Virus record (IMG/VR): IMGVR_UViG_3300033144_001577
Span: 1 to 45,882 of that record
DNA length: 45,882 bases
Reading direction: 5' to 3' (one strand)
Origin: a virus
Below the pieces are notes generated by a model. The model was given only the letters and a program-made list of their open reading frames with translations, was not told the origin of the DNA and made no database searches. Below are positions 1-45,882 of the stretch, one piece after another. Made by a program: the position numbers and the translations under genes. Every line of letters begins with the position of its first letter. Positions within the stretch are counted from its first letter, which is position 1.

Positions 1-114
1 TCAAGGTATAGTTAACTTAAAGATAACATAGGGTTAGCACCTAATGATTAATGATATTGATATAACCAATAATAGATAACTATAAGTTAAGACAGAGGGA
101 GGTGATAGTTAACT
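1..114. repeat. Direct terminal repeat, left copy
   Basis: These 114 bases are repeated exactly at 45769-45882, the last bases of the window. T7-type phages package concatemers into genomes with short direct terminal repeats, so this is most simply a genuine terminal repeat; an overlap left by assembling a circular or permuted molecule is the alternative. The copy contains ATAGTTAACT twice (8-17 and 105-114) and a strong ribosome-binding site (GGGAGGTGAT, 97-106) for the gene starting at 115. Its right edge falls inside the 12-bp palindrome ATAGTTAACTAT (105-116). Confidence 0.8.
57..86 (+). promoter_or_regulatory. Candidate host-type (sigma70) early promoter
   Basis: TTGATA (57-62), an 18-nt spacer, then TATAAG (81-86), placed just before the first gene. 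T7-like phages need host RNA polymerase promoters at the left end to express the phage polymerase. The match is partial and the region is AT-rich, so chance is possible. Confidence 0.35.
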
Positions 115-255
115 ATGGATTTTATATTAGGAGTGATCATTGGAGGTATCTCCGGTGTTGGCATATGTGAACTTATTAAATGGTTCCTGTATAAAACAAT
201 TGATTGTGGTGATTGTATATTCATTGAATTTGAGGAAGAGGAGGAAGATGACTAA
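115..255 (+). CDS. Small membrane protein (46 aa)
   Basis: First gene of the genome, with GGGAGGTGAT just upstream inside the terminal repeat. Residues about 3-26 are hydrophobic with glycines (ILGVIIGGISGVGI), then two cysteines (CGDC) and an acidic tail (EFEEEEDD). It looks like a single-pass membrane peptide with a charged cytoplasmic end. Its stop overlaps the next gene (ATGACTAA). In T7-like phages this position holds early host-takeover genes, but no family is recognised. Confidence 0.65.
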   Translation: MDFILGVIIGGISGVGICELIKWFLYKTIDCGDCIFIEFEEEEEDD

Positions 256-427
256 ACCTGATTGGTGGGATGTGTCAGTGAGACTCCGGGACATGATGTT
301 AGATCCTGATAATAAGATCTATGGATTCATGTGGTATGCCCAAGGTGGTCATTGGAATATAATGCTCTGTCGTATAGACACAGTAACAGATGGAATGAAA
401 GAAGGAGAATTTAATTATGGCTCATAG
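248..427 (+). CDS. Small early protein, unknown (59 aa)
   Basis: Starts at ATG 248 after GAGGAAGAGGAGGAAG and overlaps the previous stop. The reading frame is open further upstream to 140, but that part is out of frame with the 115-255 gene and lacks a ribosome site, so the short form is preferred. The protein is rich in Trp, Met and Asp (N-terminus MTKPDWWDVSVRLRD) with no recognisable domain. It overlaps the next gene's start at 417. Confidence 0.6.
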   Translation: MTKPDWWDVSVRLRDMMLDPDNKIYGFMWYAQGGHWNIMLCRIDTVTDGMKEGEFNYGS

Positions 428-590
428 AATATCCATGGTAGACTTTAAGTTAACTCAAATGGGAACATTCCTGGCTAACTATCCTCAAGGAGATTCAATG
501 ATCCGGGTTCATCTGATCAACGAATATCTCAAGACCAGATCCTGGGATATCAGAAATGGACTTCTGTTCACTATTGGAAATCTAATCTGA
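417..590 (+). CDS. Small early protein, unknown (57 aa)
   Basis: ATG 417 follows GAAGGAG at a good distance and overlaps the end of the previous gene, so 115-590 forms one translationally coupled trio. The product (MAHRISMVDFKLTQMG...) is soluble and basic, without recognisable motifs. It is the last gene before a 1.3-kb gap. Confidence 0.55.
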   Translation: MAHRISMVDFKLTQMGTFLANYPQGDSMIRVHLINEYLKTRSWDIRNGLLFTIGNLI

Positions 591-620
591 AACGATTCAT
601 AGAAACCTATAAATTACTAA

Positions 621-688
621 ACGATCTTATCGTAGGCTGGACTTTCTCTTGTTTAGGTGTATGTTAGTATACCTTGATTAGAGATCGT
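621..688 (+). other. Structured element, nested hairpins
   Basis: ACGATCT (621-627) is complementary to AGATCGT (682-688). Inside lies a tight hairpin, GGTGTAT (656-662) with AGTATACC (666-673), counting G-U pairs. There is no U-run after it, so it is not a classical terminator; it could be an RNA processing site or a structured leader. I found no tRNA fold here. Confidence 0.4.
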
Positions 689-992
689 CCAACCTCGAAG
701 CTCTCAGGGAGTTTGCCTTATGGTTAGCTTGAGGGTTAACTTGAAGCCAAAGCATTTTTAATACAATTTTGTGAAGCACCTTCTAATACGTGAGGGGCGA
801 GAGTTCCCCCCTTCGGTTCTCAGTAGTCAGGATTCAACCGAGACCAATGGTTTGCCTGGGTACTCAGGACTTCATAGCTGCGCGCCGGGTGACACATAAG
901 GCCCGATCTCACTGATACTGTGAGCTAACATGCTGGTATGATTGACAGGTCAAGCGATTTGATATCCGATGTTCGCGTTGAGTACTGCATGG

Positions 993-1048
993 GTGTACAG
1001 TATGTGAACAGTGAGGTGTACAGTTGGTTAACAGGTAGGGTGTTCAGT
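993..1048 (+). repeat. Iteron-like array, consensus GTGWWCAGT
   Basis: Nine-base units GTGTACAGT (993), GTGAACAGT (1004), GTGTACAGT (1016), a degenerate GTTAACAGG (1027) and GTGTTCAGT (1040) are spaced 11, 12, 11 and 13 bases apart. One unit per helical turn would place every copy on the same face of the DNA, the usual arrangement of origin iterons or cooperative operator sites. No protein binding it can be named from the window. Confidence 0.6.
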
Positions 1049-1268
1049 TTCTTTACATGCATGAGGTAGGATCTGTATGTTTTCCTGAATGGAGTTAACC
1101 AGTAAGCTACCTTGTAAGTCGGCCAGGGAGCTGACCATAAGCTGACCTGGGTATAGATGGAATTTATTCTAAATTCTTACAACATGCAAGTAGGCATACT
1201 GAGTAGGCTATATCATGTTAACCCTGTGTTATCATTGCTATTAAGTACTCTATGATTGATGCACTTTC

Positions 1269-1400
1269 GTATCAAGATACACTTGTGTCTTTATTCTAAT
1301 GTTTACAACATGTTACGGCAATGTGATTTTAATTTGCTCATACTTTCAAGCATTTACGAATTATGATACGTTAGTGTATCTTGAACCACTTGTGTATCAC
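1269..1400. repeat. Inverted and direct repeats
   Basis: TCAAGATACAC (1272-1282) recurs inverted as GTGTATCTTGA (1374-1384), and CACTTGTGT is repeated directly at 1280 and 1387. Local palindromes include GATAC/GTATC at 1365-1380. The symmetric arrangement around an AT-rich centre suggests protein binding or a cruciform; function unknown. Confidence 0.5.
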
Positions 1401-1912
1401 TATTTTGCCGTTATTTGTCAATTTTAGTGTCGTATTTTGTTAGTTTATTGACTATTTAGCATGCGCACGTGATCACTAATATCTTTTTCATTTTCTTTTC
1501 GAATCGTTTTAACTTCAAGTTATCATTAAGTTTTCTTATTGTTCTCATTTATGTTATTTGTCTTGTTTCTGCAATTTATTCCAAAGTTGGCACAAGTTCT
1601 GCAATAGCGTTTGGCAAGTTTGAAAGTTCTTTGACAATTTGCCAAGCATCACCGCAATCCGACAAAATACCTTACTGCGCAACTACTCACACAGGGTAGG
1701 GAGTAAGCCGTAAAACATACAGGTAGGGTAGAGTCAACCGGCTAAAACGAAGTGTGAGACATCCAAGTGACTCACTGTGATGTTTGATAGTAAATAACTT
1801 GATGGTTTATCAAGTGCTTATATACATGAGAATGAGCAAGGTTATGACATATAGGCAACTATAAGCAATCAAGCTTAAATAAATAACTAAAACACGAAGG
1901 GAGGCAGAACCA

Positions 1913-2674
1913 ATGAAAAAACTTACAAGTGCAAGAAAAACAGCAAGTTATCTTAAATCTTACAATGGGGTAGGGAATCGAAGATTCTTAGAGTGTTATA
2001 TAGGCAATCATAAACTGGGTAATGATATACTGGTACTCAATATGGGGAGTGCTACTGACTGTCCAAGTAAAGCCATGGGTATGTGCACGCTATGTCAAGG
2101 GGATAAAGACGACTGTTATGCACTGATTGAGGAAATTAGATATCCAGCAGTAAAACCATATCGTGACAGACAACAGGACTATTGGCTAAGTCATACAGGA
2201 GAAGAGATTAGCTGGGATATAATCCACCTGCTCCTAACTAAAACCACTAAAACAACCATGGGAGAAAGCCGGTCAGTTATCGAGACAATACGGTGGTTTC
2301 GGTTTAACGAAGCTGGGGATTTCTGGTCACAAGCTTGTGTCGAAAAACTCGACATTATCTCAAAACGTCTCATGGCATATGGTATCAAGACATATGGGTA
2401 CACTGCGAGGGCTGACTTAGACTTCAGCGGGGTATCATTTTGCTGTAAAGGTTCCGGTCATGAGAATGGGAACAACGGTGTAACCATAGTAAGAAAGGCA
2501 AGAGATATTGAAGCAAATTACAAGGGCAACACGTATACCGAGGATGGTACGAAATATAAGATCTGTGTAGGCAATTGTCGTAAATGTGCATATTGTAAGA
2601 AATTCAACGGCTTGAATGTTGTTTTCGCACTGCACGGTAAAAAGCAAAAAGCATTCACACGTAAATCAAAATAA
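1913..2674 (+). CDS. Gp88-like phage protein (253 aa)
   Basis: Starts at ATG 1913 behind AGGGAGGCAGAACC. The pattern around residues 49-67 (DCPSKAMGMCTLC, then DDCYAL) is typical of the phage Gp88/DUF7227-type family, in which a CP..A..C cluster precedes a conserved CYA-like element. A second cysteine cluster lies near the C-terminus (CVGNCRKCAYCKK, about residues 224-236), so metal binding is likely. Biochemical function of this family is not established to my knowledge. It opens a run of small early genes, and the AT-rich tail (KKQKAFTRKSK) is strongly basic. Assignment rests on motif memory rather than a search. Confidence 0.6.
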   Translation: MKKLTSARKTASYLKSYNGVGNRRFLECYIGNHKLGNDILVLNMGSATDCPSKAMGMCTLCQGDKDDCYALIEEIRYPAVKPYRDRQQDYWLSHTGEEISWDIIHLLLTKTTKTTMGESRSVIETIRWFRFNEAGDFWSQACVEKLDIISKRLMAYGIKTYGYTARADLDFSGVSFCCKGSGHENGNNGVTIVRKARDIEANYKGNTYTEDGTKYKICVGNCRKCAYCKKFNGLNVVFALHGKKQKAFTRKSK

Positions 2675-2699
2675 TCAATCACACTATGGGGATATTACT

Positions 2700-2948
2700 A
2701 TGAAAATGACACAAGAAGACTTTACAGGACTTGAAAAGGCTATTGAATGCAGATTTAAAAATCACAGACACACAGATGACAAACAAACGCTGATAAATTA
2801 CTATAAACACAGGGGTTTATCAAAAACACGGTTTGCCTGGGATTTATTCTTTAATGTCACTGATAGGGTATTAATAAATAAGCTCTATGGCTACTTACAT
2901 GCTGATCATATCCAAACAGCATTATTTAAAATTATTGGTAAATACTAA
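2700..2948 (+). CDS. Unknown protein (82 aa)
   Basis: The start at 2700 (MKMTQEDF...) follows a weak GGGGAT site; a second in-frame ATG lies at 2706. The frame is open back to 2616, but that overlaps the Gp88-like gene. The protein is mostly helical and basic, ending HADHIQTALFKIIGKY. The layout of an N-terminal TQEDF..L..AI segment and a C-terminal short helix resembles many small phage proteins of unknown role. Confidence 0.6.
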   Translation: MKMTQEDFTGLEKAIECRFKNHRHTDDKQTLINYYKHRGLSKTRFAWDLFFNVTDRVLINKLYGYLHADHIQTALFKIIGKY

Positions 2949-2977
2949 CAATATCATAACTGAGGGGAGTAACAAAC

Positions 2978-3190
2978 ATGAAATTTTGGCGAACAAGAAG
3001 ACAAGCAGATTATAACAAATACGTTTATAACCGGGTAGTTGAACTGGCTGGTAATGGTGGGAAAATTGACTGGAATATCGTGATCTTTCTATTTCACAAT
3101 AACACCGACAAAGACACAACTGTACGTTCTGTACTGGACGAACAGGTCAGGCTGGGGATAATTAAGCAATATAAACCACTATTTAGCTAA
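2978..3190 (+). CDS. Unknown small protein, possible winged helix (70 aa)
   Basis: ATG 2978 follows GAGGGGAGTAAC. A basic N-terminus (MKFWRTRRQADYNKYVYNRV) precedes a segment like a small winged-helix repeat (IDWNIVIFLFHNNTDKDTT, then VRSVLDEQVRLGIIKQ), in which LGIIKQ would be the wing. DNA binding is only an inference. Confidence 0.55.
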   Translation: MKFWRTRRQADYNKYVYNRVVELAGNGGKIDWNIVIFLFHNNTDKDTTVRSVLDEQVRLGIIKQYKPLFS

Positions 3191-3206
3191 CTAAGGAGTT
3201 AACCAC

Positions 3207-3311
3207 ATGAAAACATTGGTCTTTCTTTGTGTTACCATAAGCGCAGCCTGGGTATTGCCTGAAGTTTACTTCATTCACGTAATGTTTAATCGAATTATAT
3301 CACAACTATAG
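3207..3311 (+). CDS. Small membrane peptide (34 aa)
   Basis: ATG 3207 has AAGGAGTTAACC upstream. Residues 3-17 (TLVFLCVTISAAWVL) form a hydrophobic segment that could be a signal anchor or a single membrane helix. It fills an otherwise empty gap between two ribosome-site-bearing genes. Function unknown. Confidence 0.55.
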   Translation: MKTLVFLCVTISAAWVLPEVYFIHVMFNRIISQL

Positions 3312-3324
3312 GGGAGATAACACT

Positions 3325-3516
3325 ATGAATCATTATATGCTTATTCATAATAATAAATACGGTACTGATACTTATCCTTTTAAGTCAAGCAAGGGTTTCC
3401 ATAGGTTACCCTCATATCAAGAAATAGCAGAAAAACTGGCTTTGCCTTATGAACCAGAGAAGGGCGAATATTTAGACCTGTTCCAGCTAAATCTTGAGAC
3501 AATACCTGAAATTTAA
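3325..3516 (+). CDS. Unknown small protein (63 aa)
   Basis: ATG 3325 follows GGGGAGATAACACT. The sequence has an aromatic N-terminus and an acidic C-terminal half (YEPEKGEYLDLFQLNLETIPEI). No motif is recognised. Downstream, GCCGGT and ACCGGC (about 3531-3556) can pair into a hairpin, but without a U-tract. Confidence 0.55.
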   Translation: MNHYMLIHNNKYGTDTYPFKSSKGFHRLPSYQEIAEKLALPYEPEKGEYLDLFQLNLETIPEI

Positions 3517-3599
3517 CGATTTATCAACTGCCGGTTAATTTGAGGGTTGACCGGCGGCTATAAGTTGTTAACTTTTAACCTAAAACGGAGGATAACATC

Positions 3600-4097
3600 A
3601 TGAAATTAAAAGAGAAAAAAGAGTTCTGGAATGCTATCAAAACGGGTGAGTTTGCTAATATGGTTCAAGAGACAGCCAAAGGCCAAGCACTGAATAATGG
3701 GGGAGAAGTCTACAACTTACTCAAACCACTAATGGCTAATGATCCTAATGTCGAACAAGCTTGGTTTATCTTCCTGGATGCCAAAAACAAGGTCATTCAA
3801 GTCAAGAAAATGTTTACTGGTAGTGTAACAAGTTCGGCCATTTATCCAAGGGAAGTTATCAAGGAATGTCTCAAAGTAGGCGCTGCTGCTCTAATCATGT
3901 CTCATAATCATCCGTCAGGTGATTCAGAACCAAGTCCAGAAGATTATACAATCACGTTTCAAATGATTATTGCTTGTAAAACTATGGGGATAACTCTGCA
4001 TGAACATATGGTAATCGGTGATTGTTATTACAGTATGGCTGATTGTGGATATATTACTAAATTTAATCGTAAATATAACGAGTTAACAATGGGGTAA
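3600..4097 (+). CDS. RadC-family JAB/MPN protein (165 aa)
   Basis: The metalloprotease-type motif H-x-H-P-S-G with the downstream S..D is intact: SHNHPSGDSEPSPED, with H102, H104, S112 and D115. The region around residues 55-145 follows the RadC domain as found in phages and plasmids. The N-terminal helix-hairpin-helix domain of chromosomal RadC is missing, as in other phage versions. Early T7-like genes often counter host defences; RadC domains are common in mobile elements, but their activity is unsettled. ATG 3600 follows GGAGGATAACATC. It ends five bases before the next gene. Confidence 0.85.
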   Translation: MKLKEKKEFWNAIKTGEFANMVQETAKGQALNNGGEVYNLLKPLMANDPNVEQAWFIFLDAKNKVIQVKKMFTGSVTSSAIYPREVIKECLKVGAAALIMSHNHPSGDSEPSPEDYTITFQMIIACKTMGITLHEHMVIGDCYYSMADCGYITKFNRKYNELTMG

Positions 4098-4101
4098 CAT
4101 C

Positions 4102-4356
4102 ATGTCAAAACAGAGAGATAAGAATATTAGAAATCGTTACAAGGATGTGAAAGTCTACGAATCAGACGAGGTATTTGTCAATAATTACATAGTGATCATA
4201 GGTAAAAGAATTTACGAAATAAGTGGTGATGGTTACTCTATGTATTATGGGAACAGGATCAACCGACGCTTTCTTGATCAAAAGTGCCGGTTGATCCCAT
4301 TGGATAGTGTTCCGGTTAGAGTTAAAAACAGATCGTTAACATCATACAAATATTGA
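4102..4356 (+). CDS. Unknown basic protein (84 aa)
   Basis: ATG 4102 follows ATGGGGTAACATC within the end of the RadC-like gene, suggesting coupling. A lysine/arginine-rich N-terminus leads into a compact beta-rich stretch (VNNYIVIIGKRIYEISGDGY) and a basic tail. No domain recognised. Confidence 0.6.
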   Translation: MSKQRDKNIRNRYKDVKVYESDEVFVNNYIVIIGKRIYEISGDGYSMYYGNRINRRFLDQKCRLIPLDSVPVRVKNRSLTSYKY

Positions 4357-4368
4357 AAGGATAACATT

Positions 4369-4584
4369 ATGAAAACAATACATAATATCAACATTGGTGA
4401 TTATATAAAACAAAAATCATCGTCTTTTCAAGTTGGCTTCATTGACGGGCTTTTTGGTGTCCTACCAAATTCACAATTTCGTGATAGTGAAGCATATGAC
4501 TGTGGGTATGCAGACGGTGCACAGTATAAATCAGAGTTACGCGGAACAGCACATTGTTGCTTAATAAGAAAACTAAGGAGATAA
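4369..4584 (+). CDS. Unknown small protein (71 aa)
   Basis: ATG 4369 follows GAAAGGATAACATT. Two G-F/Y-x-D-G elements (VGFIDGLFG and CGYADGAQY) bracket the middle, a repeat often seen in small helical hairpin proteins of phages. The C-terminus has a CC pair and basic residues. Function unknown. Confidence 0.55.
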   Translation: MKTIHNINIGDYIKQKSSSFQVGFIDGLFGVLPNSQFRDSEAYDCGYADGAQYKSELRGTAHCCLIRKLRR

Positions 4585-4588
4585 CACA

Positions 4589-4708
4589 ATGAAATGCAAA
4601 ATTTGCGGAACAAGATTAGACATTTATGGGAAAGTGCTGTTGATCAAAAATGGTACCAAAATCATCCAATGTCTTAGGTGTGGATATGAGACAATCATAA
4701 GAAAATAA
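4589..4708 (+). CDS. Zinc-ribbon peptide (39 aa)
   Basis: Two CxxC knuckles, CKIC at residues 3-6 and CLRC at 29-32, with a short spacer between, make a minimal zinc ribbon. ATG 4589 follows AAGGAGATAACACA. It may bind nucleic acid or a host protein; target unknown. Confidence 0.65.
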   Translation: MKCKICGTRLDIYGKVLLIKNGTKIIQCLRCGYETIIRK

Positions 4709-4721
4709 GGGGGTTAACTCA

Positions 4722-4880
4722 ATGAAGACTCGATATAGAATTGAAGTTAAACTACCAGGAGCAAAAACCTGGATAGATATTATAGACTCTTATGAGTTTA
4801 TGACAATGGCATGCTTGGATATGATCATGTTCAAGGCAGCATATCCTGAGAATGAGTATAAAATTAGGCCAGCTTATTAA
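4722..4880 (+). CDS. Unknown small protein (52 aa)
   Basis: ATG 4722 follows AAGGGGGTTAACTCA. The product (MKTRYRIEVKLPGAKTWID...) begins with a beta-strand-like segment and ends with a short helix and YKIRPAY. No family recognised. Confidence 0.6.
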   Translation: MKTRYRIEVKLPGAKTWIDIIDSYEFMTMACLDMIMFKAAYPENEYKIRPAY

Positions 4881-4959
4881 GGCAATCTAAGGTGCTGAAG
4901 GGAAGTTTTCTTTTCAATCCTTGAATGGCTTTAATAATAAATTAAAAGGGGGTGAAATC

Positions 4960-5112
4960 ATTATAAGATTAATCGATCAAAAGATTCAGATGTACAAGGA
5001 TGCCTTGGAAGCATGTGGACGTAAACGGGCATCAGGTCTGGATGTGGGTGATGATACCCGGTGGTTGAATATGAGGCTAAAGCAATTGAAACGAGAGAAG
5101 AAACAATACTAA
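4960..5112 (+). CDS. Unknown small basic protein, unusual start (about 50 aa)
   Basis: The frame is open from TTG 4921, but the only convincing ribosome site is AAAAGGGGGTGAAATC (4944-4959), directly before ATT 4960 and ATA 4963. Initiation at ATT 4960 would be rare; TTG 4921 is the alternative. The product is a helical, basic protein (LIDQKIQMYKDALEACGRKR ... LKQLKREKKQY) that could form a coiled coil. Confidence 0.45.
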   Translation: MIRLIDQKIQMYKDALEACGRKRASGLDVGDDTRWLNMRLKQLKREKKQY

Positions 5113-5151
5113 AACTGTCACTAAATTGACAAAATAGAGGAGAAAATGATC

Positions 5152-5316
5152 ATGAATATTAAATTTTATGTTGACCGCTATGTATCAAAGCATGGGTGGG
5201 TACGGGTAACTTCGGGTCTGGACAGAATGGAAATTGCTGAAAACATGAAGAAAACTCTTGCTGACCGATATCAAGAAGACATGGAGAACTTTTCCATCTG
5301 TGTCGTTGGCATGTAA
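5152..5316 (+). CDS. Unknown small protein (54 aa)
   Basis: ATG 5152 lies nine bases after GAGGAG; an in-frame ATG at 5146 is too close to it. The product (MNIKFYVDRYVSKHGWVRVT...) looks like a small alpha/beta fold. No function recognised. Confidence 0.55.
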   Translation: MNIKFYVDRYVSKHGWVRVTSGLDRMEIAENMKKTLADRYQEDMENFSICVVGM

Positions 5317-5349
5317 TATGCTTTAAGGTTTTTCTTATGCTTAAATAGT

Positions 5350-5381
5350 TTGACAAGTGTGATTGATATCAGATATATAAT
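5350..5381 (+). promoter_or_regulatory. Candidate sigma70 promoter
   Basis: A perfect TTGACA (5350-5355) is followed by TATATA at a spacer of 18 (5374-5379) or TATAAT at a spacer of 20 (5376-5381). It stands in an intergenic gap before the next gene group. This is the best host-type promoter match in the early region. Confidence 0.45.
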
Positions 5382-5406
5382 AACTTCCACAGAGAGGAGG
5401 CCATCT

Positions 5407-5445
5407 ATGGGTGATCAGATTGGTTTTAAATATTCGTATCGTTGA
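5407..5445 (+). CDS. Possible leader peptide 1 (12 aa)
   Basis: A strong ribosome site (GAGAGGAGG) stands at a good distance before an ATG reading only 12 codons (MGDQIGFKYSYR). It follows the promoter candidate at 5350. It could be a leader peptide or the remnant of a gene. Confidence 0.35.
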   Translation: MGDQIGFKYSYR

Positions 5446-5479
5446 GTGTGTGATCTACAAACGAAAGGAGGCTATTATT

Positions 5480-5509
5480 ATGTATCGAATTATTGAATTT
5501 ATTATCTGA
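5480..5509 (+). CDS. Possible leader peptide 2 (9 aa)
   Basis: AAAGGAGG precedes ATG 5480, which reads MYRIIEFII and stops at TGA 5507. If that TGA were TGG the frame would continue 13 codons to TAG 5549, just before the next gene. Leader or decayed gene, undecided. Confidence 0.35.
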   Translation: MYRIIEFII

Positions 5510-5557
5510 AGGACTGGGCTAAAAATCTGCGAGATACGCAGGGAAGTTTAGGTGCAA

Positions 5558-5761
5558 ATGTCTATTATTATTAATACCAGTGAAGTTGAGCTTGAGATAT
5601 ATGAAGATGGTGATATCTTCATCGATGACAAGGAATCCATGAAGGATTTATTCATAATTCACTCTGAGTTATCAGAGGAGGATCGGAGGATGATATGCAA
5701 GGCATCAGACGCTTTAAACGTGGTCTTGGAGTACTTCAAAAGGAGGCAAAAGGGGATATAA
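5558..5761 (+). CDS. Unknown acidic protein (67 aa)
   Basis: Begins at ATG 5558 (MSIIINTSEVELEIYEDGD...), with a possible GTG six bases earlier. It is acidic in the first half and basic at the end (YFKRRQKGI). Its last 67 bases overlap the winged-helix gene in another frame, so the two are probably translated together. Function unknown. Confidence 0.55.
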   Translation: MSIIINTSEVELEIYEDGDIFIDDKESMKDLFIIHSELSEEDRRMICKASDALNVVLEYFKRRQKGI

Positions 5762-6048
5762 AAATTCAACATATGTTTATTCTTATTGAGTTAGCATTAA
5801 GTTCACCCGATCCGATGACATATGCTGAAATCCAGAAACGATGCAAGATGACCAAGGCCAGTGTTAGTCGGAATATGAAGCTCTTAGGTGAATTACAGGT
5901 CAAAGGGAAGTCTGGACAGTGGGAGAATCAAGGTTTGAATTTGGTTACTGTTAGGATGAATCCATATAACACCCGTGAACTTATTGCGGAACTGAGTCTG
6001 AAGGGTGTTGCGGTTATGGTAAAGGTAAATGATACTATTGATAGTTGA
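5695..6048 (+). CDS. Winged-helix DNA-binding protein, MarR-like (117 aa)
   Basis: ATG 5695 follows GGAGGATGAT. Residues about 26-85 read as a winged helix: a helix (MFILIELALSSPDPMTYAEI), a recognition helix region (QKRCKMTKASVSRNMKLL), and a wing (GKSGQWENQGLNLVTVRM). The T-x-A-S-V-S-R-N element is characteristic of MarR-like readers. Likely a transcriptional regulator of phage or host genes. The start lies within the preceding gene. An N-terminal basic arm (RRFKRGLGVLQKEAKG) is unusual and may contact DNA. Confidence 0.7.
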   Translation: MQGIRRFKRGLGVLQKEAKGDIKIQHMFILIELALSSPDPMTYAEIQKRCKMTKASVSRNMKLLGELQVKGKSGQWENQGLNLVTVRMNPYNTRELIAELSLKGVAVMVKVNDTIDS

Positions 6049-6059
6049 AGGAGAATAAT

Positions 6060-6245
6060 ATGAAACTTTTTAGAAATCAGAAGGGTGCCATGACCGTTGG
6101 CATGGTAGTTTGGATGTTGCTTGCAACTTTTGTCTTTGTTGCTCCAGCTATTAAAAACCACAATTCAGATAATCCAGTGGACTTGCAACAAAAACATAAG
6201 ATCGTTGCAGTTGATCCAGGTTGTTCACATTGTGTTAGACCATAA
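6060..6245 (+). CDS. Single-pass membrane protein (61 aa)
   Basis: ATG 6060 follows GAAGGAGAATAAT. A basic N-terminus (MKLFRNQKG) precedes a membrane helix at residues 10-31 (AMTVGMVVWMLLATFVFVAPAI), then a polar tail ending in a CxxC-like pair (CSHC). Its topology would fit an inner-membrane accessory protein. Nothing ties it to lysis. Confidence 0.55.
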   Translation: MKLFRNQKGAMTVGMVVWMLLATFVFVAPAIKNHNSDNPVDLQQKHKIVAVDPGCSHCVRP

Positions 6246-6327
6246 TTAAGACCGTCAGTGGGTTATAGGGTGACTTATAGCTCACGAGTGGTTTTGATTG
6301 AACTATAAGAAAGGGGGTGATATTTAG

Positions 6328-6417
6328 ATGGGATTTTGGAAAGATATAAAAATACCATGCTTGGTCTGGATAGGGGTATGTACGGGTTTTTGGTCACTGT
6401 TTCTTTTACTTTATTAA
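6328..6417 (+). CDS. Small membrane peptide (29 aa)
   Basis: ATG 6328 follows a strong AAAGGGGGTGATA site. Apart from a short head (MGFWKDIK) the peptide is one membrane helix (LVWIGVCTGFWSLFLLLY). Function unknown. Confidence 0.55.
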   Translation: MGFWKDIKIPCLVWIGVCTGFWSLFLLLY

Positions 6418-6436
6418 GTGTGTGGGAGAATTAACC

Positions 6437-6613
6437 ATGGATGATTTCTATAAAAATCTTGCTGAAAGGTTAGGGTTCGGTAGAATAGACCGGGCTAAAA
6501 GATTGTGGTACTGTTTTTGTTATGGCGGTACTGGAATTAATCCTAATGAATTGACTATTTTAAATGAATTTAAGGGGGTTATGTATGGCTTACAGAAAAA
6601 AGATTGGAAGTAA
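6437..6613 (+). CDS. Unknown small protein overlapping int (58 aa)
   Basis: ATG 6437 follows GGGAGAATTAACC; a GTG 15 bases earlier is less likely. The protein (MDDFYKNLAERLGFGRIDRA...) ends inside the recombinase gene, in another frame. Coupling to the integrase is likely. It is small enough to be an excisionase-like partner, but no such motif is visible. Confidence 0.5.
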   Translation: MDDFYKNLAERLGFGRIDRAKRLWYCFCYGGTGINPNELTILNEFKGVMYGLQKKDWK

Positions 6614-7745
6614 GCTGTCAACTTACTATTATGTTGACATATGGGCTGGGGATAAGGGTTCCCCAGGTGCCATCCACATTAATCGCTCAACTAAAACGTC
6701 TGACCACCAGGAAGCATGCAGGATCGAAGAGCAATGGAGAATTGAAGCCGAAGAACAGTATCTCCAGAATGAGGTTATCTCTTCAGATACCATAAGTATG
6801 ACTTTGAGTCAGGCACTGAAACATGTCCATAATGATCGCTGGCAGCATAACCGGACAGGTGACAAGCCGGTTCAGCATATCGAGAAGGTTATTGAGTTGA
6901 CCGGGGATATATCGATTTCAGAGTTTTCCGGGAAGAAGGGTGCTATTCGTATCAATAACCTGAGAAACACTTTACTTGGTATGGACAACAATAAGGGTAG
7001 GGTGATCGGTAAAGAAACAGTGGATAGATATATGACCTCTGTTAAGACTCTACTGTTTGATGTTCGAGAGGATTTTCATCTTCATGATGAACTGCATATC
7101 CCCAGGATCAAGATGTACAACGTCAAGAACGCGCGGTCACGGACTCTAAGCTATGATGAAGAAGTCAAGCTGTTCAAAGCCATAACTAAATCTGATCCAA
7201 CCTTTGCCGGGTTGTGTCGGCTACTGCTGGATACTGGATTACGTTTATCCGAAGCATTAAAGATGGAATTTGATAAACACATCTTTCTTGATCAAAAACG
7301 AATTACGATCACGCCTGACCTTTCGAAATCTAAAAAGGTAAAGTCAGTACCCATGACCCGGACTGTATTTGAGATATTGAGGAAGAGAAGACTCATGGGT
7401 AACTCCAGACCATTCCCATTTAGAGCAGACGTATGTGGACATAAGTTTGCTAAATTCCGGAAACAGATTGGCTTTGGTGATCAAAAGGAATTCGTTATCC
7501 ATATGTTTCGACATACCTGTACAACCAGATTATTGCAGCAGGGTGTGGAAAAACCTATTGTACAAGCATGGTTAGGGCATTCGGATGCCAAGATGACAAC
7601 TCATTATGCTCATCTCGTTGTTGAGGATATGAGGGCTGGTGCTGACCTATTAGATAAACTGAGTACAAGTATCAGTGATAGTTATATGAGTATCAGTGCA
7701 GATTTACCGGAACAAGTTACACAGATGCAACCACAGCAGATTTAA
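6585..7745 (+). CDS. int: Tyrosine recombinase / integrase (386 aa)
   Basis: The catalytic set is complete: R220 (TGLRLSEAL), H306 and R309 (HMFRHTCTTRL), a GHS motif near residue 332 (WLGHSDAKM) and the nucleophile Y341 (HYAHL). N-terminal residues about 1-75 form an arm-binding-like domain and about 80-190 a core-binding domain. ATG 6585 follows AAGGGGGT; the frame is open to ATG 6564, which lacks a site. Integrases next to the RNA polymerase gene are known in marine T7-like podophages. The gene's 3' end carries two of five GTATCAGT repeats that continue downstream, and the C-terminal tail after Y341 (about 45 residues) is longer than usual. Confidence 0.93.
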   Translation: MAYRKKIGSKLSTYYYVDIWAGDKGSPGAIHINRSTKTSDHQEACRIEEQWRIEAEEQYLQNEVISSDTISMTLSQALKHVHNDRWQHNRTGDKPVQHIEKVIELTGDISISEFSGKKGAIRINNLRNTLLGMDNNKGRVIGKETVDRYMTSVKTLLFDVREDFHLHDELHIPRIKMYNVKNARSRTLSYDEEVKLFKAITKSDPTFAGLCRLLLDTGLRLSEALKMEFDKHIFLDQKRITITPDLSKSKKVKSVPMTRTVFEILRKRRLMGNSRPFPFRADVCGHKFAKFRKQIGFGDQKEFVIHMFRHTCTTRLLQQGVEKPIVQAWLGHSDAKMTTHYAHLVVEDMRAGADLLDKLSTSISDSYMSISADLPEQVTQMQPQQI

Positions 7746-7914
7746 TTAAATTTAAGTGCTTGAGATGATAACATTAAGTGAACTTTTGAGTATCAGTTGT
7801 GAGATCAAAGAAAATTATCAAGCGATTTCTTATCTAATTACATAAAAGTTCCTTCCTGTTGCATTTCAAGCACTTATCCTCACAAAAATCAGCTGTATCA
7901 GTCAGGGTATCAGT
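7669..7914 (+). repeat. GTATCAGT repeat cluster, putative attP arm sites
   Basis: Five exact direct copies of GTATCAGT lie at 7669, 7690, 7790, 7895 and 7907, spanning the end of the recombinase gene and the intergenic region. Short direct repeats flanking a core beside int are what arm-type integrase sites look like. The assignment to attP is inference. Confidence 0.55.
7754..7875. repeat. Nested inverted repeats, putative attP core region
   Basis: AAGTGCTTGAGATG (7754-7767) pairs with CATTTCAAGCACTT (7862-7875) with one mismatch. Inside, GAACTTTT (about 7780-7787) pairs with AAAAGTTC (about 7847-7854), and an AGAAA(A)T/GATTTCT hairpin sits at the centre. It could be recombinase core binding sites or a large transcript hairpin between int and the polymerase gene. 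No tRNA-derived segment is recognised. Confidence 0.5.
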
Positions 7915-7915
7915 C

Positions 7916-7937
7916 TTACAACACCTCTCTTAAGAGA
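7916..7937 (+). promoter_or_regulatory. Candidate phage promoter, copy 1
   Basis: One of three near-identical 22-base elements with core ACACCTCTCTTAAGAG (7921-7936), always in the same orientation and in intergenic DNA. It resembles the T7-type layout: a specific upstream part, an AT-rich TTAA where T7 has TATA, and a G-containing start. This copy precedes the RNA polymerase gene, so it would give autogenous amplification. A palindromic operator is the alternative reading. Confidence 0.5.
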
Positions 7938-7977
7938 AAACATAAACAAAACGGTTTTAGCCGTGAAAGGTGGTCAA

Positions 7978-10554
7978 TTGACTCAGATAGGAGTTAATAA
8001 GTTTAACCGTCAATGTGCTTTAGAAATGGAAGGGTTTGCTTTGGGAATAGATCGTTATCTTAATGTTATGAGAAAGATCCAAAATGATGCAGAAAAAGAT
8101 AACACAATCTTAACACCTGAGCAAAGACTTATGAATGGCTACATTTCAACTGCTGCTCTTATGTTAAAAAAAAAAATCATTAAAAAACAGAAGGGTAATA
8201 AATTATTTCACGAGATAAAATCCTTTTATAAAAATTATGATCCTACACGGTTAGTATTTATTACCATTCGATATTGTCTCAACTGTGATCCTAAAAATAA
8301 TGCTCTTGTTGGCCTTTGTGTTGGTTTAGGTAAACATATTGAAAAAGACTATGAATACCTTAAGTTACAAGAGATAGCTCCAGGTTACCTCACAGAGGTC
8401 GAGAGAAATCTCAGAAGTTCACATATCAAACATCGGCAAAAGGTTCTTGATCACGTTATAAATAAGGTTAAGTATGAGGATGAGAATGGTGAGGTTATTC
8501 AAGGAATCAGACATTTAAACTGGTCAGATGAGAAACGTTTTCATTACGGCAAGTTCCTGATTGAATGTTTGACTGAAGTTAAACCAAAATTTTTTAACAT
8601 TACTCATCAAACTAAAATGAAACGTATCAGCAACGCAAAATATGGGTTTGCTGGTCAGGCTAAATTTCTGGTCTTTGAGAAGACTGATGAGTTGATTGAC
8701 CTACTTCATAAGGCTCATGGTGAGTTGTGTATTATGGCACCTTTGGTCTATCCTTTTATTGTTGTGCCAAAAGAGTGGACATCAGCTTATGGTGGTGGGT
8801 TTCATACTCAATATAAATCTCTCAGAACGAAGATCCTCCGTACCAGGAATAAGAAGGCCATTAAGATTGCATCAGTTCACGGTATTGATGACATTCTTTC
8901 TACCTTAAATATCATCCAGAAGACAAAATGGAGAATCAATAAGAGAGTCCTCAAAGTCATGGATGATTGTAACAATATTGGTAAAGGTTATGGTGGTCTT
9001 CCGGTATGGGAAGATGAAGACATTGAGATTGATGGTAAGTTTCCATTGAAGGAACAGGTTAAGGATCATTGGAAAGATGATGACTTTGCTGAGTTAAAAA
9101 AGGCTAAGGATGAAGAAGTCCTTGAATGGCTGGCTGTCAAGGCAATAGCTCACGACATGTTCAACCGAGCAAGATCCAAACGGGAATCCTTACTATGGAA
9201 ACTCAGAGTTGCCAATAAATTTAAAGACGAACCTGAGCTTTATTTCACTTGGAATTGTGATTATCGTGGACGTATCTATTGTTATCAACCTTATATTAAT
9301 CCGCAGATGGATGATTCCGGAAAGGCTCTGATCGAGTTCGCTGAGGGGAAAACTTTAGGTAAACATGGGTTGAAACATTTATGTATCCATGGGGCTAACG
9401 TATTTGGTTTTGATAAGGCACCTTTGGAAGACCGCGTTCAGTGGGTCAAGGATCACGAAATGGAGATTCTTAATTCTGCTGATAATTCAATTGATGGTAT
9501 GGGTTTCTGGATGGATGCTGATAAGCCTTTCAATTTTTTGGCATTCTGTTACGAATATGCTGACTTCAGGAGGAATCCTGATAGCTTTAAAAGCCATCTG
9601 CCAGTACAACAAGATGGTACCTGTTCCGGGCTGCAACATTACTCTGCCCTACTCCGGGATAGTATTGGTGGGAAGGTTGTTAACCTGACTGCGGCCTTGG
9701 AGAAAGCTGATGTCTATGGTGAGGTTGCTAAAATTGTTAACGAAATGTTGATGGATGATATATTAAAAGGAGGCACAAATGCGCAATTAGCAAAAGCATG
9801 GAAGGATATCGGTGTGGATCGGAAGATATGTAAGCGTAATGTAATGACATTTTGTTATGGTGCTACTCGAACAGGGTTTACTTCTCAATTGATCGAACAT
9901 GTTCTGAAAGAAGGACTTAAATTCTCAGGCAAGGTGAAGACATTCAAGGCGTGTAATTACCTTGGCGGTTTAAATTGGTTAGCAATTGAGAAGACTCTTG
10001 TTAAGTCCGTGGAAGCAATGGAGTTTCTCCAGAAGACCGCATTCCTTATGGGTAAAGCTAATCTGGATCTTTGCTGGAATAGTCAGATTGATCTTAGGGT
10101 CAATCAGGATTACATGAAAACTGAGAGTAAACAAATGGATACTTATTGGGGTAGTGTTCGTATTAGACCAAGGTTTGCTCACAATAAACCAAAAGAGAAA
10201 AACGCTGTTGGTTCCCGAAATGGTATCGCACCCAACTTTATTCACTCGATGGATGCCAGTCATTTGATGCTCACTGCACTTAAATGTTACGAGAAGGGCA
10301 TAACTGCGTTCTCATTTATTCACGATTCTTTTGGCACTCACGCTGGAGATATGGAAACTATGTCACAGATTCTTAGGGAGACATTTAATGAAATGTACTC
10401 TGAGGATCTATTGGCTAAATTTGTTGATGATATCCGTACACAGATACCGCCAGAATTAGGTGAAGATTTTGAGAAGATCGTCACAGAGTATAAGCCAGAG
10501 ATGGGTTCACTGGATGTCAAGTGTGTCTTGGCATCCCCATATTTTTTCTCTTGA
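7978..10554 (+). CDS. Single-subunit DNA-directed RNA polymerase, T7-like (858 aa)
   Basis: Transcribes the phage middle and late genes. Hallmarks of the T7 family are present: the first catalytic Asp in QQDGTCSGLQHYSALL, the K/R/Y segment CKRNVMTFCYGATRTGF, a specificity-loop region (about IRPRFAHNKPKEKNAVGSRN), APNFIHSMDASHL, and the second catalytic Asp in FIHDSFGTHA. The length is close to T7 RNAP (883 aa). TTG 7978 follows AAAGGTGGT at a good distance; GTG 7963 is in frame but has no site. The promoter-like motif at 7916 lies directly upstream, and the following gap contains the strong ribosome site of the next gene. Confidence 0.95.
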   Translation: MTQIGVNKFNRQCALEMEGFALGIDRYLNVMRKIQNDAEKDNTILTPEQRLMNGYISTAALMLKKKIIKKQKGNKLFHEIKSFYKNYDPTRLVFITIRYCLNCDPKNNALVGLCVGLGKHIEKDYEYLKLQEIAPGYLTEVERNLRSSHIKHRQKVLDHVINKVKYEDENGEVIQGIRHLNWSDEKRFHYGKFLIECLTEVKPKFFNITHQTKMKRISNAKYGFAGQAKFLVFEKTDELIDLLHKAHGELCIMAPLVYPFIVVPKEWTSAYGGGFHTQYKSLRTKILRTRNKKAIKIASVHGIDDILSTLNIIQKTKWRINKRVLKVMDDCNNIGKGYGGLPVWEDEDIEIDGKFPLKEQVKDHWKDDDFAELKKAKDEEVLEWLAVKAIAHDMFNRARSKRESLLWKLRVANKFKDEPELYFTWNCDYRGRIYCYQPYINPQMDDSGKALIEFAEGKTLGKHGLKHLCIHGANVFGFDKAPLEDRVQWVKDHEMEILNSADNSIDGMGFWMDADKPFNFLAFCYEYADFRRNPDSFKSHLPVQQDGTCSGLQHYSALLRDSIGGKVVNLTAALEKADVYGEVAKIVNEMLMDDILKGGTNAQLAKAWKDIGVDRKICKRNVMTFCYGATRTGFTSQLIEHVLKEGLKFSGKVKTFKACNYLGGLNWLAIEKTLVKSVEAMEFLQKTAFLMGKANLDLCWNSQIDLRVNQDYMKTESKQMDTYWGSVRIRPRFAHNKPKEKNAVGSRNGIAPNFIHSMDASHLMLTALKCYEKGITAFSFIHDSFGTHAGDMETMSQILRETFNEMYSEDLLAKFVDDIRTQIPPELGEDFEKIVTEYKPEMGSLDVKCVLASPYFFS

Positions 10555-10599
10555 TCGTCTCACTTGTGGAACAGTTAACATTAATGAAAGGAGGTAGTT

Positions 10600-10764
10600 A
10601 TGGCGTTTTATGATCACGAGCTGGAGTGCTGGGTTGACTCATACGAGATTATGCTTTGCCCGGATAGCCGGGTTGACATTGATGTTGACCAAATCTTGTT
10701 CTCAGATAACCAGGAAGATGCTCTCAATGACCTCATCGATTACAAATATATGGAGGATTTCTGA
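10600..10764 (+). CDS. Unknown acidic protein (54 aa)
   Basis: ATG 10600 follows AAAGGAGGTAGTT. The product is strongly acidic, aspartate- and glutamate-rich, ending DLIDYKYMEDF. Acidic small proteins after the RNA polymerase often inhibit host DNA-binding enzymes, but no family is recognised. The stop overlaps the next start (TGATG). Confidence 0.6.
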   Translation: MAFYDHELECWVDSYEIMLCPDSRVDIDVDQILFSDNQEDALNDLIDYKYMEDF

Positions 10765-10889
10765 TGATAGTAAAGCGAAGATGTAACAACTGTGAATATG
10801 GTCAATGGGATAGTAGAGAAATGTTGAAGTGCAAAGGTTGTATCAACTTTAAAAACTATAAACCAATTAAGAAAGAGGAGAACAAATAG
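10764..10889 (+). CDS. Zinc-ribbon peptide (41 aa)
   Basis: CNNC (7-10) and CKGC (23-26) form a short zinc ribbon in a basic peptide (MIVKRRCNNCEYGQWD...). It lies between the acidic protein and SSB. It is not the missing zinc domain of the primase in any obvious way. Role unknown. Confidence 0.6.
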   Translation: MIVKRRCNNCEYGQWDSREMLKCKGCINFKNYKPIKKEENK

Positions 10890-10890
10890 T

Positions 10891-11565
10891 ATGGCTAAGG
10901 AGAAGAAGAAATCACCAATCACACCAGCAAGACCTTGTATTTATGCATTCTTGAAGCAACCGGATACCCGATGGAAGAAGACCGGTGAGTACAAGGTGTC
11001 ACTCGTATTCGATCAAGATGATGAGTTCATTGCTAAGGTTGAAGCCAAGGCCAAGAAAGAATTTAAGCTGGCTAAAGAGAACATGAAACCTGACCTTGCC
11101 AAACTTGCTGAGTATAACTCTCCTGTTAAACCGGAGTTGGATACTGAGAAGAACGAGACAGGCAACGTGATCCTGGCATTCAAGTCCAATGCTCAGTACC
11201 AGGACAAGAAGACCGAAGAGATCGTGCAAGTAGTCATGAAGGTCTTTGATGCTCAAGGCAACCGTATCAAAAATTTACCCAACATCGGTAATGGTTCCAA
11301 GCTGGCTATAAGTTTCAATCCTGTTAGCTCAGTGATCGTATCAGAGCACAAAAAGCTGGGTACAGAGGTCAACTGTTATCTTTCCCTGTGGATGAATGCA
11401 GTACAGCTTCTTGAACTGGTTGAGTTTAATCCTGATGGTACCAGTTATGGATTCGGTAAAGAAGAAGGTGGTTACGATGCCGGTGACCAGGAAGAAGATG
11501 GTGAGAATAGCTTTACGAGTCCTGATTCTACATCTGATACTGTTGTAGATCCGGATGAGTTTTAA
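10891..11565 (+). CDS. Single-stranded DNA-binding protein, T7 gp2.5-like (224 aa)
   Basis: Matches T7 gp2.5 in length (232), position before endonuclease I, basic N-terminus (MAKEKKKS) and acidic C-terminus (VVDPDEF). The C-terminal tail is what gp2.5 uses to contact polymerase and helicase. The core (about 15-185) has the expected OB-fold pattern with aromatic residues (PARPCIYAF, YKVSLVFDQDDEF, CYLSLWMNAVQLLELVEF). It binds ssDNA and organises the replisome. Stop overlaps the next start (TAATG). Confidence 0.9.
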   Translation: MAKEKKKSPITPARPCIYAFLKQPDTRWKKTGEYKVSLVFDQDDEFIAKVEAKAKKEFKLAKENMKPDLAKLAEYNSPVKPELDTEKNETGNVILAFKSNAQYQDKKTEEIVQVVMKVFDAQGNRIKNLPNIGNGSKLAISFNPVSSVIVSEHKKLGTEVNCYLSLWMNAVQLLELVEFNPDGTSYGFGKEEGGYDAGDQEEDGENSFTSPDSTSDTVVDPDEF

Positions 11566-12041
11566 TGGCAAAATTTCCAAGGCGAAAGGTACCTAACTTT
11601 TTCACAAGGGCGCACGGTAAGGATACCTATCACTCAGGTCTTGAGAAAATTAATCAAGATGCGCTACGAATGAAGGGAATCAAGTATGAATATGAATCCA
11701 GAAAGATTCCCTTCTTAGAACCGGCTAAGGCACGTCACTACACACCTGATTTCTTCCTACCTAATGGAATCATAATCGAAACAAAAGGAAGGTTCCTGTC
11801 TAAGGATCGACAGAAGCATTTACTGGTGAGGGATCAACATCCTGACCTTGAAATCCGCTTCGTATTCTCTCGTGCTAAGGCTCCAATTTATAAGAGGTCT
11901 AAGACCACTAATGCTATGTGGGCAGAGAAGTATGGGTTCCTATGGGATGAGAAACTTATTCCGGATGCATGGATAGCTGAACCGGTGAATGAGGTTTGGT
12001 TGAAAGCAGTTAAAGCACTTAAAAAAAAAGGAGGAAGATAA
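11565..12041 (+). CDS. Endonuclease I / Holliday-junction resolvase, T7 gp3-like (158 aa)
   Basis: The catalytic residues of T7 endonuclease I are conserved with the same spacing: E27 (SGLEKIN), D62 (YTPDFFLP), E72 and K74 (IIETKG), equivalent to E20, D55, E65 and K67. DRQKHLLVRDQHP and LIPDAWIAEP also follow the T7 protein. It resolves branched DNA before packaging and degrades host DNA. Overlaps both neighbours by TAATG. Confidence 0.93.
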   Translation: MAKFPRRKVPNFFTRAHGKDTYHSGLEKINQDALRMKGIKYEYESRKIPFLEPAKARHYTPDFFLPNGIIIETKGRFLSKDRQKHLLVRDQHPDLEIRFVFSRAKAPIYKRSKTTNAMWAEKYGFLWDEKLIPDAWIAEPVNEVWLKAVKALKKKGGR

Positions 12042-12271
12042 TGTTTAAATGGATTAAGAAACTCCTTGTGAAAGATTTTGCAACCTGTATCAAGCATATT
12101 ACTAAAACGCTGGGTGATCTTGAAGGTATGATGGAAACACGTTGGGAAATGATTGATGATATCAATGAGAAAGCTGAAGCCCTTGCTGTTAAGAAAGATA
12201 ATCATTTGAAGGAAATCAATAAAGCTGAAGGAACTTATGCCACCATTATGAAGTTCGTCAAACTGTCATAA
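12041..12271 (+). CDS. Helical unknown protein (76 aa)
   Basis: TAATG coupling to the endonuclease gene supports ATG 12041. The sequence is almost wholly helical and charged, with a heptad-like region (about residues 28-66) that could form a coiled coil. No domain recognised. Confidence 0.6.
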   Translation: MFKWIKKLLVKDFATCIKHITKTLGDLEGMMETRWEMIDDINEKAEALAVKKDNHLKEINKAEGTYATIMKFVKLS

Positions 12272-12287
12272 TACAGAAGTACTAAAT

Positions 12288-12326
12288 ACTCCTACCATCA
12301 TTGTAAACACAGTGGTGGTAGGGAGT
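12288..12326 (+). other. Strong intergenic hairpin
   Basis: ACTCCTACCATCATTGT (12288-12304) pairs with 12309-12326 over about 17 pairs including G-U pairs, with an AAAC loop and one bulge. There is no U-run, so it is more likely an RNA-processing or stability element than a terminator. Confidence 0.6.
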
Positions 12327-12343
12327 TAATGATAGGAGGTACT

Positions 12344-12603
12344 ATGATTGATGTGAAGATAAAAGGTGAAGAAGACACTGCACTAATCTATATGAGTAAT
12401 ATGAACCCTTATGACATTGGTAAAATTGTTGATGACGATTCTGAACTTGATGGTCGTTTGGTTATGCGAACTGCTACTACGATTGGGTTTGAAGTAATGT
12501 AATTAACTAAATGTGGCGAAGGTGCATGCTGGAGAAGTAGAAATAATTCTTTATGTGTTAAACTATTACCTAAAGGTACTGAGTTAATATTTACAGTCAT
12601 ATA
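12344..12603 (+). pseudogene. Unknown gene with in-frame TAA
   Basis: ATG 12344 follows GATAGGAGGTACT. The frame reads 52 residues (MIDVKIKGEEDTALIYMSN...) to TAA 12500, then stays open without a break for 33 codons (LTKCGEGACWRSRNNSLCV ... IFTVI) to TAA 12601, just before the helicase gene. The second part has protein-like composition and no start codon of its own in frame. A single nonsense change in an 86-residue gene is the simplest reading; the short 52-residue product is the alternative. Confidence 0.5.
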
Positions 12604-12614
12604 AGGGAGTGTCT

Positions 12615-14084
12615 ATGTTCATTGAAGGTATGTGGAAACCAGTAAAGTCAAGACGATTGCGGCTCGATGCTTGCAAGAAGTACGGACTCAGGTGTGACAA
12701 GGATCGAGAAGAGAAGAAGTTGTTAGCCTTTGATTACCATGATGCTAAGGGAAGTATAGTAGCACAACATATTTATCACATCGATCATTGGGATAAGAAA
12801 TTCTCATGGGAAGGTGATGTACATGCTGCTGGGAAACTCTATGGTCAGCATCTTTGGGAAGGTAGTAATAAACGATTGGTGATAGCTAAAGGTGAGCTTG
12901 ATACGGTTACTATCGCTCAGGCGTTCAATTTGAAATGGCCTGTCGTAGGTATTCCTGGTTACATGTTTGCTACAAAAATGATTAAACATAATTACGAATG
13001 GATTGACTCCTTTAATGACGTTGTGTTGGCCTTTGATACCACTGATGCTGGCTTACTTGCTGCTGAGGAGATCGCTTCATTGTTCACTCCCGGTAAAATC
13101 CGGATTATGAATTATGATGGATACCATGATGCTAACCATATGCTCATGGAGAATGCCAGGGATAAGATTGGTATTCAGGTCTTCAATGCTAAATCCTTCA
13201 GACCGGATGGTATCGTTTTTGGGGATGAGTTATGGGATGATTTGATTGCAGAACCACCTGTAGGTTTCAAAACTCCGTACCCTATCTTGAATGAGAGATT
13301 GAAAGGTTTTAGGAAAGGTCGTATCTTCTTACTTACTGCTGGTTCAGGGCTGGGTAAGTCTACGTTGGCTCATGAAATTGGTTATTCCTTGCTTGATGAA
13401 CAAGATCAGAAGGTTGGTGCCATGGCATTAGAAGAACCAAGGAAACGGTTAGGTGAACGATACTTGGCTATCAAATTAAATAAGCAGATTCATGTTGACC
13501 GGGAAGGTATCACTGAAGAGGAACTCCGTGCTGCCTATGATGCCACTATTAATTCTAAGAACTTCTGTCTGTATGATCATAGGGGTTCAAAAAATATTAA
13601 AACTTTACTTTCAAAGATTCGTTACATGGTTGTTGGCTTAGGTATGGAGTGGATTATTCTTGATCATATCTCAATTGTGGTCTCTGGTACTGAAGAGATT
13701 GCTGAATCAGAACGGAAGACGATTGATCGATTGATGACCGGGCTGGCTACAATGGTTGAAGAGCTGGACTTTGGATTGATTGCTATTGTTCATCTGAAAC
13801 GCAAGGATAAGGGTAAAGCTTACAATGAAGGTAGGCCAGTTGCCTTGAGTGATCTTAGGGGTTCCGGGTCATTGGAACAATTAAGTCATGTGGTTATATC
13901 CATGGAGCGAAACCAACAAGATGAAGAGGTTAAACATTTTAGCCAACTTCGTATCCTTAAAGATAGGGATATTGGTAACACAGGGTTAGCTGATGTTTTG
14001 GTTTATGATCCTGATACCGGTAGACTACAAGCTTCAGAGGAAAATCCCTTTGAAGGTGGGAATGACGAGAGGAGTGATTTCTAA
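12615..14084 (+). CDS. Replicative DNA helicase with degenerate primase domain, T7 gp4B-like (489 aa)
   Basis: Unwinds the replication fork. The C-terminal RecA-like helicase has Walker A GSGLGKST (243-250), the WIILDHISIVVS Walker B region and HLKRKDKGK with DLRGSG, as in T7 gp4. The TOPRIM-like region keeps the glutamate (AKGELDT, E94), D141 and D172 (HDAN). T7's DxD is DTTD here, so the second Asp (T7 D209) is Thr143. The four-cysteine zinc-binding domain of full-length T7 gp4 is absent; the gene begins about where the short form, gp4B, does. ATG 12615 follows AAGGGAGTG. It may be helicase only. Stop overlaps the next start. Confidence 0.92.
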   Translation: MFIEGMWKPVKSRRLRLDACKKYGLRCDKDREEKKLLAFDYHDAKGSIVAQHIYHIDHWDKKFSWEGDVHAAGKLYGQHLWEGSNKRLVIAKGELDTVTIAQAFNLKWPVVGIPGYMFATKMIKHNYEWIDSFNDVVLAFDTTDAGLLAAEEIASLFTPGKIRIMNYDGYHDANHMLMENARDKIGIQVFNAKSFRPDGIVFGDELWDDLIAEPPVGFKTPYPILNERLKGFRKGRIFLLTAGSGLGKSTLAHEIGYSLLDEQDQKVGAMALEEPRKRLGERYLAIKLNKQIHVDREGITEEELRAAYDATINSKNFCLYDHRGSKNIKTLLSKIRYMVVGLGMEWIILDHISIVVSGTEEIAESERKTIDRLMTGLATMVEELDFGLIAIVHLKRKDKGKAYNEGRPVALSDLRGSGSLEQLSHVVISMERNQQDEEVKHFSQLRILKDRDIGNTGLADVLVYDPDTGRLQASEENPFEGGNDERSDF

Positions 14085-14287
14085 TGAGTAATAAAATCAA
14101 TGATGGATTGGTTGGTAAGAGTACCGACAGAGATAAGTTTTGTTGGAATTGTAAGTATTATAAGAAAGAACAATATGAGAAACCTTGTAATACTTGTCAT
14201 GGAAGTAAAACTAATGGTGAACGCTACTGTTACAAGAACTGGAAGAAAGGAGTTGACTATGTGCCACAGCGGAGAGTGCCCATATGA
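14084..14287 (+). CDS. Cysteine-rich small protein (67 aa)
   Basis: TAATG coupling to the helicase gene. Cysteines pair as CWNC (20-23) and CNTC (35-38) with a further C at residue 49 (RYCYKNW), consistent with a zinc finger. It is basic. No function recognised; it could supply a nucleic-acid-binding zinc module to the replisome, but that is speculation. Confidence 0.55.
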   Translation: MSNKINDGLVGKSTDRDKFCWNCKYYKKEQYEKPCNTCHGSKTNGERYCYKNWKKGVDYVPQRRVPI

Positions 14288-14372
14288 GCATGAAGTGACT
14301 GGTGAATGTGAACTTCCGGTATATGATTGGATTACTGGAGATAAGTTTGAAGAATACCCTTTTGATGCATAA
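14259..14372 (+). CDS. Small acidic cysteine-containing protein (37 aa)
   Basis: ATG 14259 follows GAAAGGAGTTGACT inside the end of the previous gene, in another frame. Cysteines and histidines (MCHSGECPYEHEVTGEC) could bind a metal. The C-terminus is acidic. Function unknown. Confidence 0.5.
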   Translation: MCHSGECPYEHEVTGECELPVYDWITGDKFEEYPFDA

Positions 14373-14430
14373 TGCATATACAAACCTGAGCTTTTTAAAA
14401 GATACCTAATATATAGGGGGGAAAATAAAG

Positions 14431-14679
14431 ATGTCACTTGAACAATACCAATGCCCGTTCGGAAGAAAAACTGAGTTGGTTAAGAAGAGAGATGAACTTC
14501 AAAAGGAAGCAGATATTTTACTTACTAACTACCTCAGTCAGGTTAGTAAGATCGCTAAGTTGGAGAGTGAGAACCGTCACCTTTGGATCAGTAAAACCGA
14601 GTTAGAAACTCAGCTATACCATAGGCAACATAGGATGCCCCTACCTATGTTGGAACACATTGTTGAGATGTCCGAATAA
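14431..14679 (+). CDS. Coiled-coil protein (82 aa)
   Basis: ATG 14431 follows GGGGGGAAAATAAAG. Residues about 12-65 are heptad-like (LVKKRDELQKEADILLTNYL, then IAKLESENRHLW), so a dimeric coiled coil is likely. It stands between helicase and DNA polymerase. No family recognised. Confidence 0.6.
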   Translation: MSLEQYQCPFGRKTELVKKRDELQKEADILLTNYLSQVSKIAKLESENRHLWISKTELETQLYHRQHRMPLPMLEHIVEMSE

Positions 14680-14708
14680 GGTATGAATACCAAATGAAAG
14701 GATAACTT

Positions 14709-16637
14709 ATGGCCGATGTATTTGACATTGAAACGAACGGTCTGCTCAAGGAGAAGGATGGTATTCCTCCTATGGACAGAATTCATTGTAACATGATCTA
14801 TGATACCAAAGCTCATCAGATCTCACGTTATGATCCTGTGAATTTACCAATTGAGAATAGTGTTGAGAGACTCCGGGTAGCTGACTGTATCATTGGTCAT
14901 AACATTATTGGCTTTGATATCCCTGCCATTAAATCACTCTATCCTAACTTTGAACCTCAAGGTAGGATAATTGATACCTACATTTGGGCGGCAAGTGTCT
15001 TCCCAAATATTAAGGATATGGACTTTGGTTTGTTCCGACAAGGTATACTGCCAGCCAGCTTGATAGGTTCCTATTCCTTGGAGGCTTTTGGTTATCGATT
15101 GGGTATCTTTAAAGGTGACTTTGCCAAGCAGACAAATTGGTCTGAATGGACAAATGAAATGTCTGAATATTGTGAGCAAGATGTGGTTGTAACACTACGA
15201 CTTCTTGAGAGATTGAAGATGGAAAAAACTTCATGGGAACAGGTTAATCTTGAACAGGATGTAAAGAAGATCCTTACCCGGCAAGAACAACACGGTGTCT
15301 TATTTAATGTTGAAGATGCTCAGGAATTATATAAAGAAGTGAGTAGCAAAAGGGAGAAACTCAGGGATGAGATTCATGATTCATTTCCACCATTCTTTAA
15401 ACGGAAGGATAAGCTGTTTACTCCTAAGCGTGATAATAAGAAGTTAGGTTATGTCAAGGGGGCTACTAACCAGAAGATCGAACTGGTCGAGTTTAATCCG
15501 AGCTCATCTACCCATATATCACGTATACTCATGCAGAAGTATGATTGGAAACCGCTGGAGTTCGCAGATAAGGAAGTTGCGCCAGTTGAATTAGTATATC
15601 ATTACAAACGATTAGGCATAGTGTCTTCCAAGGCCCCTAAGATTGATGATGAAATTTTGCAGAGACTTCCTTACCCAGAAGCTAAACCCCTGTCTACATT
15701 TCAGATGTTACAAAAAAGATGCGCCATGATAGCTGAAGGTAAACAAGCATGGCTGGTACATTATAATGATGATAGCCATCGCATCCATGGTGCCATTAAT
15801 CAGTTCGGTACCATTACAGGTCGGTGTGCACATTATAAGCCTAACCTGGGGCAAGTGACAGCTGTTCATCATCCATATGGTAAGCAGTCACGATCATTAT
15901 TCATGGTTCCGAAAGGATGGTTCCTGGTTGGTTGTGATGCTGATGGTTTGGAAGCTCGATGTAAAGCCCATTATATTGCGCCATTTGATGATGGTAAGTT
16001 CATTAAAACAATCCTTGAAGGTAATAAGGCAGACGGTACAGATACCCATAGTTTGAATAAAGGATATCTTGGGTTTGCATCTCGTGATGCAGCCAAGACA
16101 TGGTATTATGCATGGATGTATGGCTCAGGGAACGCAAATCTTGGGCTGGTTGCTATGACTGATGAGAACTATAAAGATTATGATGGTGATCCTACCAAGC
16201 TTGGTAAGAAACTTAGAGGATTATTGGCTAAGAATTTCACTGGTGTTAAGGCTTTAATTGATGCAGTCCAGAAGAAAGCTAAAACTCGGATGCCTAAAAT
16301 GTGGCTGAAGGGTTTGGATGGTAGAAAAATTCCGGTTAGAGCACTTTATTCAGCATTGAACACTCTGTTGCAGGGTGCTGGTGCAGTGATCATGAAGAAA
16401 GGCATAGTGATAGCTGATGATTTAATTCGTGCTGAAGGACTCACTCCTGTAATTGATTACACTCAAGTACTCTTTGTTCATGATGAATATCAGTTTGAAT
16501 GTAGAAATAAAGAGATCGCTGAGATCGTTGCCCGGTGCGCTGAAGATAGCATTAGGTTGGCTGGAGAATACTTTAATTTCAGGTGTCCGTTATCTGGTTC
16601 TGCTGACATTGGTAAGAACTGGTCGGAGACTCATTAA
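14709..16637 (+). CDS. DNA polymerase, family A, T7 gp5-like (642 aa)
   Basis: N-terminal 3'-5' exonuclease motifs are intact (FDIETNG, GHNIIGFDIP, YCEQDVVVT). Polymerase motif A is VGCDADGLEARCKAHY, motif B AAKTWYYAWMYGSG and motif C FVHDEYQFEC. At 642 aa it is shorter than T7 gp5 (704). Much of the shortfall lies before the FNPSS motif, where T7 carries its thioredoxin-binding loop; here only about 35 residues separate FPPFF from FNPSS. Processivity by host thioredoxin is therefore doubtful. ATG 14709 follows GAAAGGATAACTT. Stop overlaps the next start (TAATG). Confidence 0.95.
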   Translation: MADVFDIETNGLLKEKDGIPPMDRIHCNMIYDTKAHQISRYDPVNLPIENSVERLRVADCIIGHNIIGFDIPAIKSLYPNFEPQGRIIDTYIWAASVFPNIKDMDFGLFRQGILPASLIGSYSLEAFGYRLGIFKGDFAKQTNWSEWTNEMSEYCEQDVVVTLRLLERLKMEKTSWEQVNLEQDVKKILTRQEQHGVLFNVEDAQELYKEVSSKREKLRDEIHDSFPPFFKRKDKLFTPKRDNKKLGYVKGATNQKIELVEFNPSSSTHISRILMQKYDWKPLEFADKEVAPVELVYHYKRLGIVSSKAPKIDDEILQRLPYPEAKPLSTFQMLQKRCAMIAEGKQAWLVHYNDDSHRIHGAINQFGTITGRCAHYKPNLGQVTAVHHPYGKQSRSLFMVPKGWFLVGCDADGLEARCKAHYIAPFDDGKFIKTILEGNKADGTDTHSLNKGYLGFASRDAAKTWYYAWMYGSGNANLGLVAMTDENYKDYDGDPTKLGKKLRGLLAKNFTGVKALIDAVQKKAKTRMPKMWLKGLDGRKIPVRALYSALNTLLQGAGAVIMKKGIVIADDLIRAEGLTPVIDYTQVLFVHDEYQFECRNKEIAEIVARCAEDSIRLAGEYFNFRCPLSGSADIGKNWSETH

Positions 16638-16717
16638 TGAAAGCTGAGAATTGGATGTGCTTCATTGCTGTTGTCGTTTGGATACTTGTTTTCAGTATTG
16701 GATTAACAATTAGATAG
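16637..16717 (+). CDS. Membrane peptide (26 aa)
   Basis: TAATG-coupled to the DNA polymerase. Residues 6-24 (WMCFIAVVVWILVFSIGLT) make one membrane helix. No function recognised. Confidence 0.5.
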   Translation: MKAENWMCFIAVVVWILVFSIGLTIR

Positions 16718-16732
16718 AGCGAGGAGTAGTAA

Positions 16733-17287
16733 ATGTTAAAAAATAAAGTAGCAGAGATAGTAGAGACAATTATTTTTGATTACCCGATGACCGCAAAAGA
16801 GATTGCAGAAGGTCTTGGTGTGTTTTCAAGACATGACACAATACCGGAAGTCCGGAAAGCTATACGTCAGTTGATTAAAGATGGTTGCCCTATTGGATCT
16901 AACGGCTTAGGCTACTACTGGATTCATAGTAGACCAGAACTTGAGGATGCCCTTGAAGGACTTCAAGCTCGATGTGATGCTATCCAAGAACGTATCACTG
17001 ATATTACCAAAAGTTATAACAAGGAGATGAATAGTAGGCACCTTGATACTTCACTTCTTGTGAAAGATCGTTGTCGGTTCTTTGTTATCTATATCGCTGA
17101 GACTGCCAGACTCCCATATCAAGCGGTGTGGTCTATGGCATATCGTAAACTTCAGAAGTTAACTGGAGTTGACTTGGTAAATCTACCTTCATGGTATCAG
17201 GGAAGTGTCCTCAATTATTGTGTTAATCGAAATATCACACAGTCTCTTTATCATTCACTTGAGAGAATTGAAAGGAGTTTAATCTAA
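16733..17287 (+). CDS. Winged-helix protein with C-terminal helical domain (184 aa)
   Basis: ATG 16733 follows GCGAGGAGTAGTAA. Residues 1-68 resemble a winged helix: MTAKEIAEGLGV, EVRKAIRQLIKDGCPIG, and a wing SNGLGYYWI. The rest is helical, ending in a leucine-rich tail (SLYHSLERIERSLI). A DNA-binding role in replication or regulation is plausible. It overlaps the next start (TAATG). Confidence 0.6.
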   Translation: MLKNKVAEIVETIIFDYPMTAKEIAEGLGVFSRHDTIPEVRKAIRQLIKDGCPIGSNGLGYYWIHSRPELEDALEGLQARCDAIQERITDITKSYNKEMNSRHLDTSLLVKDRCRFFVIYIAETARLPYQAVWSMAYRKLQKLTGVDLVNLPSWYQGSVLNYCVNRNITQSLYHSLERIERSLI

Positions 17288-18060
17288 TGAAATATAAGCA
17301 AGTGTGTCACAGTCCTAAATTTTGTAGTGACCAGGGGGTTGATGGTCAGTGCATGTCTACTGCTGTATGTGATTTTAGATGTGAAACTATTTGTACTTGT
17401 GATCCGGTATCATTAAGTGAACCATATCCTGGATATCTTGAAACGGTCAATTCGCTGAAAAATATTAGTAAAAAAAATATTGGTGCTGCTACTACAAGGA
17501 CTGGTTGTCTCCCTGACTCTGGTGAAAGGCGTGAGTTCTCTACTGGTTCAATTCGTGACATCAGGATAGGTAAAGGTCGGTATGATCTGATTAGCCCTAT
17601 TGCTATGAAAGCATTGGCTGTAAGACTTGAGGATGGTATGTCTAAATATGGTGAACGTAATTGGGAGAAAGGACAACCATTGATGAGTTATCTTGACTCC
17701 GCTATTCGGCATATCAATACTTATATTTATGACATGATGACTTTCAAGAAACCAATAGAAGATCACATAGGTGCTGCTCTGTGGAATATTCATAGTTTCA
17801 TTCATACGCAGGAAATGATTCGACTTGAACTACTTGATAAAGAGTTGGATGATTTACCATATCCTTCAAAGGTAGGAATCGATGTCGAGAAAGAATGTTT
17901 AAAGAATCTGAAGTGTGAAGGATGTTTTGCTGAGAACAATGACCGCATGACAGATCCTTGTGTTCATTGTACCCGTCCTATGAACCGAATTGATATGTAT
18001 TGGAATCCGAAGGAGGATATTAATGAAGAAGAAAATAACAGTGAGAGCGATGGTACTTAG
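17287..18060 (+). CDS. dATP/dGTP diphosphohydrolase-like (DUF5664) protein with Cys-rich ends (257 aa)
   Basis: Residues about 95-180 match the DUF5664 type domain of phages: GRYDLISPIAMKALAVRLED, KYGERNWEKGQPL, SYLDSAIRHINTYI, EDHIGAALWNIHSFIHTQE. The family is annotated as MazG-related dATP/dGTP diphosphohydrolase and is linked to phage nucleotide pools. Unusually, both ends are cysteine-rich: N-terminal C at 7, 13, 22, 28, 32, 36 and 38 region, and a C-terminal LKCEGCF ... CVHC. These look like two added metal-binding modules. No PurZ or DatZ homologue accompanies it, so a modified-base genome is not supported. Confidence 0.75.
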   Translation: MKYKQVCHSPKFCSDQGVDGQCMSTAVCDFRCETICTCDPVSLSEPYPGYLETVNSLKNISKKNIGAATTRTGCLPDSGERREFSTGSIRDIRIGKGRYDLISPIAMKALAVRLEDGMSKYGERNWEKGQPLMSYLDSAIRHINTYIYDMMTFKKPIEDHIGAALWNIHSFIHTQEMIRLELLDKELDDLPYPSKVGIDVEKECLKNLKCEGCFAENNDRMTDPCVHCTRPMNRIDMYWNPKEDINEEENNSESDGT

Positions 18061-18187
18061 GAATCATTACAGAACTACTTTTATCCACTCCCTTGAAGAT
18101 CTCAAAGCTGACTCACAGTTTGGCGAATGGTGGGATGAGATGGATAACTTTAACCGAACTTATGTCCTAACAGGGAGGAATAAATAA
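18023..18187 (+). CDS. Unknown small protein (54 aa)
   Basis: ATG 18023 follows GAAGGAGGATATTA inside the preceding gene, in another frame. The product begins MKKKITVRAMVLRNHYRTTF and is acidic near its middle. No domain recognised. Confidence 0.55.
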   Translation: MKKKITVRAMVLRNHYRTTFIHSLEDLKADSQFGEWWDEMDNFNRTYVLTGRNK

Positions 18188-18462
18188 TATGCCGATTTAT
18201 GAATTTGAATGTCCAGTGTGCGGAACTATCGATGAAGTTCTTGTAACAAGAGAAGGTACTAAAACCGCACTGGCCAATGGTAAGTTCATTAAAGTGTGTT
18301 CATGGTGTGGACATAATACTTGGAGAATAATGTCTACTGGTAACTTCCGGGTGACCGGGGCTAACGCCAAGAATGGCTACTCTTCGATCCCTACCTATGA
18401 TGAGGTAGTCGATGAGAATGGATACCAGAAAGAAAAATGGGGTAAATAATATGCCGATTTAT
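18181..18462 (+). repeat. 20-bp direct repeat over two start codons
   Basis: TAAATAATATGCCGATTTAT occurs at 18181-18200 and 18443-18462. Each copy contains the ATG and first four codons (MPIY) of the gene that follows it: the FmdB-like gene at 18189 and the HNH gene at 18451. The duplication flanks the former gene. Confidence 0.85.
18189..18449 (+). CDS. FmdB-like zinc-ribbon protein (86 aa)
   Basis: The pattern MPIYEFECPVCGTIDE followed by CSWCG (about residues 38-42) is that of FmdB-family zinc ribbons, small proteins of putative regulatory function found in bacteria and some phages. The C-terminal half (NFRVTGANAKNGYSSIPTYD) also fits. ATG 18189 follows GGGAGGAATAAATA. The gene is flanked by a 20-bp direct repeat covering its own start and the next gene's start. 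Confidence 0.75.
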   Translation: MPIYEFECPVCGTIDEVLVTREGTKTALANGKFIKVCSWCGHNTWRIMSTGNFRVTGANAKNGYSSIPTYDEVVDENGYQKEKWGK

Positions 18463-18918
18463 AGGGAAGGTCTAACAAATAAATATAATCCAGAATATAA
18501 AGTGTGGCAAGCAATGATAAGAAGATGTCATAATCCAGATGATAAATCCTATGAGGATTATGGTTTAGATGGAATAACTGTTTGTTCACGATGGAAAAGT
18601 ACAAATGGATTTAAAAACTTTTTAAATGATATGGGTGTTAGACCTTCAGGAAAAAGTGGTGATATTCATCTTGATAGGGAAGATGCTGATTATGGTTATC
18701 ATCCATGTAATTGTCAATGGGTAACAAGACGAGAAAATATATTAAATAGTTCTCATACTCGTTGGGTAACTTTTAAAGGTAAAACTTTATGTTTAAAAGA
18801 CTGGGCAAGAGAATTAAATATTAATTATAATACCCTTTTTAATAGATTGAATGCTTATGGTTGGTCAATCGAGGAAGCATTTACTATACCAATTAGGGGA
18901 AAGAGGAAAAATAAATGA
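18451..18918 (+). CDS. HNH-type homing endonuclease, copy 1 (155 aa)
   Basis: Free-standing homing nuclease of the phage HNH/AP2-linked type. Signatures in order: MIRRCHNPDDKSYEDYGLDG, ITVCSRWKS, the HNH-like LDREDADYGY and CNCQWVTRRENILNS, then a NUMOD-like helix-turn-helix domain (WVTFKGKTLCLKDWARELNI, TLFNRLNAYGWSIEEAF). The frame is open upstream, but ATG 18451 is preferred because the sequence from there matches the paralogues at 20682 and 22532. It ends in ATGA overlap with the holin gene. The start region is a copy of the previous gene's. Confidence 0.88.
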   Translation: MPIYREGLTNKYNPEYKVWQAMIRRCHNPDDKSYEDYGLDGITVCSRWKSTNGFKNFLNDMGVRPSGKSGDIHLDREDADYGYHPCNCQWVTRRENILNSSHTRWVTFKGKTLCLKDWARELNINYNTLFNRLNAYGWSIEEAFTIPIRGKRKNK

Positions 18919-19331
18919 TACCCTTTATGCCTATCTTAACTGGATTACTTTCACTTGGTAAAGGCTTAGCTTCTGGTTGGGTTAAACGTAAACAAAAGGC
19001 AATTGAACATAAGACAAAGATGGTTGAAATGAAACTTGACCTAAAAGAAAAACGTCTTAGAGCTGAACTTGATGCTGACATTAGTCTGGACCAAATCAAT
19101 ACCGAGAATATGGCAAACAGTTTGAAGGATGAATTCCTTCTACTAATCTTCTCTATACCTGTTGTGCTTTGTTTTATACCCACCATGGATGTCCATGTCT
19201 TAGCTGGTTTCACTGCTTTGGCTCAGACTCCAGTGTGGTTTCAGGTTATCTATATCGTTATGTGCCTGACAATTTATGGTCACAGGAAGTTAGCTAAACT
19301 GTTTGCTGGTCGGTTCTTAGGTAAGGAGTAA
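18915..19331 (+). CDS. Holin, GTA_holin_3TM family (138 aa)
   Basis: Residues 1-22 form an N-terminal hydrophobic segment (PFMPILTGLLSLGKGLASGW), then a charged coiled-coil stretch (about 25-68) and two membrane helices (LLLIFSIPVVLCFIP and FQVIYIVMCLTIYGHRKL). The order SLKDEF..L.FSIP..L.FIP is characteristic of the three-TM holin family first described in gene transfer agents. It would permeabilise the inner membrane at lysis. ATG 18915 overlaps the HNH stop (ATGA). It lies far from the terminase-linked holin position of T7. Confidence 0.78.
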   Translation: MIPFMPILTGLLSLGKGLASGWVKRKQKAIEHKTKMVEMKLDLKEKRLRAELDADISLDQINTENMANSLKDEFLLLIFSIPVVLCFIPTMDVHVLAGFTALAQTPVWFQVIYIVMCLTIYGHRKLAKLFAGRFLGKE

Positions 19332-19333
19332 AT

Positions 19334-19528
19334 ATGAAAGATAACTGGAAACATAGAAGTAAAAATATGCGTTGCTATGCATGTATGTATTACGCTCCTA
19401 AACCAGATCCGAACCACTTTCACATTGTAGGTCGTTGTAGAAAACATGCACCTACACATGATGGTTTCCCTGTTGTCTTTAGGGATGATTAGTGTGGAGA
19501 TCACAAACTTAATGAGGCAAAAATATGA
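19334..19528 (+). pseudogene. Small zinc-finger gene interrupted by in-frame TAG
   Basis: ATG 19334 follows AAGGAGTAAAT. The frame gives MKDNWKHRSKNMRCYACMYYAP ... VGRCRKHAPTHDG, 52 residues, to TAG 19490, then continues CGDHKLNEAKI to TGA 19526. Small phage zinc-finger proteins of this type commonly end in a DWCGDH-like motif, so TAG probably stands where TGG (Trp) belongs. The extended frame ends in ATGA overlap with the next gene, the usual spacing in this genome. That argues the full reading is the ancestral gene; readthrough is possible. Confidence 0.6.
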
Positions 19529-19728
19529 CACCAGATCAAATAATTGTAGATGAGTGTACTATACGTAAACCATGTGGATATGATCCTCATAAGAAACTTA
19601 TCCGTGCAATGATGAAGTGTGAGAGACAGCATCAGAAGATCAATCCAAAGGCTGTCATTCGGCTCAGACGGTTAGAAAAAAAGTGGGCTGGCATGGCGCG
19701 GAAGCTACGTTTCTACCTTGGAGTATGA
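19525..19728 (+). CDS. Basic unknown protein (67 aa)
   Basis: ATG 19525 overlaps the terminal TGA of the upstream frame. The product is basic and helical (KKLIRAMMKCERQHQKI, then RLRRLEKKWAGMARKLRFYLGV). It ends at 19728, 29 bases before the next gene. No family recognised. Confidence 0.55.
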   Translation: MTPDQIIVDECTIRKPCGYDPHKKLIRAMMKCERQHQKINPKAVIRLRRLEKKWAGMARKLRFYLGV

Positions 19729-19756
19729 TGGATATGGTGCAGAACAGGGGGAATTT

Positions 19757-19948
19757 ATGGAGGAATACGCTGAACGATTAAGTGGGAAAGAATGTTTTGA
19801 AGGTGCTGGTTTACTGAAGTTCAACGATATGCACCCTGATATATCCGGAATGAAGTATAATGAACTTTTATATAATCCTTTAATAGAGAGTCCTTGGGCA
19901 CATGTCCGGAAAGGGGAGAGTTTAACTCTATGGCTAATCCCAAAATAA
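19757..19948 (+). CDS. Unknown protein (63 aa)
   Basis: ATG 19757 follows CAGGGGGAATTT; the frame is open to TTG 19718, which has no site. It begins MEEYAERLSGKECFEGAGL and contains FNDMHPDISGMKYNELLYNP. It overlaps the exonuclease start, so the two are likely coupled. Function unknown. Confidence 0.55.
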   Translation: MEEYAERLSGKECFEGAGLLKFNDMHPDISGMKYNELLYNPLIESPWAHVRKGESLTLWLIPK

Positions 19949-20685
19949 GAACTCTCTTGATCGATGCTGATATCTTTATGTTCAAATTTGGATTTCGTTA
20001 CCAGACTTCAATTGAATGGGGTAACTCAATTGTTACTGTAGATGTTGATGACGTTAGGGCAAAGCGTGACATAGATAAATTTATCTTATCATTATTAAGA
20101 AGAACAAACTGTGCTGATTATACTCTTTGCTTTACGAATCAGATCAACTTCAGGTACTCAGTTTTCCCGGCATATAAAGCTAACCGGGTAAAGAACGAAA
20201 AGCCAAAGCTGTTAACAATATTGAAGGATCATATGTGGAAGAATCATCCGTGTGAGTCATGGAAGTATCTTGAAGCAGATGACTTGATGGGTGTTATAGG
20301 TACCCACGATCCTAAGAGGTATGTGTTAGCAACAATTGATAAGGACTTTGAATCTCTACCGGTCACCTTATTTAATTGGGATAAAGACAAAAGACCAAGG
20401 AAGATCAGTAAGAAACAAGCTAACTATAATTTTCACTATCAATGGTTGAAAGGAGATCCAGTTGACGGATTTAAAGGAGTCTTTGGAATTGGAGATAAGA
20501 AGGCAAGGACTATACTCGATGCAAGACCTCAACGTGAATGGTCTGCTGCTGTTGTCGAAACTTATGCAGATCGATGTTACTCCTGGAAAGAAATAATTAT
20601 TCAAGCAAGGATGGCTCGTATTTTAAGATGCACTGATTATGATTTTAAGAAGAAAAAACCTATTCTATGGACACCTAATATATGA
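19930..20685 (+). CDS. 5'-3' exonuclease, T7 gp6-like (251 aa)
   Basis: Flap-nuclease-type fold: a metal-binding start (LLIDADIFMFKF), a helical arch region (FRYSVFPAYKANRVKNEKP), LEADDLMGVIGT, ATIDKDFESLP, and the helix-hairpin-helix DPVDGFKGVFGIGDKKA. The C-terminus (QARMARILRCTDYDFKKKKPI) matches the end of T7 gp6, so the gene is full length. It removes RNA primers and degrades host DNA. ATG 19930 follows AAGGGGAGAGTTTAACTCT. Its stop overlaps the HNH gene start (ATGA). Confidence 0.9.
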   Translation: MANPKIRTLLIDADIFMFKFGFRYQTSIEWGNSIVTVDVDDVRAKRDIDKFILSLLRRTNCADYTLCFTNQINFRYSVFPAYKANRVKNEKPKLLTILKDHMWKNHPCESWKYLEADDLMGVIGTHDPKRYVLATIDKDFESLPVTLFNWDKDKRPRKISKKQANYNFHYQWLKGDPVDGFKGVFGIGDKKARTILDARPQREWSAAVVETYADRCYSWKEIIIQARMARILRCTDYDFKKKKPILWTPNI

Positions 20686-21110
20686 GAGATTTATATAAAA
20701 AACAAATATACATGGTTTGCTACAACATGATTCATAGGTGCTATGACCCTTTATCTACTTCTTTTGAAAACTATGGGCTTGATGGGATTAAGGTTTGTAA
20801 ACGTTGGAAGGGAGATAATGGTTTTAAAAACTTCATAAAAGATATGGGTAAACGTCCTGCTAAAGGATATCAGTTGGATCGTGAAGATTCTGATTATGGT
20901 TACACTCCTTGAAATTGTAGGTGGGTTACGACTCGTGAGAATCAACTGAACACGAGCAATACAAGATGGATAACTTTTCGAGGGAAGACTTTGTGTTTAA
21001 GTGACTGGGCTAAAGAATTAAATATTAATTTATTTACTTTAAACTCCCGATTAAATCAAGCTGGCTGGTCTGTTAAAAAGGCGTTCACAACACCAGTGAG
21101 GAGAAGATAA
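20682..21110 (+). pseudogene. HNH-type homing endonuclease, copy 2, broken by TGA
   Basis: A paralogue of 18451 and 22532: MIHRCYDPLSTSFENYGLDG, VCKRWKGDNGFKNF, LDREDSDYGYTP, then NCRWVTTRENQLN and the helix-turn-helix region (WITFRGKTLCLSDWAKELNI). TGA at 20910-20912 replaces the Trp in the conserved P-W-N-C-R-W motif. The frame is otherwise intact to TAA 21108 (142 codons). A G-to-A transition (TGG to TGA) explains it; sequencing error or readthrough are alternatives. The start overlaps the exonuclease stop. Confidence 0.85.
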
Positions 21111-21112
21111 TT

Positions 21113-21433
21113 ATGGAATCTAAATTATTAAACTTAATGCTATACAGACAGACCTTATTGCAAAAACATCTCTGGAATAAACTGAAGGAATTGGAGATGC
21201 AGATGGAATTACAGAAGAGCTTCTTGAGTGAATTGAAAGAAGCATCTGGCTATCTTTCGACAGGCTTTTCTACGAGCGAATTGAGGAACTTTCCTGTGGT
21301 GGACGAATTGGAGGTACCCAAGAACGTACTCGATGGTCTTCCAACTTTGGAGAATGGGGTATTAGAGATTACAGAGAAAGGACAAGAAGTAGACTTGTTT
21401 GCCGGGAGGCATCCACTTGAATGTCAAGAATGA
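21113..21433 (+). CDS. Unknown helical protein (106 aa)
   Basis: ATG 21113 follows GAGGAGAAGATAATT, two bases after the HNH pseudogene. The N-terminal half is leucine-rich and helical; the C-terminal half is acidic (VVDELEVPKNVLDGLPTLEN). The first part also reads as protein-like sequence in the +1 frame (AIQTDLIAKTSLE), which raises the possibility of a frameshifted gene. No family recognised. Confidence 0.5.
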   Translation: MESKLLNLMLYRQTLLQKHLWNKLKELEMQMELQKSFLSELKEASGYLSTGFSTSELRNFPVVDELEVPKNVLDGLPTLENGVLEITEKGQEVDLFAGRHPLECQE

Positions 21434-21492
21434 GGCTAACATAATACCCGGAGTTCCGGGATAAATTAAAGGAGAGAGGGGGTGAAAACTTT

Positions 21493-21690
21493 ATGGCAAA
21501 CGCTAAACCTACGCTTATTGGGGGTGCAAAGAATAAGAATGTGTATATTAAAAATGGTGGTGAAAAGCATACTTTTATTCGCTGTCCTCTGTGTAATGGG
21601 AAGTTCTGTAAACAAAAAATCAAAGTGTGTCCGGTCTGTGGTGGCAAAGGTCTTAAACCAGCAGTTGATGGTAAGGCCGTTAATACCTAA
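21493..21690 (+). CDS. Zinc-ribbon protein (65 aa)
   Basis: ATG 21493 follows GAGGGGGTGAAAACTTT. CPLCNGKFCKQ (about residues 31-41) and CPVCGGKG (46-53) form a DnaJ-like double zinc knuckle. Basic N-terminus. The gene ends just before an intrinsic terminator, closing the middle-gene block. Confidence 0.65.
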   Translation: MANAKPTLIGGAKNKNVYIKNGGEKHTFIRCPLCNGKFCKQKIKVCPVCGGKGLKPAVDGKAVNT

Positions 21691-21710
21691 ACAGGATTAT
21701 AATAATGATA

Positions 21711-21747
21711 AGGGAGTCAACTCAAAGGTTGACTCCCTTTTTATTTT
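21711..21747 (+). terminator. Intrinsic terminator
   Basis: AGGGAGTCAAC (21711-21721) pairs perfectly with GTTGACTCCCT (21728-21738) across a six-base loop, followed by TTTTATTTT. An 11-bp perfect stem with a U-rich tail is a strong rho-independent terminator. Confidence 0.9.
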
Positions 21748-21763
21748 AGAGAGGAGAAATAAT

Positions 21764-22267
21764 ATGAGCATAGATGCGGCACAGTTGCGTAATCTCATCG
21801 ATGAAACTCTGCTTACCATGATTCCATCCATGCACTCAATTGAAGCCAGAGAATTGCTTATGATGACCGCAGCACAGGAATCTTTTTGTGGTCGTTGGAT
21901 TCAACAGATTGGATGTGGAGTTGCTCTTGGAATCTTTGAGATTGAACCAAACACTTATCGGGATCTCTTTGATAATTATTTAAGGTATCATCCTGAACTG
22001 GCAAGTGTACTGGATGAAAACTTTAATGTACATATTGAGAACTTTGAGTTGAACTTGAAAGGTAACCTTCCATACCAGATCGTGATTGCTCGACTGCACT
22101 ACCGAAGATTCGCAGAAAAGATTCCAAAAATGAGTAATTTTAATACACAGCAGCATCCTGAGTTTACACATGCAATGGCCTGTTATTACAAGAAGTATTG
22201 GAATACAGTGAAGGGAAAAGCAACCATCGCAGAGGTGCTTCGAAACTATGATAAGTATGCGAGTTAA
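21764..22267 (+). CDS. Putative lysozyme-like / muralytic protein (167 aa)
   Basis: ATG 21764 follows GAGGAGAAATAAT, just after a terminator. The segment MMTAAQESFCGRWIQQ and ALGIFEIEPNTYRDLFDNYL (about residues 30-68) recalls phage proteins with a TxAQES...ALGIFQMEP pattern, sometimes annotated as lysozyme-like: a candidate catalytic Glu in AQES and a second acidic patch. A Phe/Tyr-rich C-terminal half follows (HAMACYYKKYWNTVKG). No T7-type amidase is present in the window, so this is the best endolysin or virion muralytic candidate, but without structural support. Confidence 0.5.
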   Translation: MSIDAAQLRNLIDETLLTMIPSMHSIEARELLMMTAAQESFCGRWIQQIGCGVALGIFEIEPNTYRDLFDNYLRYHPELASVLDENFNVHIENFELNLKGNLPYQIVIARLHYRRFAEKIPKMSNFNTQQHPEFTHAMACYYKKYWNTVKGKATIAEVLRNYDKYAS

Positions 22268-22276
22268 TTCGGATAT

Positions 22277-22298
22277 TTACTACACCTCTCTTAAGAGA
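22277..22298 (+). promoter_or_regulatory. Candidate phage promoter, copy 2
   Basis: Same element as at 7916, with core ACACCTCTCTTAAGAG at 22282-22297, differing from copy 1 at one of 22 positions. It stands in a 64-bp gap ahead of the portal-scaffold-capsid block, the right place for a late promoter. Confidence 0.55.
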
Positions 22299-22331
22299 CA
22301 ACAAACAAAAGCTATTTAAGGAGTTAACTAT

Positions 22332-22532
22332 ATGAAACCTATTCCAAGAATGTCTGTTGACCTAATCGAACAAATAGCGAAAGACGAACCTGAACTTGAT
22401 ATTACACCTCAAGTTAACCTTGAAGTGATCATGTATAGATCAGGTAGAATATCTATGATTAAAGAGTTACTGTATCGACTTGAATATTTTGAGAAGAACG
22501 GTGATCCTGATAAGACGGAGATAAAAATATAA
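22332..22532 (+). CDS. Unknown small protein (66 aa)
   Basis: ATG 22332 follows AAGGAGTTAACTAT. It is acidic near the start (EQIAKDEPELDITPQVNLEV) and helical after. The stop overlaps the HNH start (TAATG), suggesting that it marked the insertion site of the nuclease. First gene behind the candidate promoter at 22277. Confidence 0.6.
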   Translation: MKPIPRMSVDLIEQIAKDEPELDITPQVNLEVIMYRSGRISMIKELLYRLEYFEKNGDPDKTEIKI

Positions 22533-22978
22533 TGAAAAGAGATATGGGTGGATTAACTACACATGAAGATTATGAAGTTTATAGAAATATGATTCGTAGA
22601 TGTTATGATCCCCTATCTGCTTCTTTTGAAGATTACGGTCTTAGAGGAATAAAAGTATGTTACAGATGGAAAGGTTTAAATGGATTAAAACATTTCCTTG
22701 AAGATATGGGAGATCGCCCTAATAAGAATTATCAACTTGATCGTAAAGATAATGATCAAGGATATTCACCTTGGAACTGTAGATGGTGTACTCGTAAAGA
22801 AAATAATTTAAATAGAAATAGTACACACTGGATAACTTTTCGAGGAAAAACATTATGTATGCAGGATTGGGCTAAAGTTTTAAACATTAATTATACAACC
22901 TTATCCAGAAGATTAAACCAATTAAATTGGTCGGTTGAAAAAGCTTTTACAACTGATCAACGGAAATATAAGAGGTGA
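22532..22978 (+). CDS. HNH-type homing endonuclease, copy 3 (148 aa)
   Basis: Intact paralogue: MIRRCYDPLSASFEDYGLRG, IKVCYRWKG, LDRKDNDQGYSP with W-N-C-R-W-C-T-R, then WITFRGKTLCMQDWAKVLNI and TLSRRLNQLNWSVEKAF. The intact PWNCRW motif shows what the TGA in copy 2 has destroyed. It is coupled to the gene before (TAATG) and its end carries the AGAGGTGAT site of the gene after it. A free-standing homing gene in an operon gap. Confidence 0.88.
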   Translation: MKRDMGGLTTHEDYEVYRNMIRRCYDPLSASFEDYGLRGIKVCYRWKGLNGLKHFLEDMGDRPNKNYQLDRKDNDQGYSPWNCRWCTRKENNLNRNSTHWITFRGKTLCMQDWAKVLNINYTTLSRRLNQLNWSVEKAFTTDQRKYKR

Positions 22979-22989
22979 TTATTATCTGC

Positions 22990-23181
22990 ATGAGCAAACC
23001 TAAAGTTCCAAAAGCTCCCGAACCAGTTGTTATTGAACCGGAGCAGGAAAAGAAACTGGAGTTAAACCTGGAAGCTAAACAATCTAAGAAGAAACGAGCA
23101 AAGAAGACAGGTACTCGTGGTCTTCAGATTCCCATGGGTGGAACTGGTAGTGGTAAATCTGGTCTTAACATACCGGTCTAA
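22990..23181 (+). CDS. Conserved small protein before the portal (63 aa)
   Basis: ATG 22990 (MSKPKVPKAPEPVVIEPEQE); a GTG start 15 bases upstream is possible because AGAGGTGAT is 13 bases away from the ATG. A basic linker (KQSKKKRAKKTGTRG) leads to a tail with LQIPMGG and GKSGLNIPV. Podophages often carry a short protein with this R-LQIP-G-S-L-IP tail next to the portal; its role (head or collar assembly) is unproven. Confidence 0.6.
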   Translation: MSKPKVPKAPEPVVIEPEQEKKLELNLEAKQSKKKRAKKTGTRGLQIPMGGTGSGKSGLNIPV

Positions 23182-23183
23182 TA

Positions 23184-24791
23184 ATGAAACAAGATAATAA
23201 AGGGGCTGGATATGTTGAGGGTCGATGGTCTGGATATGATTCAAAGCGTAAACCTCATCTTGAAAGATGTCGTGATTGTGCTGAATTAACTATCCCTAAT
23301 CTCCTACCGAGAGATGGAGTAACTGAGAATGATACACAACCTACACCCTATCAAGCGTTGGGTGCCAGGGCTGTAAATAACTTGTCAGCTAAACTTTTGC
23401 TGGCATTATTCCCACCTAATACATCATTCTTTAAACTTGATATTGATGAGATGACTGCTGATGAACTGAAAGAACAGATGGGTGATAAGCAGTTCAAAAC
23501 CAAGATCGAGAAGCAACTACGCAAATATGAGCGTATGGTTGTAAAAGACTTTGAAGCCTTAGCTCAACGAACCAAGATGTTTAAAACTATAAGGCTACTG
23601 GTTGTTACCGGTAATGTCTTGATTGAGCAACTCGACAACGGAAGATTGAAAGTATACAGATTAGACAAGTATGTTGTCAGGAGATCACCTGATGGTGAAC
23701 TAAAAGAAATTATTATCCGGGAATTAATATTACCAGATGATATACCGGGTTCTATCAAGAATAGTTCTGATGCTCAAACAATGAAACAGTCTGATGGTAA
23801 TGATCGTAATGATATCCCAATGTTCACCCATGTTATATGGAATGGTCGTGGCTTTGATGTCTATCAGGAAGTCTTAGGATTAAAAGTTCCAGACTCAATA
23901 GCATTTTATCCCAAAGATAAATTACCCTACCTACCATTAGGCTGGGCGTTGAACGATGGTGATAACTATGCTCGTGGCCATGTTGAGGAACATTTAGGTG
24001 ACTTCGTTTCTTATGATGGTCTATGCCAAGCATTGCTTGAAGGTGCTGCTGCTGCTGCTTTCCTTGTATTTCTGAAGAGACCAAATTCAACAACCAGTAT
24101 TCTTGATCTAAGGAAAGCTCGTAATGGTCAATTCATTGAAGGTAATGAGGATGACATAGGTACTCTAAAGGTTGAGAAGCATGCTGACTTTCAGTTTGCA
24201 TTTAATACCTCAAAGGAAATCGAAGGTCGGATTAGTCGCGCCTTTCTATTACAGGAAGCAATCCAAAGAGAAGCTGAACGTGTTACTGCCGAAGAGATTC
24301 GATACATGGCACAGCAATTGGAGGATACCTTGGGTGGAATTTATAGTGTACTTGGGGTTGACTTACAGATGCCTCTGGCAAAACTTCAAATGGCTAACAT
24401 GAGGAAACGTGGTAAGCTGCCTCAATTACCAAAAGAGGTTGATGTCACAATCACCACTGGCTTTGAAGCACTTGGTCGTGGTCATGATCTTCAGAAACTC
24501 CATGAGTTCAGAGACGAGGTTGTTGCTATGGGTACTGCTGCACAAACTCCTGGGATTATTGAAATGTACATTGGCATGAGTAATTATTTCATGAGAGTTG
24601 GTAATGCCCTTGGTCTTGATACTGATGGTCTTGTACCGACTGAAGATGAAATAAATCTGATTAAGAAACAGCAACAACAGATTCAACAGATGCAAGAAAT
24701 GCTGAAGACCGGTGCTGCTACTCAGGTAGCCAAAGGTGCTATGGAATCTGGTGCTGTTAAGGAAACGATGAGTGGAGAACAAGATGGCTAA
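23184..24791 (+). CDS. Portal / head-tail connector, T7 gp8-like (535 aa)
   Basis: Forms the dodecameric portal that admits DNA and connects head to tail. The sequence follows T7 gp8 throughout: the N-terminal LERCRDCAELTIPNLLP, ARAVNNLSAKLLLALFPPN, the RLLVVTGNVLIEQ helix, RVTAEEIRYMAQQLEDTLGG and a glutamine-rich C-terminal helix (IKKQQQQIQQMQEML). The length is the same (536). It starts two bases after the preceding stop with a weak ribosome site, so it is probably coupled. Its C-terminus overlaps the small basic gene at 24784. Confidence 0.95.
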   Translation: MKQDNKGAGYVEGRWSGYDSKRKPHLERCRDCAELTIPNLLPRDGVTENDTQPTPYQALGARAVNNLSAKLLLALFPPNTSFFKLDIDEMTADELKEQMGDKQFKTKIEKQLRKYERMVVKDFEALAQRTKMFKTIRLLVVTGNVLIEQLDNGRLKVYRLDKYVVRRSPDGELKEIIIRELILPDDIPGSIKNSSDAQTMKQSDGNDRNDIPMFTHVIWNGRGFDVYQEVLGLKVPDSIAFYPKDKLPYLPLGWALNDGDNYARGHVEEHLGDFVSYDGLCQALLEGAAAAAFLVFLKRPNSTTSILDLRKARNGQFIEGNEDDIGTLKVEKHADFQFAFNTSKEIEGRISRAFLLQEAIQREAERVTAEEIRYMAQQLEDTLGGIYSVLGVDLQMPLAKLQMANMRKRGKLPQLPKEVDVTITTGFEALGRGHDLQKLHEFRDEVVAMGTAAQTPGIIEMYIGMSNYFMRVGNALGLDTDGLVPTEDEINLIKKQQQQIQQMQEMLKTGAATQVAKGAMESGAVKETMSGEQDG

Positions 24792-24930
24792 AAAGAAACC
24801 TAAGAATATGGCAATAGAAAAGAAAAAAAAAACTATGAAAAAGGTTTTCAATGGTCAGGCCATGGTTAAAAGACTATTGATGAAAAATAAGAAAATGAAA
24901 ACCTTACTCGATGCATTGGGGGGAGATTAA
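24784..24930 (+). CDS. Small lysine-rich protein (48 aa)
   Basis: ATG 24784 overlaps the end of the portal gene by eight bases. Over a third of the residues are Lys or Arg (MAKKKPKNMAIEKKKKTMKK). It is sited between portal and scaffold, and so may bind DNA or capsid surface. The stop is followed four bases later by the scaffold start. Unknown family. Confidence 0.55.
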   Translation: MAKKKPKNMAIEKKKKTMKKVFNGQAMVKRLLMKNKKMKTLLDALGGD

Positions 24931-24933
24931 TAA

Positions 24934-25860
24934 ATGTCAGGAACAGATGTAGGTGGAGTTCAAAAGATATCTGAAGAAGATCTCAAGGCTTTGGGAGGAG
25001 ATCCTACAAACGTAAGTGACGAACAGCTGGAAGCAATGGCTGCCAAATCTGGTGATACCGTTGAGCATATGAGAGAGATACTTGGTCTTTATAAGAAAGA
25101 TGAAGGTCAAGGTGATGCTAATGCCGGTGGTGACGCTGGAGATAAACTTCTTGCCGGGAAGTATAAGAACGAGGAAGATTTGGATAAAGGTTTCCAATCT
25201 CTCGTTGAGAAATACGGTAAAGAGAAAGCATACAAAATGCTTGAAGGTAATTTGGGTAAACAAGGTGCCGATGATAACACAGACACAGGTGACAACACGG
25301 GCACTAAGGATGCCCTATCAACTGATGATGATGCCGGTAATGAAGGTGATGCCGGGGATCAGAAGACTGATATGCAAAAGTTCTATGATGAATTCGCAGA
25401 CTCAGGTGAATTATCCATAGACAGTTATAAAGAGTTAGCCGATCTTGGGTTTGATAAAGATCTGGTTGATGGATATATCGAAGGTCAAGCTGCACGAGTA
25501 ACCATGTTCACTAATTCGGTACATGAAGTTGCCGGTGGTGAAGAGCAATTTGATAATATGGTCGAGTGGGGTTCACAGAATCTCAGCAAAGATCAGAAAG
25601 TAAAGTTCAATGATGCTGTCAATTCCGGTAACTTGGAGTTGGCTAAGGATGTTATCAATGCTCTCAAATATCGATATTTGAGGGCTGAAGGAACATTTAA
25701 GCGTGGAGGCATTGAATCGTCAGGAAATGCTGATGGTTCCACAAACCAAGGGTACGCTTCGGTTAGCGAATGGCAAGCCGCTATGCGTGATCCCCGTTAT
25801 AAGACTGACCCGGCTTATGTAGCTGACGTTGGTCGTAAACTGAAGTTGTCAAAGATTTAA
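24934..25860 (+). CDS. Capsid scaffolding protein, T7 gp9-like (308 aa)
   Basis: Directs procapsid assembly, then leaves. It is very acidic and glycine-rich in its first half (GDANAGGDAGDK, DNTDTGDNTG), with a C-terminal helix region and a tail (SEWQAAMRDPRYKTDPAYVA, then VGRKLKLSKI) typical of T7-like scaffolds, whose basic tail contacts the capsid protein. Position between portal and capsid confirms it. ATG 24934 follows GGGGGGAGATTAATAA. Confidence 0.9.
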   Translation: MSGTDVGGVQKISEEDLKALGGDPTNVSDEQLEAMAAKSGDTVEHMREILGLYKKDEGQGDANAGGDAGDKLLAGKYKNEEDLDKGFQSLVEKYGKEKAYKMLEGNLGKQGADDNTDTGDNTGTKDALSTDDDAGNEGDAGDQKTDMQKFYDEFADSGELSIDSYKELADLGFDKDLVDGYIEGQAARVTMFTNSVHEVAGGEEQFDNMVEWGSQNLSKDQKVKFNDAVNSGNLELAKDVINALKYRYLRAEGTFKRGGIESSGNADGSTNQGYASVSEWQAAMRDPRYKTDPAYVADVGRKLKLSKI

Positions 25861-26289
25861 CCTATCCTCCCGTATCAATCTAATGGTACGGTTCTCAAGA
25901 TTAACACGAGAACAAAAAAAAACAGAATGGTTAACTCCATAAGAAGGTCGTGAAACCCTGTTCTTAAAATTGATCTTGACGATTAACAAATACCGCTTTA
26001 CCTTGTGGGCTCGGAATTCCTACTGATCATAGGTGCGAAACCACATCCCTCCTCTCAAATCGGTAGGGAGAGTGAGTAAGTATCCGTCAATACGTTTACA
26101 AAAGACTGATTGATCATGATAATTATGCAGCTTTCCCTACCATCCCTCCTCATAATCTACGAAGTAAACATAAAGCCCACTGAAGCTAACTGAGGTTAGC
26201 ATTCAAGCGGATACCTTTGAGTTGAAAGTTTGATTATGGTGAAACGAGAGTAACATGTTTTACTATAAATTCAAAGGAGAACTATAATA
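25861..26289 (+). other. 429-bp non-coding leader before the capsid gene
   Basis: No convincing open frame. Features: CCGTA/TACGG and GTTCTC/GAGAAC hairpins in 25870-25915; an A-run after; the pair CATCCCTCCTC at 26044 and 26141; GGTAGGG complementary to CCCTACC about 75 bases on. Such a long structured leader suggests control of capsid expression. No exact copy of the ACACCTCTCTTAAGAG element occurs here. Confidence 0.55.
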
Positions 26290-27264
26290 ATGGCTTCAAG
26301 TACAGTAACTTTTATTGGTGCGCAAGATGTTGTAACCACTGATATGGCCGCAGAACGCGCGTTGTATCTCAAGATGTTTGCTGGGGAAGTGTTAACTGCA
26401 TTCCCTGAGTATACAATCTTCATCGATAAACACAAAGTAAAGCAGTCCATGAACGGTAAGACTGCTCAGTTTCCCCTGATCGGCAGAATGCCAGCTGCGG
26501 AGTACCATACTCCTGGCGCGGAAATTCTTGGTCAGGAAGCTCCCCTGTCAGAGCGAACCATCTCCATTGACAGACTCCTGATCTCCCATTTGTTCGTGGA
26601 TAATCTGGATGAGAAGCTGGCTCATTTTGAAGCACGAGGTGAGCTTTCTCGTAACATGAGCGTTCGACTGGCTCAGACTTATGACAACCATGTTGCCCGT
26701 AATCTGATCGATGCTTCTAATACCGCTACCGCTATTACGGGGGATTCTACTCTTGCTGGTAGCAAAATCACTGATGCAGAATTTGGTGATGCCACTGCTG
26801 CTATTAAGATGGCGGCATGGATGGATGGACTATTCTATTGCCGTGAATTGTTTGATAGTAAATGGGTAAATGATGGACAAATTTGGGCAGCTATGCTTCC
26901 TACTGTATATTACTTTCTGGTTCAGCAAGCAATGGCTTCCGGCTATTCCATCATGGATACACGAATCGGTGGTGTTGGTTCTATCTCTCAAGGCAAGATC
27001 ACTGATCTTGCTGGTGTTAACCTGATTTCTTTTCCTGGTCTTCCTACTTCGGATTACACTGGAGAAGACTTTCATGCTATCAACTGTGAAAATACTGTCG
27101 GCATCGTCTGGACTCAGAGTGCCGTAGGCACGGTTAAGGCTTTTGATATTGGTGTCGAAACAGAGTATCAGGTATCTCGTCAGGGTACTCTCGTTGTGGC
27201 TAAGTACGCCATGGGCCATGGTGTCCTTCAGCCTGAGTGCGCAATTCAATTAGAAACTGCTTAA
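26290..27264 (+). CDS. Major capsid protein, T7 gp10A-like (324 aa)
   Basis: HK97-fold coat protein of the icosahedral head. The N-terminal part (LKMFAGEVLTAFPEYTIF, KVKQSMNGKTAQFPLIGRM, GQEAPLSERTISID) and the C-terminal region (WTQSAVGTVKAFDIGVETEY) follow T7 gp10. At 324 aa it matches gp10A (345); I see no slippery site giving a gp10B-like extension. ATG 26290 follows AAAGGAGAACTATAATA. An intrinsic terminator lies nine bases downstream. Confidence 0.95.
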   Translation: MASSTVTFIGAQDVVTTDMAAERALYLKMFAGEVLTAFPEYTIFIDKHKVKQSMNGKTAQFPLIGRMPAAEYHTPGAEILGQEAPLSERTISIDRLLISHLFVDNLDEKLAHFEARGELSRNMSVRLAQTYDNHVARNLIDASNTATAITGDSTLAGSKITDAEFGDATAAIKMAAWMDGLFYCRELFDSKWVNDGQIWAAMLPTVYYFLVQQAMASGYSIMDTRIGGVGSISQGKITDLAGVNLISFPGLPTSDYTGEDFHAINCENTVGIVWTQSAVGTVKAFDIGVETEYQVSRQGTLVVAKYAMGHGVLQPECAIQLETA

Positions 27265-27272
27265 ATTAAATT

Positions 27273-27329
27273 AGGAGCATAGTGTGAACATCCTGTTAGC
27301 CAGGACAAGTTCCTATGCTCCTTTTTTTT
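27273..27329 (+). terminator. Intrinsic terminator after the capsid gene
   Basis: AGGAGCATAG (27273-27282) pairs with CTATGCTCCT (27313-27322); a smaller TCCTG/CAGGA hairpin sits in the loop. Eight Ts follow (27322-27329). It limits read-through from capsid into downstream genes, as T-phi does in T7. Confidence 0.95.
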
Positions 27330-27381
27330 AACAATCCAACAAATGTCTAAACACATTAGACACTAAGGAGAAATAAACTTA

Positions 27382-29094
27382 ATGATTAAAAATGATGTAA
27401 TAAATTTCGACAAAGGTCTTGTCTCTTCAGGTTTCGATAAGGAACAGGTATGGAGAGGTGAGGTTGGTCGTGTTCTTTTAGGTGAAGCTGTCAATGCAAA
27501 TGATTTGCTTTACCCGGTTTTGACTTCCTTGGGTACTGTCAAAGAGTGGAAGCAAGCGAATGCTAACTCTGCCGCTACCATGCCAGCACGTGCTATGGCT
27601 TTGGGAGATGGATCTGACAAACAACGTATCCATGTTTTGTTTCGTGGTTATCGTAAAGATGTGGATTTCAATTATGGTACCTTAGCAACTGGCACTATCG
27701 CTCTATCCGGTACGGTTGTTGAAGGTGATAAGATTATACTTGGTGACAAGCTCAAACCTTATTGCTTGATGTTTACCGCTGCTGTCGGAACTTCTGCTAA
27801 GACCAAGATAGCCGCTACCACTACGCTTTCTACTACTGGCATTGGTGTAGATGGAGAGATCTTCACTATTGATGATGTTGTCTTTGAGTGCTCCACTGAT
27901 GGTACCATAGAGACCACTTCAGATTACATGATTGATCTCCAGACAAGTACTGCTCAGGGTACCTTTGAAACTGCTATAGAGGATGCTCTGGATTCAGCTA
28001 TTGCTGATGGTAGACTTGATATCTCTTATGTTGCCTTCACTGGTAATGATTGTGTGATCACCCTTGGTGGTTACAAAGATTCCTATGTGGGTCTGGAACA
28101 GAACGATGTTGTTACGACTGAAGATGCCACAAATGCCGCCTTCACGTCTACTACCTTTCTCGGTGGTGTTCCTGCTGTTGACTTTGAAATGGCTGGCACG
28201 TTGACAATTGCTGCCGCCAAAATCCTGTTGACTGCTGGTATCGTTTCCGCTATCGCTGCTGGTCTTGATATTACTCAAGCTGCTTGGGCAACCGATGATC
28301 TGGTATTGACTGCCGGTACTACATTCCACAAAGGCTATGCTGGTAACAACCTTCAAATGGCTGAAGTGGATCTTGCTGGTACACTTGATGCTGGCTCTAA
28401 TCTTGCTGTGGGTGCGACTGCATTCGCAGGTGGTGTCGAAGGTGGGGATCTTTATAAGACCGCATCTAAGGGCCTCATGAGTCTTGTTAGACCGGATGCC
28501 GGTGGTGTGATCCAGAAGGTTGGATATGCTATTGAATCTGACAAGTTCTTCTTTGATCCGCAACCTGTTGAGAATGTATATTTAGGGAGTGCCTTTGATT
28601 CCCCTGCTGCTGCCGGAATTACGAATACCGGTACTACGAATCAGTTCTATCAATGGATTAATGCACAAGGACAGATTATCACTGATTTATTCATTGATCT
28701 TACATCCTTGATCGCTTCGGGAAATACTGCTCGTGATGTGGTGGGTACTGCTGCGGCTTCGTATTTGTTTCAATATAAAGCTGCTAACTATGGTCATGTG
28801 GTCCGGATTGAGATGACTTGTATTGAGAAACCTGATGGTGGTGGTACTTGTTATGACCTCGATCTCGAAGAGGAAGTATCTGGAACACTTCAGACAGATG
28901 GTGCTTGTTCTGATACGGTTCTTATCGCTTCTGGTGGATGGGCTGTTGGTAAACAAGTTGCTGCCGAAGTAACTCCTACTGCCGATTACTACATGTATCT
29001 TACCGAAGGTGATACTAACGGTGATGGTTCTGCCTTTACTGCTGGTCAGTTTCATATTCGATTGATTGCTGAACCTACTGCGTTCGGTAGATAG
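27382..29094 (+). CDS. Virion surface / head decoration protein candidate (570 aa)
   Basis: Follows the capsid gene as its own unit, between two terminators. The N-terminal part (residues about 1-110) contains AATMPARAMALGDG and RIHVLFRGYRKDV, as in head-associated proteins of marine podophages. The middle has Thr/Ala-rich beta repeats (TIALSGTVVEGDKI, ATTTLSTTGIGVDG). The C-terminal part (LFIDLTSLIASGNTARDVVG to the end) is a jelly-roll-like domain. The size and position suggest a decoration or head-fibre protein; receptor or sugar binding is possible. A glycine-poor signal-less start argues against secretion. ATG 27382 follows AAGGAGAAATAAACTTA. Confidence 0.6.
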   Translation: MIKNDVINFDKGLVSSGFDKEQVWRGEVGRVLLGEAVNANDLLYPVLTSLGTVKEWKQANANSAATMPARAMALGDGSDKQRIHVLFRGYRKDVDFNYGTLATGTIALSGTVVEGDKIILGDKLKPYCLMFTAAVGTSAKTKIAATTTLSTTGIGVDGEIFTIDDVVFECSTDGTIETTSDYMIDLQTSTAQGTFETAIEDALDSAIADGRLDISYVAFTGNDCVITLGGYKDSYVGLEQNDVVTTEDATNAAFTSTTFLGGVPAVDFEMAGTLTIAAAKILLTAGIVSAIAAGLDITQAAWATDDLVLTAGTTFHKGYAGNNLQMAEVDLAGTLDAGSNLAVGATAFAGGVEGGDLYKTASKGLMSLVRPDAGGVIQKVGYAIESDKFFFDPQPVENVYLGSAFDSPAAAGITNTGTTNQFYQWINAQGQIITDLFIDLTSLIASGNTARDVVGTAAASYLFQYKAANYGHVVRIEMTCIEKPDGGGTCYDLDLEEEVSGTLQTDGACSDTVLIASGGWAVGKQVAAEVTPTADYYMYLTEGDTNGDGSAFTAGQFHIRLIAEPTAFGR

Positions 29095-29112
29095 TACTTA
29101 CTTAATTAACTC

Positions 29113-29147
29113 AGGGGGATGGCTTAACAGCTGTTCCCCTTTTTTTA
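29113..29147 (+). terminator. Intrinsic terminator
   Basis: GGGGGATGGCT (29114-29124) pairs along its whole length with AGCTGTTCCCC (29129-29139), allowing G-U pairs, around a TAAC loop, followed by about seven Ts. It separates the capsid-decoration unit from the tail genes. Confidence 0.92.
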
Positions 29148-29167
29148 TTTTTTATGGAGGATTATCA

Positions 29168-29755
29168 ATGGCTTATGGTGCCTATGGAAAAACCACAGAA
29201 CTTGAAGCAGTAAATATTTGCCTTGGTGTGATAGGTGAGCAGAGGGTATCTGCAATACCGGAGGATGGTATTTCCAAAGCTATCATAGCAAGAGATCTTA
29301 TTTATGAAATAAGTAGACAAGAACAATCTAAAGGGTTGGAGTGTAATAAAGATGTCAATTGGGAACTGGCAGTAGCAGATGATGAGATAGCAGTACCGGC
29401 TACTGCGATTAGTGTTGATCCTCATTACCTTTGTGATAACAAATATGTTGAACGTAATAGTAAACTCTATGACCGAGTTGATCAAACCTTTACGATAACT
29501 TCCAGTGTCTACGTTGATATTATCTGGTTCTTAGCTTGGACTGTACTCCCGGAACATGTACGAAGATATATCACAATCAAAGCCGCACGAGTGTTCCAAA
29601 AGAGATATCTCTCTGATGATAGTAGTCACAAGTTCTCTGAACAAGATGAGCTTGAAGCAAAGAATGAGTTTGAACGGAAAGAATTAAATATTGCTGACTT
29701 CTCTATCTTAGATAATTCTTGTGTCAATCCACTGTTTTATAACAGGAGAAGATAA
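29168..29755 (+). CDS. Tail tubular protein A, T7 gp11-like (195 aa)
   Basis: Joins the portal to the tail. Matches T7 gp11 in length (196) and pattern: TELEAVNICLGVIGEQRV, a central segment (EIAVPATAISVDPHYLCDN) and PEHVRRYITIKAARVFQKRYL. ATG 29168 follows TATGGAGGATTATCA; the longer open frame from 29066 crosses the terminator and is rejected. Ends two bases before the next gene. Confidence 0.93.
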   Translation: MAYGAYGKTTELEAVNICLGVIGEQRVSAIPEDGISKAIIARDLIYEISRQEQSKGLECNKDVNWELAVADDEIAVPATAISVDPHYLCDNKYVERNSKLYDRVDQTFTITSSVYVDIIWFLAWTVLPEHVRRYITIKAARVFQKRYLSDDSSHKFSEQDELEAKNEFERKELNIADFSILDNSCVNPLFYNRRR

Positions 29756-29757
29756 CA

Positions 29758-32169
29758 ATGGGTAACAATAATGTAACCTCAACTATCCCTGCTTTCATAG
29801 GAGGGGTAAGTCAACAGAGTCCTGCCCTTCGGTTAAAGACTCAGTGTGATGCCTTGGATAATGGTCACTGTACCGTGGGTGATGGCCTCACTCCAAGACC
29901 TAATGGTGATGTGGTTAAGGTCATTGGTGCTATATCAGCAGCAACCGGAATGAAGGTTCATAAGATTGATCGAGATGTTTCGGAGAAGTATATTGTTGTT
30001 TTTACAACTAATGCTATAACTCCTATCAAAGTATTTAAGTTGGATGGTACTGAAATATCTTCTGTCCTGTATGGCTACTATGATTCTGATGATGTGTTTC
30101 ATGCTGACAATGATATGAAGAAGTATTTAAGTGATGGTGGCATAACCGATGCGAAGAAGCAAATTAAGGTTGTATCTATCGCTGATTACACCATAGTTGT
30201 TAACACAATGAAAACTACCGCTATGGAAGTAGCTACCACTACTGCTCAAACAGATATAGCATTTGCTCATCTTAAAGCCTGTCATGCTGGGAACTATAAG
30301 ATAACTTACAAGTATGATGTTGATGGAACTCCGACATCCTATACCACAACCGTCACTGCCACGTACGTTGATGGAGTTTTAAATAAAGACTCTGATGATA
30401 TTGTGGATGAGTTCTATTCTAATAATCCGAATGGCGCGCATTTAACTCTCAATTCTGATAATAATATTTTAAGGATAGTACCTACAGCAACAGTGGACGA
30501 TGGTACTTTGAGAATCATGTGCCAAGATCCTTATGGTGGTCAAGACTTAATGCCTATCAATTTTTGTGAAGTAGATAGTATTGATAAACTCCCCCCATCT
30601 TTACAAGGAGATTACGTTATAAAGGTTGGTGGTGATAATGATATGTCTCAAGATGATTACTATATGAAGTTCTGGTATGATGAACAGAAATGGGTAGAAG
30701 ATGTTGGCTTTGGGTTAACATATCAGTTAGACGCAGATACGATGCCTCACAGGTTAATGCGAACCGGTGCTGATGAATTCACGTTTGCTACTTGTGATTG
30801 GGCAGAACGAACAGTTGGTGATAATGATACTAATCCGGTACCTTCATTTATTGGCTCAGTAATAAATTATGTCTTATTTGGAAAGAACAGACTTTGGTTT
30901 TTATCAACTCAAAATTCTATTGGATCAAAAGCTGGGAAGTATTTTAACTATTTTGCCAGCACGGTTATGGATGTACTTGATGATGATCCTATTGATGTTG
31001 CTGGTTCTGGAGAACAGGTCACAAACTTTAGATCCGGAAAAGGTTTTGATGGTGGTCTATTCCTGATATCTGATGAAGAACAATTTGCGTTAACTTCTGG
31101 TGAACAGCTGATGACTCCAAAGTCAGTAGCTATCGATCCTACCACTGCCTATACTGCCGATCCTATTGCTGATCCAATTAAGCTGGGTTCTGACATTTAT
31201 TTCGTATCACCTAAAGGTTCCTACCTATCAATCCGGGAATATACAATCATGCCGGATACTCTAATGAAGAATGCTTATGATGTGACTGCTCATGTTCCGA
31301 AGTATATTCCTGCCGGTGACGTAATGATGGCTGGGTGTAATATATTGGACATGTTATTTGTTCACTCAACTGCTAACGAAAAGCATTTATACATTCATAA
31401 GTTCCTATGGGATGGTGATAAGAAGGTTCAGCAAGCTTGGTACCGCTGGACATTTGCTGATGATATAAAAGGTATCGTGACGTTTGGTACTGTACTCTAT
31501 CTCTTATTCTATAATGCTACCGATGGTTATATTTTGGAAAGCTTTAACCTTGAGAATATCGAAACAGACAGTCAAGATTTTAGATACTATCTGGATCACC
31601 TTAAAAGTTATGACAATGGTTCCTACGATGAGTCTGACACAACTTTCGATCTGGACGTTGATACTGGTGAAGCTGGTGCCGGATGGACAGTGGTCGATGC
31701 TTCAGACAACACTGAAGTCTGCTCCGGGTTCACTTTAGCTGGCACTACGTTAACATTCACTGAAGCAGATGAGTCTGAAAATACCTATTATGTTGGGTTG
31801 GATTATGAGATGCGAATGAGGTTCAGCCAATGGTATCTGAGAGATGGTGATGGTAATGCCCTGATATCCGGAAATCTGGTTGTGAGGAATTTAACTTTAT
31901 CGTTTAAGGATACAGGCTACTTTAATATTGAAGTTACACCATTCAACCGTGATACAAATAGTGATACCTTATCCGAAACCTATTCAGGTATTAAGGTGGG
32001 TGAGTCTGTACTTGGAGAGATCACTCTGCTTACCGGGGAAGAAACCTTTCCCATTATAGCAGATGCGCGGAGAACAATCATTGAATTGGTATCTGATAGT
32101 TATTTACCTGTCAGTATACAATTAGGTGCTTGGAGTGGAACTTACGTAAATAATGCGAGGATTGTTTAA
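29758..32169 (+). CDS. Tail tubular protein B, T7 gp12-like (803 aa)
   Basis: Forms the tail nozzle. The N-terminus (TIPAFIGGVSQQSPALRLKT) and LDNGHCTVGDGLTPRP are characteristic of the T7 gp12 family, whose length (794) is close. The C-terminal part contains the expected beta-rich DYEMRMRFSQWYLRDGDGNA. Starts two bases after gp11 and is followed immediately by the next ATG. Confidence 0.94.
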   Translation: MGNNNVTSTIPAFIGGVSQQSPALRLKTQCDALDNGHCTVGDGLTPRPNGDVVKVIGAISAATGMKVHKIDRDVSEKYIVVFTTNAITPIKVFKLDGTEISSVLYGYYDSDDVFHADNDMKKYLSDGGITDAKKQIKVVSIADYTIVVNTMKTTAMEVATTTAQTDIAFAHLKACHAGNYKITYKYDVDGTPTSYTTTVTATYVDGVLNKDSDDIVDEFYSNNPNGAHLTLNSDNNILRIVPTATVDDGTLRIMCQDPYGGQDLMPINFCEVDSIDKLPPSLQGDYVIKVGGDNDMSQDDYYMKFWYDEQKWVEDVGFGLTYQLDADTMPHRLMRTGADEFTFATCDWAERTVGDNDTNPVPSFIGSVINYVLFGKNRLWFLSTQNSIGSKAGKYFNYFASTVMDVLDDDPIDVAGSGEQVTNFRSGKGFDGGLFLISDEEQFALTSGEQLMTPKSVAIDPTTAYTADPIADPIKLGSDIYFVSPKGSYLSIREYTIMPDTLMKNAYDVTAHVPKYIPAGDVMMAGCNILDMLFVHSTANEKHLYIHKFLWDGDKKVQQAWYRWTFADDIKGIVTFGTVLYLLFYNATDGYILESFNLENIETDSQDFRYYLDHLKSYDNGSYDESDTTFDLDVDTGEAGAGWTVVDASDNTEVCSGFTLAGTTLTFTEADESENTYYVGLDYEMRMRFSQWYLRDGDGNALISGNLVVRNLTLSFKDTGYFNIEVTPFNRDTNSDTLSETYSGIKVGESVLGEITLLTGEETFPIIADARRTIIELVSDSYLPVSIQLGAWSGTYVNNARIV

Positions 32170-32637
32170 ATGTTAAGATATAAACAAATCACATTAAGTG
32201 AAGTTGACTTTCTGGAAACAATGGTTCTCAGACAAGCTGACATAGATGAAATGAGGGTGTCTACAGGGTTTAGCAAGCCTTGGGATGCCCTCAAGTACTC
32301 CATTGCTCATTCAAGTGAATGGACAGAAGCTTGCTATAATGATGAAACAGGCGAAATAATTATGGTATTCGGTTTAGGAAAGGCTGAAAGTTTTGGAGTA
32401 CCTTGGATGGTGGGAAGTCCATCTATGAAAAAACATAAAAAGGTATTGATGCGATATGCGAAAAAAGTAATTGAACAGATGCTTAGTGAGTTTAATGAGT
32501 TAATAAATTATGTTGATTCAAGAAATGATCAGCATATTCATTGGCTTAAACATATGGGTTTCAAATTCGATGAATCGAAAGATGTTTGTATTGGAAAAAT
32601 ACCTTTTAGATATTTCTATAAAAGGAGGAATGAATAA
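32170..32637 (+). CDS. Internal virion / GNAT-like protein, T7 gp13-like (155 aa)
   Basis: Begins directly after the gp12 stop (TAAATG). The pattern of T7 gp13-type proteins, a degenerate acetyltransferase fold, is visible: an N-terminal helix pair, a beta segment (GEIIMVFGLGKAES), WMVGSPSMKKHKKVLMRYAK and the terminal HWLKHMGFKF. The fold suggests assembly of the internal core rather than catalysis. TAATG overlap with the next gene. Confidence 0.75.
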   Translation: MLRYKQITLSEVDFLETMVLRQADIDEMRVSTGFSKPWDALKYSIAHSSEWTEACYNDETGEIIMVFGLGKAESFGVPWMVGSPSMKKHKKVLMRYAKKVIEQMLSEFNELINYVDSRNDQHIHWLKHMGFKFDESKDVCIGKIPFRYFYKRRNE

Positions 32638-33188
32638 TGTGTTCTCCAACTTTAATGATGGTTGGGATGGCAGCAATGTCTATGGCACAATCTGCAATAG
32701 CTACTAATGCTCAAAATGATCAGGCTGAAGCTGAGGGTGAAGCTGCCAATCGTGCTGCCTCTTATGATTACCAACAGCTTGCTGCTGAGAAAAGTGAGTT
32801 AGATGAACAAGCCGCGCACGAGAAATTAAAGAGACAACTTCAAACTCGTAGAGAACATGGTCGTTTAGCTGTTGCTCAGGGTGAAGCTGGCGTTGGGGGT
32901 AACTCTACAATGAGGATATTAAACAACTCTATGATGCAGGGATCTTTTGATGTTGGTGTGATTGAAGCTAATCGGGCATCCAAGGCAAGACAAATCACTG
33001 CTGGGGTTGATTCTACTCATGCAAGAAATCAAGGTCGCATTAATATGGCTGAAGCCAGTTCAGTTAGTCAAGGTGCTGGTATACTGAATATGGGTATGGC
33101 TGGTGTATCTGGTGGTGCTGAAGGTTACATGATGGGTAAATCAATGTTCAGTGGTAAAACTATGGCTACAAAAACAGGGGTAAAATAA
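32637..33188 (+). CDS. Internal virion protein, T7 gp14-like (183 aa)
   Basis: Begins MCSPTLMMVGMAAMSMAQ, a hydrophobic start as in gp14, and continues with an alanine-rich coiled-coil (AEAEGEAANRAASYDYQQLA, EKLKRQLQTRREHGRL) and a Gly/Met-rich tail. T7 gp14 is 196 aa. It is ejected into the outer membrane to form the entry channel. Confidence 0.82.
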   Translation: MCSPTLMMVGMAAMSMAQSAIATNAQNDQAEAEGEAANRAASYDYQQLAAEKSELDEQAAHEKLKRQLQTRREHGRLAVAQGEAGVGGNSTMRILNNSMMQGSFDVGVIEANRASKARQITAGVDSTHARNQGRINMAEASSVSQGAGILNMGMAGVSGGAEGYMMGKSMFSGKTMATKTGVK

Positions 33189-33189
33189 T

Positions 33190-34779
33190 ATGCCAAGGTC
33201 GGTTAAGAAAGGTTTAAAAGGTCAGAAGAGAATTGTTGATAAAGAAACATTTGACTTTTCTACTCCCTCACGAAGTGTGAATGCAAGACCTGTCGATCCG
33301 TATGAACAACAAGCTCCCAGCGCAAAGGCTAAGAATATCATAGATTTTATTGATAACTTTAAGTCAGCTGGGAGATCAGTGACACAGGCTAATGAAGTTT
33401 ACAAAGCTGATCAAAAGGAGAAAGGTGCTGCTACTAAACGTAGAGGCGAAGAAGCTCCAACAAATTCCCATTGGGCATTCTTAGAAGGATACGAGAACCT
33501 TGATGGTGAAGTTGGTACCGGGGGATTTAAAATCCAAGTTGATAAATTAATGTCTGAATCTGCTGATATGCCTGTGGATGAATTTGAAGGTTCACTTGAT
33601 AAGTTGTTTGTAGACAGTATCAATGGTCGATCTGATAGTTATATCAAGGGATTCTTCCCTAAAGCTAAACACTATATAGAGCAAGCAGAACAGACATACA
33701 CGAAACAGCAAAAAACTAAATTAGTTAGTGAGCATAGGAGTAAGCTCACATCTAAATTCAGAGATGATTTAAGTATTCTTTATTCAAAAGATAGTGAACT
33801 TTCATTCTCAGAAAGAGCAGAGGAGTTACATGCTGCCTTAGTTTCGGAACAGAGCTTTGCTGAAAGGTTTAAGTTAGGTTCAAAGAAAGATGTCAGTGAT
33901 GTGTTTGTAGATACCCTGATATCCAATGCAACAATTTCTGGCAATACTCCATTACTCGATGCATTCACTATTGAAGATAAGCATGGTATCAGACTCATGG
34001 ATGTTGAAGATTACTCTGGTAAAATTATCAGAGGAAAAATCGCAGCTGAGAATACCAAAGCAGCAAATGATAATGCTGCCATAGCTGCGGAGAAAGTTGC
34101 TCAGAAAAAAATAGCAGATAATGTCCAGAGAGTTATTCATGAATCAATAGCTGATAACAATATGACGAAAGCACGTGCTGAAATATTAGCTTATGAACGA
34201 TTCATACCTCCAGCTACTTTTGGTAAGATGCTTGCAGAAGTCGATAAAGGAGCTGATGCCTCATCCTTTGGTAAATATACTAATGCTGATGACCATAATT
34301 ATCTGTTCAATAAAGCTTGCTCAGGTCAACTTACTCCTGAAGATCAGCGTAAGTATCGACTGAAGTTAACCAAAGATGACTATATGAAAATTGGGGAAGT
34401 TGATGCTCGTGCAAAAGCCTCTGCTGCCAAGTCTGGATCAACTATACCTAAGTATATGAAAAAAGCTAATGAATATAAAAAGATACTTAGGACTTTGGTT
34501 ACCGGTGATAAACTGGTTGAACTGTATAAACTTCCTGAAAAGATAAAGATAGCAAAGGCTACTCATTTATGGAACCTTGCAATTCAAGAAGAGTTAATAA
34601 CAAATGGTGCAAAGAATTTGGACTTCACTTTTTATTACAAGAAGATGACCGATATAGCAAAAATAGTAGTTAGTGGTGATAAAGAGAAACCAGCAACTAA
34701 ACCTACTGGTGGTCATTTAGGTCATCAGGTAACAGAAGAAAAAGAGGATAAAACTCTACATACCCGTTTCAATAAATAA
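33190..34779 (+). CDS. Internal virion protein, T7 gp15-like (529 aa)
   Basis: Position and composition fit gp15: between gp14- and gp16-like genes, rich in charged helices. It is shorter than T7 gp15 (747 aa). The sequence has a PSAKAKNIIDFIDNFKS element near the start that is typical of these proteins. It forms the periplasmic tunnel during DNA entry. The C-terminus is low-complexity (KPTGGHLGHQVTEEKEDKTL). Confidence 0.75.
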   Translation: MPRSVKKGLKGQKRIVDKETFDFSTPSRSVNARPVDPYEQQAPSAKAKNIIDFIDNFKSAGRSVTQANEVYKADQKEKGAATKRRGEEAPTNSHWAFLEGYENLDGEVGTGGFKIQVDKLMSESADMPVDEFEGSLDKLFVDSINGRSDSYIKGFFPKAKHYIEQAEQTYTKQQKTKLVSEHRSKLTSKFRDDLSILYSKDSELSFSERAEELHAALVSEQSFAERFKLGSKKDVSDVFVDTLISNATISGNTPLLDAFTIEDKHGIRLMDVEDYSGKIIRGKIAAENTKAANDNAAIAAEKVAQKKIADNVQRVIHESIADNNMTKARAEILAYERFIPPATFGKMLAEVDKGADASSFGKYTNADDHNYLFNKACSGQLTPEDQRKYRLKLTKDDYMKIGEVDARAKASAAKSGSTIPKYMKKANEYKKILRTLVTGDKLVELYKLPEKIKIAKATHLWNLAIQEELITNGAKNLDFTFYYKKMTDIAKIVVSGDKEKPATKPTGGHLGHQVTEEKEDKTLHTRFNK

Positions 34780-34790
34780 GGAATTAAACT

Positions 34791-37700
34791 ATGTACATTG
34801 CTGAAGAGTACGAACCAATTAAGACAGATCAAGAGAAAGCAAATGAAGTTGGAAAATTGACGGCACCGGCTCAATCAGAAGAAGAGATTGAAGAGAATAA
34901 ACAGTTTAAACAGACCTCTAATGAAACTGGTGTGACCGGGGAACTACCAGAAGTTAAAGAGTTTTGGACAGTTGATAAGATTGACAAGGCGTATGCTGAC
35001 GGACGGTTAAGTGGTCAAGCAGCTACTGATCTATTCATTGATGTTCAATTACAAGGTAACATCTATGACATGGATGAAGAGTCAATTGATATAGCCTATG
35101 AAACAAATAAAATAAATCAATCACAGTGGGGTAACTGGAAGATGAAAGATCAGATGCCCTTCTGGTTTCAAGCCGCTGACTTTGGTCGTGCTGCTGGAAA
35201 AGCTATCGAAGATGAACTTGAATCTAACATTAATGCTGGCTTAGAGCTTATCAATTTAGCCATACCTGAAGGATCTGAGTATGATCCGGTTGAGTTTGAT
35301 GTGGTTGAAGAACCTCAGACTCTTGCCGGCGGGATAGTGAAAGGTGGACTTCAGTTCGCAATTCCGTTTGTTGCTGCTGGCAAGCTGTTAAAAGCCAGTT
35401 CAATTTTAACTAAACTTGGGAAGTCCGAAGCTGTTATTGCTGCTGTTGCCCGGTACCCAAAACTCATGCCTATGCTCCAAGAGTCTGCAAAGTTCATGGC
35501 TCAGGGCGCGGTAGCTGATTATGTTGGCTTTGATGCCTACGAAGGTCGACTCAGTGATATGATGGGAGAACACAATCTCCTGCCAGAGTATCTCCACTTT
35601 ATGAGAACCAATCCGAACAACCCGGCTCCACTTGAAAGACTCAAGACAGCTATGGAAGGTTTAGGTATTGGTATGGGAGTTGATGCTATCCTGATGGCAC
35701 TCCGTGGAACCAAAGCTGTATTACATCAGAGATGGAATAATAGGCGTGATCGCATTGCTAAGAATATCAAGATGAAACATCCTGAATTAATGGATGAGGT
35801 GGACGGTATGAAGCCCAAGGCTAAAAAGGCTGCATCTTCCGAAGGGGGTAACAAGGGTGGAAAAAAGATCGATGAACCTACGCGCTCTGACAAGCCCATT
35901 CCTGCGATGAAACTTGGTAGAATCTTCAATAAGGTCGGAGGTACTATTGATCCGGAGTTTTCTGATAATTTCATGGCAAAGATCGAAGATGCCGATGGTG
36001 CTGGGGATTTGTTTGCTCATATTATGGATGAAGTTCCATTTGAGAAGCATGTCCAGACACACAAGATGACCGAAGAGATAGCCTTAAAAGATATCTCAAA
36101 GTTAGCAAAGAAGTATGGTGGTCAACCAAAGCTCATGGCTAAAGCCCTATTGAATGAATTTGATGGTATCACTGTTGAGAACCTGACCGCTAAGGTTCGG
36201 GGTTTTGATATGTTCGCAGTAAAGTATGCCAAAGAAACCAAAGCGTATTGTAAAAAAATTGCAAAGACCGGTACACCTGAAGAGATCCTTAAAGCTAAAC
36301 AGCATTTAATATGTCTGTCTGAACTTCAAGACAGGCTATACGGCATCAGATCTGAGAGTGGTAGACTACTTAATTCAATGAAGATGACACGGAAAGAATC
36401 CCGATTTAAGATTAGTGATCTGAACTTGGAAGAGTCCATGGATGATATTGAGAATATCCGGAAGGTCATTAGAAAGATTGGTAACACTGGTCATGGTGAA
36501 GTCATGGAACAAGCACGTTATCTTCATAAAGGCGGCTGGGCTAACTTCTGGTTAACCTATTCGCAGACTTCAAAGCTTTGGGGTTTAGCTACTCATGCCA
36601 GAAATAACGTATCGCAGTTAGCTGCTTTAGGAACAAAGTTGACTGCTCGTGGAATTGGTTCAGTAATTCAATCCTTAGTTAAACAGGATGCTCGATATAT
36701 GAAAGCTTACAAGTCAGAATTAATTGGACTTGGGCATGGCTGGAGTATGGCAATGAAGGGCATGAAAAAGTTATCTCCGACATGGCGTGAAGCTAAAGAA
36801 CTCGATGTTCCGTTCGCTGTTGCTGTTCGGGAGAATCCGGATATTGGAAACTTCTGGAAAGCTATAATTGGACGTAAGCCGGTGCTCGATGCAAGTTCAA
36901 AGATTGATGTTGTTGAAGCCACCATACAAGCTCGATTAGGTGGTCTTGGTACCGTTGCTGATACTTTAATGAAGGTTCCCTTTCATGCACTGGTAGGCGT
37001 TGATGAGGCATTTAAGAATGTTGCTTCATACTCTGACTACTTCGGAAAGATCGCAAATGAAGGGTTAGACTTAGGTCATCATGGTAAGAATCTCGATGAT
37101 TACGTTAAAGATCAGGTCAAGGATGGTAGACCGGATATGCTTAAAGAGAGTCTTGGTGCTGGTCGAGAGGTCACATTCCAAGAAGACCTGGGGGAAACTT
37201 CCAGGAGAGCTTTAAACTTTTTGAACAATACCAAGTTAGGTTTAGGTATACGAGCATTATATATCCCTTTTTATAGTATTGCTATCAACTTAGCCAAGTA
37301 TCCTGTTAAGAATTCTGCTCTTGGAGTCCTTGCAAAAAGTGTCCGAGCAGATCTGGCTCAAGGTGGTGTCAAAGCTTATGAGACTGCAACTAAAATGGCA
37401 TTCGGTACTGGCATGACTATTTGGGGCTGGGGTCTACATGCTGATAATCGTATAACCGGTACCATTCTCCCGGAAGACAGAGAGATGTATCGATCAGCAC
37501 AACGTAAAGAGTTCAGTTATAAAGCTGATAATGGGAAGAGCTATTCACTATTGAGTGGCGCGCCTTTTACACTCTGGTTACTGCTTGGTGCCAATATGCA
37601 TAGAGCATACGATGAATACCAGAATTACAATAATGATCCTGCAATGGACAAGGAAGCTGATACTGTTTTGGCTGCACTGGCTTCAATCCCTGTTGATTAT

Positions 37701-38450
37701 GTGATTGGAAATACTTGGATGCAGGGTGCCAAAGACTTCATGACAATCGTAACAGATCCAAATAAACTTACTGCTAAAGGTCAGAAGATCGTTGGCAGAC
37801 AGATGGAAGGTCTATTTCCTTTAGGCACTGGTAACCTTTATGATTGGATTAGGAATGAATTTGGCGAAGAGAATTACCTTTATGAGTTGAATACAATAGT
37901 TGATGTATTCCGGAAGAAGGTTGCTACATTCGCTAAGACTGATGCAATCATACGTAGGGATGCCCTGTATGGTCATCAACAAAAGAAAACTCAAGATGCC
38001 TTAGCTATGATTAGTAAGGGAGGTGAACCTGATCCAGCAGCTGAAGAGTTACTCCGGGTTAAATATAAGTTAACTCCATTTCGTGAATATGTTCAACACA
38101 GTGGAGTGCCGGTCAACATTAATCCTAAACAGGTTGATGAGATCGAAGAGATCTATTCTAAACTTACGGATACCGGGGAAGCTGAAGGTAAAACCTTAAA
38201 GGAATATCTGAATGATTGGATTAAAACTGATGAATACAAAAAGGAAATTTTAACTGATGCTCACAAGAAGGAAGAGTTGGGTAAAATTATTGCCAAGTAT
38301 CGTAGAGCTTCTGTTGATACTTTTATTGATAATAATGAAAAGATCAAAGAGATAATTAAACAGAAGAAGAATTTAAAATATTACGGTACGTCCGAAGGTA
38401 ACGAAGGAGATGCTATGACACAGTTGATAGAGTTAGGAAAGTTGGAATAA
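34791..38450 (+). CDS. Internal virion protein, T7 gp16-like (1219 aa)
   Basis: Largest protein; follows the gp15-like gene and precedes the fibre as gp16 does (1318 aa). It contains amphipathic helices and a hydrophobic segment (TLAGGIVKGGLQFAIPFVAA), and a C-terminal helical region ending TQLIELGKLE. The N-terminal soluble lytic transglycosylase domain found in T7 gp16 is not visible: I see no ES...G..Q motif in the first 200 residues. Cell-wall opening may be delegated to another virion protein. TAATG overlap with the fibre gene. Confidence 0.78.
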   Translation: MYIAEEYEPIKTDQEKANEVGKLTAPAQSEEEIEENKQFKQTSNETGVTGELPEVKEFWTVDKIDKAYADGRLSGQAATDLFIDVQLQGNIYDMDEESIDIAYETNKINQSQWGNWKMKDQMPFWFQAADFGRAAGKAIEDELESNINAGLELINLAIPEGSEYDPVEFDVVEEPQTLAGGIVKGGLQFAIPFVAAGKLLKASSILTKLGKSEAVIAAVARYPKLMPMLQESAKFMAQGAVADYVGFDAYEGRLSDMMGEHNLLPEYLHFMRTNPNNPAPLERLKTAMEGLGIGMGVDAILMALRGTKAVLHQRWNNRRDRIAKNIKMKHPELMDEVDGMKPKAKKAASSEGGNKGGKKIDEPTRSDKPIPAMKLGRIFNKVGGTIDPEFSDNFMAKIEDADGAGDLFAHIMDEVPFEKHVQTHKMTEEIALKDISKLAKKYGGQPKLMAKALLNEFDGITVENLTAKVRGFDMFAVKYAKETKAYCKKIAKTGTPEEILKAKQHLICLSELQDRLYGIRSESGRLLNSMKMTRKESRFKISDLNLEESMDDIENIRKVIRKIGNTGHGEVMEQARYLHKGGWANFWLTYSQTSKLWGLATHARNNVSQLAALGTKLTARGIGSVIQSLVKQDARYMKAYKSELIGLGHGWSMAMKGMKKLSPTWREAKELDVPFAVAVRENPDIGNFWKAIIGRKPVLDASSKIDVVEATIQARLGGLGTVADTLMKVPFHALVGVDEAFKNVASYSDYFGKIANEGLDLGHHGKNLDDYVKDQVKDGRPDMLKESLGAGREVTFQEDLGETSRRALNFLNNTKLGLGIRALYIPFYSIAINLAKYPVKNSALGVLAKSVRADLAQGGVKAYETATKMAFGTGMTIWGWGLHADNRITGTILPEDREMYRSAQRKEFSYKADNGKSYSLLSGAPFTLWLLLGANMHRAYDEYQNYNNDPAMDKEADTVLAALASIPVDYVIGNTWMQGAKDFMTIVTDPNKLTAKGQKIVGRQMEGLFPLGTGNLYDWIRNEFGEENYLYELNTIVDVFRKKVATFAKTDAIIRRDALYGHQQKKTQDALAMISKGGEPDPAAEELLRVKYKLTPFREYVQHSGVPVNINPKQVDEIEEIYSKLTDTGEAEGKTLKEYLNDWIKTDEYKKEILTDAHKKEELGKIIAKYRRASVDTFIDNNEKIKEIIKQKKNLKYYGTSEGNEGDAMTQLIELGKLE

Positions 38451-40252
38451 TGTCATATTATAGTTTCGCAAATTATACGGGAGATGGGGATATGGTTAAT
38501 TATACTATCCCCTGCCCGTACATATTGGAAAGTCATATTAAAGTTTACGTTCAAGGGATATTGAAAACTGCTGATCTTCATTACACTTTCCTTACCAGTA
38601 GTGCAATTCAGTTCAGTACTGCTCCCCTCTTGAATGAACTAATAACAATTAAACGGGAGAGTGGTAGGGATGCCCGATTGGTCGAGTTCACAACTGGTTC
38701 AATTTTAAGTGAAGACGATCAGAACATGGACTCTACACAGTTGTTCTATTTAATGCAGGAGGCATTTGATAGCCTTGTCTTAGCTGGAAATGAGGATGGA
38801 GCAATCTTTACTTCCCCTGAAGCTATACTGAATGCGTTAACTGCTTCGATAACTTCAAGTGAACTTACTGCTGACCTTATGGCACCAATTGGTTACACTG
38901 CTCAAGAATATGTGAACATTGCAATCCATGAGTATGATGAAGATGGCGATGCAGTGTATGAAGACGAAGTATTTCACACAGGTCATTCGAGAATAAAAGT
39001 TTCTGAAGAAGCAATAACATTGCTTGTAGAAGACGTTGGCGGTAATGCTGCTTCCCTTATTGTTCAAGCTGAAGCTATAGCAGCAGTGGTAGCAGATGTT
39101 GATGGTAATGCTGCTGCCCTTATTATTCAATCTGATGCAATAGATGCAGTGGTATCAGACGTTTCCGGGCATACTTCTTTGTTATCTTTAATGGCAAATG
39201 AGTTCTTTGTTAAGCTCGATGATAATGGCAACGTGGCTGGATTCGGAATATATAACGCTGAGGAGACTTCACAGTTCATAGTTAATGTTGATCAGTTCGC
39301 TATCATTGCAGCTGATGGTGAAGGTGAGACTTATGTTCCCTTCATAGTTGACACAGAGACAGGATTGGTAGGCATTGATGGTAACTTACTGGTTACTGGA
39401 TCTATCACTGCTCCTGCTATTGGTGCCGGGATAGTCACTGCAACTCATATTGCTGCTGCCACCATTGCTGCCGGTAATATAGTATTAGGTACAATCACTG
39501 CTGCTCAGATAGCTGAAAATACTATCTCAGCAAATCGAATCATTGAGGGTGCAATCACTGGAACGTATATTTCAGAAGATGCTATCTCAACTATGCATGT
39601 TGCAGCTAATGCAATAACCGGAACAGAGATTAAAGCTGGTGAAGTCGATACTGATCATTTAGCTGCCTTGAGTGTAGCAACTGCTAAGATTCAAGTTGGT
39701 GCGGTGACTGATACGATTATTGCTAATGGTGCAGTAACAACTCAGAAGGTTTATGCTGGTGCTATCACAGCAACACATATTAGTACGAATGAGATTATTG
39801 CCAGTGCTGCTAATATTAAAAATGCAGTTATCACTGGGGCAAAGATTGCGAACCTTACAGTTGATACTTTACAGATAAAAGGGAATGCTGTCACGGTTCC
39901 TTCAAGTGCATATACAGAAGGATTATTATCAGTTACTACGAGTTCAAATCCCGGCGTTTCTGTACAATCTGTTACTTTAACTGTCAGTGGCGCTAATCCT
40001 GTGTATGTTCATGCAAGTTTTAGCATAAAAGGTGGCACTTCACCTTATAAATTGTACAGAGATAGTACTCTTTTATATTCTAATACTTATGATTATTGGG
40101 TATATGATGAGGACTATGTTGCTGCACAGATTTCCTTTGGATATACTGATACACCAAATGGGGGTTCAGTGACATATTACTTATATGTTAAGGGTGGTGC
40201 TGACGCTTATGCGAAATGCAGAAGCTTATTTGCACTTGAGGTGAAAAAATAA
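38450..40252 (+). CDS. Tail fibre with T7-type N-terminal domain (600 aa)
   Basis: The N-terminal 110 residues match the T7 tail-attachment domain (FANYTGDGDMVNYTIP, VYVQGILKTADLHYTF, ITIKRESGRDARLVEF, AFDSL). A central beta-helix-like repeat region follows (about 290-480), with repeated I..GAIT..I... units (AITGTYISEDAISTMHVAAN). The C-terminal domain is beta-rich. It anchors to the tail and binds the host. It overlaps its neighbours by TAATG on both sides. Confidence 0.92.
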   Translation: MSYYSFANYTGDGDMVNYTIPCPYILESHIKVYVQGILKTADLHYTFLTSSAIQFSTAPLLNELITIKRESGRDARLVEFTTGSILSEDDQNMDSTQLFYLMQEAFDSLVLAGNEDGAIFTSPEAILNALTASITSSELTADLMAPIGYTAQEYVNIAIHEYDEDGDAVYEDEVFHTGHSRIKVSEEAITLLVEDVGGNAASLIVQAEAIAAVVADVDGNAAALIIQSDAIDAVVSDVSGHTSLLSLMANEFFVKLDDNGNVAGFGIYNAEETSQFIVNVDQFAIIAADGEGETYVPFIVDTETGLVGIDGNLLVTGSITAPAIGAGIVTATHIAAATIAAGNIVLGTITAAQIAENTISANRIIEGAITGTYISEDAISTMHVAANAITGTEIKAGEVDTDHLAALSVATAKIQVGAVTDTIIANGAVTTQKVYAGAITATHISTNEIIASAANIKNAVITGAKIANLTVDTLQIKGNAVTVPSSAYTEGLLSVTTSSNPGVSVQSVTLTVSGANPVYVHASFSIKGGTSPYKLYRDSTLLYSNTYDYWVYDEDYVAAQISFGYTDTPNGGSVTYYLYVKGGADAYAKCRSLFALEVKK

Positions 40253-40551
40253 TGCCAAAATACATTGTTTATAATAAGTTAACTGGTGAAATATCAAAGA
40301 CAGGATTCTGTTCTATTAAGGATCTTCACTTACAAGCAGACAATAGTAATGAAGTAGTTATTGAAGGGGAAGCAAATGATATATCACATAAAGTAGTGAA
40401 CGGTAAAGTTGTATCTAAGTTAACAAGTGAAATCAAAAAGGAGATAAAGCCTCAACCCTTTGATGAAACAGAGGTGAAAATAAGGAAGAAGATGAGGCAA
40501 CTTCTTAGAGATCAAGCTATTACTGAACTAACAAAGGATGGTGAACTATAA
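40252..40551 (+). CDS. Fibre-linked small protein (99 aa)
   Basis: TAATG-coupled to the fibre gene. The sequence (MPKYIVYNKLTGEISKTGFC, then LHLQADNSNEVVIEGEANDI, HKVVNGKVVSK) is that of a common small phage protein found next to fibres. It could be a fibre chaperone or a base-plate-attached accessory. Role unproven. Confidence 0.7.
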   Translation: MPKYIVYNKLTGEISKTGFCSIKDLHLQADNSNEVVIEGEANDISHKVVNGKVVSKLTSEIKKEIKPQPFDETEVKIRKKMRQLLRDQAITELTKDGEL

Positions 40552-40724
40552 TGGAACAGACAATTCAAAACCTTTATACTATTATTGGGAGAAAACAGGT
40601 ACTAATTGAGGGGTATAAAAATATGCTTAAAGTTCTTCAAGAAAAGAATCAGGAACTTGAAACCAAACTGAAAGAAATAGAAGACAGGGAGTTAACTGCT
40701 GATGGCCACACTGGATCTGACTAA
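40551..40724 (+). CDS. Coiled-coil peptide (57 aa)
   Basis: TAATG-coupled to the gene before. Residues 10-48 form a heptad repeat (YKNMLKVLQEKNQELETKL). The last 23 bases overlap the start of the second fibre gene. It may be a trimerisation partner or chaperone; unknown. Confidence 0.6.
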   Translation: MEQTIQNLYTIIGRKQVLIEGYKNMLKVLQEKNQELETKLKEIEDRELTADGHTGSD

Positions 40725-42282
40725 AAGAGAAGAGAAGGGTTCCCCGTTAACAATCGTGGAGCATGATGATAATCTAACTGATATTGAAACTCAGGTTAAC
40801 CTTAACACTGCTGCCATTGGTGATGTCTCAGAAGAAGACGATGATGTACAAACAAGATTAACTGCTGCTGAGGGTGACATTGATGATCTCGAAACTACTG
40901 TTGGAACAAATACAGAAGATATCGGAACCAATGAAACTGCTATAGGACTCAACACTGCTCACAGAGGGTTGACAACTGGTAACCCACATGCAGTGACAAA
41001 GAGTGAAGTAGGTTTAAATAGTGTTACCAATCATGCTCAACTGAAGATAGCAACTCAGTGGAACGCAGATATCTCTGCTAAGGCTACTCCAGCTGACGCG
41101 GATTTAATCCTAAGTGAAGACTCTGCTGCCTCATATGCTAAGAAGAAGACAACTTGGACGCAGCTTAAAGTTTTCTTGAAGACGTATTGGGATACCTTAT
41201 ATCATCCCCTTACTACCGTGGGAATCGCTGATAATAACCTTGTTGAGATGGATGATGAAGATGCTGCTACGACTGACTATTGTAAACTCACAACAAACGG
41301 TATTGAGGGTAGAGATGCTTCTCAGGTTAGGTCTGATTTAGGTATAGAAACTGGAGCTACCGCAGACCAGACCGGTGGAGAGATTAAAGCTGCATACGAA
41401 GGTGAAGATGATACGAATGCCTTTACTGATGCTGATCACTCTAAACTTGATGCTATCGAAGCTGAAGCCGATGTGACCAATGAAACTAACGTGGCTGGTG
41501 CTGGTGCTGTGATGGACTCTGATATTAGTCCGTCTGAAGGTATTCTGAGGAAGACCGGTGCTGGTGCTTACACGGCTCACAAGACAAACTTGAGTGCTGT
41601 GGTTAATCCTACTGTTGATAACGATACCGGAGAAGGTTACTCTGCCAGTAGTCTGTGGTTTAATACTGCTGAAGATTCCTTCTTTATTTGTATTGATGCA
41701 AGTGAAGGTGCTGCTGTCTGGTCACCTGGAGGTACTACCGGTGGAGATGTTTATGCCGACAATGATATGACTGACAACTGCCTTATCAGAGGTGACGGTG
41801 GAGCAAAGAAGATTCAACATTGTGCTACCCTGACGGTATCTGATGAGGGGGAAATGGTTAATACAGGTCAACCTTGTTTTAATGTTAAACCTACTACTAA
41901 TCAAGAGAATATTACAACAGGTGGTCCTGTAACAGTTGTATTTGGAACAGAATTATTTGATGTCGGTAATAATTTTGCATCAAATATTTTTACTGCCCCA
42001 ATTAGTGGGAAGTATCAGTTAAATTTTAAACTATGTCTTAGTAATCTGGATACGGCAGGAGGTCATTATCATGCAAAAATACATACGTCTAATCAAACTT
42101 ACTCATTTTTAATAACACCACAATTTGCTATAGATCCTGCATACTGGACGTTGCTATTTTCTTCATTAGCTAATATGGATCTTAATGATACTGCTTATTG
42201 TTCTATTGAACAATGGACGGGAGATGTACAAACTGGTATACTTTCCACACATACAGATTTTACAGGAGTATTAATATGTTAA
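40702..42282 (+). CDS. Second fibre / adhesin with C1q-like head (526 aa)
   Basis: N-terminal 20-90 (LTIVEHDDNLTDIETQVNL, then NTAAIGDVSEED, LETTVGTNTEDIGTNETAIG) is a coiled-coil-rich stalk. A tail-fibre motif follows (GLTTGNPHAVTKSEVGLNSVTN), then beta repeats. The C-terminal 140 residues look like a C1q/TNF jelly roll (FTAPISGKYQLNFKLCLSN, then GGHYHAKIHTS). It may bind the host as a partner of the first fibre. It is not present in T7. No signal peptide. ATG 40702 has GGGAGTTAACTG in front. Confidence 0.75.
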   Translation: MATLDLTKREEKGSPLTIVEHDDNLTDIETQVNLNTAAIGDVSEEDDDVQTRLTAAEGDIDDLETTVGTNTEDIGTNETAIGLNTAHRGLTTGNPHAVTKSEVGLNSVTNHAQLKIATQWNADISAKATPADADLILSEDSAASYAKKKTTWTQLKVFLKTYWDTLYHPLTTVGIADNNLVEMDDEDAATTDYCKLTTNGIEGRDASQVRSDLGIETGATADQTGGEIKAAYEGEDDTNAFTDADHSKLDAIEAEADVTNETNVAGAGAVMDSDISPSEGILRKTGAGAYTAHKTNLSAVVNPTVDNDTGEGYSASSLWFNTAEDSFFICIDASEGAAVWSPGGTTGGDVYADNDMTDNCLIRGDGGAKKIQHCATLTVSDEGEMVNTGQPCFNVKPTTNQENITTGGPVTVVFGTELFDVGNNFASNIFTAPISGKYQLNFKLCLSNLDTAGGHYHAKIHTSNQTYSFLITPQFAIDPAYWTLLFSSLANMDLNDTAYCSIEQWTGDVQTGILSTHTDFTGVLIC

Positions 42283-42301
42283 CAAAAGGAGAAAACAAAT
42301 A

Positions 42302-42538
42302 ATGAAAACAATTCAAGTACAGATTGAAGATCTCGAATATGATATCTTAGAGTCATGGTTAGGTGTAGGAGAAGTAGAGGGATGGTTGCAACATGCCATT
42401 GATAACAAGTGTCGACAAAGAGTTGATGCCTCTGTACTACAACATACTGATCGGAATCCTAAGAAAATAGATCGTATATCCAAACTTAACCTACTCAAAG
42501 ATGTTCAACTTCCGAGTAGAGTAGAACGTGATGAATAA
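42302..42538 (+). CDS. Unknown protein (78 aa)
   Basis: ATG 42302 follows AAAGGAGAAAACAAATA. An N-terminal beta-alpha pair (TIQVQIEDLEYDILESWLGV) and a basic C-terminus (RISKLNLLKDVQLPSRVERD). It overlaps the next gene. The position suggests a tail or lysis accessory. No family. Confidence 0.55.
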   Translation: MKTIQVQIEDLEYDILESWLGVGEVEGWLQHAIDNKCRQRVDASVLQHTDRNPKKIDRISKLNLLKDVQLPSRVERDE

Positions 42539-42731
42539 TGATGACCGGGAACGATTAGTCAGACTTGAGACAGGAGTACTCTACTTAGTAAAGAAAGTAG
42601 ACATCCTGTCTCTTGATCATGACGATGTTGTATCCTTGAAGCAAACTCAAAAGAACATAAGGCGTGGAGTATGGGCTACTGTAGTTGGCTGTATTTCCAC
42701 AGGAATAACCTACTTGATAAGAGGTTCATAA
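42531..42731 (+). CDS. XhlA-like or class II-type holin candidate (66 aa)
   Basis: It sits where T7 has its holin gp17.5 (67 aa), just before terS. Residues 5-42 are charged and helical (RERLVRLETGVLYLVKKVDI), followed by RRGVWATVVGCISTGITYLI, a single C-terminal membrane helix. This layout resembles the XhlA-type lysis proteins rather than gp17.5. A second holin exists at 18915. Start ATG 42531, with GTG 42528 possible. TAATG overlap with terS. Confidence 0.6.
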   Translation: MNNDDRERLVRLETGVLYLVKKVDILSLDHDDVVSLKQTQKNIRRGVWATVVGCISTGITYLIRGS

Positions 42732-43033
42732 TGGAACAAGAAGATAAAGATATGGATACCGTTGCTGCGGAAATAGTATCTCTCACAGAGAACGCTGGAA
42801 GGAAACTTCAGTTAGCTCTGGTCAACGCTTTATATAAGCAGATCACCACTGATCCTACTGGTGTACCAGCGTCTACTCTGGCAGTAGCAGAACGTATGCT
42901 TGCCCGGTGGAACCTTGGATTAGTAGAACTTCCTGAAGAAGAAGCAATGACCGAAGAAGAGAAGTTGATGGTCAAACAGTTCGAGGAACTGAATATGGGT
43001 ATGGACTCAGAGTTATTTGAAACGGAGCATTAA
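42731..43033 (+). CDS. terS: Terminase small subunit, T7 gp18-like (100 aa)
   Basis: Directs the packaging motor to concatemer ends. Similar in size (T7 gp18, 89 aa) and position. The pattern ITTDPTGVPASTLAVAERML and an acidic C-terminus (EEAMTEEEKLMVKQFEELN) fits the family. TAATG overlap with the preceding gene; terL follows after a 166-base interval that contains an HNH remnant. Confidence 0.85.
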   Translation: MEQEDKDMDTVAAEIVSLTENAGRKLQLALVNALYKQITTDPTGVPASTLAVAERMLARWNLGLVELPEEEAMTEEEKLMVKQFEELNMGMDSELFETEH

Positions 43034-43042
43034 GGAGGACTT

Positions 43043-43213
43043 ATGAGTAAATATAAGGATTTGCAGGACATGACGTTTGGTAGACTGACTGTTCTGCAAA
43101 AGCTTAGTTCTAATAAACACGGTAAATTACAATGGTTATGCTGTCGTTGCCCAGCTTCATGGTCTATTGAAAAGTCATTAACTACACTTGTGAAAAAACA
43201 TGCAAAGCTTTAA
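43043..43213 (+). pseudogene. HNH endonuclease N-terminal remnant before terL
   Basis: ATG 43043 has the strong site TAAGGAGGACTT. The peptide reads MSKYKDLQDMTFGRLTVLQK then SSNKHGKLQWLCCRC, the standard N-terminal domain of phage HNH homing endonucleases (FGRLTVL...G...W.C.C). It loses similarity after the C..C and stops at 43211, inside terL, in another frame. The expected catalytic half is missing. It probably uses what was the terL ribosome-binding site. Confidence 0.75.
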
Positions 43214-44276
43214 AGATCGATGTAAAACTCATTTTGATATGTTCATGGGTGTTTGCTGGAAACATCTTAACCTACCAAGTCCAACTAAAAGACAAATTGA
43301 AATAGCACAATATCTTCAATTTGGTTCTAAGCGCGATATGATACAGGGGTTTCGCGGAATTGGCAAATCGTGGTTAACGAGTGCTTTTGTTTGTTGGTTA
43401 TTATTTAATGATCCGCAGTTAAAAATCCTTGTTGTATCAGCATCTAAGGGGAGGTCTGATGCATTTTCGACTTTCACTTTGAAGCTTATCAAAGAGATGC
43501 CAATGTTGAAACACCTTACTCCAAGACATGACCAGAGAGAATCTACCGTACTATTTGATGTGGCACCAGCAAGGAATGCCCATGCTCCTTCTGTGCTTGC
43601 TGCTGGTATCTCCGGACAGATTACGGGTACAAGAGCAGATATCATCATTGCAGACGATATTGAGATTCCTAACAACTCTGCAACTGATACCATGCGTGAA
43701 CAGCTGGTAGATCGCGTTGGCGAATTTAATGACATTTTAGTTCCAGAAAAGGAACCCCGTATTATCTTCCTGGGGACTTGTCAAACAGAAGAGTCAATCT
43801 ATAATAAACTAAGATTACGAGGATATTGTTGTAGAATATGGCCAGCAAGATATCCAAATAGAAAACAAATCTTAGGTTACCAAGGTGCACTGGCTCCAAG
43901 CATACTCCGTGAACTTGAAGCTAACCCGGAGTTAGAAGGGCAACCTACCGATCCTCAGAGATTTGATGATGCCGATCTTACAGAACGAGAGGTCTCTAAG
44001 GGTAGATCATCCTTCGCCTTACAATTCATGTTAGACTGTACGTTGTCAGATGCCAACAAGTATCCTCTGAAGACCGGCGACCTGATCTGCATGGATCTTA
44101 ATCCAGAAAAGGCACCCAGCTTTATCCAGTATGGCTCGGATAAGGATCAGATCCTTAAGGATTTAAAGAACGTGGGCTTTGCCGGTGACCGTTGGCATAG
44201 ACCAATGATGTACGATAAAGACAAGTGGACTAAGTATGAAGGTATTGTAATGGCTATCGATCCATCTGGTCGTGGT
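43200..44276 (+). CDS. terL: Terminase large subunit, exon 1 (residues 1-359)
   Basis: ATPase half and start of the nuclease domain of the packaging motor, T7 gp19-like. Walker A lies in QGFRGIGKSWLTS; the Walker B region is ADIIIADDIEIP; GTCQTEESIYNKL follows the T7 protein. The exon ends in MAIDPSGRG; T7 has DPSGRG followed by KDETGY. An in-frame TGA lies three codons before ATG 43200, so no earlier start exists, and the ribosome site is poor. Reading through the 5' splice site gives only EICASTRII before TAA. The spliced protein is 566 aa, against 586 in T7. Confidence 0.94.
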
Positions 44277-45084
44277 GAAATCTGCGCCTCTACCAGAATA
44301 ATATAAGAAATTCATTTAATTGCTGGGACATCTCCTTAGAGACAATCAGCAGCCAAACTCTTAATTGAGAAGGTTCAGAGACTATTAGTACACTCAAAGG
44401 TTGAGTGGAAAAGGTGAACATTAAGAAGATATAGTCCGAACTCTATGGTGACATAGAGAGATGATGTAACGAATCATCGTAACACTTAAAATAGAAAGGA
44501 ATTAACTAATGACTAAATTTAGACAGAAAACAAGACTTTACAAAGTTTATCATATTCACATGATTAATAATTATAATCTATCTGAGGGGTATATTGGAAT
44601 AACAAGAAGATCACTCAATATGCGTTTAGGTCAACACTTAAATAGTAAAAGACCTGTTGGTAATTATCTCCGGGCTATAGATAAATCCTTAATAACTATC
44701 GATGAGCTTAGTAGGTTATGCAAAGAAGAAGCTCTGAATATGGAATTTAAGTTACGACCAAAAAGATTTATAGGTTGGAATGAAATGGCTGGTGGTAATA
44801 GATCAACAGTTAAGTGCCCAACATGTGGTAAACTACTACCTAAACGTAGGTCTGGAACTTATTGCGAAGATTGCAATAATTGTAAATTTCCTAAAGGCCA
44901 TATTCCTCATAACTATGGTCAAGGTGAGAAATATAAGTTAACTGATCCTAACGGGAAGGTTTACTATCCAGAGGTCTTTACAATATTTTGTAGAGATCAT
45001 AATCTTACACCACAAAATTTACGAAAAGTATCCAAAGGTAAACGTAAACATCATAAAGATTGGTCAGCTATCCGGCTGTAATTG
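44277..45084 (+). ncRNA. Group I intron in terL (808 bp)
   Basis: A self-splicing intron. The exon 1 end is ...GGT (U before the splice, as in group I) and the intron ends in G (ATTG). Removing 44277-45084 restores GRG-ADETGY in frame. Core elements are visible: P4/P5 (GCTG 44322 with CAGC 44347; TCTC/GAGA inside), P7 5' strand in GTTCAGAGACTA (44373-44384), P8 hairpin CACTCAA/TTGAGTG (44391-44407), P7 3' strand in AAGATATAGTCC (44426-44437), and P9 hairpins CTCTATG/CATAGAG (44441-44458) and GATGAT/ATCATC (44460-44478). P1 is not resolved. It carries a GIY-YIG endonuclease gene. Confidence 0.93.
44509..45081 (+). CDS. GIY-YIG homing endonuclease in the intron (190 aa)
   Basis: ATG 44509 follows GAAAGGAATTAACTA. 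The fold is seen as KVYHIHM and GYIGITRRSLNMRLGQH (the GIY-like and YIG strands and catalytic Arg), CKEEALNMEFKLRPKRF with a candidate catalytic Glu, and GWNEMAGGNRS. Residues about 100-125 have a zinc finger (CPTCGKLLPK ... CEDCNNC) and the end is a NUMOD-like DNA-binding segment (FCRDHNLTPQNLRKVSKGKR). It cuts intron-less terL and spreads the intron. Its stop TAA (45079-45081) lies three bases before the 3' splice site, so the gene is wholly inside the intron. Confidence 0.92.
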   Translation: MTKFRQKTRLYKVYHIHMINNYNLSEGYIGITRRSLNMRLGQHLNSKRPVGNYLRAIDKSLITIDELSRLCKEEALNMEFKLRPKRFIGWNEMAGGNRSTVKCPTCGKLLPKRRSGTYCEDCNNCKFPKGHIPHNYGQGEKYKLTDPNGKVYYPEVFTIFCRDHNLTPQNLRKVSKGKRKHHKDWSAIRL

Positions 45085-45708
45085 GCAGATGAAACCGGAT
45101 ATGCTGTCGTTGCTCAGCTTCATGGTAAGCTTTTCGTGTTAGCTATTGGTGGACTTAAAGGTGGCTACTCAGATGAGACATTGGAACAACTGGCTCACAT
45201 TGCCAAGCATAATAAGGTTAGACAGATTATCATTGAGTCTAACTTTGGTGACGGCATGTATACCAAATTGTTATCTCCGGTGATGGCTAAGATCTATCCA
45301 TGCTCTATGGAGGAGGTCACACACTCCACTCAGAAAGAGAAGAGGATAATTGATACCCTTGAACCTGTAATGAATCAACATAGACTTGTGATTAACCTGT
45401 CAGAGATTGATAAGGATATTGCATTCCTTATGGAGAACCCTGAGAGGAACCAGCGGTACTCATTCTGTCATCAGCTTACCCGGTTAACGAAAGACCGTGG
45501 TGCATTGAAACATGATGATAGACTTGAATCCCTCTCCATTGCAGTGGATTACTATGTTGAGTCCATGGATCGAGATGAACAGAAAGCTCATGATGAGCAT
45601 AGTGATAAGCTGTTACAGGCTGAAATTAAAAAGCATTTGGACTGTTGCCTTGGTCATAAATCTAATATGTTCGATCAGGGATTTCTAAGTAAGCGTTTTA
45701 ATAGGTAA
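45085..45708 (+). CDS. terL: Terminase large subunit, exon 2 (residues 360-566)
   Basis: Starts ADETGYAVVAQLHGKLFV directly after the intron. It contains the rest of the RNase H-like nuclease domain: IIIESNFGDGMYTKLL, KRIIDTLEPVMNQHRLVINL and TKDRGALKHDDRLESLSIAV, as in T7 gp19. The apparent TTG start at 45082 belongs to the intron. A candidate promoter follows the stop by three bases. Confidence 0.94.
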   Translation, partial: ADETGYAVVAQLHGKLFVLAIGGLKGGYSDETLEQLAHIAKHNKVRQIIIESNFGDGMYTKLLSPVMAKIYPCSMEEVTHSTQKEKRIIDTLEPVMNQHRLVINLSEIDKDIAFLMENPERNQRYSFCHQLTRLTKDRGALKHDDRLESLSIAVDYYVESMDRDEQKAHDEHSDKLLQAEIKKHLDCCLGHKSNMFDQGFLSKRFNR

Positions 45709-45710
45709 AT

Positions 45711-45732
45711 TTACTACACCTCTCTTAAGAGG
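45711..45732 (+). promoter_or_regulatory. Candidate phage promoter, copy 3, at the right end
   Basis: Third copy of the element at 7916 and 22277, core ACACCTCTCTTAAGAG at 45716-45731, differing from copy 2 only at the last position. It points into the right terminal repeat, the place of phi-OR in T7, where it is used in replication and packaging. On a concatemer it would drive transcription into the left early genes. Confidence 0.55.
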
Positions 45733-45752
45733 AAACTTGAAAGACTTAGCCT

Positions 45753-45788
45753 TATAGTTAACTTAAGCTCAAGGTATAGTTAACTTAA
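45753..45788 (+). repeat. Paired TATAGTTAACTTAA elements at the right boundary
   Basis: TATAGTTAACTTAA occurs at 45753-45766, outside the terminal repeat, and again at 45775-45788, just inside it. Starts are 22 bases, about two helical turns, apart. The shared ATAGTTAACT also ends each terminal-repeat copy. Possible terminase binding or cutting signal. Confidence 0.5.
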
Positions 45789-45882
45789 AGATAACATAGG
45801 GTTAGCACCTAATGATTAATGATATTGATATAACCAATAATAGATAACTATAAGTTAAGACAGAGGGAGGTGATAGTTAACT
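45769..45882. repeat. Direct terminal repeat, right copy
   Basis: Exact copy of bases 1-114. Because the window ends here, it cannot be seen whether more would repeat in a concatemer. It ends ATAGTTAACT; in the left copy the next bases are the ATG of the first gene. Confidence 0.8.

Follow-up and report, generated by a model that had tools for sequence, protein, structure and literature searches.

A mobile group I intron predicted in the terminase nuclease motif of a T7-like phage

The divided terminase gene

The large terminase gene (terL) of the virus record IMGVR_UViG_3300033144_001577 is divided within a conserved nuclease motif, which raises the question of what kind of element divides it, where its ends lie and what it would demand of the gene that carries it. 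The window analyzed here is the whole 45,882-base record. Its gene content is T7-like and includes a single-subunit RNA polymerase, a primase/helicase, a DNA polymerase, a head-tail adaptor, and major head and tail proteins. The terL exons, the intron with its parts and the HNH remnant described below all lie on the plus strand. Judged on its sequence features, the stretch 44277..45084 is almost certainly a real, precisely placed mobile group I intron of 808 nt, closed by a terminal G (omega-G, G45084) and carrying the gene of a homing enzyme.

The insertion point lies directly after the terL codons for DPSGRG. Exon 1 (43200..44276) encodes the large terminase from the ATPase domain to AIDPSGRG (phrog_38, terminase large subunit, E 1e-67) and ends with GGT at 44276; exon 2 (45085..45708) opens with GCAGATGAA at 45085 and encodes the RNase H-like nuclease domain (PF22530, Terminase-T7_RNaseH-like, E 3.9e-36). 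Joined, the two read MAIDPSGRG-ADETGYAVV in frame, and the predicted spliced TerL is continuous over its ATPase and RNase H-like nuclease domains, as a T7-type large terminase should be. Its alignment to a solved T7-family terminase (8dgc_E, E 8e-149) passes through the junction ungapped, and 4bij_A (E 7e-138) is matched over residues 8-463. The terL frame of the unspliced message meets a stop codon 30 nt past 44276, leaving an ORF of 368 aa. Since the nuclease domain would be lost from this product, it is a reasonable inference from the sequence that packaging of the phage depends on terL splicing.

Comparison with uninterrupted alleles places both ends at single-base precision. We retrieved 80 IMG/VR contigs (L002-L081) as encoding relatives of terL exon 2, and in 79 of them the exons abut with zero extra bases at exactly 44276/45085; the remaining one (L077) ends before the junction and is thus uninformative there. 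Exon 1 is 80-84% identical in amino acid sequence to its counterparts in L002-L003. The closest terL relatives, L002 and L049, both lack the intron; their identity to the window is 84% over exon 1 and 75% over exon 2. These results bear out the ends (GGT before the intron, G as its last base) and the in-frame rejoining to GRG-ADETGY that a preliminary description had given, and they supply the intronless homologues that it had suggested looking for. Its assignment to group I likewise held up in a covariance search, where the only Rfam match in the window was RF00028 at 44267-44458 (79.2 bits, E 1.3e-18, against a gathering cut-off of 50 bits).

Intron fold and choice of splice sites

The core is nearly full, with P1, P3, P4, P5, P6, P7, P7.1, P9, P9.1 and P10 present. 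In the RF00028 alignment and in RNAalifold, P3 (44311-44316/44413-44418) encloses P4 (44321-44326/44346-44351), P5, P6 and P7.1, the whole spanning 44311..44418. The guanosine-binding helix P7 (44380..44436) is formed by GACTA at 44380-44384 and TAGTC at 44432-44436, strands that are essentially invariant among 11 homologous introns and are also placed by the RF00028 alignment. P9 (44441-44458) and the P9.1 hairpin (44460-44478), together 44441..44478, were recovered by the RF00028 alignment, the minimum free energy (MFE) fold and RNAalifold. Across the 11 homologous terL intron cores, RNAalifold gave 42 consensus pairs, 30 of them with two-sided compensatory change. The core first proposed for this intron (P4-P5, P7, P8 and P9) was found as regards P4, P5, P7 and P9; P8 did not emerge from the consensus fold.

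P1, which had been described as unclear, was found as an extended helix. Its 5′ strand (44265..44277) consists of the exon sequence TCTGGTCGTGGT and the first intron G, with U44276 at the 5′ splice site, and its 3′ strand is the internal guide sequence CGCCTCTACCAGA (44285..44297), in which G44286 pairs with U44276. In the pairing of TCTGGTCGTGGTG (44265-44277) with CGCCTCTACCAGA (44285-44297), 11 of 13 positions are paired (pair string :||.|.||||||), with the canonical U.G at the splice site. The unconstrained MFE fold of the raw sequence (z -2.7) contains the same P1 hairpin along with P4, P5, P6, P7, P7.1, P9 and P9.1. In the 11-core alignment the P1 columns are unreliable; P1 was taken instead from the splice-site test of 14 introns described below. 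The helix is long, extending over 12 positions through the U.G with 2 mismatches, where SP6-like introns have 6 perfect pairs, and a docking geometry of this kind could lower the efficiency of splicing. Contiguous with the U.G pair, just 5′ of G44286, the intron strand of P10 (ATCTGC, 44280..44285) pairs with the start of exon 2 (GCAGAT, 45085..45090) in a perfect 6-bp helix. When all positions that follow a G in 44500-45700 (1.2 kb) were scanned for pairing, only 45085 offered at least 6 P10 pairs, and this perfect match fixes the 3′ splice site.

Three other readings of the locus were weighed against this one. The intron could be real and yet splice 6 nt upstream, between TCTGGT and CGTGGT at 44270, to give DPSG-ADETGY. 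The SP6-like relatives use the codon that corresponds to 44270, and TCTGGT can form a perfect 6-bp helix with ACCAGA, the pairing that the preliminary description had put forward for P1. That helix does exist, as the foot of the extended P1, but as a splice-site P1 it was rejected for the window phage: splicing at 44270 would drop two residues that are kept in relatives gapless through the junction, and it would put a U-A pair in place of U.G. The P10 strand belonging to that site (GCCTCT) is also without a partner at a usable 3′ site, its matches of at least 5 pairs falling at 44585, inside the intron, and at 45443. We consider this alternative very unlikely, and splicing at 44276/45085 remains the preferred reading.

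A degenerate intron that has kept its fold and lost the capacity to splice, leaving a terL pseudogene or a defective phage, is slightly less probable again. The source is a metagenomic contig, which would suit such a reading, but the core positions are intact, both exons are open and conserved, P1 and P10 match the local exons and the endonuclease ORF is intact. The chance that the insert is an intein or another in-frame insertion is negligible. A conserved catalytic motif is a typical site for inteins too, but this reading is excluded by the terL frame, which runs into a stop codon 30 nt inside the insert; moreover, the nuclease has its own ATG and ribosome site, and a group I core is present. 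For the functional intron, which we favor, the course of events would be the usual one. Within the terL transcript, the internal guide sequence would pair with the end of exon 1 (P1, U44276.G44286), the adjacent ATCTGC would pair with the start of exon 2 (P10), and a guanosine bound in P7 would drive two-step splicing to an uninterrupted T7-type TerL (DPSGRG-ADETGY). A message left unspliced would yield the 368-aa protein without a nuclease domain.

Endonuclease gene, mobility and an HNH remnant

The intron contains an ORF for a predicted GIY-YIG homing endonuclease of 190 aa (44509..45081), placed after P9.1, ending 3 nt short of the 3′ splice site and preceded by an AAAGGA ribosome site. It was assigned from Pfam matches (GIY-YIG and I-HmuI_NUMOD-like) and conserved residues. 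On its own, the window protein scores 20.4 bits against the GIY-YIG model, just under the Pfam curated cut-off of 22.6, but PF01541 is matched by all nine family members examined at E 0.1 or better, and the positions Y14, Y28, G30, R39, H43, E79 and N91 are invariant in the family. The presence of a GIY-YIG gene in the intron, as first described, thus stands, with catalytic positions conserved. The protein is 45% identical to ORFs from terL introns of Klebsiella phages. An I-HmuI-like DNA-binding C-terminal tail was likewise found in 9/9 members examined (structure match 1u3e_M kept), and the window protein has an extra zinc-ribbon-like insert with two C-x2-C pairs (CPTC...CEDC). Structure matches of the nuclease to TAL effectors were discarded as sums of weak repeat matches of ~5 bits each.

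The distribution of the intron is patchy, as expected of a homing element. When 90 terL rows were placed on a tree, the window was nested in a clade of five rows (SH-aLRT 100) whose other members have no intron, and 4 changes of the intron label are required over the tree as a whole. The tree was built quickly, several of its branches are long and its deep joins are unsure, though the window's own branch is short; its intronless rows were chosen as relatives of the window terL, and it does not convey how frequent the intron is elsewhere. Intronless alleles at the identical site together with this patchiness are as expected of a mobile intron. The predicted target of the GIY-YIG enzyme is the conserved motif in terL alleles that lack the intron; once cut, such an allele would receive a copy of the intron by recombination.

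The start of terL carries traces of another endonuclease. Between the upstream ORF (in the position of terS) and terL lies a 56-aa remnant of an HNH homing-endonuclease ORF (43043..43213), which overlaps the terL start by 14 nt. Both of its ends are kept and the HNH core is gone: the first 33 residues match HNH endonucleases (phrog_374, E 1.1e-6 for the N-terminus), and the last ~17 (WSIEKSLTTLVKKHAKL) resemble the C-termini (WSIE..LT) of intact HNH genes in the window and in L002. In L002 and L049 this slot is filled by a complete HNH gene, which likewise overlaps the terL start by 14 nt. Inside the remnant, at the join of its two ends, is a 27-nt copy (43137..43163, 26 identical) of terL exon 2 at 45100-45126, with a match score of 24, where 200 shuffles gave 14 at most. 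Short matches at the edges of the copy (TATGC, TGGT) suggest templated repair. The copied tract begins 15 nt past the intron site, and a donor so close to that site hints at a break there, which as one case only is to be taken as a lead. Among the other retrieved loci, a search for self-repeats resembling this exon 2 copy gave just 14-nt chance matches, a pattern scan of IMG/VR with exon 2 detected no more copies of the 27-nt tract, and a scan with the HNH remnant returned six distant HNH genes and no further copy of the remnant.

By analogy with F-CphI and psbA, the HNH gene in this slot might be a free-standing homing endonuclease that acts on the same terL motif and has converged with the intron (collaborative homing), in which case the 27-nt copy would be the scar of a mis-repaired break at the motif. 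We regard this scenario as improbable, though worth recording. Three more HNH genes of the same type are present in the window (18412-18918, ~20660-21110 and 22532-22978), 54-63% identical to the HNH gene of L002.

Homologous introns and comparison with known systems

By tblastn, the GIY-YIG protein has homologues in 56 phage records; in 22 of these the match extends over most of the protein. In each of the nine of these 22 that were retrieved (L084-L092), the GIY-YIG gene lies inside a group I intron (RF00028 above cut-off) in the terL of a KP34-like, SP6-like or VEN phage. A single-sequence scan of IMG/VR for close relatives of the protein returned none, and an alignment-based scan of the same database returned 11 GIY-YIG loci, two of which were the VEN and phD2B records again and four of which (L101-L104) accompany a T7-type terL. 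Splice sites were derived and tested for 14 introns. Every one has a U.G pair at the 5′ splice site and ends in G, the terL frame is restored in each case, and each P10 pairs with the intron's own exon 2. When P10 guides were tested across eight lineages, each formed 5-10 contiguous pairs with the exon 2 of its own gene; the window guide makes 6 such pairs, against 0 or 1 with the exon 2 of each of the other seven lineages.

Three splice points are used within 6 nt: after DPAG in SP6-like phages, VEN, L105 and L108, after DPSGR in L104, and after DPxGxG in the window, KP34-like phages, PA28, L101 and L102. Introns of the DPxGxG and DPSGR classes share a mismatch at the fourth position of P1, PA28 and L102 excepted. 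P1 and P10 change along with the exons and are refitted at each splice point. Further group I sequences were seen in these and other phages. ZH4 (L084, 1722-1971) and Henu2_3 (L085, 1771-2016) have a second group I intron, which precedes the homologous one and lies in the half of terL that encodes the ATPase, and a weak sub-threshold match (23.9 bits) in a gap within terL exon 1 of L108 (1196-1426) may be a diverged second intron. A strong group I core (102 bits), ~70% identical to the window core, is present in Vibrio phage D181 (L082, 2954-3161), whose record does not annotate it as an intron.

Relatives of the window intron are already known in the terL of other T7-like phages. Nowicki and colleagues described terL of phD2B as split by an intervening homing endonuclease into two ORFs, proposed an intron, and found this layout within its group in K1E alone (PMC4246154). 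Terminases are counted among the favored targets in a review (PMC3984707). We found no description of the three alternative splice points in a limited search of the open-licence literature. The present results change no principle; they extend a little-described terL intron family across T7-like phages and offer a clear instance for comparison, with a single intron lineage occupying three splice points spread over 6 nt of the terminase nuclease motif. Annotators should expect split terL genes, as should those who build terL-based phylogenies.

Among known systems, the SP6-like Autographiviridae (Lelliottia phage phD2B, Escherichia phage K1E, Salmonella SE29, Klebsiella KpnP_VR702) and Vibrio phage VEN have a terL intron in the same nuclease motif, with RF00028 scores above cut-off and a homologous GIY-YIG protein (36-42% identity) that shares the I-HmuI-like tail. 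They differ from the window in splicing after DPAG, 6 nt upstream, in their short 6-bp P1 and in a terL that is only ~33% identical. The KP34-like phages (Klebsiella P284, ZH4 and Henu2_3; Pseudomonas PA28) splice at the same position as the window (after DPAGCG or DPAGNG) and resemble it in their similarly extended P1 and in a GIY-YIG protein 47-49% identical, but their terL belongs to another clade and their nuclease is without the zinc-ribbon cysteines. In the metagenomic T7-like contigs from IMG/VR (L101, L102/L103 and L104), a T7-type terL holds a group I intron with a GIY-YIG protein 52-59% identical to that of the window, although L104 splices 3 nt upstream. Bastillevirinae phage SIOphi, a Bacillus phage, likewise has group I introns in terL, which splice in vitro and in vivo (PMC11878797), but its terL is of another family (phrog_675) and the endonucleases are of other types. 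The DNA polymerase introns of T7-like phages (Bonocora and Shub, 2004; I-PfoP3I of Pf-WMP3, PMC3428280) are also group I introns in a core gene; they differ in the host gene, and the Pf-WMP3 intron encodes an HNH nuclease.
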